Part shown: positions 1-48,187 of the stretch, one piece after another
How positions within the stretch are numbered: position 1 is the first letter of the stretch
How the letters are laid out: the number at the start of each line of letters is the position of its first letter
DNA from: an uncultured Chthonomonas sp.
GTDB taxonomy: Bacteria; Armatimonadota; Chthonomonadetes; Chthonomonadales; CAJBBX01
Length of the DNA: 48,187 nt
Reading direction: 5' to 3'
NCBI GenBank assembly: GCA_903885605.1
Contig: CAISJD010000035.1
Coordinates: forward strand, 1-48,187
Position numbers and translations under genes: made by a program
The notes under the pieces: generated by a model
What the model saw: the letters and a program-made list of their open reading frames with translations, nothing else
Database searches by the model: none
Told to the model about the DNA's origin: nothing

Positions 1-3000
1 GCGGCATGGATGGCCTTGACCTTCTCGGCGGCGAGCGCCGGCGCGCGGCAGGCGGCATCCGTCATCTGGCTGGAGGGCGAAGCCGCCCGGTGCAATGTGA
101 AGCCCAACATCGCCGGTTGGGGCCGCAAGGAGTTCCTCTCCGGTGAGCAGTGGCTCCACCTCTCCATCGACGCCGACAAGGTGGACAGCCAGACGCCCGC
201 TGACGGCGTCCTCATGTCCTATCCCTTCCAGGCCGCCGCCGCGGGCGCCTACGAGGTCTGGGACCGCATCGGCTTCGAGTTCGCACGCACGCCCTTCGAG
301 TGGCGTATCGACAACGGCGCATGGCAGCGCGTCCTCCCCGACCAGCTCACCTGCGACCTGATGGAGTTGGACTTCTGGTGCGAAGTGGCCTGGCTGAAGC
401 TGGGCGACGCCACGCTCACCGCCGGGAGCCACACGCTGGAGGTGCGCCTGCCCCGAACCACGGACGCCAAGGGCCAACGCGAGCGGATGCTCTACGCATC
501 GGACGCGCTCTGCCTCTCCCCTGCTCCGTTCCGGCCCAACGGGCGATTGAAGCCCGGCGAGGTGCGAGGTGATGCCCTCGATGCCGAGGCCGCCAAGCAG
601 ACATTCCAGGTGCCCGAGATGGACAAGCAGGGCCGCACCATGGTCGTGTTGAAGGGCGCGTGGGAGGTCTGCCGCGCCGATGAGCAGATGCCCGCGCCGG
701 TGGCCGAGCCCATCCGCGACCTGCCCACGGACGCCGTCTGGACCGGCATCCCGGTCCCCGGCGACAAGAACACGCTGCGCCCCGACCTGCTCATGGCGCA
801 CCGCCTCTGGTACCGCACCCGCGTCAACGTGCCGGCCGGCGCCGCGGGCCGATCCTGCTTCCTCCGCTTCCCACAGAACAACCTGAACACGACCGTGGTG
901 GTGAACGGCGTCCTGTGCGGCTTCAACAAGAACCCCTTCGTGCAGTTCGACATCGACGTGACGAAGGCCATTCGCCCCGGCGTCAACGAGGTGCTGGTGG
1001 GCATCCGCGACGCCTGGTATGGCTACTCCTACCCACCCAGCGAGCCGATGAAGCTCCGCCGGCAGTTCAACCTGCCGCCCAAGTTTTTCGGCGACGGGTT
1101 CCAGCGGCTGGCCTATCCGATCTGGAACCACCCCGAGTCAGGCCTGCTGCAGACGCCCGAGTTCTGGGTGGCGGGCCGCGCCCGCGCCGCCGACGTCTTC
1201 GTGCGCCCCTCGGTGGCGCGCAAGGAGCTGGCGGCCGACATCACGCTGAGCAATCCCGGCGCCGAGGCCGTGACCGCACGCCTGAAGGTCACCGTCGTGG
1301 ACCCCACCAGCGGTAAGGTGGCTCTGGAGCTTCCCGGCAAGGAGGTCGCTCTGCAGTCGGGCGCCGAGCAGGCCGTTACGGTGGCCGCTCCCTGGGCCGA
1401 TCCGAAGCTCTGGTGGCCCGACGCGCCGCGCATGTACCTCCTACGCGCCGTGGTGGAGGCCGATGGCGGGAGCCCCGACGTCTGCGACACGCCTTTCGGC
1501 TTCCGCGAGTGGAACTGGGCGGGCCGAGACTTCCGCCTGAACGGCATCCCCTGGCGCCTCTGGACCGACTGCCACAGCGCCGCCACGCCCGCCGAGTGGC
1601 TTGCCGACCACCGCGCCGACGGCCACCGGATGATGCGATTCTGGGGCACGACGTGGATGGGCATGGCCCCCGAGAAGGCGCTGGACTACTTCGATCAGAA
1701 CGGCGTCGTCGTCCGCAAATCGGGCATGCTCGACGGCGAGGCCATCGGCTACATGGCCATCGAGGAGGACGCCGAACTGAAGAAGCTCGGCGGTTCCGAC
1801 GTGAAGATGGACCTGATGCGGAACTGGAAGGACCAGGTCTGCGCCGAGGTTCGAGCCCAGCGCAACCATCCCTCCGTCATGATCTGGTCGATCGAGAACG
1901 AGTGGCTCTACATCAACTGCATCAACCTCTACGGCGGCATGATGGACGCCTTCGAGCGCGAGGTGAAGGTCGTGGCCGATGCCGTCATGGCCATCGACCC
2001 CACGCGCCCGGTGATGACCGATGGAGGCGGCGCCAACAAGGACCAGTCGATGCCGGTCCATGGCAACCACTACGTCTTTGACCCCGCCAATGGCCGCTAC
2101 CCCGACCTTGCCTACGAGACCAACGCCAGGGGCGGTGGCCGCGATCGGTGGGTCTGGGACGAGAAGCGCCCGCGCTTCATGGGCGAGGACTTCTTCGCCA
2201 CGGGCATCAATCCCTTCGACTACGCCTACTACGGCGGCGAGGAGACCTTCCAGGGCAAGGCGCAATCGCGGCGGGCGGCGGGGATCATCTACCGCATGCT
2301 CACCGAGGGCTACCGCTGGGCCGGGCAGAGCGCGTGGCACTTCTGGATGGGCCAGGGCGACGCCACCGGCCAGTACGCCTCGCAGTCCGAGCGTGCCGCC
2401 TTCTGCCGCGAGTGGAACTGGACCTTCAAGGCCGGGTCCACGGTGAAGCGGACGATCGGCGTCTTCAATGACAGCCGCTTCGGGGATCCGCTCACCTTCG
2501 CGGCCCAGCTCACCGCCGCCGGGAAGACCGTCTGGCGCATGTCGCGGGTCTGCAACCCGGCGCCCGGCGCGTCGCAGCGCTTCTCGATCGACCTGCCGAT
2601 CCCCGCGGCGCCGGGCCGCAAGGAGTACATCCTGCTCCTGACCCTCAGCGCGGGCGGCAAGGAGCTCTTCCGCGACGCCAAGGCCGTCTCCGCGCTGGGC
2701 GCTCCGGAGCCGCCGGCCCCGCAGCCTGCCGGCGCGGTCTGCGTCTACGACCCCTCCGGGGCCGCGGCCGCCGCCCTGACGGGCCTGGGCGTGAAGTTTA
2801 TGCGCCTCACCTCGCTCCTGTCAGCGCCCGCCCCGTGCAAGGCGCTCATCATCGGCCCTGACGCGCTGACGGCGGCGGAGGCCGCGTCGAGCCGGCTGGC
2901 CGCCTCCGTAGCCGGCGGACGGAGGCTCATCGTGCTGGAGCAGAAGCACCCGCTCCGCTACCAGGGCCTGCCCGCCGAGATGGAGGCCGCGACGAACGAA

Positions 3001-4977
3001 GGCCGCACCGCCTTCTTCGAGGACCTGACGCACCCCATCGCCGCGGGCCTCAAGCAGAAGGACCTCTGGACCTGGGGTGTTGACCTCCCCGTCTACCGGG
3101 ACGCCTACGCCAAGCCGAGCCGGGGCGCCAAGTCGCTCATCCAGTGCCACATGCGGCTGGCCAACACCGCGCTGGCCGAGGCGCCGGTGGGATCGGGCCT
3201 CATGCTCCTCTGCCAGATGGCCGTGGGGCGCAACGCCTCCACGAACGCCGTGGCGGGCCGCCTGCTGGCCAACATGCTCCGCTACGCGCTGGAGTACAAG
3301 CTGGAGTACCGGCCCGTCGCCGCCGCCGTGGAGGGCGACAAGCTCTTCGCGGGAGCGCTGGAAAAGATCGGCCTGAAGCAGACCAGGGCGCAGGGCCCGC
3401 TGCAGGCGATGGCGACGCCGGGTGCGAAGATCGCCGTCATCGAGGCCACGCCACAGAGCCTGAAGGCGCTGGCCGCCGCCCCGGACGCAGTCAAGCGCTT
3501 CACCGCGGCCGGCGGGTGGCTCTTCCTCCACGGCCTCACCGCCGAGGGGCTGGCCGACTACAACAAGGTCGTCGGCGTCGACCACATGATCCGCCCGTTC
3601 CGGCAGGAGCGCGTCACCTTCCCGGCCGTGCGTCACCCGCTCACCGCCGGCCTCACCAACAGCGATGTGGTGATGTACAGCGGCGAGCGCATCTTCGGCT
3701 GGACCGCCGATGAGTTCGTGGCGTCGGACATCTTCAGCGCCTGCGTGGACTACGACGAGGTGGCTCCCTTCGCCAAGCTGCCCTCCGACTACCACTACAA
3801 CATGGTCAACGGGTTGGTCTCGGCCGATGCGTGGAAGTATATCTTCTCCTTTGACCTGACCCGCGACAAGCCCGAGTTCACCATGGAGTTCCCGACGCCG
3901 CAGGAGCTCACGGGCATCGAGTGGATCGGCAACGCCTTCTACCACCTCGTCACGCGCGTCGAACTGAGCGGCGGCGCCGGCACGGCGTCGCTGGCCGTGA
4001 AGCCGGGTAACGAGCCGCAGAGCCTGGAGATCAAGCCCACGGTGAAGGGCTCGCGCATCACGCTCAAGATCACCGACTGGGCCAAGGTCAGCACAGGCGC
4101 CAACGTCGTGGGCATCGATAACATCCGGCTGACCGCCAGGAGGAGCCCGGAGTTCCTCTCCCGCGTCCATCCGCTGCTCAACAACGGCGGGCTCATGCAG
4201 TACGACATGGGCAAGGGCGGCATCGTCCTCTGCAACCTGCTCATCAAGGAGCGCGAACAGGTGCCGGACAACGCGACCAAGAAGCTGCGTATCCTCTCCG
4301 CGCTGCTGCGGAACATGCGGGCCCCCTTCTCCGGCTCGGCCACTGTGATCGCCGGCGAGAACCTCGACTACGAGCCCGTGGACCTCTCCAAGGCCGCCAA
4401 CCAGTACAAGGACGCCCGGGGCTGCTTCGGCGACCGCGAGCGGACGCTGGCCGACCTGCCCAACGGCAAGAACACGTTTGCCGGCGTGCCGTACAACGTC
4501 TACAGCTTCGCCACCTCGCCGGTGCCCACCATCGTCATGCTGGGCGGCGGCGGCGTGCCGGGCAACCTGCCCGACGCCGTGCGTGGCATCGCCGTGAACC
4601 GCAAGGCCGACGCCCTCTTCTTCCTCCAGGCGGCCCGCATCGACGCCGGGCGCGACGACCGCGAGCGCCGCGAGGGCAAGCGCTACGAGTTCGCCCGCTA
4701 CCTGGTCCACTACGCCGACGGCCAGACCGCTACGGTGCCGCTCTGCGTGGAGATCGACGTGGCCGACTACCGGCAGGCCGAGCCGCAGGCGATCCCCGGC
4801 GCGCAGCTCGCCTGGAGCAAGCCCTTCCCGGGCGGCGGCGGGAGCGCGGTGGTGTACAGCAAGCAGTGGAACAACCCGAGGCCGGATGTGGCCATCGCGT
4901 CGGTGGATCTGGAGGTCGGCCCCGACCGGCGGGGCGTGCCCGCACTGCTGGCGCTGACCGTGGCGCGGAGGAGGTAG
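1..4977 (+). CDS. GH2-type glycoside hydrolase, very large, 5' end cut by window
   Basis: Probable secreted or periplasmic glycosidase acting on beta-linked glycans. The frame is open from base 1. The first internal ATG is at 10, and the residues around it (LTFSAASAGARQA) look like the end of a signal peptide, so the true start probably lies left of the window. Numbered from that ATG: an accessory region at about 18-170; a GH2 sugar-binding domain at about 210-390; an Ig-like domain at about 395-500; and a TIM barrel at about 500-830. The barrel carries NHPSVMIWSIENEW, where E631 of the NE pair is the expected acid/base, and FMGED, where E726 is the likely nucleophile. The remaining 800 residues hold two stretches resembling class I glutamine-amidotransferase-like folds (about 910-1110 and 1130-1220), a beta-sandwich-like segment and a C-terminal module (about 1475-1655). 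Total length far exceeds usual GH2 enzymes. The substrate cannot be read from sequence. Confidence 0.85.
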   Translation, partial: AAWMALTFSAASAGARQAASVIWLEGEAARCNVKPNIAGWGRKEFLSGEQWLHLSIDADKVDSQTPADGVLMSYPFQAAAAGAYEVWDRIGFEFARTPFEWRIDNGAWQRVLPDQLTCDLMELDFWCEVAWLKLGDATLTAGSHTLEVRLPRTTDAKGQRERMLYASDALCLSPAPFRPNGRLKPGEVRGDALDAEAAKQTFQVPEMDKQGRTMVVLKGAWEVCRADEQMPAPVAEPIRDLPTDAVWTGIPVPGDKNTLRPDLLMAHRLWYRTRVNVPAGAAGRSCFLRFPQNNLNTTVVVNGVLCGFNKNPFVQFDIDVTKAIRPGVNEVLVGIRDAWYGYSYPPSEPMKLRRQFNLPPKFFGDGFQRLAYPIWNHPESGLLQTPEFWVAGRARAADVFVRPSVARKELAADITLSNPGAEAVTARLKVTVVDPTSGKVALELPGKEVALQSGAEQAVTVAAPWADPKLWWPDAPRMYLLRAVVEADGGSPDVCDTPFGFREWNWAGRDFRLNGIPWRLWTDCHSAATPAEWLADHRADGHRMMRFWGTTWMGMAPEKALDYFDQNGVVVRKSGMLDGEAIGYMAIEEDAELKKLGGSDVKMDLMRNWKDQVCAEVRAQRNHPSVMIWSIENEWLYINCINLYGGMMDAFEREVKVVADAVMAIDPTRPVMTDGGGANKDQSMPVHGNHYVFDPANGRYPDLAYETNARGGGRDRWVWDEKRPRFMGEDFFATGINPFDYAYYGGEETFQGKAQSRRAAGIIYRMLTEGYRWAGQSAWHFWMGQGDATGQYASQSERAAFCREWNWTFKAGSTVKRTIGVFNDSRFGDPLTFAAQLTAAGKTVWRMSRVCNPAPGASQRFSIDLPIPAAPGRKEYILLLTLSAGGKELFRDAKAVSALGAPEPPAPQPAGAVCVYDPSGAAAAALTGLGVKFMRLTSLLSAPAPCKALIIGPDALTAAEAASSRLAASVAGGRRLIVLEQKHPLRYQGLPAEMEAATNEGRTAFFEDLTHPIAAGLKQKDLWTWGVDLPVYRDAYAKPSRGAKSLIQCHMRLANTALAEAPVGSGLMLLCQMAVGRNASTNAVAGRLLANMLRYALEYKLEYRPVAAAVEGDKLFAGALEKIGLKQTRAQGPLQAMATPGAKIAVIEATPQSLKALAAAPDAVKRFTAAGGWLFLHGLTAEGLADYNKVVGVDHMIRPFRQERVTFPAVRHPLTAGLTNSDVVMYSGERIFGWTADEFVASDIFSACVDYDEVAPFAKLPSDYHYNMVNGLVSADAWKYIFSFDLTRDKPEFTMEFPTPQELTGIEWIGNAFYHLVTRVELSGGAGTASLAVKPGNEPQSLEIKPTVKGSRITLKITDWAKVSTGANVVGIDNIRLTARRSPEFLSRVHPLLNNGGLMQYDMGKGGIVLCNLLIKEREQVPDNATKKLRILSALLRNMRAPFSGSATVIAGENLDYEPVDLSKAANQYKDARGCFGDRERTLADLPNGKNTFAGVPYNVYSFATSPVPTIVMLGGGGVPGNLPDAVRGIAVNRKADALFFLQAARIDAGRDDRERREGKRYEFARYLVHYADGQTATVPLCVEIDVADYRQAEPQAIPGAQLAWSKPFPGGGGSAVVYSKQWNNPRPDVAIASVDLEVGPDRRGVPALLALTVARRR

Positions 4978-5006
4978 GCGCCGGCAAGGGATGCCACACG
5001 CGCCCC

Positions 5007-5035
5007 TTGACCGCCGCTACCTCCTCGGCTATACT
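5007..5035 (+). promoter_or_regulatory. sigma70-like promoter for the bPH-type membrane protein gene
   Basis: TTGACC (5007-5012) and TATACT (5030-5035) are separated by exactly 17 bases, and the ATG at 5068 lies 32 bases further on. This is the best-formed -35/-10 pair I found in the window. It suggests that the gene at 5068 starts a new transcript and is not read only through from the GH2 gene. A short inverted repeat (CAAGGG at 4984, CCCTTG at 5004) overlaps the -35 box. Confidence 0.6.
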
Positions 5036-5054
5036 CCGCCACAGACCGTGGCGG
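5036..5054 (+). promoter_or_regulatory. inverted repeat at the expected transcription start
   Basis: CCGCCAC (5036-5042) and GTGGCGG (5048-5054) form a perfect 7-bp stem with a 5-base loop. It lies directly after the TATACT box and two bases before the GGAGG ribosome binding site (5057-5061) of the gene at 5068. It could be an operator at the start site or a 5'-end hairpin that affects translation. Neither role is proven by sequence alone. Confidence 0.4.
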
Positions 5055-5067
5055 TCGGAGGTGCGAG

Positions 5068-5700
5068 ATGACCATGCCTGAGGTAGGGGCGCAAAAGGTC
5101 GTGCTGGCCGAGATCGCGCCCGGCGAGAAGGTCAGGTGGCTCGGCAAGCCCGATCCCGCCCAGTACGCCCGGCAGGCGTTACCGATGGTCATCTTCGGTA
5201 TCCCCTGGACGCTCTTCGCGCTCTTCTGGGAGGCCGGCGCCATGCAGCCCGCGCTTCAGGGGATCGGCCGCGCCGACGGGCCCGGCATGGCCTTCTCGGT
5301 TCTGTTTCCACTCTTTGGCCTGCCCTTCATAGGCATCGGAATCGGCATGCTCACCTCGCCGATCTGGTACCGTCGCAAGGCCGCAAACACCATCTATGCC
5401 GTGACAGACCGCCGCGCCCTGATCATCTCGGGCGCCGGCACGCGGACGGTGCAGAGCTATGACCGCACCGCCATCGGCACGCTCACGCGCAAGGAACGGG
5501 CGGACGGCTCCGGCGACCTGCTCTTCGGCCCCGACACGCCTGCGGTGCAGTGGGGCAACTCCCGCCGTTCGTCATCCAACCAGACGACCCCGGGCTTCTA
5601 CGGCATTCGAACCGTGCGGCAGGTGGAGCAGCTCCTGCGCGAGGCGCTGGACGCTCGGCCGACCCTCGACGCCGGTGACGACAACATCATCAATCCCTGA
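5068..5700 (+). CDS. membrane protein with bacterial PH-like domain
   Basis: A 210-residue protein of unknown function. The ATG follows GGAGG with 6-base spacing. Two hydrophobic segments, at about 33-53 and 82-104, predict membrane anchoring. The soluble C-terminal part contains the NTIYAVTDRRALI strand typical of bacterial PH-like (bPH) proteins of this layout, followed by a beta-rich stretch and a C-terminal helix (VRQVEQLLREAL). The N-terminal PGEKVRWLGKPDP segment also recurs in such proteins. It has its own promoter, and the Gfo/Idh/MocA gene begins 17 bases after its stop, so it may be co-transcribed with the sugar cassette. No catalytic residues are visible. Confidence 0.75.
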   Translation: MTMPEVGAQKVVLAEIAPGEKVRWLGKPDPAQYARQALPMVIFGIPWTLFALFWEAGAMQPALQGIGRADGPGMAFSVLFPLFGLPFIGIGIGMLTSPIWYRRKAANTIYAVTDRRALIISGAGTRTVQSYDRTAIGTLTRKERADGSGDLLFGPDTPAVQWGNSRRSSSNQTTPGFYGIRTVRQVEQLLREALDARPTLDAGDDNIINP

Positions 5701-5717
5701 CTGACTGGAGATTCACT

Positions 5718-6854
5718 GTGCAGACCTACCGGATCGGCGTCATTGGCGCGGGCATGATGGGCAAGACGCACTCATGGTGCTGGCAGTCGCTGCCCTTCTT
5801 CTATGAGAAGCTGCCCTACCGCTGCGTCCTCCACGGCGTCGCGACGTCGCGCATCGCCAGCGCCGAGGCCGCCCGCGATGCGCTGGGCTTCTCCCGAGCC
5901 TACGAGACGCCCGAGGCGCTCATCGCCGACCCGGAGATCGACATCGTCGACATCGCGTCGCCCAATGATGCCCACGCCGACCAGCTCCTCGCCGCCGCCG
6001 CCGCCGGCAAGAAGGTCTACTGCGACAAGCCGCTCACCGGCCGGCTCGACGAGGCCGAGCGCCTCGCCGCGGCGCTGCCCGATCCGGCCTCCGTGGGACA
6101 GATGGTCTTCCACAACCGATGCCTCCCCGCCACGATCCTGGCCCGAAAGATGGTGGGCGAGGGCCGCCTGGGCGAGATCATCGGCTTTCGCGGCGCGTAC
6201 CTCCACGCGGGCAACGTGCCGGAGGGGAAGCCATTGGCCTGGAAGGACAGCCGCGCCATGGGAGCCGGCGTCCTCTACGACCTGGGCTCCCACCTGATCG
6301 ACCTCGTCACCTGGACCTGCGGCTCGCCGCTGGCCGAGGTCCACGCGCGGCAGGTGACGCTGAATCCCCGCCGCCCCTCCCGCGAGGACCCCACGCGCTG
6401 GGTCGAGCAGGACTCCGACGACATGACCCTCATGTCCGCGCGCCTCGCCTCGGGAGCCGTGGGCTCGCTGGAGTGCTCCAAGATCGCCACCGGCGCCATG
6501 GATGAGCTTCGCTTCGAAATCCACGGCCGCAAGGGCGCCCTGCGCTTCAACCTGATGGACGCGAACTGGCTGGAGCACTTCGACGCCGCCGACCCCGAGA
6601 TGCCCTACGGCGGCTCCTCGGGCTACAAGCGCATCGACTGTGTCCGCCGCTACCCCGCTCCCGCCGGCTTCCCGTCGCCGAAGGCCACCGTCGGCTGGCT
6701 ACGCGCGCACCTGCACAGCGTCTACACCTTCATCGATGCGGTCCATACTGGCGCGCCGTTCGAGCCATCCATCCAGCGCGGCATCGACCTGGAGCGTATG
6801 CTCGCCGCCGTCGAGCGCGCGGCCCGATCCGGCGCATCGGAGCGGTTGGCATGA
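5718..6854 (+). CDS. Gfo/Idh/MocA-family oxidoreductase
   Basis: A cytoplasmic NAD(P)-dependent oxidoreductase of the glucose-fructose oxidoreductase / inositol dehydrogenase family, 378 residues, the usual length. It starts at a GTG preceded by CTGGAG. The Rossmann motif GVIGAGMMGKTH lies at the N-terminus. The CDKPLTG segment at about residue 105 corresponds to the family EKP motif with its catalytic lysine, and YDLGSHLIDLVTW provides the conserved GSHxxD in the C-terminal domain. The family oxidises or epimerises sugars and cyclitols. The specific substrate is unknown. The stop codon overlaps the next start (ATGA), so it is translationally coupled to the GNAT-GH38 fusion and probably acts on sugars released or modified by it. 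Confidence 0.9.
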   Translation: MQTYRIGVIGAGMMGKTHSWCWQSLPFFYEKLPYRCVLHGVATSRIASAEAARDALGFSRAYETPEALIADPEIDIVDIASPNDAHADQLLAAAAAGKKVYCDKPLTGRLDEAERLAAALPDPASVGQMVFHNRCLPATILARKMVGEGRLGEIIGFRGAYLHAGNVPEGKPLAWKDSRAMGAGVLYDLGSHLIDLVTWTCGSPLAEVHARQVTLNPRRPSREDPTRWVEQDSDDMTLMSARLASGAVGSLECSKIATGAMDELRFEIHGRKGALRFNLMDANWLEHFDAADPEMPYGGSSGYKRIDCVRRYPAPAGFPSPKATVGWLRAHLHSVYTFIDAVHTGAPFEPSIQRGIDLERMLAAVERAARSGASERLA

Positions 6855-9800
6855 CGGCGGCAAACGCAGTGCGTGTTCCTGTCGCAGCCCTGGAGCCGCT
6901 CACGGCCCGCAACGCCGAGGGGATGTCCGCCTACCTCGACGCCCAGGACGGCGGCACGCTCAAGTACTTCCACCCCAAGCGCACCGACGTCGCGTACATC
7001 CGGCGCCTCCTCTCCGGCGATACGGACGGCTTTGTGGTGGCCTTCGGCGCCTGGGTCGACGCGCGGCCCGATGACCCTTCCGGCCATGCGCCCATCGTGG
7101 ACGGGCGGCGCCTCGTGGGCTACATCTGGCTCTTCGAGATGCAGACCGACAGCCCGCTCCTTGGCATCTGCGTCGATCCGGCATGGCGACGGCGCGGCAT
7201 CGGCCGCAGCCTGCTGGAGCGGGCCATCGAGTCGGTCCTCCTCTGGGGCAAGCGCGAGCTTCGCCTCAGCGTGGATATCGGCAACACCGGGGCCATTGAG
7301 CTCTACAAGAGGCTCGGCTTCGCCATCACAGAGCTTGGCGGCAATGAGCGTGTAGGCTATCACTCCATGTCTCTGGACCTGGCATCCAGGCACTCGCAGC
7401 GCGTGGAGGTGATCCGCCGGCGATGCGCCCGAACGCGCATTGCGCTGGTGCCCTACACCCACTGCGACTGGGCATGGGTCCACACGCGGGCCTGGCACGA
7501 GCGCCGCTACGCCCTCATCTTTGCCGAGACGCTGGAGATCATGCGGCGAGACCCCGACTACCGCTGGTACATCGACAATTGGGCATGCCAGCTCGCGCCG
7601 CTGCTCGACCTTCGGCCTGACCTGCTGCCCGAGCTCCGTAGCCGGATCGCCGAAGGCCGCATCGCCGTCTGCGGCGGCTACTCCAACGTCCGCCCGCACA
7701 TGGTGGGCGACGAGACCTACGTGCGTAGCTTGCTCATCGGGCGTCGCCTCTTCGGCGAGGCCTTCCCCGAGGCCGATCTCACCGTCCAGGCCGACTCCGT
7801 CGATGTCGCCACCGGCCACCCGCAGCTTCCGCAGCTACTGCGCCAGGCCGGTTACACCTCCCTGCGCTTCTGGCGCCCCTTTTCGTCGCTCAGCATCAAG
7901 GGCATTCCCGTCGACTTCCGCTGGGAGGGCCTCGACGGCTCCGAAGTGATCGCCTCGCGCGGCGGCTACGGCGGCCTCTTCGCCCCGGCCGAGGCGCACC
8001 GGCCGCTCTTGCAGCCCGGTACCCTCGAAGCCGACGCCATGGCCGAGATGCTCTGGGACGCCGAGTTGCGCGAGCGCGCCTGGCTAGCGCCCACGGAGAT
8101 GCTCTGGCTCTCGCTGGGCTGCGACGACACGCGCCCGCTTCGCACCATCGATGACGCCCCGGCCGACGCCCCGGCCCTCATCGCCCGCTGGCGCGAACTG
8201 GGCCTCGGCCACATCGCCTTCGCCACGCCCGTGGACTACTTCGCCGATCTGCGCAGCCGCGCCGACCGCCTGCCGCGTATCACCGGCACGCTCGACCCCT
8301 GCGATGTGGCCTACAACGCCGCATGGAACGGCGAGCGCGGCCTGGCCGTCCAGCGCGTACAGAACGACGCCCTCCTCACGCAGGCCGAGGCCGCCGAGGC
8401 TCTGGCTTCGCTCACGCCGGGAGCCGCCACGCCTGCCGATGTCCCGGTCCCGCACGAGCCGCTCTGGCGCGACCACCTCCTCACCTGCGCCCACGCCACC
8501 CAGTGGCTCTTCACCGAGGACTTCGCCGAGATCAAGGAGATCGCCGACCGCGTGGGACTGGAGGCCCGCCGCCTCCGCACCGAGGCCCTGCGCACGCTGG
8601 CCCAGGGCGTCCACCTGCCTCCCGATGCCCTGGCGGTCACCTGGAACCCGCTCCCCTGGCGCCGCACCGCCGCGGTGTCGGTGCAGGTGGCCCGCACCGG
8701 TGATGCCTGGCCGCTGGCCCTGGTCGACGGCGCAGGCCGTCCGCTGGTGGACCAGACCCTCGGCGCCAAGACCGGCCAGGGAGGCTACCCCGAGGAGACC
8801 CGGCTGGTCTCCCTGGACCTCCCGCCCATGGGCATGGCCGTCGTGCGTGAGCGGCCCCGAGATGCGGCAGATGCCTGCGCCGAGCCGGACGAGCGTCCTG
8901 CGCCGCCCGATGGCTCCGAGCTGCTCTACCTGGTCCTCCACGACGTGGACTGCCCCGGCGGCCCCCTCCACGTCGGCCCGATCACCGCCTCACACACCCC
9001 GGTATGGAGCGACTGGGTTCAGCTTGAGGCCGGCCCGGTCCGTCGGCGCGCCTGTCGCACCGGCGAGATCGACGGCCTGCCCGTGACGATGACGCTGGAC
9101 CTGCATGCCGGCAGCCCGCGCCTCGACGCCGAGGTGCAGGTCGATTGGCCGGGCCGCGACGGCTTCCTGGCGATCCGCACTCCGCTGCCGCCCGGCGCGC
9201 GCCTCTTCGGTGACATCCCGTTCGGCGTGGAGCTGAAGGACATCGACAACGAGCCCTACCTCAAGGACGCGTGGCCGGCCTGCAACAGCATGGAGCGGTG
9301 CCGCGAGGGCCTCTTCTATGCCCGGAGCTTCGTCGCCTGCCAGGCCGATGGGGGCGGGTACGCGCTGATCGGCCGCAACACGGACCGCTACTACCGCCGC
9401 AGCCCGGACGGCGCCTGGCTGGAGCACCTCCTCCTCAACAGCGTCGTCACGCTGGACGAGTGGGAGCATCACGTCGAGCCCTCAACGATCGGCGGTAGGG
9501 GGCCGCACACGCTCCGCTTCAGCCTGCTGCCCTACGTCGGCACATGGCAGGAGGCGTGTCTGCCGCGCTTGGCGGCCGAGGCGCGCGCCGGTGCGCCGGC
9601 AGGTCGCCCGGTACGCTCGGCCGGCGCCATGGTCGCGGATGTGGGCCCCGAGCTATCGGTGGAGCCCGGCTCCGTCCTTGCCACCGCCGTCTGGCGCAGC
9701 GCTGATTGCTTCCATGTCCGGCTCCATGAGGCCCACGGTGCAGCGGCGGAGTGCGTGGTCTCGCTGCCCTTCGAGCCTGCAAGCGTGGAGTGCCTGGACC

Positions 9801-9907
9801 TGCGCGGAGGCCCGCTGGAGGGCATCGAGCCGACCACCGACGGCCGTCAGGTGCGCTTCACGCTGCCGCCGTGGAAGATCGCCACCCTGAAGGCCCATCT
9901 GGTCTAG
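6851..9907 (+). CDS. GNAT acetyltransferase fused to GH38-like alpha-mannosidase
   Basis: A single open frame of 1018 residues joins two families. Residues about 1-178 are a GNAT N-acetyltransferase: RRRGIG at 113-118 is the acetyl-CoA pyrophosphate loop, followed by GNTGAIELYKRLGF, which is typical of the family C-terminal part. Residues about 195-1018 resemble a GH38 glycosidase. PYTHCDW supplies the metal-binding H204 and D206, and QADSVD places D315 where the family nucleophile sits; a large beta-sandwich C-terminal part follows. GH38 enzymes are zinc-dependent retaining alpha-mannosidases. The start overlaps the upstream stop by four bases, and no internal stop or frameshift is visible at the junction. 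A URO-D-family gene begins 18 bases downstream. The fusion suggests acetylation and cleavage of the same amino-sugar or glycoside, which is inference. Specificity is unknown. Confidence 0.85.
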   Translation: MTAANAVRVPVAALEPLTARNAEGMSAYLDAQDGGTLKYFHPKRTDVAYIRRLLSGDTDGFVVAFGAWVDARPDDPSGHAPIVDGRRLVGYIWLFEMQTDSPLLGICVDPAWRRRGIGRSLLERAIESVLLWGKRELRLSVDIGNTGAIELYKRLGFAITELGGNERVGYHSMSLDLASRHSQRVEVIRRRCARTRIALVPYTHCDWAWVHTRAWHERRYALIFAETLEIMRRDPDYRWYIDNWACQLAPLLDLRPDLLPELRSRIAEGRIAVCGGYSNVRPHMVGDETYVRSLLIGRRLFGEAFPEADLTVQADSVDVATGHPQLPQLLRQAGYTSLRFWRPFSSLSIKGIPVDFRWEGLDGSEVIASRGGYGGLFAPAEAHRPLLQPGTLEADAMAEMLWDAELRERAWLAPTEMLWLSLGCDDTRPLRTIDDAPADAPALIARWRELGLGHIAFATPVDYFADLRSRADRLPRITGTLDPCDVAYNAAWNGERGLAVQRVQNDALLTQAEAAEALASLTPGAATPADVPVPHEPLWRDHLLTCAHATQWLFTEDFAEIKEIADRVGLEARRLRTEALRTLAQGVHLPPDALAVTWNPLPWRRTAAVSVQVARTGDAWPLALVDGAGRPLVDQTLGAKTGQGGYPEETRLVSLDLPPMGMAVVRERPRDAADACAEPDERPAPPDGSELLYLVLHDVDCPGGPLHVGPITASHTPVWSDWVQLEAGPVRRRACRTGEIDGLPVTMTLDLHAGSPRLDAEVQVDWPGRDGFLAIRTPLPPGARLFGDIPFGVELKDIDNEPYLKDAWPACNSMERCREGLFYARSFVACQADGGGYALIGRNTDRYYRRSPDGAWLEHLLLNSVVTLDEWEHHVEPSTIGGRGPHTLRFSLLPYVGTWQEACLPRLAAEARAGAPAGRPVRSAGAMVADVGPELSVEPGSVLATAVWRSADCFHVRLHEAHGAAAECVVSLPFEPASVECLDLRGGPLEGIEPTTDGRQVRFTLPPWKIATLKAHLV

Positions 9908-9925
9908 TCTGCGAGGAGGCCCTGC

Positions 9926-11050
9926 ATGACCGAGCGCGAGCGCTGGCTGGAGACGATGCTGTTCGGCAAGCCCGACCGGGTGCCCTGGTCGCCGGGCGGG
10001 CCCCGCGAGTCGACGCTCCGCGCGTGGCGCACCCAGGGGTTGGGCGAGGGCGAGGACTGGTACGTCCGGCTGCGTGACGAGGTCGGGCTGCCGCCGTTGG
10101 TGCACGCCGCGCGCCCCGCCGTTTGGATCAAGCACACCATGGAGCCCATCTTCCCCGAGGTCGTCCTCGAGGAGCGAGGCGACAGCCGCGTCGTGCAGGA
10201 CTGGAAGGGCAACGTCTGCGAGATATCCAGCGCATTCGACGTGAGCTACCTGCGCTCGGCCAGGGACTTCGTCACGCGCCGCTGGATCCGCTGCCCGGTG
10301 GAGGGTTGGGCCGACTGGGAGGCCATGAAGGCCCGCTACGACGCGCAGGACCCCTCCCGCGTCCCCGCCGACCTGGCGCAGAACGCCCCGGCCCTGCGCA
10401 CACGCGATCACGTCGTGGGCCTCCACGTCCACGGCCCGTTCTGGCAGATGCGCGAGTGGATGGGCTTCGAGGGGCTCTGCATGGCCTTCATCGAGCAGCC
10501 CGACCTGATCCACGACATGGTGCGCTTCTGGAAGGAGTACGTGGCCGCCCTGCTCATGCGCGTGGTCCCGCTGGTGCAGCTCGACTACTTCCACATCTCC
10601 GAAGACATGGCCTACAAGGTCAAGCCCATGATCGGCCCGGCCATGTGCCGCCGGTTCCTCATGCCCTGCTGGTCCGCCTGGGGCGAGGTCATCCGCGCCC
10701 ACGGATGCCCGGTCTACCAGGTCGACTCCGATGGGTTCGTGGGCGACCTGATCCCGGTCTGGATGGAGGCCGGCATCAACGCCACCGACCCGCTGGAGGT
10801 GGCCGCGGGCAACGACCTGCCGGCCCTGCGCCGCCGGTTCGGCCGCCGGATGGCCTACTGCGGGGGCGTCGATAAGCGTGAGATGGCCAGGGGAGGGGAG
10901 AGCCTGCGCGCCGAGTTGGCCCGCCTCACGCCCGTCCTGCGCGACGGCGGCTACATCCCCAGCTGCGACCACGGCGTCCCGCCGGACATCAGCTGGCCCA
11001 ACTTCATCGACTACGCCCGCCGACTGGCCCACCTCACCGGCTGGCAATAG
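9926..11050 (+). CDS. uroporphyrinogen decarboxylase (URO-D) family protein, probably not heme-related
   Basis: A 374-residue TIM-barrel protein of the URO-D superfamily, which includes true uroporphyrinogen decarboxylase and corrinoid methyltransferases such as MtaA and CmuA. The start follows a strong GAGGAGG. YCGGVDKREMARGG and GGYIPSCDHGVPPD are the C-terminal motifs typical of the uncharacterised group often found near sugar-metabolism genes. No heme genes or corrinoid proteins lie nearby. It is the last gene of a tight cassette with the Gfo/Idh/MocA and GNAT-GH38 genes and is followed by a hairpin at 11117-11140. Its reaction is unknown; a decarboxylase or methyltransferase role in the same pathway is possible. 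Confidence 0.8.
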   Translation: MTERERWLETMLFGKPDRVPWSPGGPRESTLRAWRTQGLGEGEDWYVRLRDEVGLPPLVHAARPAVWIKHTMEPIFPEVVLEERGDSRVVQDWKGNVCEISSAFDVSYLRSARDFVTRRWIRCPVEGWADWEAMKARYDAQDPSRVPADLAQNAPALRTRDHVVGLHVHGPFWQMREWMGFEGLCMAFIEQPDLIHDMVRFWKEYVAALLMRVVPLVQLDYFHISEDMAYKVKPMIGPAMCRRFLMPCWSAWGEVIRAHGCPVYQVDSDGFVGDLIPVWMEAGINATDPLEVAAGNDLPALRRRFGRRMAYCGGVDKREMARGGESLRAELARLTPVLRDGGYIPSCDHGVPPDISWPNFIDYARRLAHLTGWQ

Positions 11051-11116
11051 CCCGCCTCCGCGGCCTCGGTTCGCCGGTACCTGTCTCCGCGCACGCCCCC
11101 AGCCATCGGTTGAGGA

Positions 11117-11140
11117 GGTCCGGGCGGACACGCCCGGACC
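11117..11140 (+). terminator. hairpin terminator after the URO-D gene
   Basis: GGTCCGGGCG and CGCCCGGACC form a perfect 10-bp GC-rich stem with a 4-base loop, 66 bases after the URO-D stop. Only GGTTCG follows, so there is no proper T-tract. It faces a second hairpin at 11184-11214 that serves the convergent minus-strand gene. Confidence 0.55.
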
Positions 11141-11183
11141 GGTTCGAAACCACGGCGCACTACGCCGCTCCCGACGCGCAAGA

Positions 11184-11214
11184 ACGGCCCCGGAGCGTCA
11201 TGCCCCGGGGCCGT
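11184..11214 (-). terminator. hairpin terminator after the subtilase gene
   Basis: ACGGCCCCGG and CCGGGGCCGT form a perfect 10-bp stem with an 11-base loop, 27 bases beyond the stop of the minus-strand subtilase gene. Only a few T follow (TCTTG). The stem sequence is nearly the same as that of the hairpin at 42601-42636. Confidence 0.6.
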
Positions 11215-11241
11215 CCCTTCGCATCTTGCCGCTGCGCCGCC

Positions 11242-14200
11242 CTACGGCACGACGTTGAACGCAGTGCCGCCGGACGCCGCCAAGTACCAGCTGTCGCCGG
11301 CGAACTCGGCGGTGGCCGTGTGCGAGCCGGTGGGCTCGCCGGCCGGGATGGCCCAGTTCACCGTCGCCCAGCCGTCGGCGGCCACGTTGGCGGAGCCGAT
11401 GACGGAACCGTTCACCTTGAAGGTGATGGACTTGCCGGGCTGGATCACGTAGTCCGGCAGGCTCCGCACGTAGCTCTTCAGCGGGTGCGTCGTGCCCACC
11501 TTCCCGGAGCGCACGTAGGTCCAGAGGTAGAGGTTGCCCTGCAGCACACCCAGCTTGCCCGTGTTGCTGGACGCCGGGTAGCCCGCGTTTCCGGCCCAGC
11601 TTGCGCCGATGACGCGGTCACCGGCGCCCGCGCCCTCCGGCACTGTGTAGCCGAATGAGATGTAGCCGCTGGAGTTGGTCGCCTGCGAACCGACGGACGT
11701 GCCATCGACGGTCATCGACATCGTCTTGCCGGGGATGATGGCGTTGGCCAGGGTGTAGAGGTAGGCCTTCAGCACAGTGTAGGCCTTGATCTTCACGTTC
11801 AGCCGGTCGACCACGTAGGTCTTGGTCGCCACGCTGGTCGAAGTGAGCGTCGCCGAGCCCTCGCATGGGTCATAGGTGGTGTCGCCGCCGAACCGCGCCG
11901 TGATGGTCCGGCTTGCGGCTCCGTCGGTGATACCCCAGTTTAGCGCCGCCTCGCCGGCTGCCGATGTCGTCGCCGAGCCGACCGTCGTGCCCGCCACAGC
12001 GAAGCTCACGGTGCGGCCGGAGAGCCAGGCGTTGTCGCTGGTCCGCTTCAGGTAGCCCTTCAGGGCGATGGTGGTGGTGTAGATGCCGGTCCGGTCCGGC
12101 ACGTACATGGAGGTCGGCGCGCCCACCACGGTCAGGGTGGCGGAGGCGCTCGCCGCCGAGTACCCGCCGCCGCCGGCGAAGGAGCCCTCCAGCGTGTTGG
12201 CGCCGGTGGCGACGGCCACCGTGTAGCCGTACGCCGCAACGCCTGCCGCGTCGGTAACGCCTGAGCCCACGCCTGTGCCCGCAACCTTGAAGCCCACCGT
12301 CTGCCCGGCCACAGCGGCGCCGTTGGAGGTGCGCGTCAGGGTGGCATTCAGCGTCACGGCAGAGCCGGCATTGGCGGTCCGGTTCGGCACGGCCAACTGC
12401 GTGGCGATCACCGGTAGGCTCACTGTGCCCGTGCCGCTGGAGGCCAGGAAGATCGCCTCGCCCAGGAAGTCGGCCTTCACGGCATGCGACGCCGGGCCGG
12501 CGGGCATGGCGTAGATGACGGTCGCCACCCCGGTGGCGTTGGTGTAGGCCGTGCCGATGGCCGTTCCGTCCACCAGGAAGTGGATGGGTTCATAGTCGAC
12601 AATGGCGTTGGTGTCGGCCCTGCGTAGCGTGGCGGTGAGCCGGGCGTTGGTGCCGGCGCCGGCGGTCACGTCGGGCACGGTGAGCGTGGTGGCTACGCCC
12701 ATGATGTTGAAATCGATCCCGGGGATGTCACAGCCCACCGGCACCACCAGGCCCGTGAGCTGGTGACTGTCGCCCTGGAAGGTGGCGCGGACCGTGTACG
12801 TGCCCGGGGCGATGTTGGTGAAGCGGTAGCCGCCATCGGGCCGGGTGCTCACCGTCTGGATGGCGCCCACCGCCGGGATCGCCTTCACGGTGGTGTTGGC
12901 CGCCGGAGAGCCCTTGTACTGCACCATGCCCACGATGCCGCCTACCGTGTCATAGCGCGGGTTGGGGTTGGCAGTCAGGTTCAGGGTGTTGTACACATGC
13001 ATCAGGCCATAGCCGTAGAACTGGTTCCAGCCGCCGCTGAAGTCCGAGGCGCGCTGCAGAGCCTGCCATGTCTGGACGATGGTGGCGGGCGTGCGCGGCA
13101 GGCCCTTCTGCCCGATGTAGAGGGAGGCCAGGCCTGCCACCTGCGGCGAGGCCATAGAGGTGCCCATCAGGTACTCATAGTTCATGGCCGCTTCGGCGTC
13201 GTCGTTCAGGGTGCAGTGGTACGTCGGCATGGTGCTGTAGACGCCCAGCAGCCACATGATGTCGTAGTCGAAGTCGCCGCCGGGCGCCGTGATGGCGACC
13301 TGCTCGCCGTAGTTCGAGTAGGACGCCAGGCTGGTGCGCGAGCAGGCGGAGACCGCGAAGACGCGGCTCAGGCAGGCCGGGTAGTTCGGCGTGCTGAAGG
13401 TGCCGTCGTTGCCGATGGCCGCCACGCACATCATGCCGCGGTACCATGCGTAGTTGATCGCGTCCTGCTCGGCCTGGGAGTACATATATCCGCCCAGCGA
13501 AAGGTTGCAGACCTGCGCCCCGGCGTCGGCCGCGTAGACGATGCCCGCCGCGATGTCGGTCTCGTAGCCCATGCCGTCGGCTGTGACCACCTTGATCGAC
13601 AGGACGTTGGCGTTGTAGCCTACGCCGACCGTGCCCACCGCGTTGTTCGTGGCAGCGGCGGCGATGCCGGTAACGTGGGTTCCGTGGCCGTATTCATCCC
13701 AGGCGTCGGTATCTACCACGCCGCCGATGATGGAGCGGTCCAGGGGCCTCAGGAGCTGGCCGCCGGTGGACACCGACGAACCCGTGCCGCCGGCGTTGAT
13801 GAAGTCGGGATGGTCGTAGTCGATGCCGGAGTCGACCACGGCCAGCAGCACGGCGTTTGTGCCCTTGGCCACGGAGGAGCTGTAGTACTTGTTGGGCCAG
13901 ATGCTCCAACCGGCCACGTTCTCCGTCATGTGGGAGTCCCACTTGTACCAGGTGAAGACCTCGGGGTCGGTGGTGATGTTGTGGTCGTAGTCGTTGTAGG
14001 CCGGGTCGTTCGGGTCGACGACGAGGGGATACCGCGTGGCCAGCGGCTCCATGTAGAGCACATCCGGGCTCAGGCGCAGGGCCTCGACGGCGGCCGGCTC
14101 CTCGATGCGTAGCCGCTGGATATGCAGTTGCGGGATCTGGGAGATGACCCGGACCCGCGGGTCCTGAACCATGGCGACGCGGCCGGTCTGCCATGCCTTG

Positions 14201-14442
14201 GCCCGGAAGCGTACGGCATACTCATTGGGCACGTACGCGGGCCGGTGGGCCGCCGGCCGCAGGGGCTCCCGGTAGTACCGTGTGCCGCCGGCCGCCAGCC
14301 GGGCCAACTCGCGCCGCGCGGCCTGAGCCTCCGGCGACACGGGGACAGGCATCTGCAGCCGCTGTGCGTTGGATTGGGAGCAGACGCTCGCGAACAGGAC
14401 GGCGGTCGCCGCCTGAAGGATTACTTGGTTGCGCAACGCCAT
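11242..14442 (-). CDS. secreted subtilisin-like (S8) protease with five Ig-like repeats
   Basis: An exported serine endopeptidase of 1066 residues. The open frame runs further upstream, but the ATG at 14442 follows GGAGGG and starts a clear signal peptide (MALRNQVILQAATAVLFASV, cleaved near SNAQ), so I chose it. A propeptide-like region spans about 30-150. The catalytic triad is D204 (VVDSGIDYDHP), H253 (GHGTHVTG) and S429 (GTSMASPQ), with N345 of AAIGNDG for the oxyanion hole. A carboxypeptidase-regulatory-like domain at about 480-570 (GGYRFTNIAPGTYTVRA) follows, then five Ig-like repeats of about 97 residues each to the C-terminus, each with a VxGTxVGS-type strand. The tail probably binds glycans or the cell surface. 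The gene appears monocistronic, bounded by hairpins on both sides. Confidence 0.93.
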   Translation of the reverse strand: MALRNQVILQAATAVLFASVCSQSNAQRLQMPVPVSPEAQAARRELARLAAGGTRYYREPLRPAAHRPAYVPNEYAVRFRAKAWQTGRVAMVQDPRVRVISQIPQLHIQRLRIEEPAAVEALRLSPDVLYMEPLATRYPLVVDPNDPAYNDYDHNITTDPEVFTWYKWDSHMTENVAGWSIWPNKYYSSSVAKGTNAVLLAVVDSGIDYDHPDFINAGGTGSSVSTGGQLLRPLDRSIIGGVVDTDAWDEYGHGTHVTGIAAAATNNAVGTVGVGYNANVLSIKVVTADGMGYETDIAAGIVYAADAGAQVCNLSLGGYMYSQAEQDAINYAWYRGMMCVAAIGNDGTFSTPNYPACLSRVFAVSACSRTSLASYSNYGEQVAITAPGGDFDYDIMWLLGVYSTMPTYHCTLNDDAEAAMNYEYLMGTSMASPQVAGLASLYIGQKGLPRTPATIVQTWQALQRASDFSGGWNQFYGYGLMHVYNTLNLTANPNPRYDTVGGIVGMVQYKGSPAANTTVKAIPAVGAIQTVSTRPDGGYRFTNIAPGTYTVRATFQGDSHQLTGLVVPVGCDIPGIDFNIMGVATTLTVPDVTAGAGTNARLTATLRRADTNAIVDYEPIHFLVDGTAIGTAYTNATGVATVIYAMPAGPASHAVKADFLGEAIFLASSGTGTVSLPVIATQLAVPNRTANAGSAVTLNATLTRTSNGAAVAGQTVGFKVAGTGVGSGVTDAAGVAAYGYTVAVATGANTLEGSFAGGGGYSAASASATLTVVGAPTSMYVPDRTGIYTTTIALKGYLKRTSDNAWLSGRTVSFAVAGTTVGSATTSAAGEAALNWGITDGAASRTITARFGGDTTYDPCEGSATLTSTSVATKTYVVDRLNVKIKAYTVLKAYLYTLANAIIPGKTMSMTVDGTSVGSQATNSSGYISFGYTVPEGAGAGDRVIGASWAGNAGYPASSNTGKLGVLQGNLYLWTYVRSGKVGTTHPLKSYVRSLPDYVIQPGKSITFKVNGSVIGSANVAADGWATVNWAIPAGEPTGSHTATAEFAGDSWYLAASGGTAFNVVP

Positions 14443-14543
14443 CGAAAGGCCCTCCGGCATGGGGATACGGATGCAGCGGCAAGGAGCCCCTGTACTACTC
14501 TCATGACGGGCCGTCGGGCGGCGTTGTTCCCGAGCCACATGCG

Positions 14544-14583
14544 CCGAGGGCGCCGACCCCATCGCTGGGACCGGCGCCCTCGG
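14544..14583 (-). terminator. hairpin terminator after the aldolase gene
   Basis: CCGAGGGCGCCG and CGGCGCCCTCGG form a perfect 12-bp stem with a 16-base loop, 25 bases beyond the aldolase stop on the minus strand. It separates that gene from the subtilase gene. No T-tract follows. Confidence 0.6.
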
Positions 14584-14608
14584 ATCCGTCGGCTGCTTCC
14601 GCTTGTGG

Positions 14609-15562
14609 CTACTTGCTCTTGACGAGCGCCGTGGCCGCCTCAAGCTGCCCTGCGGAGCCCAGGAGCTCGTTCCTGCTGGCGATGAAGTCCGCGTAGGCCG
14701 GCATGAAGAGCTTGCCCGGATCGCGCAGGTCGAACTTCTCGGGCTTGTCGCGGAAGAACTCGCGGTGGACGCGGCACCAGACCAGGCGGCCGTCGGTGTC
14801 GATGTTGATCTTGCAGACGCCCTTCTGCGCGGCCGGCAGGTACTCAGCCGGGTTGACGCCCTTGGCGCCCCGCATGGCTCCGCCGGCGGCGTTGATCCGC
14901 TCGACTTCATCCTGCGGAACCGACGAGGAGCCGTGCATGACGAGCGGGAAGCCCGGGCAGAGGCGCTGGATCTCCTCGATCACCTCGAAGTGGAGGCCCT
15001 GGCTGCCGGAGAACTTGAAGGCGCCGTGGCTGGTGCCGATGGCGCAGGCCAGGCTGTCGCAGCCCGAGCGCTCGATGAACTCCTTGGCCTCGGTCGGGTT
15101 GGTGAGCTTGGCATCCGCCTCGGCTACGGAGACATGCTCCTCGACGCCGCCGAGCTGGCCCAGCTCGGCCTCAACGGTGATACCCTTCGGGTGGGCCGCA
15201 TCGGCCACGCGCTTGGTCACCGCGATGTTCTCCTCGAAGGAGAGGTGCGAGCCGTCGATCATAACGGAGCTGTAGAAGCCGCTCTCGATGCAGTCGTAGC
15301 AGGTCTGCTCGTCGCCATGGTCCAGATGCACGGCGAAGAGGGCATCCGGCCAGATCTGGTCGGCCGCGCGGATGATCGCCTCGAGCATCAACTTGTTGGT
15401 GTACGAGCGGGCGCCCTTGCTGATCTGGATGATGAACGGCGCCTTGGACGCCATATTGCCCTGGAAGAGGCCCATGGCCTGCTCCAGGTTGTTGATGTTG
15501 TACGCCCCTAGGGCATACTTGCCGTACGCATGCTCGAATAGCGCGCGGGTCGAAACGATCAC
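14609..15562 (-). CDS. fba: class II fructose-1,6-bisphosphate aldolase
   Basis: A cytoplasmic zinc aldolase that interconverts fructose-1,6-bisphosphate with dihydroxyacetone phosphate and glyceraldehyde-3-phosphate. 317 residues, normal for class II. It starts at a GTG preceded by AAGGGAGG. The catalytic D81 and zinc ligand H82 lie in HLDHGDEQ, E133 in VEAELGQLGG, H179 in IGTSHGAFKF and H210 in VMHGSSS, which also binds phosphate. A tagatose-bisphosphate or related sugar-phosphate specificity cannot be excluded from sequence. The 145-base gap upstream separates it from htrA. A terminator-like hairpin follows. Confidence 0.95.
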   Translation of the reverse strand: MIVSTRALFEHAYGKYALGAYNINNLEQAMGLFQGNMASKAPFIIQISKGARSYTNKLMLEAIIRAADQIWPDALFAVHLDHGDEQTCYDCIESGFYSSVMIDGSHLSFEENIAVTKRVADAAHPKGITVEAELGQLGGVEEHVSVAEADAKLTNPTEAKEFIERSGCDSLACAIGTSHGAFKFSGSQGLHFEVIEEIQRLCPGFPLVMHGSSSVPQDEVERINAAGGAMRGAKGVNPAEYLPAAQKGVCKINIDTDGRLVWCRVHREFFRDKPEKFDLRDPGKLFMPAYADFIASRNELLGSAGQLEAATALVKSK

Positions 15563-15707
15563 TGAATGCCTCCCTTGCTATCGCTCACCGACCGGACCTG
15601 CCGGCTCGGTTTGCACACCGTGGCATACGCGCCGCGCGGCCAAAACCACTACCCGCGCGCGTTCTAACGTATGCGCCTAAGTCTACCCTCGGCCGGGCTC
15701 TAGTTGC

Positions 15708-16829
15708 TCAGGGAGCCTCGCCGGCCGTCACCTTGAGCTTGGTCCTGGTGCCGTCGCGTCGCGCCACTTCGACCGACACCTGCTGCCGGATGCTCAACTT
15801 CCGCTCCAGCTCCTTCACCTGCTCGCCGCTGTTGACCGCCTTGCCGTCGATCGCCACGATCACGTCGCCGGCCTCCAGCCCGCTTGCGATGGCCGGGCCG
15901 TCCTGGAAGAGCCGCATGATGACGGCGCCCTCCACCGAGGCCACACCGTAGCGTCGCACGTAAGCGGCGTTGTTGGTGTCCGTGATCAGTCCCAGCCACG
16001 GCCGCTTCACCTTGCCGAACCGCTTCAGTTCGTCGGCCACGCGGAGGGCGGTGTCGATGGGGATAGCGAAACCGATGCCCTGGGCGTCGGGTCGCACGAG
16101 CGAGTTGATGCCGATTACCTTGCCCTGCAGGTTCACCAGCGCGCCGCCGGAGTTGCCGGGGTTGATCAGCGCGTCGTGCTGGATCATGTCGGCGTAGATG
16201 CGGTCATCCACCTGAATCGGCCGGTTCAGCGCGCTGATCACGCCGTGGCTCACCGTGAAGCGCAGTTCCAACGGGTTGCCGAGAGCAACGACGATCTGGC
16301 CGGGGATAACACCCCGCACGGTGCCTACCTGGGCGGCCGGCAGGTCCTTGCCGTCGACCTTCACCAGCGCCACGTCCGTGGTATGGTCCGCGCCGACGAC
16401 GGTGCCCTGGAACTTGCGGCCGTCGAGTAGCGTCACGCTGATCTTGCGGTTCACGGCGTTGGCCGCGCCCACCACATGCTCGTTGGTCAGGATGTACCCG
16501 TCCCGGGTGATGATGACGCCGGAGCCGTGGCTGGCCATGTCGCGCGTGACGGTGCGGCCGTCGCCGAAGAAGTCATCGAACATGGACCGCTGCATCTGCA
16601 CGCGGTCAGTCCGGTCGATGTTGACCACGGACTTGTTGGCCGCCTGCGCCGCGCGGGCGTAGACCTCCTCCGGCGCCAGCGTGGTCTGCGGCGGCGCAGG
16701 GGTCACGTTCAGGCCGTTGGTCTGCGCGTGGCTGAAGGGCATCTGCCACGCCACCCGTAGGCCGGATACGACCAGCCCCGCGGCGAAGAGGGCGATCCCT
16801 CCGATGATCATGGTTGCCGATCTACCCAT
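15708..16829 (-). CDS. HtrA/DegP-type serine protease with one PDZ domain
   Basis: A membrane-anchored envelope quality-control protease of 373 residues. An N-terminal hydrophobic segment (about 7-25) is an uncleaved anchor or signal. The trypsin-like domain carries H118 (TNEHVVGA), D152 (TTDVALVK) and S227 (NPGNSGGA). A single PDZ domain (about 265-360) begins with PWLGLI and includes the AIASGLEAGDVIVAIDG core. This matches DegS/HtrA-like members with one PDZ. The start follows GAGGTGA. It lies 34 bases downstream of lepA on the same strand, so the two are probably co-transcribed. Confidence 0.93.
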   Translation of the reverse strand: MGRSATMIIGGIALFAAGLVVSGLRVAWQMPFSHAQTNGLNVTPAPPQTTLAPEEVYARAAQAANKSVVNIDRTDRVQMQRSMFDDFFGDGRTVTRDMASHGSGVIITRDGYILTNEHVVGAANAVNRKISVTLLDGRKFQGTVVGADHTTDVALVKVDGKDLPAAQVGTVRGVIPGQIVVALGNPLELRFTVSHGVISALNRPIQVDDRIYADMIQHDALINPGNSGGALVNLQGKVIGINSLVRPDAQGIGFAIPIDTALRVADELKRFGKVKRPWLGLITDTNNAAYVRRYGVASVEGAVIMRLFQDGPAIASGLEAGDVIVAIDGKAVNSGEQVKELERKLSIRQQVSVEVARRDGTRTKLKVTAGEAP

Positions 16830-16863
16830 GCGTCACCTCACACCATGCCTGTCGGCGCACCCG

Positions 16864-18675
16864 TCAGGACTCCCCGATCTTCAGGACGCTCAGGAACGCC
16901 TCCTGCGGGATCTCCACGGCGCCGATCTGCTTCATCCGCTTCTTGCCCTCTTTCTGCTTCTCGAGTAGCTTCCGCTTCCGGGTGATGTCGCCGCCGTAGC
17001 ACTTGGCGGTGACATTCTTGCGGAAGGGTTTCACGGTCTCAGCGGCGATGATCTTCCCGCCGATGGCCGCCTGGATGCGCACCTCGTACTGCTGGCGAGG
17101 CACCACTTCCTTCATCTTCTCAGCCAGCGCCTTGGCCCGTGGGAACGCCTTCTCGCGGTGCGTAATGAAGGAGAGGGCGTCCACGGGGTCGCCGTTGAGC
17201 AGGATGTCCAGCTTGATGAGCTTCGACTCGCGGTACCCGCTCGGCTCGTAGTCGAACGAGGCGTACCCGCGCGTGCGGCTCTTCAGCTGGTCGAAGAAGT
17301 CCATCAGGATCTCGCCCAGGGGCATCTGGTAGTGGAGTACCACGCGGTCCGGGCCCGGGTGGTCCATCTTCACGAACTCGCCGCGCCGATCCCTGGCCAG
17401 GTCCATCACCGTGCCGACATAGGTCGACGGGATGAAGACCGTCGCCTCGACATAGGGCTCCTCGATGGAGAGGATGGTCGTCGGCTCGGGCATGTGGGCA
17501 GGGTTGTCGACCTCGATCATCGTCCCGTCGGCCCTGTTCACATGGAACACCACCGAGGGCGACGTGGCGATCAGCTCCAGCCCAAACTCGCGCTCCAGCC
17601 GCTCCTGGATGATCTCCAGGTGCAGGAGGTCGAGGAATCCGCAGCGGTACCCGAACCCCAGCGCCGCCGAGGTCTCCGGTTCGAAGGAGAGGGCCGCGTC
17701 GTTCATCTGGAGCTTCTCCAGCGCCTCCCGGAGGTCGGGGAAGTCCTTGCTGTCGATGGGGTAGAGGCCGCAGAAGACCATGGGCTTGGCCTTGCGGTAG
17801 CCGGGAAGCGCCTCCGTGGCGGGCCGCTCGGCCTCGGTGACGGTATCGCCCACGTTGGCTTCGCCTATGGTCTTGATGGACGCCGTGAAGAACCCTACCT
17901 CGCCCGTGAGCAACGCCTCGCTGTTCTCCATCTTCGGCCGAAAGACGCCGACGGTGCCGACCTCGAACTCCTTGCCGTTGGCCATGAAGCGGATCGGCAT
18001 GCCGGGCTGCATCTTCCCGTCGATGATCCGCACGTAGCAGACCACGCCCAGGTAAGGGTCGAAGTGGCTGTCGAAGACCAGGGCGCGCAACGGCGCCAGC
18101 GGGTCGCCGGAGGGCGGCGGGATGAGCCGCACGATCCGGTCAAGGATATCGGCCGTGCCGATGCCCTGCTTGGCGCTGGTCAGGACCGCCTCGTGGGCCT
18201 CTAGCGAGAGGACGTTCTCGATCTCGTCGCGCACGCGCTCAGGCTCGGCCGCAGGCAGGTCGATCTTGTTGATCACCGGGATGATCGCCAGGTCGTGCGC
18301 CATTGCCAGGTTCACGTTCGCCATGGTCTGGGCCTCGACGCCCTGCGCCGCGTCCACCACCAGCAGGGCCCCCTCGCAGGCCGCCAGCGACCGCGAGACT
18401 TCGTAGGTGAAGTCCACATGGCCGGGTGTATCGATCAGGTTAAGCTCGTAGCCATCGCCACTGGGCGTGGTGTGCCGGAGCCGAACGGCCGTCATCTTGA
18501 TGGTGATGCCGCGCTCGCGCTCGATGTCCATGGTGTCCAGCGCCTGGGCCTGCATGTCTCGACCGGTGATGGCTCCGGTGTGCTCGAGGATGCGGTCGGC
18601 CAGCGTGGACTTGCCGTGATCAATGTGCGCGATGATGCAGAAGTTTCTAATATGGTCTTGGGAGTATGTATTCAT
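16864..18675 (-). CDS. lepA: elongation factor 4 (LepA), translational GTPase
   Basis: A ribosome-associated GTPase (EF4/LepA) of 603 residues, the standard length. The open frame continues upstream, but [20 protein letters not shown] at 18675 is the canonical start. AHIDHGKST is the P-loop, the RGITIK segment is switch I and DTPGHVDF is G3, with NKID as G4. The C-terminal half holds the EF-G-like domains and the LepA-specific C-terminal domain ([16 protein letters not shown], then [28 protein letters not shown] region). No clear ribosome binding site precedes the ATG, but an extended -10 promoter lies 40 bases upstream. htrA follows 34 bases downstream. Confidence 0.97.
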
Positions 18676-18714
18676 AGGTTCAAGAGTGGCGTTGGTCGAC
18701 TCTGCGCCGCTTGC

Positions 18715-18723
18715 ATTATAGCA
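18715..18723 (-). promoter_or_regulatory. extended -10 promoter element for lepA
   Basis: On the minus strand the sequence reads TGCTATAAT, a perfect -10 box with the extended TGn element. It lies in the 73-base gap between the glycosyltransferase stop and the lepA start. No -35 consensus is visible 16-18 bases upstream, as expected for extended -10 promoters. Transcription would begin about 30 bases before lepA. Confidence 0.55.
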
Positions 18724-18748
18724 CCCGCCCGCTCCCCCGTCGGGACGG

Positions 18749-19840
18749 CTACCGGCAGAGGTCGACGATGCGCTGGGCCGCAAGCGCCGCGCCGCCGCCG
18801 GGGACGGCTCTGGGGCCGGCCTCGCGCAGGCGTGCCGCAACCGGCGGATCGAGGAGCGTTCCGACCGCCTCGGCGACCTCCGCGGCCTCCAGCGATTTCA
18901 GCTGCAGCGCCGCGCCCGCTCCGGCCAGCCTGTCGGCCCGCGCCTCCTGGTCGTCCACCTGCCGCGCGAAGGGGTAGAGCGCCGTGGGCACTCCGTGGTG
19001 CAGCAGCTCCATGGTGGTGTTGTAGCCCGCCGCGCTGATGGCCACGTCAAAGGCGCCGTAGAGGTCCGCCATGGGGTAGTACCGCACGGGCGTCACGCCG
19101 GCCTGACGCGGCGCGGCTCCCCGGTAGAGGGGCGCCGCCGCCACCGCCACGTGGGCCGGGCCGCCGGCCAGCGCTCCCACGGCCTGCTGCAACGCAGCGT
19201 CCATGTCCTTGTCGCCCCCGCCCCCGAAGCTGACGTAGACCACCGGTCCCTGCTCGGGCAGGCCCAGCAGGGCGCGCGCCTCGGCGCGGGGGAGCGCCTC
19301 GTCCGCCTCGCGGAGCAGGATCGGACCCGTCCATTCGGTCTCCAGTCCGTCGGGCACGGGCGCCTCCTCCTCGCCGGGCCTGTGCGGCACGATGGCCAGG
19401 TCGTAGAGCGCCAGCGTGTTCTGCATCAGCGCCGTCCTGGCCGCCTCCATCCGCTGCGCTCGGAAGACGAAGACGCGCCGGCTGTCCCACCGCAGCACCG
19501 GCAGCAGCTCCTGCATGGCCCCCGCCGGGAAGGTGTCCACCACCAGCACGTGGGGATGGAAGGAGGCCATCAGGTTCAGCGTCACGGTCTGGAGCATCCG
19601 CGAGTAGGTGCCCGGCCGCAACCCCGCCTGGGCGCGGAGGCTCTTGGATGGAACCTTGAAGGCGGCGAAGCCCTCCCGGTAGATCACATCCTCGGCTTCC
19701 GACGAGGTGAAGTAGACGATCTCAGCCTCGGGCAGCAGGCTCCGCACCCGCCGCCCGATAGCCAGGAGCCGGGAGACATGGCCCAGCCCCAGGCCGTTCA
19801 CGGCGTAGAAAAGGATACGCGGGCAGCGGACCACGGGCAC
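18749..19840 (-). CDS. GT28/MurG-like glycosyltransferase
   Basis: A 363-residue GT-B-fold glycosyltransferase related to MurG and the GT28 family, which use nucleotide-sugar donors. The N-terminal loop [12 protein letters not shown] (about 15-26) is the glycine-rich acceptor-side motif. The C-terminal domain carries [18 protein letters not shown] and the [12 protein letters not shown] donor-binding stretch, near about 270-325. [12 protein letters not shown] at about 200 matches the linker motif. It starts at a GTG only 6 bases after the stop of the TPR gene, so the two are probably one transcript. It lacks MurG context (no mur or fts genes), so a role in an envelope glycan or glycolipid is more likely than lipid II synthesis. 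The acceptor is unknown. Confidence 0.82.
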
Positions 19841-19846
19841 TCCGCG

Positions 19847-21610
19847 TCAGGACTGGTCGGAGCCCAGGAAGTCGGCGCCGCCGGAGTCCCTGTCTCCGCC
19901 CACGTCGGAACCCGAGGAGAGGAAGTCGGTTCCGGCGGCGTCGGATGTGCGGTCCAATGAGGAGGCCGCCCGCTCAGACGAGTAGTCCGAGTAGTGATGG
20001 TGGTCGGGGTAGAAGGTGTAGCCGCCGTAGCCCATGCCGTAGCCGCCGCCCCAGCCCCAGCCCCATGCCGGCCGGTGCCAGCTCCAGAACATATGGTCGA
20101 TGACCGACAGCGTCACCATGTCGCTCAGCAGCGATCCGCCGCCGTAGCCCCTGCCGTAGTAGTCGTTGTACGGGTTGTAGTCCGGGTACGCGTACCACGG
20201 AACGGTGCGCCCCTGATGCTCGAAAGCACGAATCTGCGGCATGGCGCCGGTCTTGATAGTCGCCAGGTCGGCGGAGCAGGCCAGGACCTTCTGCCGCTCG
20301 CCCTCAAGCTTCACGGTCACCGGCGTCAGTTCGTCGAGGTAGCTGGGCCGCGCGCAGAAGAAGCAGACGCCCTTCTCCTCTTCGGGCACCGACGACCAGT
20401 CGGTGCCTTCGGTGGACGACCGTGCCGCGGATGCATAGACCGGCGGGGCGGCCCCGGAAGCTCCGGTGGAGCCGCCGGGGCCACGATCAGGGCGGGATGC
20501 CACGGTGCGAGCCCCCTCGATGTCGCCCTGCGCCGACGCCAGCAAGGCTTCGGCCCGCTGCAGCTCGGCATCCTTCCGTGCGCGGACCACGATGCGCGCG
20601 GCCTCGTCCAGCTTGGTTCCCGCGCTCAGGCGATACTCGCGCACCCGGGCCGCCGCCGTGGGAGACAGCGACTCCTCAAGGTTGTCGAGGCCGGACATAG
20701 CCGCGATGATGTCGGTCTTCTTCCGCTCAATGGAGGCGCGCCGCGCCCGCATGGAGCGCCGGTTCGCCGCCGATCGCAGCGCCACCACGGCCACGACGAT
20801 GCCGCCGCCCACCAGCAGGACGGTGAACCAGACCATGCCCGCACCCCTTGTCTGCGCCGCCCGCGTCGCCACCAGCGACCGGGCAAGCTGCTCGAGCCCC
20901 TCGGTGTACCGTCCCGTTTCCATCATGGGCGCCACCTGCTTTACGGCGTCCCGCAGCTTGGCCTTCGACAGCTGGCGGCTGGAGGCCGACACGCCCGCCC
21001 GGCTGGCGGTGATCACATAGCCGGAGCCCAGGTTCAGGTAGTCGCGGATGCGCGAGGCCTCCCGCGCCAGCGTTGAGCTACCCGAACGGGAGTTGAAGAC
21101 GGCGAACTTCACGACCGCGGGTTTCAGCGAGTTGGCCACGGACTGCAGCCGCCTGGCGTCCACATTCATTCCTGGCGCCACGTAGACATCGCCGGACATC
21201 AGCGAGGCGGTGATGCCTCCCGAACCCGCCGAGGAGGGTTGCGACCCTCGCCGGCCGCCCTCGTTGCCTCCGGACTTGTGCGGGCCGGCCTTGGCTTCCA
21301 GGCGCTTGAGCGTCTCATCCACCTTGGCCGGGTCGCTGGCGAAGCCCTTGCTCGGGTCCACCTTGACGGCCTGCTGGACGGCCTGCAGCGCATCGCCGGG
21401 CCGGTTCAGCTTGTTGTAGGCGAAGTTGAGCTGCCACCAGGCCTTGGCGTTGCCGGGCTCCTGCCGCGTGGCCTGCTCAAGCCGCTTGGCGGCCTCTGCG
21501 TACTTGCCTGCCTTGTAGAGAGCCCGTCCCTCGTCCAGCGGCCCGGCCCATGCCGCGCACGCGGCAGCCAGCAGCGCCAGGCCCAGCATGGCCGGTCGTA
21601 AGCGTCGCAT
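19847..21610 (-). CDS. TPR / transmembrane protein with CxxC and Gly-Tyr-rich tail
   Basis: A 587-residue envelope protein of unknown function. The longer frame to 21706 is rejected because the ATG at 21610 follows AAGGAG and begins a signal peptide (MRRLRPAMLGLALLAAACAA). Order: TPR-type repeats at about 24-90; a Gly/Ser linker; a region at about 140-235 that resembles TPM/YgcG-type domains; a transmembrane helix at about 259-281; a charged coiled-coil-like stretch at about 288-365; CFFC at 416-419 with a third cysteine at 445, possibly a small metal site; then an aromatic Gly/Tyr/Trp-rich segment at about 470-545 and an acidic Ser-rich tail. It sits 52 bases after the deacylase and 6 bases before the glycosyltransferase. 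I know no family with this full architecture. Confidence 0.8.
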   Translation of the reverse strand: MRRLRPAMLGLALLAAACAAWAGPLDEGRALYKAGKYAEAAKRLEQATRQEPGNAKAWWQLNFAYNKLNRPGDALQAVQQAVKVDPSKGFASDPAKVDETLKRLEAKAGPHKSGGNEGGRRGSQPSSAGSGGITASLMSGDVYVAPGMNVDARRLQSVANSLKPAVVKFAVFNSRSGSSTLAREASRIRDYLNLGSGYVITASRAGVSASSRQLSKAKLRDAVKQVAPMMETGRYTEGLEQLARSLVATRAAQTRGAGMVWFTVLLVGGGIVVAVVALRSAANRRSMRARRASIERKKTDIIAAMSGLDNLEESLSPTAAARVREYRLSAGTKLDEAARIVVRARKDAELQRAEALLASAQGDIEGARTVASRPDRGPGGSTGASGAAPPVYASAARSSTEGTDWSSVPEEEKGVCFFCARPSYLDELTPVTVKLEGERQKVLACSADLATIKTGAMPQIRAFEHQGRTVPWYAYPDYNPYNDYYGRGYGGGSLLSDMVTLSVIDHMFWSWHRPAWGWGWGGGYGMGYGGYTFYPDHHHYSDYSSERAASSLDRTSDAAGTDFLSSGSDVGGDRDSGGADFLGSDQS

Positions 21611-21662
21611 TCGTTCGGCTCCTTGGTCGGGTTCTGTGGCGCCGCGGCGGGCGCCCATCACA

Positions 21663-23258
21663 CTAAGGTTCATACGCCCCTCCGCCGGGGCGGGTTTCGG
21701 CCGCATCGCACTGGCGGCCCCGAACTGCGCGCCCAGGCCTTGCTGCCGTCTGCTTCCCGTTGCGCACCACCACCTCGCCGTTCACCACCACCCACGGGAT
21801 GCCCGCCGGGAAGCTGTGCGGCGCCACGAAGGTGGCGGTATCGGCCACGCTCTCCGGGTCGAAGACCACCACGTCGGCCGCCATGCCCGCCGCCAGGCGC
21901 CCGCGATCGGCGATCCCGAAGGTCTCGGCCGGCAGCGAGGTCATCTTGCGGATCGCCTCCTCCAGTGTCAGCACGCCCTTCTCGCGCACGTAGCGGGCCA
22001 GCACCCGGGCGTTGTTGCCGTATCCGCGCGGGTGCGGCACGCTCTTGCCCGCGCGCCGGACGCCGGAGTCGGAACCCACCATCGTGTGCCGATCGCGCAT
22101 GAAGGCCTGCAAGTCCTCCTCGCACATCCCGTGGAACACCGCCCCGGCCCCGCCTTTGGCCTCGATCTCCAGGATCAGGTCGATCTGGCTTGCCATGTCG
22201 ACTTGGCCCTTCACCCTCCGGGTGGCTTCCGGCAGCCCGAGCCCGTTCAGCTTGCGGTTGCATCGGCAGTCGGCCAGCGTCACCCAGTTGAAGTCCGGCC
22301 GCCTGCGCCGTGCGGGCGTCTCGGCCATCTCCGCGCTCATCCGGGCACGCTCCGCCGGGTCGGCCAGCCGCTTGCGGAAGGCGACGCTGCCGCCCTCCAG
22401 CGCCCATGCCGGGATCAGCTGCCCCAGCCCCGTGCTCGAGGCGGTGTAGGCGTATTGGTCCTGCGTCACGCGGAGGCCCTCTGCCCGGGCGGCGTCCAAC
22501 ACCCCCAGCACCTCGGCGTGGCGCCCCCAGTTGTTGTCGCCGGAGAGCTTTATGTGCGACACCTGCACCGGGATGCCCGCGCCGCGGCCCACGGCCAGCG
22601 TCTCTTCCAACGCGGCCCGTATGTTGTTGCCCTCTGATCGCATGTGGCTGGTGTAGACGCCGCCGAACCGCGCCGCCACGCGGGCCAGGTCGATGATCTC
22701 ATCGGTCTTCGCGAAGACGCCGGGCAGGTAGATCAGCCCCGTCGAGAGGCCCAGCGCGCCCTGCCGCATGGCCGCCTCCACCATGCCGCGCATGGTCTGC
22801 ATCTCCTCGAAGGTGGGAGGCCGGTCGAAGCTGCCGCCCATGGCCTTCTCGCGCACGGAACTGTGGCCCACGAGCATCCCGATGTTCAGCGAGATGCGCC
22901 TCCGCTCGGCCTCGGCCAGGAACGCGCCGATGTCGTCGGGCGATTCCCCGCAGTTTCCGGCGATCACCGTGGTCACTCCGTCGCGCACGAAGTTCGCGGC
23001 GCTGGGCAGTACAAGCACGTTCTCGGCGTGGGTATGCACGTCGATGAAGCCGGGCGCCACTGTGAGCCCCGAGGCGTCGATCTCGCGGCGGCCTCTGCCG
23101 AGGCCCGGCCCCACCGCGGCGATGCTCCCGCCGCGGATACCCACGTCGGCCGGCCGTGCGGGCGACCCCGTCCCGTCGATGACGGAGCCGCCCCGGATCA
23201 CCAGGTCGAACCGTGCCGGCGGCTCGGACACGGTGTGCGGCAGCGACAGCATGAACAT
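21663..23258 (-). CDS. N-acyl-D-amino-acid deacylase (D-aminoacylase family amidohydrolase)
   Basis: A zinc amidohydrolase of 531 residues that probably removes acyl groups from N-acyl-D-amino acids or related D-amino-acid derivatives. The ATG at 23258 is chosen because GGAGGAG lies 7 bases upstream; the longer frame adds unrelated residues. The N-terminal composite beta-sandwich opens with FDLVIRGGSVIDGTG. Metal and catalytic residues fit the family: H75 and H77 (DVHTHAEN), C103 (AGNCGES), H205 (YTSHMRSEG), H235 (VQVSHIKLSG) and D397 (VGSDSG). No signal peptide is visible. It is the first gene of a minus-strand run including the TPR protein and glycosyltransferase, which may point to peptidoglycan or D-amino-acid recycling, an inference. 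Confidence 0.92.
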   Translation of the reverse strand: MFMLSLPHTVSEPPARFDLVIRGGSVIDGTGSPARPADVGIRGGSIAAVGPGLGRGRREIDASGLTVAPGFIDVHTHAENVLVLPSAANFVRDGVTTVIAGNCGESPDDIGAFLAEAERRRISLNIGMLVGHSSVREKAMGGSFDRPPTFEEMQTMRGMVEAAMRQGALGLSTGLIYLPGVFAKTDEIIDLARVAARFGGVYTSHMRSEGNNIRAALEETLAVGRGAGIPVQVSHIKLSGDNNWGRHAEVLGVLDAARAEGLRVTQDQYAYTASSTGLGQLIPAWALEGGSVAFRKRLADPAERARMSAEMAETPARRRRPDFNWVTLADCRCNRKLNGLGLPEATRRVKGQVDMASQIDLILEIEAKGGAGAVFHGMCEEDLQAFMRDRHTMVGSDSGVRRAGKSVPHPRGYGNNARVLARYVREKGVLTLEEAIRKMTSLPAETFGIADRGRLAAGMAADVVVFDPESVADTATFVAPHSFPAGIPWVVVNGEVVVRNGKQTAARPGRAVRGRQCDAAETRPGGGAYEP

Positions 23259-23360
23259 GGGTGCGCTCCTCCAGATGGGTGGCCGACTGTCGGCCTGCCC
23301 TTCGGTATACACGATGGGTCAAGCGGGCTCGGCCTGCCGCTTCCTTGCCGTGGCGTGTCG

Positions 23361-23382
23361 GTCAACGCCGTCAACGCCCGTC
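23361..23382. repeat. short tandem repeat in divergent promoter region
   Basis: GTCAACGCC (23361-23369), GTCAACGCCC (23370-23379) and the start of a third copy, GTC, stand head to tail between two divergently transcribed genes. On the minus strand they read as TTGACGGCG-like units. They could be binding sites for a regulator, but the array is short and may be chance. Confidence 0.35.
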
Positions 23383-23459
23383 ACAACATCCTGGCCGCCG
23401 CCGCCGCCTGCTCTCTCTGGTACCATGGCGCCGACTACGCGGCAAAGGGGTACCGTCCG

Positions 23460-26345
23460 ATGACCGACTGGCTGAGCCTGGGAGCGCTCTGGGATCCCTC
23501 GGAGCTGGGCTACCACCGCGCCGTGGTGGATGTCCAAGCGCCCGCCGACTGGGCCGTCGCTCGGCTGCCCTGGCGCCGTTGGGATGACCACGTAGCCGAC
23601 GGCCTGCTTATCGCCGAAGGCCCCGACGGCGTTCGCGTGCCCTGCCGCGCGCAGTCCGGCGCCACGGCCGCCGAGGGCGTGGTGGGCTTCGGCCCCTGCC
23701 GGGCGGCGGGCACGTACCACGTTTACTTCCGGCCCACCGTGCAGGAGGGCGTCTACTACCCCACGGCGCACTACACGCTCGCCGACGAACCCCTCGCTCC
23801 GGAGCGCGACGGCGTGGCCGCGGCCTTCATCCGCTTCGAGGCCGCCCTGCCGCACCACGAGCGCACCGACATGGACCACGTGGCGACCGATGCCGAGGAG
23901 GGCGCCCTCCGCCAGCGTTTCGGCGCGCCTCCCTTCATCGCGTTCGTCGAGGATCTGTCCCACCCGATCCGCCACTTCCACCGCCTGCCCGCGCGTTGGG
24001 TGGACCGCGAGCCGGGCCGATGCATGGCGCTTGGGGCGCAGCCGGGCCAGTATCTGATCTTCCAGATCGGCGTCTGGGCTTCCTCTGGGCCGGTGGAGGG
24101 CGTCGCCGTCTCCTGGGCGGGCGACCCGCCGCCCGGCCTCGGTCCCATCCGTTGCTTCAACACGCGTTGCGTGAGCCAGGACGGCGTCGCCTCCGACCTG
24201 CCCGTGCGCGCCGACAGTGGCCGCCTGCCGGCGCTCTGGTGCGGCGTGCAGGTCTCCTCCGACGCCCCGGCCGGCCCGCTTAAGGGCGTCGTCGCGCTAT
24301 CCAGTGGCGGTTTCGGCGTGGAGCTTGCCGTCGAGGTGGCGGTCAGCGGCCCGCCGCTTGCCGACTGCGGAGACAGCCGCCCGGAGCTGCTCAGCCGCCT
24401 CCGCTGGCTCGACAGCCGCATCGCCGACGACGGATCGGTCCCGCCGCCCTTCACGCCGCTCATTATCGAGGGGCGCGACCTCGCGATCCTGGGCCGCACC
24501 CTATCGCTTGGCCCGGACGGCTTGCCGACGCAGGTCTACACTGCCTTCACAGCCGGCGTGACTTCGGCCGACGGCCCTCCGCAGCCGATGTTTGCCGCGA
24601 GCCCCATCTTCACGGTGGTCCGCTCGCCGCTCGACCTGGTCCGCTTCGAGGGCGAGCCCTGCCTACCGAAGCGGCGCACCGATGCCGAAGCCGACGTGGC
24701 GTGGTCGGGCTCCTCCGGCGACCTGGACCTGCAGGTGGACGCGGTGATCGAGTTCGACGGCACGCTGGAGTACCGCCTCCGCCTCCGCGCGCGCCAAGCC
24801 GTCGAACTCGCCGCCGCGGACTTCTCGTTCGAGCTGCAGCCCTGGTGCTCCACGCACATGATGGGCCTCGGCGTTCGCGGGGGACTGCGGCCCGAGGCGC
24901 TGGAGTGGCGCTGGGACCGCACCCGCAACCAGGACGCGCTCTGGATCGGCGCGCCGAACGGCGGCCTCCAACTGACGCTGAAGGACGAGGCCTACGTTCG
25001 CCCGCTCAACACCAACTTCTACCAGCAGCAGCCCCTGGTCCTGCCCCGTTCCTGGCACAACGAGGGCAAGGGGACGGTCGATGTTCATACCGGTCCCGCA
25101 GGCGGCACCCGTGTGGTCTGTGCCTCCGGCCCCTTCCGCATGGCGGCGGGCGAGGAGCTGCGCTTCGACTTCCGCCTGGCCGTCACGCCCTTCAAGCCCC
25201 TGGACACGACCGCCCACTTCGCCGCGCGCTACCACCACGCGCTACGTCCGGTGCCCGAGATCGCTGCCAGGGGCGCCAACGTGGTGAACGTCCACCACGC
25301 CACGGAGATCAACCCCTACATCAACTACCCCTTCCTGCGTCCGGAGGTCATGAAGGCCTACATTGACGAGGCCCACGCCGCCGACATCCGCGTCAAAATC
25401 TACTACACCGTCCGCGAACTGACCACCCGCGCGCCCGAGCTATGGGCCCTCCGCAGCCTCGGCGACGAGGTGCTCACGTCGGGTCGCGGCGGCGGCTATG
25501 CCTGGCTGCAGGAGCATCTGGAGCCGACCTACCTCTCCGGCTGGTTCGCGCCCAACGTGGAGGACTGCAGCCTCATCCTGGGCGGCATGAGCCGCTGGCA
25601 GAACCACTACCTGGAGGGTCTCGACTGGCTGGCGCACAACGTCGGCATCGACGGCCTCTACCTCGATGATGTGGCGTTCGACCGACAGACGATGAAGCGC
25701 ATCCGCCGCATCCTGTCTGCGCGCCGACCCGATCCGATCATCGACCTCCACTCGGCCAACCAGTACAACGAGCGCGACGGTTTCGCCTCCAGCGCCAACC
25801 TCTACATGGAGCACCTGCCCTACATCGACCGGCTCTGGTTCGGCGAGTACTTCGACTACGACGCGCCGCCCGATCAGTGGCTGGTGGAGATGAGCGGCAT
25901 CCCCTTCGGCCTGCTCGGCGAGATGCTGGAGAAGGGAGGCAACCCCTGGCGCGGCATGCTCTTCGGCATGACAAACCGCCTGGGCTGGTCGCCCGACGCC
26001 GATCCGCGGCCCGTCTGGAGCCTTCTGGACCGTTTCGGCATGGGCGGCGCGGCCATGCGCGGCTGGTGGAGCGAGCGGCCGCCCGTGCGGACCGACCACG
26101 CCGACGTCCTCTGCACCGCCTACCTCAAGCCCGGTCGCGCGCTGCTGGCCGTTGCCTCCTGGGCGCTGGAGCCGGTCGAGGTGCGCCTGACGCTGGATCG
26201 GGAGGCGCTGGGCCTGGGCGACGAGCCAATCGCTTGGTGCGCCACCGCCTCCGAGGGCTTCCAAGAGGAGGCCCGCTTCTCCGACGGCGAGCCAATACGT
26301 GTGGCCCCGGGCCGCGGTTGGTTGCTGGAGGCCGAGCTCGGCTAG
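23460..26345 (+). CDS. large glycoside hydrolase-like protein (DUF6067-like)
   Basis: A 961-residue protein without an obvious signal peptide. The longer frame to 22644 runs antisense to the deacylase and is rejected. The ATG at 23460 lies 9 bases after an AAAGGGG. The N-terminal half is beta-rich. From about 590 to 880 there is a TIM-barrel-like segment with ANVVNVHHATEINPYINYPF, then IKIYYTVREL-type and GIDGLYLDDVAFDR motifs; D736 and D737 are candidate catalytic residues. It ends with a small beta domain (about 880-961). I associate this layout with DUF6067 proteins, annotated as glycoside-hydrolase-domain proteins, but I cannot confirm a family or substrate. Its last bases share a CTAG with the convergent FAD oxidoreductase gene. 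Confidence 0.72.
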   Translation: MTDWLSLGALWDPSELGYHRAVVDVQAPADWAVARLPWRRWDDHVADGLLIAEGPDGVRVPCRAQSGATAAEGVVGFGPCRAAGTYHVYFRPTVQEGVYYPTAHYTLADEPLAPERDGVAAAFIRFEAALPHHERTDMDHVATDAEEGALRQRFGAPPFIAFVEDLSHPIRHFHRLPARWVDREPGRCMALGAQPGQYLIFQIGVWASSGPVEGVAVSWAGDPPPGLGPIRCFNTRCVSQDGVASDLPVRADSGRLPALWCGVQVSSDAPAGPLKGVVALSSGGFGVELAVEVAVSGPPLADCGDSRPELLSRLRWLDSRIADDGSVPPPFTPLIIEGRDLAILGRTLSLGPDGLPTQVYTAFTAGVTSADGPPQPMFAASPIFTVVRSPLDLVRFEGEPCLPKRRTDAEADVAWSGSSGDLDLQVDAVIEFDGTLEYRLRLRARQAVELAAADFSFELQPWCSTHMMGLGVRGGLRPEALEWRWDRTRNQDALWIGAPNGGLQLTLKDEAYVRPLNTNFYQQQPLVLPRSWHNEGKGTVDVHTGPAGGTRVVCASGPFRMAAGEELRFDFRLAVTPFKPLDTTAHFAARYHHALRPVPEIAARGANVVNVHHATEINPYINYPFLRPEVMKAYIDEAHAADIRVKIYYTVRELTTRAPELWALRSLGDEVLTSGRGGGYAWLQEHLEPTYLSGWFAPNVEDCSLILGGMSRWQNHYLEGLDWLAHNVGIDGLYLDDVAFDRQTMKRIRRILSARRPDPIIDLHSANQYNERDGFASSANLYMEHLPYIDRLWFGEYFDYDAPPDQWLVEMSGIPFGLLGEMLEKGGNPWRGMLFGMTNRLGWSPDADPRPVWSLLDRFGMGGAAMRGWWSERPPVRTDHADVLCTAYLKPGRALLAVASWALEPVEVRLTLDREALGLGDEPIAWCATASEGFQEEARFSDGEPIRVAPGRGWLLEAELG

Positions 26346-28078
26346 TGCGAAGCGGCCCAGGGCCGCTCGCGCGCCCACGCAGCGCCGGTGTTGACCATGC
26401 CCTGAACGATGCGCAGGCCGCCATACCAGGCCATGGGCACGCTGCTCCGGTTGAGCAGGTAGAGGTTCGGCACGGCTGACCGTAGGGTGGACGCGCGGCA
26501 ATCCCAGGTGTACCTGGTGGCTCCATGCGACCATGCCTTGCGCACCAGCGCCGCATCCCACGCATCGCGGGGGCTCAGGTTCCGGTAGTCCATCGAGTAG
26601 GTCATCCACAGGTCCGTGGCGGGCCGGTCGATGAAGTCGGCGTCGCGGTAGGGTTCCAGCGTGGCGAATGCTGCGGAGGCGCGCCGCACGTAGAACTGCG
26701 CCGGGAGCCGCACGCGCAACGCAGGGCTGCCTGTCACCCAGCGCAGGTAGGCCTCCAGTTGCGGCCCCTCCGTGTTGCGGATCGGCGCAAACTCGGCATC
26801 CCTCGCCAGATCGTGGTCGTGCTGCAGCACCGTGCGCTCCAGCCGGTAGCTGAGGCTGTTGAAGGTGGCGTGGTCGATGGGCGCGGTGACGTTGAACCCG
26901 CTGCTGCACCGCCGGGCGTTGAGCCACGCGAGGTCGGCGGTGGGCCTGCCGACGGCCAGGCAGTGCATCCATAGGTCGAAGCCCTGAGCCAGCGCCTGGT
27001 ACCCAAGCTGGTACGTCCGATTCGCGAGGACGTGGTCCTGCCGCACGGCCCTGCGCATCCGCCTCAGTGCCTCGCGCCCGTCCGCCGAGGCGGCCGACTG
27101 CGCCCCCGTGACGCCCACGGCCGCCAGGATCCGCTCCGGCGAGTAGCGACGGCGGTCGCGTAGCGTGGCCCAGTCGCCCGGCCGGATGCCGCTCACGTCG
27201 AACACCAGCCCGTAGGCCAGGTTCGGCACATCGATGCCCACCGTGAGGCCCGCCTTCTCGGCCACGATGCCCTCGGGCTCGGCGTCGAGCACGGCCGCGC
27301 CGATGAGCCGCACCCCCTCTCCCGTGGTGATCGAGCCGATGCCTCCGGCGCCCTTACCGACCTGCAAGCTGTTGTAGGTCCGCGTGCCCAGCAACGTCAC
27401 TCCGGCATAGCGGCGCCGCATGAAGGCGCGTAGCTTGCCGTCGGTGTCGGCCGGAATGCAGACCCAGTTGCCCGGCCGCATGCCCAGCCCCTCCCGGAAC
27501 AGCGCCACCTGTTGCGGAGGATGCGGCGTGCCGGGGATGCAGTCGAAGTAGCGCAGGTTGCCGCCGGTGTCGGCCGTAAGCCCGCCCAGCGGACCCGCGT
27601 GGAGCAGCGCCACGGTCGCGCCCGCGTCTGCGGCGGCCATGGCTGTGACGATGGATTCGATCTCGCCGCCCACCACCACCACGTCGGCTCGCACGGTCCG
27701 CGTAACGCGTGTCGGCTTAGGCGACCAGTCCAGCGGGGTCAGCGAGAGGCCGCCCTTGCGGACGCGCACGGCGAACCGCACGCAACCGGGAGCCTGCGCC
27801 CGAGCGCGGTCGATGATCGCCACGGTGGCCTTGACGCGCTGTGCGGTAGCGCCCGGCTCACCCGCGGCGAGCGCCCGCAGGAGCCGGTCGCGCCGAAAGG
27901 CCAGGTCCCGTGCGTAGGGGCGAGCGCCGTCGGCCAGGATGCTTGCGTCGGTGATCGGAGCGGCGGCCCGCGCCATGGGGGCGGCATGGACTGCGCGCCA
28001 CGGCGTCCCACACCCCACAGTCGGCGCAAGGCCGATGATCGGCGCGAGCGCCGCCGCCCAGCGGCGACGGCGCGTCAC
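26342..28078 (-). CDS. FAD-dependent oxidoreductase, probably exported
   Basis: A 578-residue flavoprotein of the FAD_oxidored type (PF12831-like). The longer frame to 29422 runs over the aminopeptidase gene and is rejected. The chosen GTG at 28078 overlaps the upstream TGA by four bases (GTGA), so translation is coupled. The N-terminus has a positive start, a hydrophobic stretch and a cysteine at 23 (TVGCG), which may be a poor lipobox. The dinucleotide-binding strand at about 131-155 reads ADVVVVGGEIESIV, where the third glycine of GxGxxG is replaced. The LGGLTADTGG segment (about 165-175) fits the family. The substrate is unknown. It is the third gene after the aldo/keto reductase and aminopeptidase P. 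Confidence 0.8.
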   Translation of the reverse strand: MTRRRRWAAALAPIIGLAPTVGCGTPWRAVHAAPMARAAAPITDASILADGARPYARDLAFRRDRLLRALAAGEPGATAQRVKATVAIIDRARAQAPGCVRFAVRVRKGGLSLTPLDWSPKPTRVTRTVRADVVVVGGEIESIVTAMAAADAGATVALLHAGPLGGLTADTGGNLRYFDCIPGTPHPPQQVALFREGLGMRPGNWVCIPADTDGKLRAFMRRRYAGVTLLGTRTYNSLQVGKGAGGIGSITTGEGVRLIGAAVLDAEPEGIVAEKAGLTVGIDVPNLAYGLVFDVSGIRPGDWATLRDRRRYSPERILAAVGVTGAQSAASADGREALRRMRRAVRQDHVLANRTYQLGYQALAQGFDLWMHCLAVGRPTADLAWLNARRCSSGFNVTAPIDHATFNSLSYRLERTVLQHDHDLARDAEFAPIRNTEGPQLEAYLRWVTGSPALRVRLPAQFYVRRASAAFATLEPYRDADFIDRPATDLWMTYSMDYRNLSPRDAWDAALVRKAWSHGATRYTWDCRASTLRSAVPNLYLLNRSSVPMAWYGGLRIVQGMVNTGAAWARERPWAASH

Positions 28079-29142
28079 AGGCAGATGAGCTCCTTGGGGA
28101 AGCGGGTCAGGATCTCGCAGCCGTCGGCCGTCACAAGGACGTCGTCCTCGATCCGCACGCCGCCAAGCCCCTCGATGTAGACGCCGGGCTCCACCGTCAT
28201 CACCTGGCCCGGCTCCAGCGTCCAATCCATGGTGGGGGAGAGCCGGCCCGCGTCGTGCACCAATGCGCCCAGCCCGTGGCCCAGGCCATGCCCGAAGTAC
28301 TGCGCCAGGCCCGCCTGTTCCAGCGAGCCGCGCGCGACGCCGTCCACGGCCTTGCCTGATGCGCCCGGCGCGATGGCGGCCAGCGCGGCCAGTTGCGCCT
28401 TCAGCACCTCGGCATATATCTCCCGCTGCCGGTCGCTGGGGCATCCCAGCGCTACGGTCCGCGTGATGTCGCTGCAGTATCCCTCCACGCTCGCGCCGAA
28501 GTCGAACGTGACGAAGTCGCCCGCCTCCAGCGGCTTGTCGCTGGGGACGCCGTGCGGCCGTGCGCTCCGCTCGCCGCTGACCACGATGGCGGGGAAAGCC
28601 ATGCCCGCGCCCTGGCTGTGGAAGAAGACCTCGATCTCCCAGGCCAGCTGCTTCTCGGTCACGCCCGGCCGGATGCGCCCGAGGAGCTGCTCCATGCACT
28701 GGTCGGCCAGCCGGCAGGCGCGGCGGATGAGCGCGACCTCGTCCGCGTCCTTCACGGCCCGCAGGCGGCCGATGGGATCGTCCGCGGCGCCCAGGGTCAT
28801 GCCCGTGAGCTTGGCTTCCCAGCGCTGGAGGGTGGCAACGGTCACGTTGGCCTTGTCGAACGCCGGCCGGTCGATGCCCGCCGCCCGCAGCTCCTCGAGC
28901 AGGACATCCACGCCGTCCACCGGATTGGCGTAGGTCCGTACCGCGAAGTCCGGCGCCTGCTCCGCCGCCTGCAGCGTGTATCGGCTGTCCGATATCAGCA
29001 CCGCCGCCGAGCCGGAGACGATGGCCTGGCCGAAGGTGCCCGTGAAGCCTGTGAGCCAGCGCAGGTTCGCCAGGTCGGTGACGATGAACGCCGGTGCGCC
29101 CGACGCCGCCAGCGCCGAGCGCATGCGATCGAGGTGGGACAT
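28075..29142 (-). CDS. M24 Xaa-Pro aminopeptidase (aminopeptidase P family)
   Basis: A cytoplasmic metallopeptidase that removes N-terminal residues before proline; 355 residues, as in short bacterial members. An N-terminal creatinase-like domain (about 1-125) precedes the pita-bread fold. Metal ligands are all present: D214 (DFGASVEGY), D225 (SDITRTV), H289 (GHGLGHGLG), E318 (TVEPGVY) and E332 (RIEDDV), plus the catalytic-side H296 (VHDAG). The start follows AGGAGA. It lies 18 bases after the aldo/keto reductase and overlaps the FAD oxidoreductase start, which suggests one transcript. Confidence 0.95.
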   Translation of the reverse strand: MSHLDRMRSALAASGAPAFIVTDLANLRWLTGFTGTFGQAIVSGSAAVLISDSRYTLQAAEQAPDFAVRTYANPVDGVDVLLEELRAAGIDRPAFDKANVTVATLQRWEAKLTGMTLGAADDPIGRLRAVKDADEVALIRRACRLADQCMEQLLGRIRPGVTEKQLAWEIEVFFHSQGAGMAFPAIVVSGERSARPHGVPSDKPLEAGDFVTFDFGASVEGYCSDITRTVALGCPSDRQREIYAEVLKAQLAALAAIAPGASGKAVDGVARGSLEQAGLAQYFGHGLGHGLGALVHDAGRLSPTMDWTLEPGQVMTVEPGVYIEGLGGVRIEDDVLVTADGCEILTRFPKELICL

Positions 29143-29160
29143 GGGTCTCTCCTGGCGGCT

Positions 29161-30288
29161 TTAGGCGCCGGCTGCCGCGCCGAAGAGGTCGGCGCACTCC
29201 TTCAGCTGCTCGCGGATGGCGATCTTCTGCGGGCAGTGCTCTTCGCACTCGCCGCACTCCTGGCACCAGTCGGCCTTCTTGCCCTTCACCCACTGCCCGC
29301 CGATGGCGTCGTACATGCCCTGCGCGTGGGCCTTCAGGCCGTAGACGCGGTACATGTTCATCGCCTGGAAGATCTGCGGGATGTTGACCTCCTGCTTGCA
29401 GTGGTCGAGGCAGTACTTGCACCCCGTGCAGTAGAGGTCCGCCAGCCGCTTGTTCTCCTCCATGGCCGCATTGATGCCGGCCAGCTCGGCTTCCGACAGC
29501 GGCGCGGCGTTGGATGCCGTGGCCGCGTTCTCCTCCACCATCTGCGGTGCGCTCATGCCGGAGAGGGCGCAGTCGACGTTCGGGTTCGCGAAGACGAACC
29601 GCAGGGCCAGTTCGGCGCTACTGGCGGCATGGATGCCGGCCTTCTCAGCTACGTCCGGTGGCAGCCCGGCGATGCGCCCGCCGCCGACCGGTCCCATCAC
29701 CACCGTGCCCAATCCCCTGGCCTTGGCGTTTGCCAGCGCGGGTTCGTTGGCCCGGTCCAGCAGGTTGTACTGGCACAGCACCGAGGAGAAGATGCCCAGG
29801 TCGATGATGTCGGCCATCACCTCGGGCTTGTCGTGGAAGGAGAAGGAGATATTCCGGATCAGGCCCTCCTCCTTGGCGCGGATGGCGTCGGCGATCAGCT
29901 CGTCGCGCTGCTCATGCTCCAGGAACCACTTGCCGATCCCGTGGAAGTGGTAGTAGTCGAGGTAATCCATGTCCAGCCGCCCGAGCTGCTCCTCCAGCGT
30001 CGCGCGGTAGGAGCGGCCGGGCGAGACCGGGAACTTGGAGGAGACGCAGACGCGGTCGCGCCAACCCTTGACGGCCCGGCCCACGGTGACTTCGCTGAGC
30101 CCCTCGCAGTACATATAGGCCGTATCGATGTAGTTGACGCCGAGTTCGAAGGCCCTGTGGATCATCGGAATGGCGACATCCTCGTCCACCGCGTTCTTGC
30201 CGTCGATCTCGCGCATGGGCAGGCGCATGGCGCCGAACCCCAGCCGCGAGATGCCGAAGCCGGTCGTGCCGAAGGGAGTGTATCGCAT
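29161..30288 (-). CDS. aldo/keto reductase with C-terminal ferredoxin-like 2[4Fe-4S] domain
   Basis: A 375-residue member of the AKR group fused to a ferredoxin-like domain. The (beta/alpha)8 part starts with MRYTPFGTTGFGISRLGFGAMRL. The tetrad is visible as D and Y in NYIDTAYMY, K in SSKFP and H in YYHFHG. The C-terminal region has CTGCKYCLDHC (about 302-312) and CQECGECEEHCP (about 344-355), each with the spacing of a [4Fe-4S] site. Such proteins probably pass electrons between NAD(P)H-linked or sugar substrates and iron-sulfur partners, but few are characterised. The start follows AGGAGA. It is the first enzyme of a three-gene run and lies 43 bases after a histidine kinase gene. Confidence 0.93.
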   Translation of the reverse strand: MRYTPFGTTGFGISRLGFGAMRLPMREIDGKNAVDEDVAIPMIHRAFELGVNYIDTAYMYCEGLSEVTVGRAVKGWRDRVCVSSKFPVSPGRSYRATLEEQLGRLDMDYLDYYHFHGIGKWFLEHEQRDELIADAIRAKEEGLIRNISFSFHDKPEVMADIIDLGIFSSVLCQYNLLDRANEPALANAKARGLGTVVMGPVGGGRIAGLPPDVAEKAGIHAASSAELALRFVFANPNVDCALSGMSAPQMVEENAATASNAAPLSEAELAGINAAMEENKRLADLYCTGCKYCLDHCKQEVNIPQIFQAMNMYRVYGLKAHAQGMYDAIGGQWVKGKKADWCQECGECEEHCPQKIAIREQLKECADLFGAAAGA

Positions 30289-30331
30289 TCGTCTCTCCTG
30301 AAAGTGGGGTAAGGCGTCGGGACGGGCCGGA

Positions 30332-31789
30332 TCAGGTCTCCGTGCGGCCGGCGGGCGCTTCGGGGAAGGTCAGCTCGACCTCAACGCCCGGGCCGTCCGA
30401 GCGGTTATGCATGGTGACCGCACCGCCGACGCTCCATGTGATGTTGGCCACAAGCGGCAGGCCCAGCCCCATGCCCGGCACTTCGCCGGTCCAGAGCTTC
30501 TCCGCCTGGTACCCCGGTAGCCAGACGCGCTCCACCTGGGCGGCCGGAATGTGCGCACCGTCATCGCTGATGCTGATGCGAACCTTGCCGTCGCCGGGCG
30601 CCGTGACCCGGATCATGACCGTCGGGCTATGCTCGGGATGGAACTTCCGGCAATTGTCCAGCACCTCGCGCAGGATTTGCTCGGCCGCCGCCCGGTTGAT
30701 CGGAAGGTACCGGTCGCGCACGGTGGTGGCGATCATCGTCGAGGCCGGAGCGATGGAGATGGAACGGCACAGGCCCGCAACCAGGGCCGTGACCTCCTGC
30801 ACTCGGCACGAACCGACCCAGATGCCCGTGGTCGACTCAAGGTGGGTCAGGATGTCCTCCACCTGCTCGTGGAGCCGCTGCGCCGACAGGTACGCATCGT
30901 CCAGCGTTTCGCGCACGACCTCCTGCGGCAGGCCCGCGAAGTCGTTCACGATCAGGTCGAGCCCCCCGATGACCGCGTTCAGCGGCGTTCGGAACTTGTG
31001 CGCCACCGAGGCGTGCAAGAACGAGGAGCCCGCGGCCAGCGCCTGTTCAACCGTGATGTCGCGCAGGTGCAGAGTGGCGCTGGGTGTCGCCCGGCTGGCC
31101 ATGGGAAGGTACTCGACGAGTAGCCAGAGGCTGCCGGAGTCCTGGGTTTCCGGACGGACGAGGAACTGCGCCGCGGGGCTCTGCTGAAGGTGCGGCCATC
31201 GCAGCCAGGAAGCCTCCGGGAAGCCGTTAAAGTGCTTCCGCGCCAGCTCGAGGAAATCCGGATGGGCCTCCACCTCCTCGTCGCGGGCGAGCAGTAGGCG
31301 CCGGGCGGCCGGGTTGGCATACTGGATACGGCCATCGTGATCGACTACGACGTACCCGTCCACAGCATGGTCGACGATCCAGTCGAACCGGCGGTGCTCC
31401 TCACGCAGGCGGCTGTACCGGTCAAGCCGGGTGATCGTCTGGACACGGCTACGGAGCAGGACAGTGTCCAGTGGCTTCGTGAGGAAGTCGTCCGCGCCGG
31501 CGTTCACGCCGGCGATGCGCGAGTCGTGGTCCTCCAGCGCGGTGACCATCACGACGGGCACCTCGCGCAGGACGGGATCGTCGCGCAACCTGCGGCAGAC
31601 CTCGTACCCGTCCATCCGCGGCATCATGATGTCCAGGAGGACGATGTCCGGCGCAACGCGCGCCGCCTGTTCCATCGCCTCCTGGCCATCGCCGGCGTGC
31701 ACCAGGTCGTAGTCGATTGAGCCCAGCGCGTTGGCGATGAGGTGGCGCGAGATCACGTCGTCATCCACGATCAGCACTACTGGCTTCAC
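30332..31789 (-). CDS. REC-PAS-histidine kinase (hybrid with N-terminal receiver)
   Basis: A soluble two-component protein of 485 residues with the receiver first. REC at about 1-120 has the acidic pair DD 9-10, the phosphoacceptor D53 (LLDIMMPRMDG) and K105 (TKPLD). A PAS-like domain at about 130-245 begins with FDWIVDHAVDGYVVVD. The dimerisation helix has H264 in VAHKFRTPLNAV. The HATPase domain (about 355-480) shows the N box (EVLDNCRKF), DDGAHIP and GMGLGLPLV. It starts at a GTG with GGAG 9 bases upstream. It follows the large hybrid kinase by 175 bases on the same strand and may receive phosphate from that protein's HPt domain. No membrane segment or DNA-binding domain is present. Confidence 0.93.
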   Translation of the reverse strand: MKPVVLIVDDDVISRHLIANALGSIDYDLVHAGDGQEAMEQAARVAPDIVLLDIMMPRMDGYEVCRRLRDDPVLREVPVVMVTALEDHDSRIAGVNAGADDFLTKPLDTVLLRSRVQTITRLDRYSRLREEHRRFDWIVDHAVDGYVVVDHDGRIQYANPAARRLLLARDEEVEAHPDFLELARKHFNGFPEASWLRWPHLQQSPAAQFLVRPETQDSGSLWLLVEYLPMASRATPSATLHLRDITVEQALAAGSSFLHASVAHKFRTPLNAVIGGLDLIVNDFAGLPQEVVRETLDDAYLSAQRLHEQVEDILTHLESTTGIWVGSCRVQEVTALVAGLCRSISIAPASTMIATTVRDRYLPINRAAAEQILREVLDNCRKFHPEHSPTVMIRVTAPGDGKVRISISDDGAHIPAAQVERVWLPGYQAEKLWTGEVPGMGLGLPLVANITWSVGGAVTMHNRSDGPGVEVELTFPEAPAGRTET

Positions 31790-31964
31790 TGGCGGCGGCT
31801 CCTACACTCGGCGAATGCGTGCGCGTTGCGGCGGCGACCCCGGCCACACTCGGGCCAGGGGGCGGCTCCCGTCGTTCATTGTGCCCCAAACGGGACCAGC
31901 ATTCATCGATGTCAGAGGTGTGCGCCGTCTGGTTGTTCGCCCGGTTCGTGTCGGTGTCGCGAAC

Positions 31965-34900
31965 TCAGGGCCGATGGCCCACGTGAATCTCGTCGATCGC
32001 GACGTGGGACTCCTCGACATCGGCCTGTAGCTCCTGCAGCAGCCGGCCCAGGTCCGCATCTGCATCGGCGCAGGCGAGCTCCAGTTGCCGGGCTCGCTGG
32101 GCCACCCGCTTGGCGCTCACCTGTCCCGCCGTCCCCTTCAGGGTATGGGCGGCCGCCTTGAGCGCGGGGGCGTCGTTGACCTCGATCGCGTTGAGGGCCT
32201 CGGCGAGCCGCGTGAGCGACTCGGACCGGTACAGGTCGAGCAACTCCATGGCGAAACTCGCGTTGCCGTCCACCCTGCGTAGCAGGTCCGGCATGTCGAT
32301 GGGGCAGTCGGGGCGTGGCGCGGCGCAGGTCGCCGCGGGTTCGGCCGCCCGCGCCGGCGCGCCCGATATGGCCGCGAGGAGGTCCCGGGTCGTGAACGGC
32401 TTTGCCAGGAACGCATCCATGCCGCTCTCTGCCACCTTCTCGCGGATGCCCGGCTGCACGAATGCCGTCATGGCCACGATGCGCGCCCTGTGGTCGCCTC
32501 CGGCCTCGTGTCGCCGGATCGCCCGTGCCGCCGCCAGGCCGTCCATGTCCGCCATCTGGATGTCCATCAGGATCAGGTCATACGGCACATTCCCTGCCAT
32601 CGCAACGGCGGCCACGCCGCCGTCGGCCTCGTCAACGGTGATGCCATGGCTCTCAAGCGACCGGCGCGCCAGGGCGCGGTTCACGTCGATGTCATCGACC
32701 ACCAGGGCACACGGCGTACCTGCCGCCTTCCATCCCCCGGCCGGCTCGCCGATGGGCGTTGCTGCTTCGATCGGGCGGGATGGCTCTGCACCGGCGGCGC
32801 CGGCGTGCAGCAGCAGAGCGACAGTGTGTACTGAGCCCCCGCCCGGGTTCGGCGTCACACTCACAGACCCGCCAAGCTCCTCTGCCCAGCGCTGCGCCGT
32901 CTCCAATCCCTGCGCCCGGGAGGCACTCCCAGGCTCCTCGTCCCGTGGCGTCGGGCCCGTGTCCGATATCCGAAGGATGACGCGAACGGAGCCGTTGCCC
33001 ACCTCCTCGGCCTCGGCCCAGAGCGTGACGCGGCCTGCCTCCGTGCATGCTACGGCATTGCCCGCCAGGTTCGCTAGGATCTGCGAGACCCGTATGCGGG
33101 CTCCGATGAGGCCCTCGGGCAGTGACGGCGCCGCATCCCAGGCGAGGTCAAGGCCCCTGAGCCGGGCAGTGGCCCGAAGCAGGTCGACCGTCTCAGCCAT
33201 CAGATGCCGTACATTGCACGGCTGCCGGGCGGCCTCGTCTGCCCCGGCGTCGGATCCGGCTACGGCGAGGAGGTCGTCGATCGGGCGCATCATCGAGTTG
33301 GCCGACCTCTCCACAAGTGCCAGCATCTCGCGTTGTTCGCAGCTGAGATCAGTGTCACGCAAGGCCGCCACCCAGCCCAGCACGCCGTGCATGGGCGTTC
33401 GGAGCTCATGGCTCATGTTGCCGATCAGCCGTCCTCGCGCGCTGAGGGTGCTTCGGAGCAGGGCGGTCTGTTCCGCCACCCGGGCCTCCAGCTCCTCGGT
33501 CTGGCGTAGCCGCTCGGCTACAAACCGTGCTCGCTCCAGTTCGTGGCTCGCCCGCACCGCCACGATCTCCAGGACCGCCTGCACGATCTCCGGCTCCTCG
33601 ATGTCGGCGCGGCTGTAGAGGGCAATGAGGCCCAGGACGCCTCGATCCATGGACCAGAGCGGAGTCCCGGCGAAGCCCTCGGCTCCCAGCCGCTGCAGCA
33701 GGCCGTCCCTGGGATACTTGCGCCAAACCCCTGTTGCGTGGACTGCGAGGTAGCCTGTCACCACGTCGCCGGCGGCTGTGGCATCGACGCTGAGCTGGTT
33801 CTCCGTCAGCCTTGCAATGTCCGCCGAAGCGGCCACCACGCTGATGGTGCGGGCCTTCGGGTCCCACTCGCCCACGGCTACGGCATCCACGCGCAGTTCG
33901 CGGCTGAGGAACTGCACCATCGCGTCAAGGTACGAGGGGCCGTCATCATCCCATCCCAGGCGGGCGGCAAACTCAAGTGCGCGCGTGACGGCCTGGGCGT
34001 AGGCCACGTTCCGTCCCACGGCCAGGATCAGCCGATCCGATCCGACATCGATCGGCCGCAGCGTCAGCTCTACCGCGTGCTCGGACCCGTTCTTCCTCCG
34101 GTGCGATGTGGTGAGGGTCATCGATCCGCCATGGTCTGCCAGCCGGGCAAGGTGGCTCGTGGCTCCGTCGCCCTTGGGCGACGGAGCCACGTCTCGGAGG
34201 CTCATGGCCGTCAACTCGGCCGGCGTGAAGCCCAGCGCCTTGCATGCCCGCGCGTTCGCCATGGAGATGCGGCCGGTGCGGTCGACCACGAATACCTCGT
34301 CGGTAGACTGCTCAAAGAGCGCCTTGAACCGGTCCTCGCTCAGCCGGAGCCTTGCCTCGCTGCGCTCCCTGTCCGTCACGTCGGTGAACATGATCCCGAG
34401 GTGGTCCATCTCGGTCTGGAAGGCGTACACCTCATAGGTGATGCTGTCGAGGCCTCGTCGCGCCGTGAAGAGGGCGGGCTCTGCCCGCCCGCCCGCGGCG
34501 GCGGCCTTGCGCAGGTTCGTCAGGGCGTCCTTGCCGCCCAGCGCCGGGAAGATCACCTCCAGCGGCTGTCCGAGGAGGTCGGCGGCCGGTCGCGCCAGCA
34601 GGTTCCGCGCCGCCTCGTTCGCGCTCTGGACCACCAGAGCGCCCTCGGATTGCAGCGCGCAGGTCAGCGTCCCGAAAGGCGCGTTGTCGAGCACCTCGCG
34701 GAGGAGGCCGTTGCCGTCATCCGTCTCGCGCCTGTCCGGCGCCTGCCCGCTGATGTCGGTGAAGAACGCCGTCGACCGATGCGCGCCGGTATGCACGATC
34801 TGTATGTTGAGGCAGTACTGCTTCCCGTTCGGCTTGTACTGGAAGTTGGGTACAGTCACCGGCCCGCCGCCTCCGGCGGTCCGACGGTGCAGGACGGGCA

Positions 34901-35210
34901 GGACCGTGCCGACGAGACCGGGGAACGCATCCTCGATCGACAGGCCCACGAGGCGCGAGTGGTCAATGTGCAGCATCGCGTCGGCCGTCGGGTTGTAGGC
35001 GTCAAAGATCAGCCGGCCGCTGGGATCGACCACGTAAGAGTGGATGCCGAAGGGCGCCCGATCCAGCAGGGCGCGAAGGTAGGTCTCGGAGTTCTGGGCA
35101 TGGGCGCGCGCGGAGGCTTCGTCCAACAGGGCGTCGCGCAACCGTTCAGGGGCGACGTGACCCGGCGGCAGACTGCTGGACGTATCCACCAACTGCTTCG
35201 TAGCGCTCAT
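31965..35210 (-). CDS. multi-PAS hybrid histidine kinase with REC and HPt domains
   Basis: A soluble sensor kinase of 1081 residues. Domains in order: PAS at about 45-155, 170-280 and 292-400; a GAF-like domain at about 410-555; a coiled linker; HisKA with H601 (NMSHELRTPMHG); HATPase at about 700-800; REC at about 833-950 with D883 (LMDIQMADMDG) and K938 (AKPF); HPt at about 975-1075 with H1022 (AAHTLKGTAG). The N box (ILANLAGNAV) and DTG are present, but the G2 loop is weak (SRAQGLETAQ), so ATP binding may be altered. It can run a full His-Asp-His relay by itself but lacks an output domain. The start has only a weak GAGAGG. A TATATT -10-like box lies 45 bases upstream. It is divergent from the ABC-SPFH operon. 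Confidence 0.94.
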   Translation of the reverse strand: MSATKQLVDTSSSLPPGHVAPERLRDALLDEASARAHAQNSETYLRALLDRAPFGIHSYVVDPSGRLIFDAYNPTADAMLHIDHSRLVGLSIEDAFPGLVGTVLPVLHRRTAGGGGPVTVPNFQYKPNGKQYCLNIQIVHTGAHRSTAFFTDISGQAPDRRETDDGNGLLREVLDNAPFGTLTCALQSEGALVVQSANEAARNLLARPAADLLGQPLEVIFPALGGKDALTNLRKAAAAGGRAEPALFTARRGLDSITYEVYAFQTEMDHLGIMFTDVTDRERSEARLRLSEDRFKALFEQSTDEVFVVDRTGRISMANARACKALGFTPAELTAMSLRDVAPSPKGDGATSHLARLADHGGSMTLTTSHRRKNGSEHAVELTLRPIDVGSDRLILAVGRNVAYAQAVTRALEFAARLGWDDDGPSYLDAMVQFLSRELRVDAVAVGEWDPKARTISVVAASADIARLTENQLSVDATAAGDVVTGYLAVHATGVWRKYPRDGLLQRLGAEGFAGTPLWSMDRGVLGLIALYSRADIEEPEIVQAVLEIVAVRASHELERARFVAERLRQTEELEARVAEQTALLRSTLSARGRLIGNMSHELRTPMHGVLGWVAALRDTDLSCEQREMLALVERSANSMMRPIDDLLAVAGSDAGADEAARQPCNVRHLMAETVDLLRATARLRGLDLAWDAAPSLPEGLIGARIRVSQILANLAGNAVACTEAGRVTLWAEAEEVGNGSVRVILRISDTGPTPRDEEPGSASRAQGLETAQRWAEELGGSVSVTPNPGGGSVHTVALLLHAGAAGAEPSRPIEAATPIGEPAGGWKAAGTPCALVVDDIDVNRALARRSLESHGITVDEADGGVAAVAMAGNVPYDLILMDIQMADMDGLAAARAIRRHEAGGDHRARIVAMTAFVQPGIREKVAESGMDAFLAKPFTTRDLLAAISGAPARAAEPAATCAAPRPDCPIDMPDLLRRVDGNASFAMELLDLYRSESLTRLAEALNAIEVNDAPALKAAAHTLKGTAGQVSAKRVAQRARQLELACADADADLGRLLQELQADVEESHVAIDEIHVGHRP

Positions 35211-35254
35211 TGCCGTGCCCTCTCATCTGCCGAGCGTTGCGTGCATCGGCGCCC

Positions 35255-35260
35255 AATATA
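35255..35260 (-). promoter_or_regulatory. possible -10 element for the large hybrid kinase
   Basis: TATATT reads on the minus strand 45 bases before the kinase start at 35210, in the 173-base divergent gap. No -35 consensus is found at the right distance. On the plus strand, TACTATACC at 35317-35325 could similarly serve natA, also without a -35 box. Both are weak. Confidence 0.3.
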
Positions 35261-35383
35261 GAGTGCCGCGCGCATGTCCCTGATGTCCGCCGGCCGGTCC
35301 TGTTGCGTTATCGCGATACTATACCGGCGTGGTCCCGCACGAGTGCCCGAAACGCCCGGGGCGTGTCGTCCGTCAACCATGGC

Positions 35384-36127
35384 ATGATACAGACAACCGG
35401 TCTGTCGAAGGCGTTCGTCGACCCCAAGCGCGGAGTGATCAAAGCCGTCTCGGATGTCTCGTTGGAGTGCCGCGCAGGCGAGGTGCTCGGCCTCCTCGGG
35501 CCCAACGGTGCAGGCAAGACAACCCTCCTTCGGATGGTCTCTACACTGCTGACCCCAACATCGGGCACGGCGACCGTGGCCGGGTGGGACATCCTGGGCG
35601 CTCCATCGGAGGTCCGCGCCAGGATCGGTTACCTCACCGGGGCCGCGGCCCCATACGACAAGCTCACACCGCGTGAGATGCTCGCCTACTTCGGCGCCCT
35701 GAACGGCATGGCGCCGGCGGCCGTCCGTACCCGTTCCGAGGAGCTGTTTGATCGCCTGGATATGGTCTCCTTCGCCGATCGCCGCTGCGAGCGCCTCTCA
35801 ACGGGCCAACGCCAACGCGTGAACATAGCTCGCGCGGTCGTCCATGATCCGCCGGTTCTGCTGCTGGATGAGCCCACCGCAGGTCTCGACGTCCTCGCCG
35901 CTCGCACCGTAATGGGGTTCATCCGTGATGGGCGATCCAGCGGTCGGGCGGTGCTCTTCTCGACCCACATCATGAGCGAGGTCGAGACGATCTGCGACCG
36001 CGTGGCCGTGATCCACCAGGGCTGTGTCGCCGCCGTGGGCACGACCGAAGAACTGCGCGCCCGCACGGGCCGCACGGCCTTTGAGCAGGTCTTCCTGAGC
36101 CTGATCGGAGAGGAGGGCACGGCTTGA
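35384..36127 (+). CDS. ABC transporter ATP-binding protein (NatA-like)
   Basis: The ATPase subunit of an ABC exporter, 247 residues. Walker A GPNGAGKTT lies at 39-47, the signature LSTGQRQRVNIA and Walker B VLLLDEPTAG follow, and the switch H lies in STHIMSE. The VIKAVSDVSLECRAGEV start and short length resemble NatA, the ATPase of a sodium-extruding system, but many ABC-2 exporters look similar. I place the start at the ATG at 35384; a GTG at 35363 is in frame, and neither has a clear ribosome binding site. The stop overlaps the permease start (TTGA), so the two are coupled. It is divergent from the hybrid kinase, with 173 bases between starts. Confidence 0.93.
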   Translation: MIQTTGLSKAFVDPKRGVIKAVSDVSLECRAGEVLGLLGPNGAGKTTLLRMVSTLLTPTSGTATVAGWDILGAPSEVRARIGYLTGAAAPYDKLTPREMLAYFGALNGMAPAAVRTRSEELFDRLDMVSFADRRCERLSTGQRQRVNIARAVVHDPPVLLLDEPTAGLDVLAARTVMGFIRDGRSSGRAVLFSTHIMSEVETICDRVAVIHQGCVAAVGTTEELRARTGRTAFEQVFLSLIGEEGTA

Positions 36128-37344
36128 AGCGCCCCAGTTCCCCCGCGCACGCCCCCCGTTGTGCGATGGTCGTCTTCTTGAAGGAGGTACGCGAGATCTT
36201 CCGCGACAAGAGGACGGTCTTCGGCGTCGTGATCTCGCCGCTTCTGCTCACGCCGGGCCTGCTGGCCCTGACCGGCGCCTTCCTGACCGGCGAGATGAAC
36301 CGCGCGCGCACCGAGGTCCTTCAGGTCGGCATCGTCCAGCCGGCGGGCGCCGAGGGAACGGCCCGTGCGCTCCGTGCCACGCCTAACGTGCGCTGGACGC
36401 CGGTGACCGCCGTGGAAGCAGAGCGCCGCGTCCGCGAGCGCGGCTTCGCCGCAGCGATCGTGCTGCCCGGCCGTGCCGACGCGCTACTGGTAGGCGGCCG
36501 CTCAGTGCCCGTGCGCGTGATCTACGACGCAGGCAGCGACAAGTCCAGCGGCGCCTTCATGCGCCTGCGCCTCGCCGTCGAGGCTGCAGGCCAGGCGGTG
36601 GCGCGGCTCCGGCTCCAACAGAAGGGTCTTAGCCCTGACTTCGCCTCCCCCTTCTCCGTGGTGGACGGCGCCCTGAAGACCGGCGGCGGCCCCGGGGCTC
36701 GGATGGTAGCCGTCCTGCTGCCCTACATGCTGGCGCTCGCCTGCTTCTCCAGCGGCGTCCATGCGGCGAACGACAGCGTGGCCGGCGAGAAGGAGCGTGG
36801 CACGCTGGAGACCCTCCTGGCCAGCCCCGCCACGCGCTCCGAGCTGGTGGCGGGCAAGTTCGCCGCGGTCACCTGCGTCTGCCTCACCGGCGCCCTGCTC
36901 TCCATCGCCGGGCTGCTGGTGCCCTTCTTCAGCGGCCTCAAGGCCTTCGAGTGGCTCGTCAAGGGCGGCCTGTCGGTGACGCCGCTGACCATCGTCGTCG
37001 TCCTGGTTATGCAGGCGCCGCTTGCCGTGCTCTTCTCAGGCCTCCTCCTCACGCTCTCCACGTTCGCCCGCAACCAGAAGGAGGCGCAGACCTACCTCGG
37101 CCCGCTGATGATGCTCATACTGGTACCCAGCATGATGTCGATGTTTCAGGGCGCCGAGGCGCCGAAATCCATGGCGATGGTCCCGGTTCTCAACGCGTCG
37201 CTTATCATTAAGCAGGCGCTCATGCAGAGCTATGACGTCGCATTCATCGGGCTCGCCCTGGCAGCGTCGATCGCCTACGCCGCCGCCGCGATGTTCGTGT
37301 GCGCTCGCATGTTCGGGCGCGAGACGGTCCTACTGCGCACCTAG
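36124..37344 (+). CDS. ABC-2 type permease (NatB-like)
   Basis: A membrane subunit of 406 residues paired with the ATPase upstream. It starts at a TTG that overlaps the previous TGA; a strong GAGGAGGG 7 bases upstream supports this start over the internal ATG at 36166. The N-terminal MVVFLKEVREIFRDKRT segment and the following helix (about 32-52) are typical. A long extracytoplasmic loop (about 55-200) contains no cysteines. Five more membrane helices run from about 195 to 400, with EKERGTLETLLASPATRSEL between the second and third, the conserved ABC-2 motif. The exported substrate is unknown. The gene lies 20 bases before the first SPFH gene. Confidence 0.9.
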   Translation: MKRPSSPAHAPRCAMVVFLKEVREIFRDKRTVFGVVISPLLLTPGLLALTGAFLTGEMNRARTEVLQVGIVQPAGAEGTARALRATPNVRWTPVTAVEAERRVRERGFAAAIVLPGRADALLVGGRSVPVRVIYDAGSDKSSGAFMRLRLAVEAAGQAVARLRLQQKGLSPDFASPFSVVDGALKTGGGPGARMVAVLLPYMLALACFSSGVHAANDSVAGEKERGTLETLLASPATRSELVAGKFAAVTCVCLTGALLSIAGLLVPFFSGLKAFEWLVKGGLSVTPLTIVVVLVMQAPLAVLFSGLLLTLSTFARNQKEAQTYLGPLMMLILVPSMMSMFQGAEAPKSMAMVPVLNASLIIKQALMQSYDVAFIGLALAASIAYAAAAMFVCARMFGRETVLLRT

Positions 37345-37364
37345 CGCAGACCTGGGAGGTGACT

Positions 37365-38354
37365 ATGGACGTAACTGCAGGCATGGTCCTGGGCTTCGTA
37401 GTGTGGTTCTTCGTCCGCTACGGCCTGGGGGGGTTCTACACTGTGGGCCAGAACGAGCGGGCCGTGAAGACGCGGTTCGGCCGGGCTGAGCGTATCCCCG
37501 GCCGTTCGACCCTCGACGACCCGATTTCCGACTCGCTCACGGACGAGGAGAAGCCGCGCTACGACTACCCCGTCGTCCGCGTGATCCCGCCCGGAGGCCC
37601 CTACTTCCGCTGGCCCTGGGAGCGGATCTACAAGGTTTCCGTGGCGACGCAGACGATGAACATGGCCATGGACCTGGATGACCCCGGCGCCAACGCCGCG
37701 GGCACCATCCTGGAGGCCGTCACCAAGGATCAACTCAACACGGGCCTTACAGGCCAGATCCGGTACCGCGTGGCCGAGGCGAACCTCTACGCCTACCTCT
37801 TCGGCGTTAAGCGGCCCATCGTCCATGTCATGGGCTACTTCGTCTCCATCCTGCGCGAGCGCATCGCCAACTTCTGCGCGCCGGAAGCCAAGGACCTGGC
37901 GCCGACGGACGGCCCCTCCAGCGAGCAGATCGGCGTCTCCATCAACGACCTCCGCAAGAACCTGCGCGACCTCAACGACCGCATGGAGCGCGAATGCCAG
38001 TCCTCGGTCTCGCGCTACGGCATCGTGCTGGAGGCCTCGCTCATCACCGGCATCGACCCGCCGCCGGACGTGGAGTCAGCCCTTGCCGCGATCAACACCG
38101 CGCACAATCAGGTCTCCAGCGAGGTGAGCCTCGCCCAGGCCGGCGCCGACCAGCGCATCGTTCAGTCGCGCCGCGCCGTGGAGATTGAGACCCTGAAGGC
38201 ACACGCCGAGGCCGAGCCCCTCAAGGCCCTGGCGGGCCAGCTCGCCGAGCTCAAGCGCTCGGGTCCCGAGGCCCTGGCCAACTACCTGCGCAATGTGCGG
38301 CTGCCGCTCTACGGCAAGACCCAGCGCGCCATCCTGGAGGCAGACAGGCGATGA
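37365..38354 (+). CDS. SPFH/band-7 domain membrane protein, first of a pair
   Basis: A 329-residue member of the SPFH superfamily (stomatin, prohibitin, flotillin, HflK/C). The ATG at 37365 follows GGGAGGTGA; the longer frame is rejected. An N-terminal hydrophobic segment (about 3-22) anchors it, then FYTVGQNERAVKTRFGR begins the SPFH domain, with a long charged coiled-coil-like stretch at about 225-310. The length and order with a second SPFH gene recall HflK-HflC, but hflX, ftsH and other HflKC partners are absent. It overlaps the next gene by ATGA. In this operon it may form a membrane scaffold around the ABC exporter, which is inference. Confidence 0.88.
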   Translation: MDVTAGMVLGFVVWFFVRYGLGGFYTVGQNERAVKTRFGRAERIPGRSTLDDPISDSLTDEEKPRYDYPVVRVIPPGGPYFRWPWERIYKVSVATQTMNMAMDLDDPGANAAGTILEAVTKDQLNTGLTGQIRYRVAEANLYAYLFGVKRPIVHVMGYFVSILRERIANFCAPEAKDLAPTDGPSSEQIGVSINDLRKNLRDLNDRMERECQSSVSRYGIVLEASLITGIDPPPDVESALAAINTAHNQVSSEVSLAQAGADQRIVQSRRAVEIETLKAHAEAEPLKALAGQLAELKRSGPEALANYLRNVRLPLYGKTQRAILEADRR

Positions 38355-39290
38355 ACACATTCAGTGCGGCCTTTATGACCTTCATCGCGTGCTTCATCAT
38401 CATTCCCCTCCTCGGGGGCATCGCCCGCCGCCTGGGCGCCTACGAGATCGTCCACGAGGCCACCCAGCGCGTCTACGTCCTCTTCGGCAACGTGGTGGGC
38501 ATCCTTGACGAGCCCGGCCTCCATTGCCTGTGGTCGGAGTTCGGCTGGCGGGGTCTCCTGGTGAACTGGCTGGGTAAGTGCCACGTCCTCGACATGCGCA
38601 TGGACCAGGAGTATGTCCGTAGCCAGGCCGTGAACTCGGAAGAGGGCGCCCCCATGGGGATCGGCGTCTGGTATGAGATGTACGTCAGCGACCCGGTCGC
38701 CTTCCTCTTCCGCAACGCCGACCCGCGTGGCTCCCTGGCCGCCAACGTCAGCAGCGCCACGGTCCGGTGCCTCAGCAACATGCCGCTGGAGGCCATGCTT
38801 GAGGATCGGCACACCATGAGCCAGACGGTTCGCGCCGAGGTGTCGCCCAAGTCCAGCGAGTGGGGCTACCAGATCGGCTCCGTCTACGTTCGCAAGGTCC
38901 ACTTCCGCGACGCGGGCATGATCCGCCAGATCGAGGCCAAGGTGGTGAACCGCCTCCGCCAGGTCACCTCGGCCATCAAGCAAGCCGGCGCCAACCAGGT
39001 CTCGGTCATCACCAGCACCGCCGAGCGCGATGCGGCCACCGAGTTCGCCCGGGCCGCGGCCATGCGCCCGGCGATCATCGGCGCCGCGCTCCACGAGATC
39101 GGGAAGGACCCCGAGATCGCCGACGGGCTCTTCCTCGTCCTGGAGACCCAGCAGCTGCTGGCCAGCTCCGCCACCGTCACGCTCATCCCGCAGGGCTCAG
39201 GCGCCCTGGGCGGACTGCTGGCGGCCGGCGATTCGCCGTTGGCCCTGCCGGCGGCGCGTCCCACGCCGCCGCCGGCCAGGCACACTCCGG

Positions 39291-39298
<8 letters not shown>
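38351..39298 (+). CDS. SPFH/band-7 domain membrane protein, second of a pair
   Basis: A 315-residue SPFH-family protein translationally coupled (ATGA) to the previous one. One N-terminal membrane segment (about 6-25) is followed by YEIVHEATQRVYVLFG and the SPFH core. The conserved EAMLEDRHTMSQTVRAEV and WGYQIGSVYVRKVHFRD segments match HflC-like proteins, where the latter is the end of the SPFH fold. A coiled-coil-like helix at about 205-255 includes AERDAATEFARAAAMRP. The C-terminus is Pro-rich. Its stop lies inside an 8-base overlap with the convergent M16 protease gene. Function together with its partner: probable hetero-oligomeric membrane microdomain protein. Confidence 0.88.
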
Positions 39299-42032
<2,734 letters not shown>

Positions 42033-42043
42033 GGGGGCGCCTC

Positions 42044-42559
42044 CTATGGGCGGGCTGAAGGCCAATCGAGCCTCCGAATGGACTGCGCGGCGACGGGCCC
42101 TCGAGACGCCGCCTCGGCCGCGGTGAGGCCGCCCGGCAGCCGTAGCCCCGGAGCGACCTCTGCCAGCGGGAGCAGCACGAAGGCGCGTTGGGCCATGCGC
42201 GGGTGCGGCAGCGTCAGCCGATCGCCCTTGAGCCGGGCCCGGCCGAGCAGAAGCAGGTCTATATCGATGGTGCGCGGAGCATGGGGCGTGGGCCGGTCGC
42301 GGCCGCCGAGCCGCTCCACCTGTTCGATGGCGTCGAGGATGGCCGGCGGCGAGAGGTTCGTCGCCACTGCGGCCACGGCGTTCAGGTAGGCGGGGCGCTC
42401 CTCGCCAGGGGCTCCCACATGCTCGGTCTCATACAGGCCGGAGACCGTCACCGGGGTCAGGCCGCACCGTGCCAGCCGGTCCAGTGCGAGGGCCAGATGG
42501 GCCTGTCGGTCTCCTACGTTGGACCCGAGCGAGAGGTAGGCGATTGCAGGGCGCTTCAT
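42044..42559 (-). CDS. folK: 2-amino-4-hydroxy-6-hydroxymethyldihydropteridine pyrophosphokinase
   Basis: A cytoplasmic folate-biosynthesis enzyme (HPPK) that transfers pyrophosphate from ATP to 6-hydroxymethyl-7,8-dihydropterin. 171 residues, normal length. YLSLGSNVGDR near the N-terminus, the VSGLYETEHVG stretch, and APRTIDIDLLLLG (with the metal-binding aspartates) followed by LTLPHPRMAQRAFVL are all conserved HPPK motifs. No folP or folB gene is nearby; it precedes an M16 protease by 11 bases, so the two are probably co-transcribed. The ribosome binding site is weak. Confidence 0.96.
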   Translation of the reverse strand: MKRPAIAYLSLGSNVGDRQAHLALALDRLARCGLTPVTVSGLYETEHVGAPGEERPAYLNAVAAVATNLSPPAILDAIEQVERLGGRDRPTPHAPRTIDIDLLLLGRARLKGDRLTLPHPRMAQRAFVLLPLAEVAPGLRLPGGLTAAEAASRGPVAAQSIRRLDWPSARP

Positions 42560-42600
42560 GGAAGGCCATTATGCAGCCTTCCGGGCGTGGGCACAAGCAG

Positions 42601-42636
42601 AACGGCCCCCGGCGTTGCAGCGAACCGGGGGCCGTT
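42601..42636 (-). terminator. hairpin terminator after the pilin-like gene
   Basis: AACGGCCCCCGG and CCGGGGGCCGTT form a perfect 12-bp stem with a 12-base loop, 14 bases beyond the pilin-like stop on the minus strand. It separates that gene from folK. The stem is almost identical to that of the hairpin at 11184-11214. Only a poor T-rich stretch follows. Confidence 0.65.
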
Positions 42637-42650
42637 GAGCAGTTACGAGC

Positions 42651-43421
42651 TTACGGGAAGTCGATCAGGGCCGGATCCCAGCCGTTGGTGCAAGCATCGG
42701 CGTTCCACGCCCAATGCATATCGACGTCGTTCGCCGCCGGGTTGCACTGGATCTGCCGATGGGCGCTCATGCGCATGAACTTCACGTGGCCGTCCACGAA
42801 CGAGGCGTTGTTCGAGGAGGTCTTGTGGAACGCCCACTGGCCGGAGCCGGAGTGCGGCGCGCCGGTCTGCCAGTTCTCGATCAGCATGACGCGGTTGACG
42901 GGGGCCTGGTACATGGCAAGGCCGCGCTTGCAGCGAGCCGCCACGGCGTTGGCCAGCTTCCACTCGTAGCTGATGCCGTCGAACTTGTAGCCGAGCTGGG
43001 CCATGCGGGTCATCGACTGGCCGCCGGAGAACCAGTCTTTGTAGGTGCCGGGAGCAGAGCTCGGGCACTGGAAGATCTGGGCGTTCTTGACGTACGGGTA
43101 GACGGCGACCGCCCACCACTGGGCCTGCATGTGGAAGTCGTCGACGCCGCGGCCGTCAGCCTGGTTCCAGCACTGGAAGTCGCCGCCGGGACATCCGCCG
43201 TGCGAGCACTCCGGCCGACCGGCCATGAACTGCTCGTCGTAGTCCTGGGTGTACATCAGCATGCCGGTGGTCAGCTGCTTCAGGTTGCTGGCGCAGGTGG
43301 TCTTGCGGGCTTGCTCACGGGCACGTGCGAATACCGGGAAGAGGATGGCTGCCAGGATCGCGATGATCGCGATTACCACCAGCAGCTCGATGAGGGTGAA
43401 CCCTCGTTTGCGGACCTGCAT
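42651..43421 (-). CDS. type IV pilin-like protein with prepilin methylation signal
   Basis: A 256-residue pseudopilin-type protein. AAAGGAG precedes the ATG. The prepilin peptidase site is R6-G7/F8-TLIE12, with the conserved E at +5 and a long hydrophobic helix to about residue 32. The rest is a soluble domain with nine cysteines. Near the C-terminus H199 [11 protein letters not shown]210 GHVKF matches the H-x-DG signature of a pilin-like family abundant in Planctomycetota and Armatimonadota, though with 10 residues between H and D where 9 is usual. The ARAREQARK and TQDYDEQF segments are, in my knowledge, Armatimonadota-type. It follows a tiny lipoprotein gene by 56 bases. Its function (secretion pseudopilin or surface fibre) is unknown. 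Confidence 0.93.
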
Positions 43422-43477
43422 TGCTAGCTCCTTTGGTCATGTGGACGCCGCCATGACGCCCACGGTTCGGGTCTGAC

Positions 43478-43711
43478 CTACTTGCCTGTGAGGCCGCCGG
43501 GCGCATTGCCCAGGGCCCCGGTACCGCCGGTAGTCCCGCCGGGGCCCGGAGTGGCGGTCCCACCCGGGGGATGGCCGGCAGTCAGAGCGCCGGTCTGGCC
43601 CGGCATCGGCGGCTTGTTGCTGACACCGGGTCCTGGGGGCGACTTCTTGGGGCCGCATCCCGCCAGGATCAGGCTCAGCGGAATGAGCGCCAGCATCGAT
43701 CTGCGCAACAC
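43478..43711 (-). CDS. small Gly/Pro-rich lipoprotein
   Basis: A 77-residue protein of unknown function. It starts at a GTG at 43711; an ATG at 43696 is also in frame and could be used instead. The lipobox LAGC follows a short hydrophobic segment (SMLALIPLSLI), so the mature protein is about 58 residues starting CGPKK. The mature part is almost entirely Gly, Pro, Ala, Thr and Ser with repeated PGPG and GGT motifs, so it is probably disordered. It heads the operon with the pilin-like gene, behind a promoter and a leader hairpin. It could be a surface linker or spacer. A longer frame to 43810 lacks start signals and is rejected. Confidence 0.7.
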   Translation of the reverse strand: MLRRSMLALIPLSLILAGCGPKKSPPGPGVSNKPPMPGQTGALTAGHPPGGTATPGPGGTTGGTGALGNAPGGLTGK

Positions 43712-43742
43712 CTTCTCACGTTCTCCTTCGTGCCGGGATCGG

Positions 43743-43773
43743 GCATGGCTGCATTTCAGGGGTGCAGCCATGC
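43743..43773 (-). promoter_or_regulatory. hairpin in the 5' leader of the lipoprotein-pilin operon
   Basis: GCATGGCTGCA (43743-43753) and TGCAGCCATGC (43763-43773) form a perfect 11-bp inverted repeat with a 9-base loop. It lies between the predicted promoter at 43841-43869 and the first start codon at 43711, so it would be part of the leader RNA. No T-run follows, which argues against a simple attenuator. It may also be a protein-binding palindrome. Confidence 0.55.
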
Positions 43774-43840
43774 TCGTTCCGCATGTACCCAGGGTAGTCC
43801 TTGGGTTCACTCCCCGTCCGGCAGTGCGTCGCCATGCAGA

Positions 43841-43869
43841 AGCGTAGCAACAGAGCCCGCATCTGTCAA
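43841..43869 (-). promoter_or_regulatory. sigma70-like promoter for the lipoprotein-pilin operon
   Basis: On the minus strand TTGACA (43869-43864) is a perfect -35 box. After 17 bases comes TACGCT (43846-43841), a partial -10 box preceded by an extended TGC element. Transcription would start near 43834, giving a leader of roughly 120 bases with the inverted repeat at 43743-43773. In the rest of the divergent gap (43870-44004) I see no convincing plus-strand promoter for the PpiC gene. Confidence 0.6.
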
Positions 43870-44004
43870 GGGCTTTCGGTCTATTCGCCGCCCCGAGCGG
43901 TCCTTCCTCCCTGTCTTGGGCCGGATCGCAAAATCGCCGGGCCGCCCGACGGGCGCGGGTACCATACAGGCATAGTCACACCGGCCAATGGAGGGCATCC
44001 CAAC

Positions 44005-45027
44005 TTGAAGCGATATGCAGCAATCGGCGCTCTGGCGCTCCTGGCGGCTCTGGCGGGATGCCAGAGCGGCCCGAAAGTAGCGGCCACCGTCAGTGGCGAG
44101 AAGATCACCGAGGAGGAGTTCTTCGCTCGCGTCCAGGAAGTCGACGCCATCGAGCTTTATGGCTCCGCCCGATCCGGCGGCTCAGCAAAGGCCGGCGAGT
44201 ACGCCATGCAGCAGCTCATCACCGAGCGCATCATGGAGAAGCTGGCCGCCGATAAGGGCGTAAAGGTGACCGACGCCCAGGTCGATGCCTACATCGCGTT
44301 CACCAAGAAGTTCCCGGAGGCCGGCGGCGTCACCGGGCCGAACCCCATGCGCAGCGAGGCGGCGGCCAAGCGGGAGGCCCGGATGCAATTGGTCATCCGT
44401 TCACTCGCCATGAAGCCGCTGAACATCGGTCCCGCAGACCTGCAGGCCATGTACAACCAGCTCAAGCCCCGCCTGATGGAGCCCGCCCAGGTGCGCTTCC
44501 GCGTCATTATGGTGAGCTCCAAGGGCGCCGCTGCCGAGGTCATGAAGAGCCTCAAGGCCGGTGTCTCCTTCGAGACCCTGGCCCTGACCAAGTCTGAGGA
44601 CACCTCCACCAAGTCCAAGGGCGGCGATAGCGGCTTCGTGCCCGAGCCCGGCCTCCCGCCGGCCCTGGCCGCCGCCATCAAGAAGCTCACGCCCAACCAG
44701 ACCGCGCCGGACTTCGTGTCCGTGACGTTCCCGGGCCAGCAGGGGCAGCCCCCTGTCACCCGCTTCTTCCTCCCGCGCCTCCTGCAAACCAAGCCGGGCC
44801 GCCTGATGCCCATGGACGAAGTGAAGCCGCTGATCGAGGGCATGGTGCTGCAGCAGAAGGACGCCAACTCCCCCATGCGCGTCCGCGACCTGGTGCGCGA
44901 CTTCACCGACAAGGCCGACATCAAGGTTGAGTTGCCGCAGTACAAGGACCTGGTGCAGAAGATTCGCGACTCGCTGAAGGCTCAGCCCCAGGAAATGCCC
45001 TCCGCCCCGCCCGCGCCGGGCCGGTAG
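44005..45027 (+). CDS. SurA/PpiC-type peptidyl-prolyl isomerase lipoprotein
   Basis: A membrane-attached parvulin-type chaperone of 340 residues. It starts at a TTG with GGAGGG 9 bases upstream; the longer frame to 43801 is rejected. The lipobox LAGC at 16-19 follows a hydrophobic segment (MKRYAAIGALALLAALAGCQ). A SurA_N-like helical region spans about 25-150, including the ITEEEFFARV and ITERIMEKLAADKGVKVT stretches typical of the family. The parvulin domain spans about 150-270: QVRFRVIMVSS, SFETLALTKSED and KGGDSGFV are its conserved parts. It helps to fold secreted proteins. The MazG gene starts 10 bases downstream. Confidence 0.92.
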   Translation: MKRYAAIGALALLAALAGCQSGPKVAATVSGEKITEEEFFARVQEVDAIELYGSARSGGSAKAGEYAMQQLITERIMEKLAADKGVKVTDAQVDAYIAFTKKFPEAGGVTGPNPMRSEAAAKREARMQLVIRSLAMKPLNIGPADLQAMYNQLKPRLMEPAQVRFRVIMVSSKGAAAEVMKSLKAGVSFETLALTKSEDTSTKSKGGDSGFVPEPGLPPALAAAIKKLTPNQTAPDFVSVTFPGQQGQPPVTRFFLPRLLQTKPGRLMPMDEVKPLIEGMVLQQKDANSPMRVRDLVRDFTDKADIKVELPQYKDLVQKIRDSLKAQPQEMPSAPPAPGR

Positions 45028-45037
45028 CCCCATCGCC

Positions 45038-46495
45038 ATGCTCACGCTGGTCGGGCTAGGTCCGGCAGATGCCGGCGGCCTCTCCGTGGCCGCGCGCGAT
45101 GCCCTGCGCGCGGCCACGAAGCTCTATCTGCGGACCGGTATCCATCCGGCCGCCGTCGAGTTGGCGGCTCAGGGGCTTCAGTTCAAGACCTTCGACGCCC
45201 TCTACGAGGCCGGCGAGTCCTTCTCCGAGGTCTACGCCGAGATCGCCCGCCGCGTGCTTGAGGTCGGACGCTCCGACGACGTCGTCTACGCCGTGCCGGG
45301 CCACCCGCTGGTGGGCGAGGAGGCCGCCCGGCTGATCCTCGCCGCAGCCCGTGAGGAGGGCCTCCCCGTCCGCGTCATCGGCTCCGCCAGCTTCATAGAG
45401 CCGGCGCTGGCCGCCGCGGGGGCCTCGTTAGGCGAAGGGCTCTGCATCGTCGATGCCCTGGCCATGGATCGCCTGCAGGTCCGGACCGACCTCGCCACGC
45501 TGATCTACCAGGTCTACGACCGCCGGACCGCCTCCGACGTGAAGCTTGCCCTCATGCGCCGCTTCCCCGACGAGTGGGAGGTCACCGTGGTCCGCGCCGC
45601 CGGCGTGGCGGGGCAGGAGAGCGTCGAGCGGCTACCCCTGTACCGGCTGGACCGCGTTGACCACGACCACCTGACCAGCGTCTACGTGCCGCCCCTGCCC
45701 GAGGGGCGCCGGGTCACCATGGACGACCTGGTGGCCGTCATGGCCCGCCTCCGCGCCGAGGACGGCTGCCCGTGGGACCGGGAGCAAGACCACCTCACGC
45801 TGCGTCACTACCTTTTCGAGGAGTGCTGCGAGGCCATCGATGCCATCGACGCCGGCGACATGGACCACCTCTGCGAGGAGCTGGGCGACATCCTGCTGCA
45901 GATCGTCTTCCACGCGCAGATCGAGGACGAGGTGGGCGGCTTCACCACAGACGATGTGATCCGCGGCATCGTGGAGAAGCTCATTCGCCGCCACCCGCAC
46001 GTCTTCGCCGACGGCGCCGCCGAGGACCCGGACGCAGTGGTTCGCACCTGGGAGCGGATCAAGCAGGACGAGCGAGCCGGCTCCGCACCGCAGTCCGTGC
46101 TGCACGGTGTGCCGGCCGCCCTGCCGGCCCTCATGCGCGCCATGGCCGTGAGCAAGAAGGCTGTCCGCGTGGGCTTCGAGTGGGACTGCCTCGATGATGT
46201 GCTGGACAAGGTCGAAGAGGAGCTCCATGAGCTTCGCGCCGCCATCGCCGAGGACGACGCGGCCCACGTGCGAGCCGAGATCGGCGACCTGCTCTTCGCC
46301 ATCGTCAACGTCGCTCGCTGGCGGAAGGTCGATCCCGAGGAGGCGCTCCGAGCCATGCTGGCGCGGTTCACTGCCCGGTTCGCCTACATCGAGGCCGGGG
46401 CCGCCGACCAGGGCCGCGAGCTGGAGACGCTGACGCTGGCCGAGATGGACGCCCTCTGGGACGAGGCCAAGGCCAAGGGGATAGGGGCGTCATAG
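45038..46495 (+). CDS. mazG: tetrapyrrole methylase-like / MazG nucleotide pyrophosphohydrolase fusion (YabN type)
   Basis: A 485-residue YabN-like protein. The N-terminal about 220 residues resemble the SAM-dependent tetrapyrrole methylase fold (LVGLGPADAGGLS, YAVPGHPLVGEEAARLI); its methyltransferase role in this family is unproven. The C-terminal MazG domain hydrolyses nucleoside triphosphates, probably cleaning the pool. It has the metal motif E262-xx-E265 with E281-xx-D284 (EECCEAID and EELGDILLQ), the CPWDREQDH start and the second-half EEELHELRAAIAEDD with EIGDLLFAIVNVARW. It lies 10 bases after the PpiC gene and 13 bases before the phosphodiester glycosidase gene, so all are probably one transcript. 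Confidence 0.95.
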   Translation: MLTLVGLGPADAGGLSVAARDALRAATKLYLRTGIHPAAVELAAQGLQFKTFDALYEAGESFSEVYAEIARRVLEVGRSDDVVYAVPGHPLVGEEAARLILAAAREEGLPVRVIGSASFIEPALAAAGASLGEGLCIVDALAMDRLQVRTDLATLIYQVYDRRTASDVKLALMRRFPDEWEVTVVRAAGVAGQESVERLPLYRLDRVDHDHLTSVYVPPLPEGRRVTMDDLVAVMARLRAEDGCPWDREQDHLTLRHYLFEECCEAIDAIDAGDMDHLCEELGDILLQIVFHAQIEDEVGGFTTDDVIRGIVEKLIRRHPHVFADGAAEDPDAVVRTWERIKQDERAGSAPQSVLHGVPAALPALMRAMAVSKKAVRVGFEWDCLDDVLDKVEEELHELRAAIAEDDAAHVRAEIGDLLFAIVNVARWRKVDPEEALRAMLARFTARFAYIEAGAADQGRELETLTLAEMDALWDEAKAKGIGAS

Positions 46496-46508
46496 GAGGA
46501 CGGTGGAC

Positions 46509-47378
46509 ATGATCCGACGCTGCCTCTCCCTTGCCGCCTGCTGCGCCGCATTGGGCGCCGGCGCGCAGACCGCCTCCTCGCCGCCGGCCGAGCCGCTCTC
46601 CGGCGTCGCGGTCGGGGCCTGGCAGCCCTGCTTCGTGGGCGTCGATCGCGCCGCGGTCAGCTGCACCGGCCCCGTCGCCATGCAGGGGCAGGCGCTCCGC
46701 ATCGATCTCCGGGCGAAGGGGCTTCGCTTCATGGCTACGCCTCCCGCGCTCAACGGCAAGAAGGAGGTGCGGGGCCTCCGCACGAGCTCCTTCTTGGTCC
46801 GCTACCGGATGCAGGGCGCCATCAACGCGGCGCCCTTCGGTCCCGTGGTCGATGACGAGGGCAAGGACCAGGACGTCGTGGGCCTCATGGTCTCCAACAG
46901 CCGCCTCGTCTCGAAGCCCGAGGCGAGCCCCGCCCTGCTCCTCACCGGCCGCAACAGGGCCTCCATCGCCGAGGCCCCCTTCAACCTGCGCGGCGTGCGC
47001 AATGCCGTGGCGGGCTTCGGCCTGGTGCTGAAGGCGGGCGTCAACGTGGGCGCCGGCGGGGTCCGGCATCCCCGCACCGCCGCGGGCGTCAGCTCCGACG
47101 GCCGTACCCTCCTCCTGTTGGCTCTGGACGGTCGGCAGCCCGGCTACAGCGTGGGCGCCACCACGCAGGAGGTGGGGCAGTGGCTGGCCCTGCTCGGCGC
47201 CTCCGATGGGATCAACCTCGACGGCGGAGGCACGACCGCGATGGTGATCGAGGGCACGGAAGGCAAGCCGCAAGTGCTGAACCGGCCGATCCATGGAGGA
47301 GTGCCCGGTACTGAGCGCGTTTCGGCAAGCCATCTGGGTTTCCGCGCCCGGCGTCTGCGGGCCGGCTCACAGCCCTGA
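46509..47378 (+). CDS. phosphodiester glycosidase (NAGPA-like) domain protein, exported
   Basis: A 289-residue secreted protein. The ATG at 46509 follows AGGAGG by 9 bases; the GTG at 46503 is too close to that site. A signal peptide (MIRRCLSLAACCAALGAGAQ) starts it. The NAGPA fold, related to the mammalian enzyme that removes GlcNAc from mannose-6-phosphate tags, is shown by HPRTAAGVS (187-195), DGRQPGYSVG (207-216) and NLDGGGTTAM (236-245). In bacteria such proteins are thought to cleave sugar phosphodiesters. The substrate here is unknown. It follows the MazG gene by 13 bases and precedes a glycyl radical enzyme by 15 bases. Confidence 0.92.
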   Translation: MIRRCLSLAACCAALGAGAQTASSPPAEPLSGVAVGAWQPCFVGVDRAAVSCTGPVAMQGQALRIDLRAKGLRFMATPPALNGKKEVRGLRTSSFLVRYRMQGAINAAPFGPVVDDEGKDQDVVGLMVSNSRLVSKPEASPALLLTGRNRASIAEAPFNLRGVRNAVAGFGLVLKAGVNVGAGGVRHPRTAAGVSSDGRTLLLLALDGRQPGYSVGATTQEVGQWLALLGASDGINLDGGGTTAMVIEGTEGKPQVLNRPIHGGVPGTERVSASHLGFRARRLRAGSQP

Positions 47379-47393
47379 TCAGGAGGGGGAACG

Positions 47394-48187
47394 ATGTCTG
47401 AACTTCAGCTGCGCCCGTATGCCGAGTGGATCGAGGCCCTGCGCCTCACCAAGGCCGAACATACCAGCGCCAAGCTGGCCCGTGACGGCTACCACGATGT
47501 CGACGACCACGGATGCATCCCGTGGCCCGATCCGATCCCCTTCGAGCGCGAGGTGAGCCACCCCGACGGCGGCACCTACGGCTTCGGGGCTTGCGGGCGC
47601 AGCCTCGGCGCGTGGCTGGCAGGCCACCCGGTCTACATCCACCCGCTCAGCGCCGTGGCCGGCGCATGGACCACCCACCCGCCGGGCGTCGGCGGCTGGC
47701 CCTCGGAGGACCGCGCCCACCACCTCGCCGAGCGCCAGGCGAAGTACAACATCATCCAGCCCGGCATCGGCGCCATGAACCATAGCGGCCCGGACATGCG
47801 GATCGGCCTCGACCTTGGATGGCCCGGCCTGCTTGCCAAGCTGCGGCGCTACCGGGCGCTCAACAGCCCCGCCGACGCCTCGTTCTACGACGGCGAGGAG
47901 GCCGTCGTCGAGGGTGCGCTGGCCTGGATCGCCCGCCACGTCACCGAGGCCCGCGCCATGGCTGCCGCCCAGGCCGATCCCGCCGCCGCCGCGAACCTCC
48001 GCGAGATCGCCGACATGAATGAGCGGCTCTGCTCCGGCCCGCCGGCCACCCTCCGCGAGGCCTGCCAGTTCCTGGCCTGGTTCCAGGCCATCGACCGGAT
48101 GTGGTTCTGCGGCGGAGCCCTGTCACAACTGGACGAGTTGCTGCGCCCCTACTACGAGGCCGACCTCGCCGCCGGGCGCACGAACCC
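47394..48187 (+). CDS. glycyl radical enzyme (pyruvate formate-lyase family), 3' end cut by window
   Basis: Only the first 264 residues are in the window, open to the right edge. The ATG follows AGGAGGGGG. HSGPDMRIGLDLGWPGLLAKL and the later LSQLDELLRPYYEADLAAGR resemble the N-terminal and central parts of PFL-like glycyl radical enzymes, where the second is the stretch before the active-site region. The active-site cysteine and the C-terminal glycyl radical loop lie beyond the edge, so catalysis cannot be checked. Such enzymes act without oxygen on diverse C-C, C-O or C-N bonds after activation by a radical SAM activase, which must be sought to the right. It ends a plus-strand run with PpiC, MazG and NAGPA-domain genes. 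Confidence 0.75.
   Translation, partial: MSELQLRPYAEWIEALRLTKAEHTSAKLARDGYHDVDDHGCIPWPDPIPFEREVSHPDGGTYGFGACGRSLGAWLAGHPVYIHPLSAVAGAWTTHPPGVGGWPSEDRAHHLAERQAKYNIIQPGIGAMNHSGPDMRIGLDLGWPGLLAKLRRYRALNSPADASFYDGEEAVVEGALAWIARHVTEARAMAAAQADPAAAANLREIADMNERLCSGPPATLREACQFLAWFQAIDRMWFCGGALSQLDELLRPYYEADLAAGRTN

Follow-up and report, generated by a model that had tools for sequence, protein, structure and literature searches.

A GNAT acetyltransferase domain joined to a divergent GH38 glycosidase in Armatimonadota: a possible bifunctional enzyme of amino-sugar breakdown

Why would an acetyltransferase and a glycoside hydrolase be encoded as a single polypeptide? The question is raised by one gene in the 48,187-nucleotide stretch of Armatimonadota DNA that we analyzed (the whole of which we refer to as the window). 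A first-pass annotation, made from the sequence alone, had described this gene as one uninterrupted frame joining a GNAT domain with a good acetyl-CoA loop (RRRGIG) to a GH38-like mannosidase, and had proposed that the two domains perform a coupled step on one amino sugar or glycoside. Profile searches bear out the architecture. The Pfam family Acetyltransf_1 matches residues 75-157 (E 4e-14, 53 bits versus a gathering cut-off of 20.7), a core that contains the loop and that an alignment of fused relatives widens to about residues 12-176. Glyco_hydro_38N matches residues 197-469 (E 9e-22, 78 bits versus a gathering cut-off of 25) and Glyco_hydro38C2 matches residues 947-1013 (E 2e-5, 24.9 bits versus a gathering cut-off of 22), and the whole GH38 core spans residues 197-1017. 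A complete GNAT domain and a complete GH38 core thus reside in one chain (Table 1). The same annotation held that GH38 is not normally joined to an acetyltransferase and, in agreement with this, we found no report of a GH38 joined to a GNAT in the open-access literature.

Table 1. Positions in the window of the fusion gene, its domains and candidate active-site residues, and the two flanking genes.
Feature	Position	Strand	Basis or remark
Gfo/Idh/MocA dehydrogenase gene	5718..6854	+	upstream; 4-bp overlap with fusion gene
GNAT-GH38 fusion gene	6851..9907	+	1018 aa, single open frame
GNAT domain, residues about 12-176	6884..7378	+	Pfam core and alignment of fused relatives
Acetyl-CoA loop RRRGIG, residues 113-118	7187..7204	+	fits Q/R-x-x-G-x-G/A; pattern kept in fused relatives
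Linker SQRVEVIRRRCARTR, residues 182-196	7394..7438	+	similar to N-terminal segment in unfused GH38 relatives
GH38 N-terminal catalytic domain, residues 197-469	7439..8257	+	Pfam
H204 and D206, predicted metal ligands	7460..7468	+	alignments to 2wyh and same-genome GH38
D318, predicted nucleophile and metal ligand	7802..7804	+	alignments to 2wyh and same-genome GH38
A320, replaces sugar-pocket Phe (SpGH38 F127)	7808..7810	+	alignments
D425, aligns with acid/base Asp (SpGH38 D232)	8123..8125	+	alignment to 2wyh
H548, predicted fourth metal ligand, and A549, replaces sugar-contact Asp (SpGH38 D352)	8492..8497	+	alignments
GH38 C-terminal beta-sandwich (Glyco_hydro38C2), residues 947-1013	9689..9889	+	Pfam
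URO-D-like gene	9926..11050	+	18 bp downstream of fusion gene; match just below Pfam cut-off

The join recurs well beyond the window. A search for the same fusion across Armatimonadota, which the first-pass annotation had recommended, recovered this architecture as one frame without internal stops in 10 of the 291 genomes searched, and these carriers belong to three families: three genomes are from the window's genus, three more are from the same family (f1), one is from f13 and three are from f16. Within the window's genus, the fusion proteins of the three genomes are 87-88% identical to each other and to the window protein. Between close pairs, dN/dS is 0.14-0.17 for the GNAT half and 0.09-0.14 for the GH38 catalytic region, and both halves are therefore under purifying selection and have been maintained. 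No relatives were found among the viral contigs that we scanned, and plasmid records yielded distant GH38 matches only.

We mapped the active site of the GH38 half using a subfamily profile alignment with Streptococcus pyogenes SpGH38 (PDB 2wyh), read against the published residues of that enzyme by counting off positions in the printed alignment (chain numbering minus 22), and using a second alignment with other GH38 proteins from the fusion's own genome. In SpGH38, the metal ligands are H13, D15, D125 and H351, the nucleophile is D125 and the acid/base is D232, and R149 and W18 are also described (PMC2815779). The profile alignment places H204, D206, D318, H548, D425, R342 and W209 of the fusion protein at the equivalent positions. 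Of the three residues named in the first-pass annotation, both alignments uphold H204 and D206 as metal ligands, but the catalytic role given to D315 passes to D318, which aligns with the nucleophile Asp of the solved enzyme and with the Asp of the PDTFG motif in the same-genome proteins, where the QFHD motif supplies the His that aligns with H548. D318 is invariant in the subfamily whereas D315 is missing from 9 of its 23 members, and we rejected D315 as the nucleophile. The fourth ligand, H548, and the acid/base residue, D425, are additions to the earlier set. By alignment, the GH38 catalytic set appears intact, with four metal ligands, a nucleophile Asp and an acid/base Asp all at GH38 positions.

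The pocket that holds the sugar has changed. In the -1 subsite, the equivalents of F127 and D352 (A320 and A549) are Ala in every aligned subfamily member; the former position, two residues after the nucleophile, is a small residue in the most distant subfamily members, and the latter directly follows the last His ligand. In SpGH38, D352 joins Y574 in binding the one swainsonine hydroxyl that is not bound to metal (PMC2815779). We infer that at these two positions the subfamily's -1 subsite has lost recognition of the usual mannose pattern; the altered site could accommodate an amino or acylamino group. The first-pass description of this half as a GH38-like mannosidase is upheld as to family, by profiles and residues, and loses support as to activity, the two -1 contacts to mannose expected of a GH38 alpha-mannosidase (F127 and D352 in SpGH38) being lost in all aligned members. 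The GH38 half belongs to a divergent GH38 subfamily, and with its sugar pocket altered in this way, annotation of the subfamily as alpha-mannosidase is unwarranted without an assay.

The genes that accompany the fusion are metabolic in character. The proposal that it sits in a translationally coupled cassette is borne out by its start codon, which overlaps the stop codon of the upstream Gfo/Idh/MocA gene as ATGA (6851-6854), and orthologs of this dehydrogenase occur in the cassettes of G040 and other genomes. Upstream of the fusion, G040 carries genes for a glycerate kinase, a cupin, the same Gfo/Idh, an FGGY kinase and a creatininase-family protein, and G007 carries those for a class-III aminotransferase, a cupin, an FGGY kinase and a creatininase-family protein, with the set standing directly upstream in both genomes; in G268, an unfused GH38 relative lies near the same gene set. 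When loci were read around creatininase orthologs from many families, an FGGY kinase was present in 23, a cupin in 15, an aminotransferase in 12 and a Gfo/Idh in 9. Among the 28 genomes that carry the GH38 subfamily, 26 have the creatininase ortholog itself, versus 43 of 291 overall; the association is 11/12 versus 18/45 when counted by taxonomic family (p 3e-5) and 6/6 versus 1/6 within f1. In f16, the gene set near creatininase has no aminotransferase, and a search of this family for a close aminotransferase ortholog found none. Our literature search on the combination of cupin, aminotransferase, FGGY kinase, Gfo/Idh and creatininase-family genes returned nothing, and the recurrent set looks like an uncharacterised sugar pathway.

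Several other genes in the window were also noted. A forward-strand frame at 22644-26345 matches the GH123 N-terminal domain very strongly (1042 bits) but leaves a long N-terminal part unmatched, and a GH2-like protein of 1655 aa (10-4977, forward strand) has Pfam matches only at about residues 260-675. Between the latter and the dehydrogenase, a 210-aa frame (5068-5700, forward strand) has a weak match to PuhB, a photosynthetic assembly protein (30 bits versus a cut-off of 110), and no Pfam match. On the reverse strand, 11242-14910 encodes a 1222-aa subtilisin-like protease that has a prodomain as well as Ig-like repeats.

The explanation that we tentatively place first, as a possibility short of an even chance, is that the fusion is a cytosolic bifunctional enzyme that breaks down an amino-sugar-containing alpha-glycoside. 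The GH38 half would cleave the alpha-glycoside by the metal-dependent retaining GH38 mechanism, with D318 as nucleophile, D425 as acid/base and a -1 subsite altered for a sugar other than plain mannose, and the GNAT half would use acetyl-CoA to acetylate an amino group on that substrate or on its product. A sugar bearing an amino group is suggested because the class-III aminotransferase gene stands beside genes for a sugar kinase, an isomerase-like cupin and a dehydrogenase. A GNAT would be a natural enzyme to acetylate such an amine, and the GH38 pocket is changed where mannose is normally recognised, both of which support the amino-sugar reading. Complete sets of catalytic residues in the two halves, and the upkeep of the fusion by selection in ten genomes, also count in its favor. 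Acetyl-CoA is cytosolic and the 1018-aa protein has no signal peptide apparent by eye, which fits a cytosolic location. The coupled step advanced in the first-pass annotation is in this way somewhat better supported than before, by the aminotransferase gene set and the two lost -1 contacts, while we infer, rather than observe, the activity of both halves, the amine on the substrate and the coupling of the two reactions. Several observations weigh against it: unfused GH38 members manage without a GNAT, with no such GNAT at the cassette loci that we read for them; G004 carries the set but lacks the fusion; the f16 set lacks the aminotransferase; and in the window's genome the cassette orthologs are on other contigs, with four cassette genes away from the fusion.

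Two main rivals have to be weighed. The first, which we consider rather unlikely, holds that two independent activities of one pathway are tethered for co-expression, with the GNAT acting on another intermediate or detoxifying a by-product. Unfused GH38 relatives without a GNAT are consistent with this arrangement, as is the occurrence of the GNAT lineage in free-standing form, which in f16 includes a member adjoining a Liv-type ABC operon (a neighbourhood that gave no substrate clue). The history of the join is what tethering predicts less well. In a tree of the GH38 half, unfused relatives separate the fused members into an f1/f13 group and an f16 group, and in a tree of the GNAT half, the f16 fused domains cluster with free-standing GNATs from their own genomes (support 92/87) and away from f1/f13. 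At the junction, a segment resembling the start of unfused GH38 proteins (xxIRRRL) is retained in f1/f13; in f16, the GNAT passes almost straight into the first GH38 strand. From trees and junctions together we prefer two separate GNAT-GH38 fusions, with the qualification that a single-origin topology is not rejected (AU p 0.10 and 0.14). If domains from these two families were indeed joined twice, that would point to a functional link between GNAT and GH38.

The second rival, which we judge unlikely, is a sugar-gated protein acetyltransferase, whose GH38 half would bind or process a sugar and whose GNAT would acetylate a protein, be it the enzyme itself, a pathway enzyme or a regulator. Fungal Ngs1, with its GH3-like domain, offers a precedent by analogy (PMC5063960), and the predicted structure of the GNAT leaves room for it. 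An AF2 model of the GNAT domain alone (mean pLDDT 68) matches solved N-acetyltransferases at a Z of about 17, which supports a GNAT fold for the N-terminal half, and the model resembles protein N-terminal acetyltransferases (RimI, Naa10) and small-amine enzymes alike, with tied scores, such that the acceptor is not readable from the modelled fold. An AF2 model of the full-length fusion, built from three near-identical sequences only, has a pLDDT of 32. The fusion of the same GNAT lineage, marked in fused members by a conserved F-H-P motif, to other enzyme types also speaks for gating. In eight genomes (L109-L115, L122) it is fused N-terminally to an unnamed domain of about 440 aa, which matches no Pfam family above cut-off and no solved (PDB) relative by sequence, and which we call TIM-barrel-like from its sequence pattern only; within the phylum, strong matches to this domain are nearly all in GNAT fusions. 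In four genomes (L116-L119) the partner is ceramidase-like, by a PF04734 match below cut-off in two and by similarity to those in the other two, the fusion being C-terminal in three and N-terminal in one. Three points count against gating: the GH38 half, in contrast to a pure sensor, keeps every catalytic residue; no target suggests itself; and the genomic context is metabolic.

These additional partners raise a broader idea, which we regard as doubtful: that one Armatimonadota GNAT lineage has been fused repeatedly to unrelated enzymes of one amino-sugar breakdown pathway (GH38, possibly twice; TIM-barrel-like; ceramidase-like), building sugar-amine acetylation into them. The creatininase ortholog is present in 20 of 21 genomes with any of the three fusion types, an association due in part to shared ancestry, and the TIM-barrel-like and ceramidase-like fusions are not adjacent to the gene set. 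If true, it would amount to a modular acetyl-capping system within sugar catabolism.

We rate as less probable again the reading in which the amino-sugar idea is mistaken and the GH38 half acts as an ordinary alpha-mannosidase or as a mannosylglycerate hydrolase. Mannosylglycerate hydrolase is the best NCBIfam match of this half, and glycerate kinase genes are found upstream of the G040 fusion and, in f16, close by on the opposite strand. This match is weak, at 42 bits versus an equivalog cut-off of 1138, which does not support identity with MngB; glycerate kinase falls outside the recurrent gene set, and an ordinary mannosidase would not be expected to lack two sugar contacts in all members. 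That assembly or annotation artefactually joined two genes, which the first-pass annotation had named as a possible undoing of the fusion, has nothing in its favor except that the records probably derive from MAGs, and can be dismissed as negligible, given the same join without internal stops, under purifying selection, in ten genomes of three families.

The preferred reading, a bifunctional amino-sugar glycosidase and acetyltransferase, can be set beside several known systems. With the GH38 alpha-mannosidases (SpGH38, Drosophila Golgi alpha-mannosidase II and MngB) the fusion protein shares the order of GH38 domains, the four metal ligands, the nucleophile, the acid/base and the equivalents of R149 and W18; it differs from them in its weak overall similarity, in the Ala residues at the F127 and D352 positions, in a one-residue-class insert before the nucleophile motif and in the added N-terminal GNAT. 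Its GNAT has the fold and acetyl-CoA motif of 2ge3, RimI (5isv), PA4866 (2j8m) and Naa10, yet is only about 16-23% identical to them and belongs to a lineage with the F-H-P motif in its fused members. O-GlcNAcase likewise combines a glycosidase with a GNAT-fold domain in a single polypeptide, but it consists of a GH84 followed by a C-terminal GNAT-fold domain whose loop is unlike the classical CoA loop (PMC3919268), whereas the family is different, the domain order reversed and the loop intact in the fusion. Ngs1 combines a GH3-like sugar-binding domain that lacks catalytic residues with a GNAT that has conserved acetyl-CoA residues, and acts as a histone-acetylating sensor in a eukaryote (PMC5063960); the fusion shares the pairing of a sugar-binding GH domain with a GNAT, but it keeps the GH catalytic residues and has the opposite domain order. 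With its N-terminal GNAT and a GH38 partner, in place of GH84 or GH3 with a C-terminal GNAT, it resembles these two proteins by analogy only. Glycosidase-GNAT fusions are thus already known in kind, and this one stands out by its GH38 partner and the gene set attached to it. It offers a concrete case, open to testing, in which one bacterial protein combines a glycosidase with an acetyltransferase that looks active by sequence, and in which a recurrent gene set provides the context.
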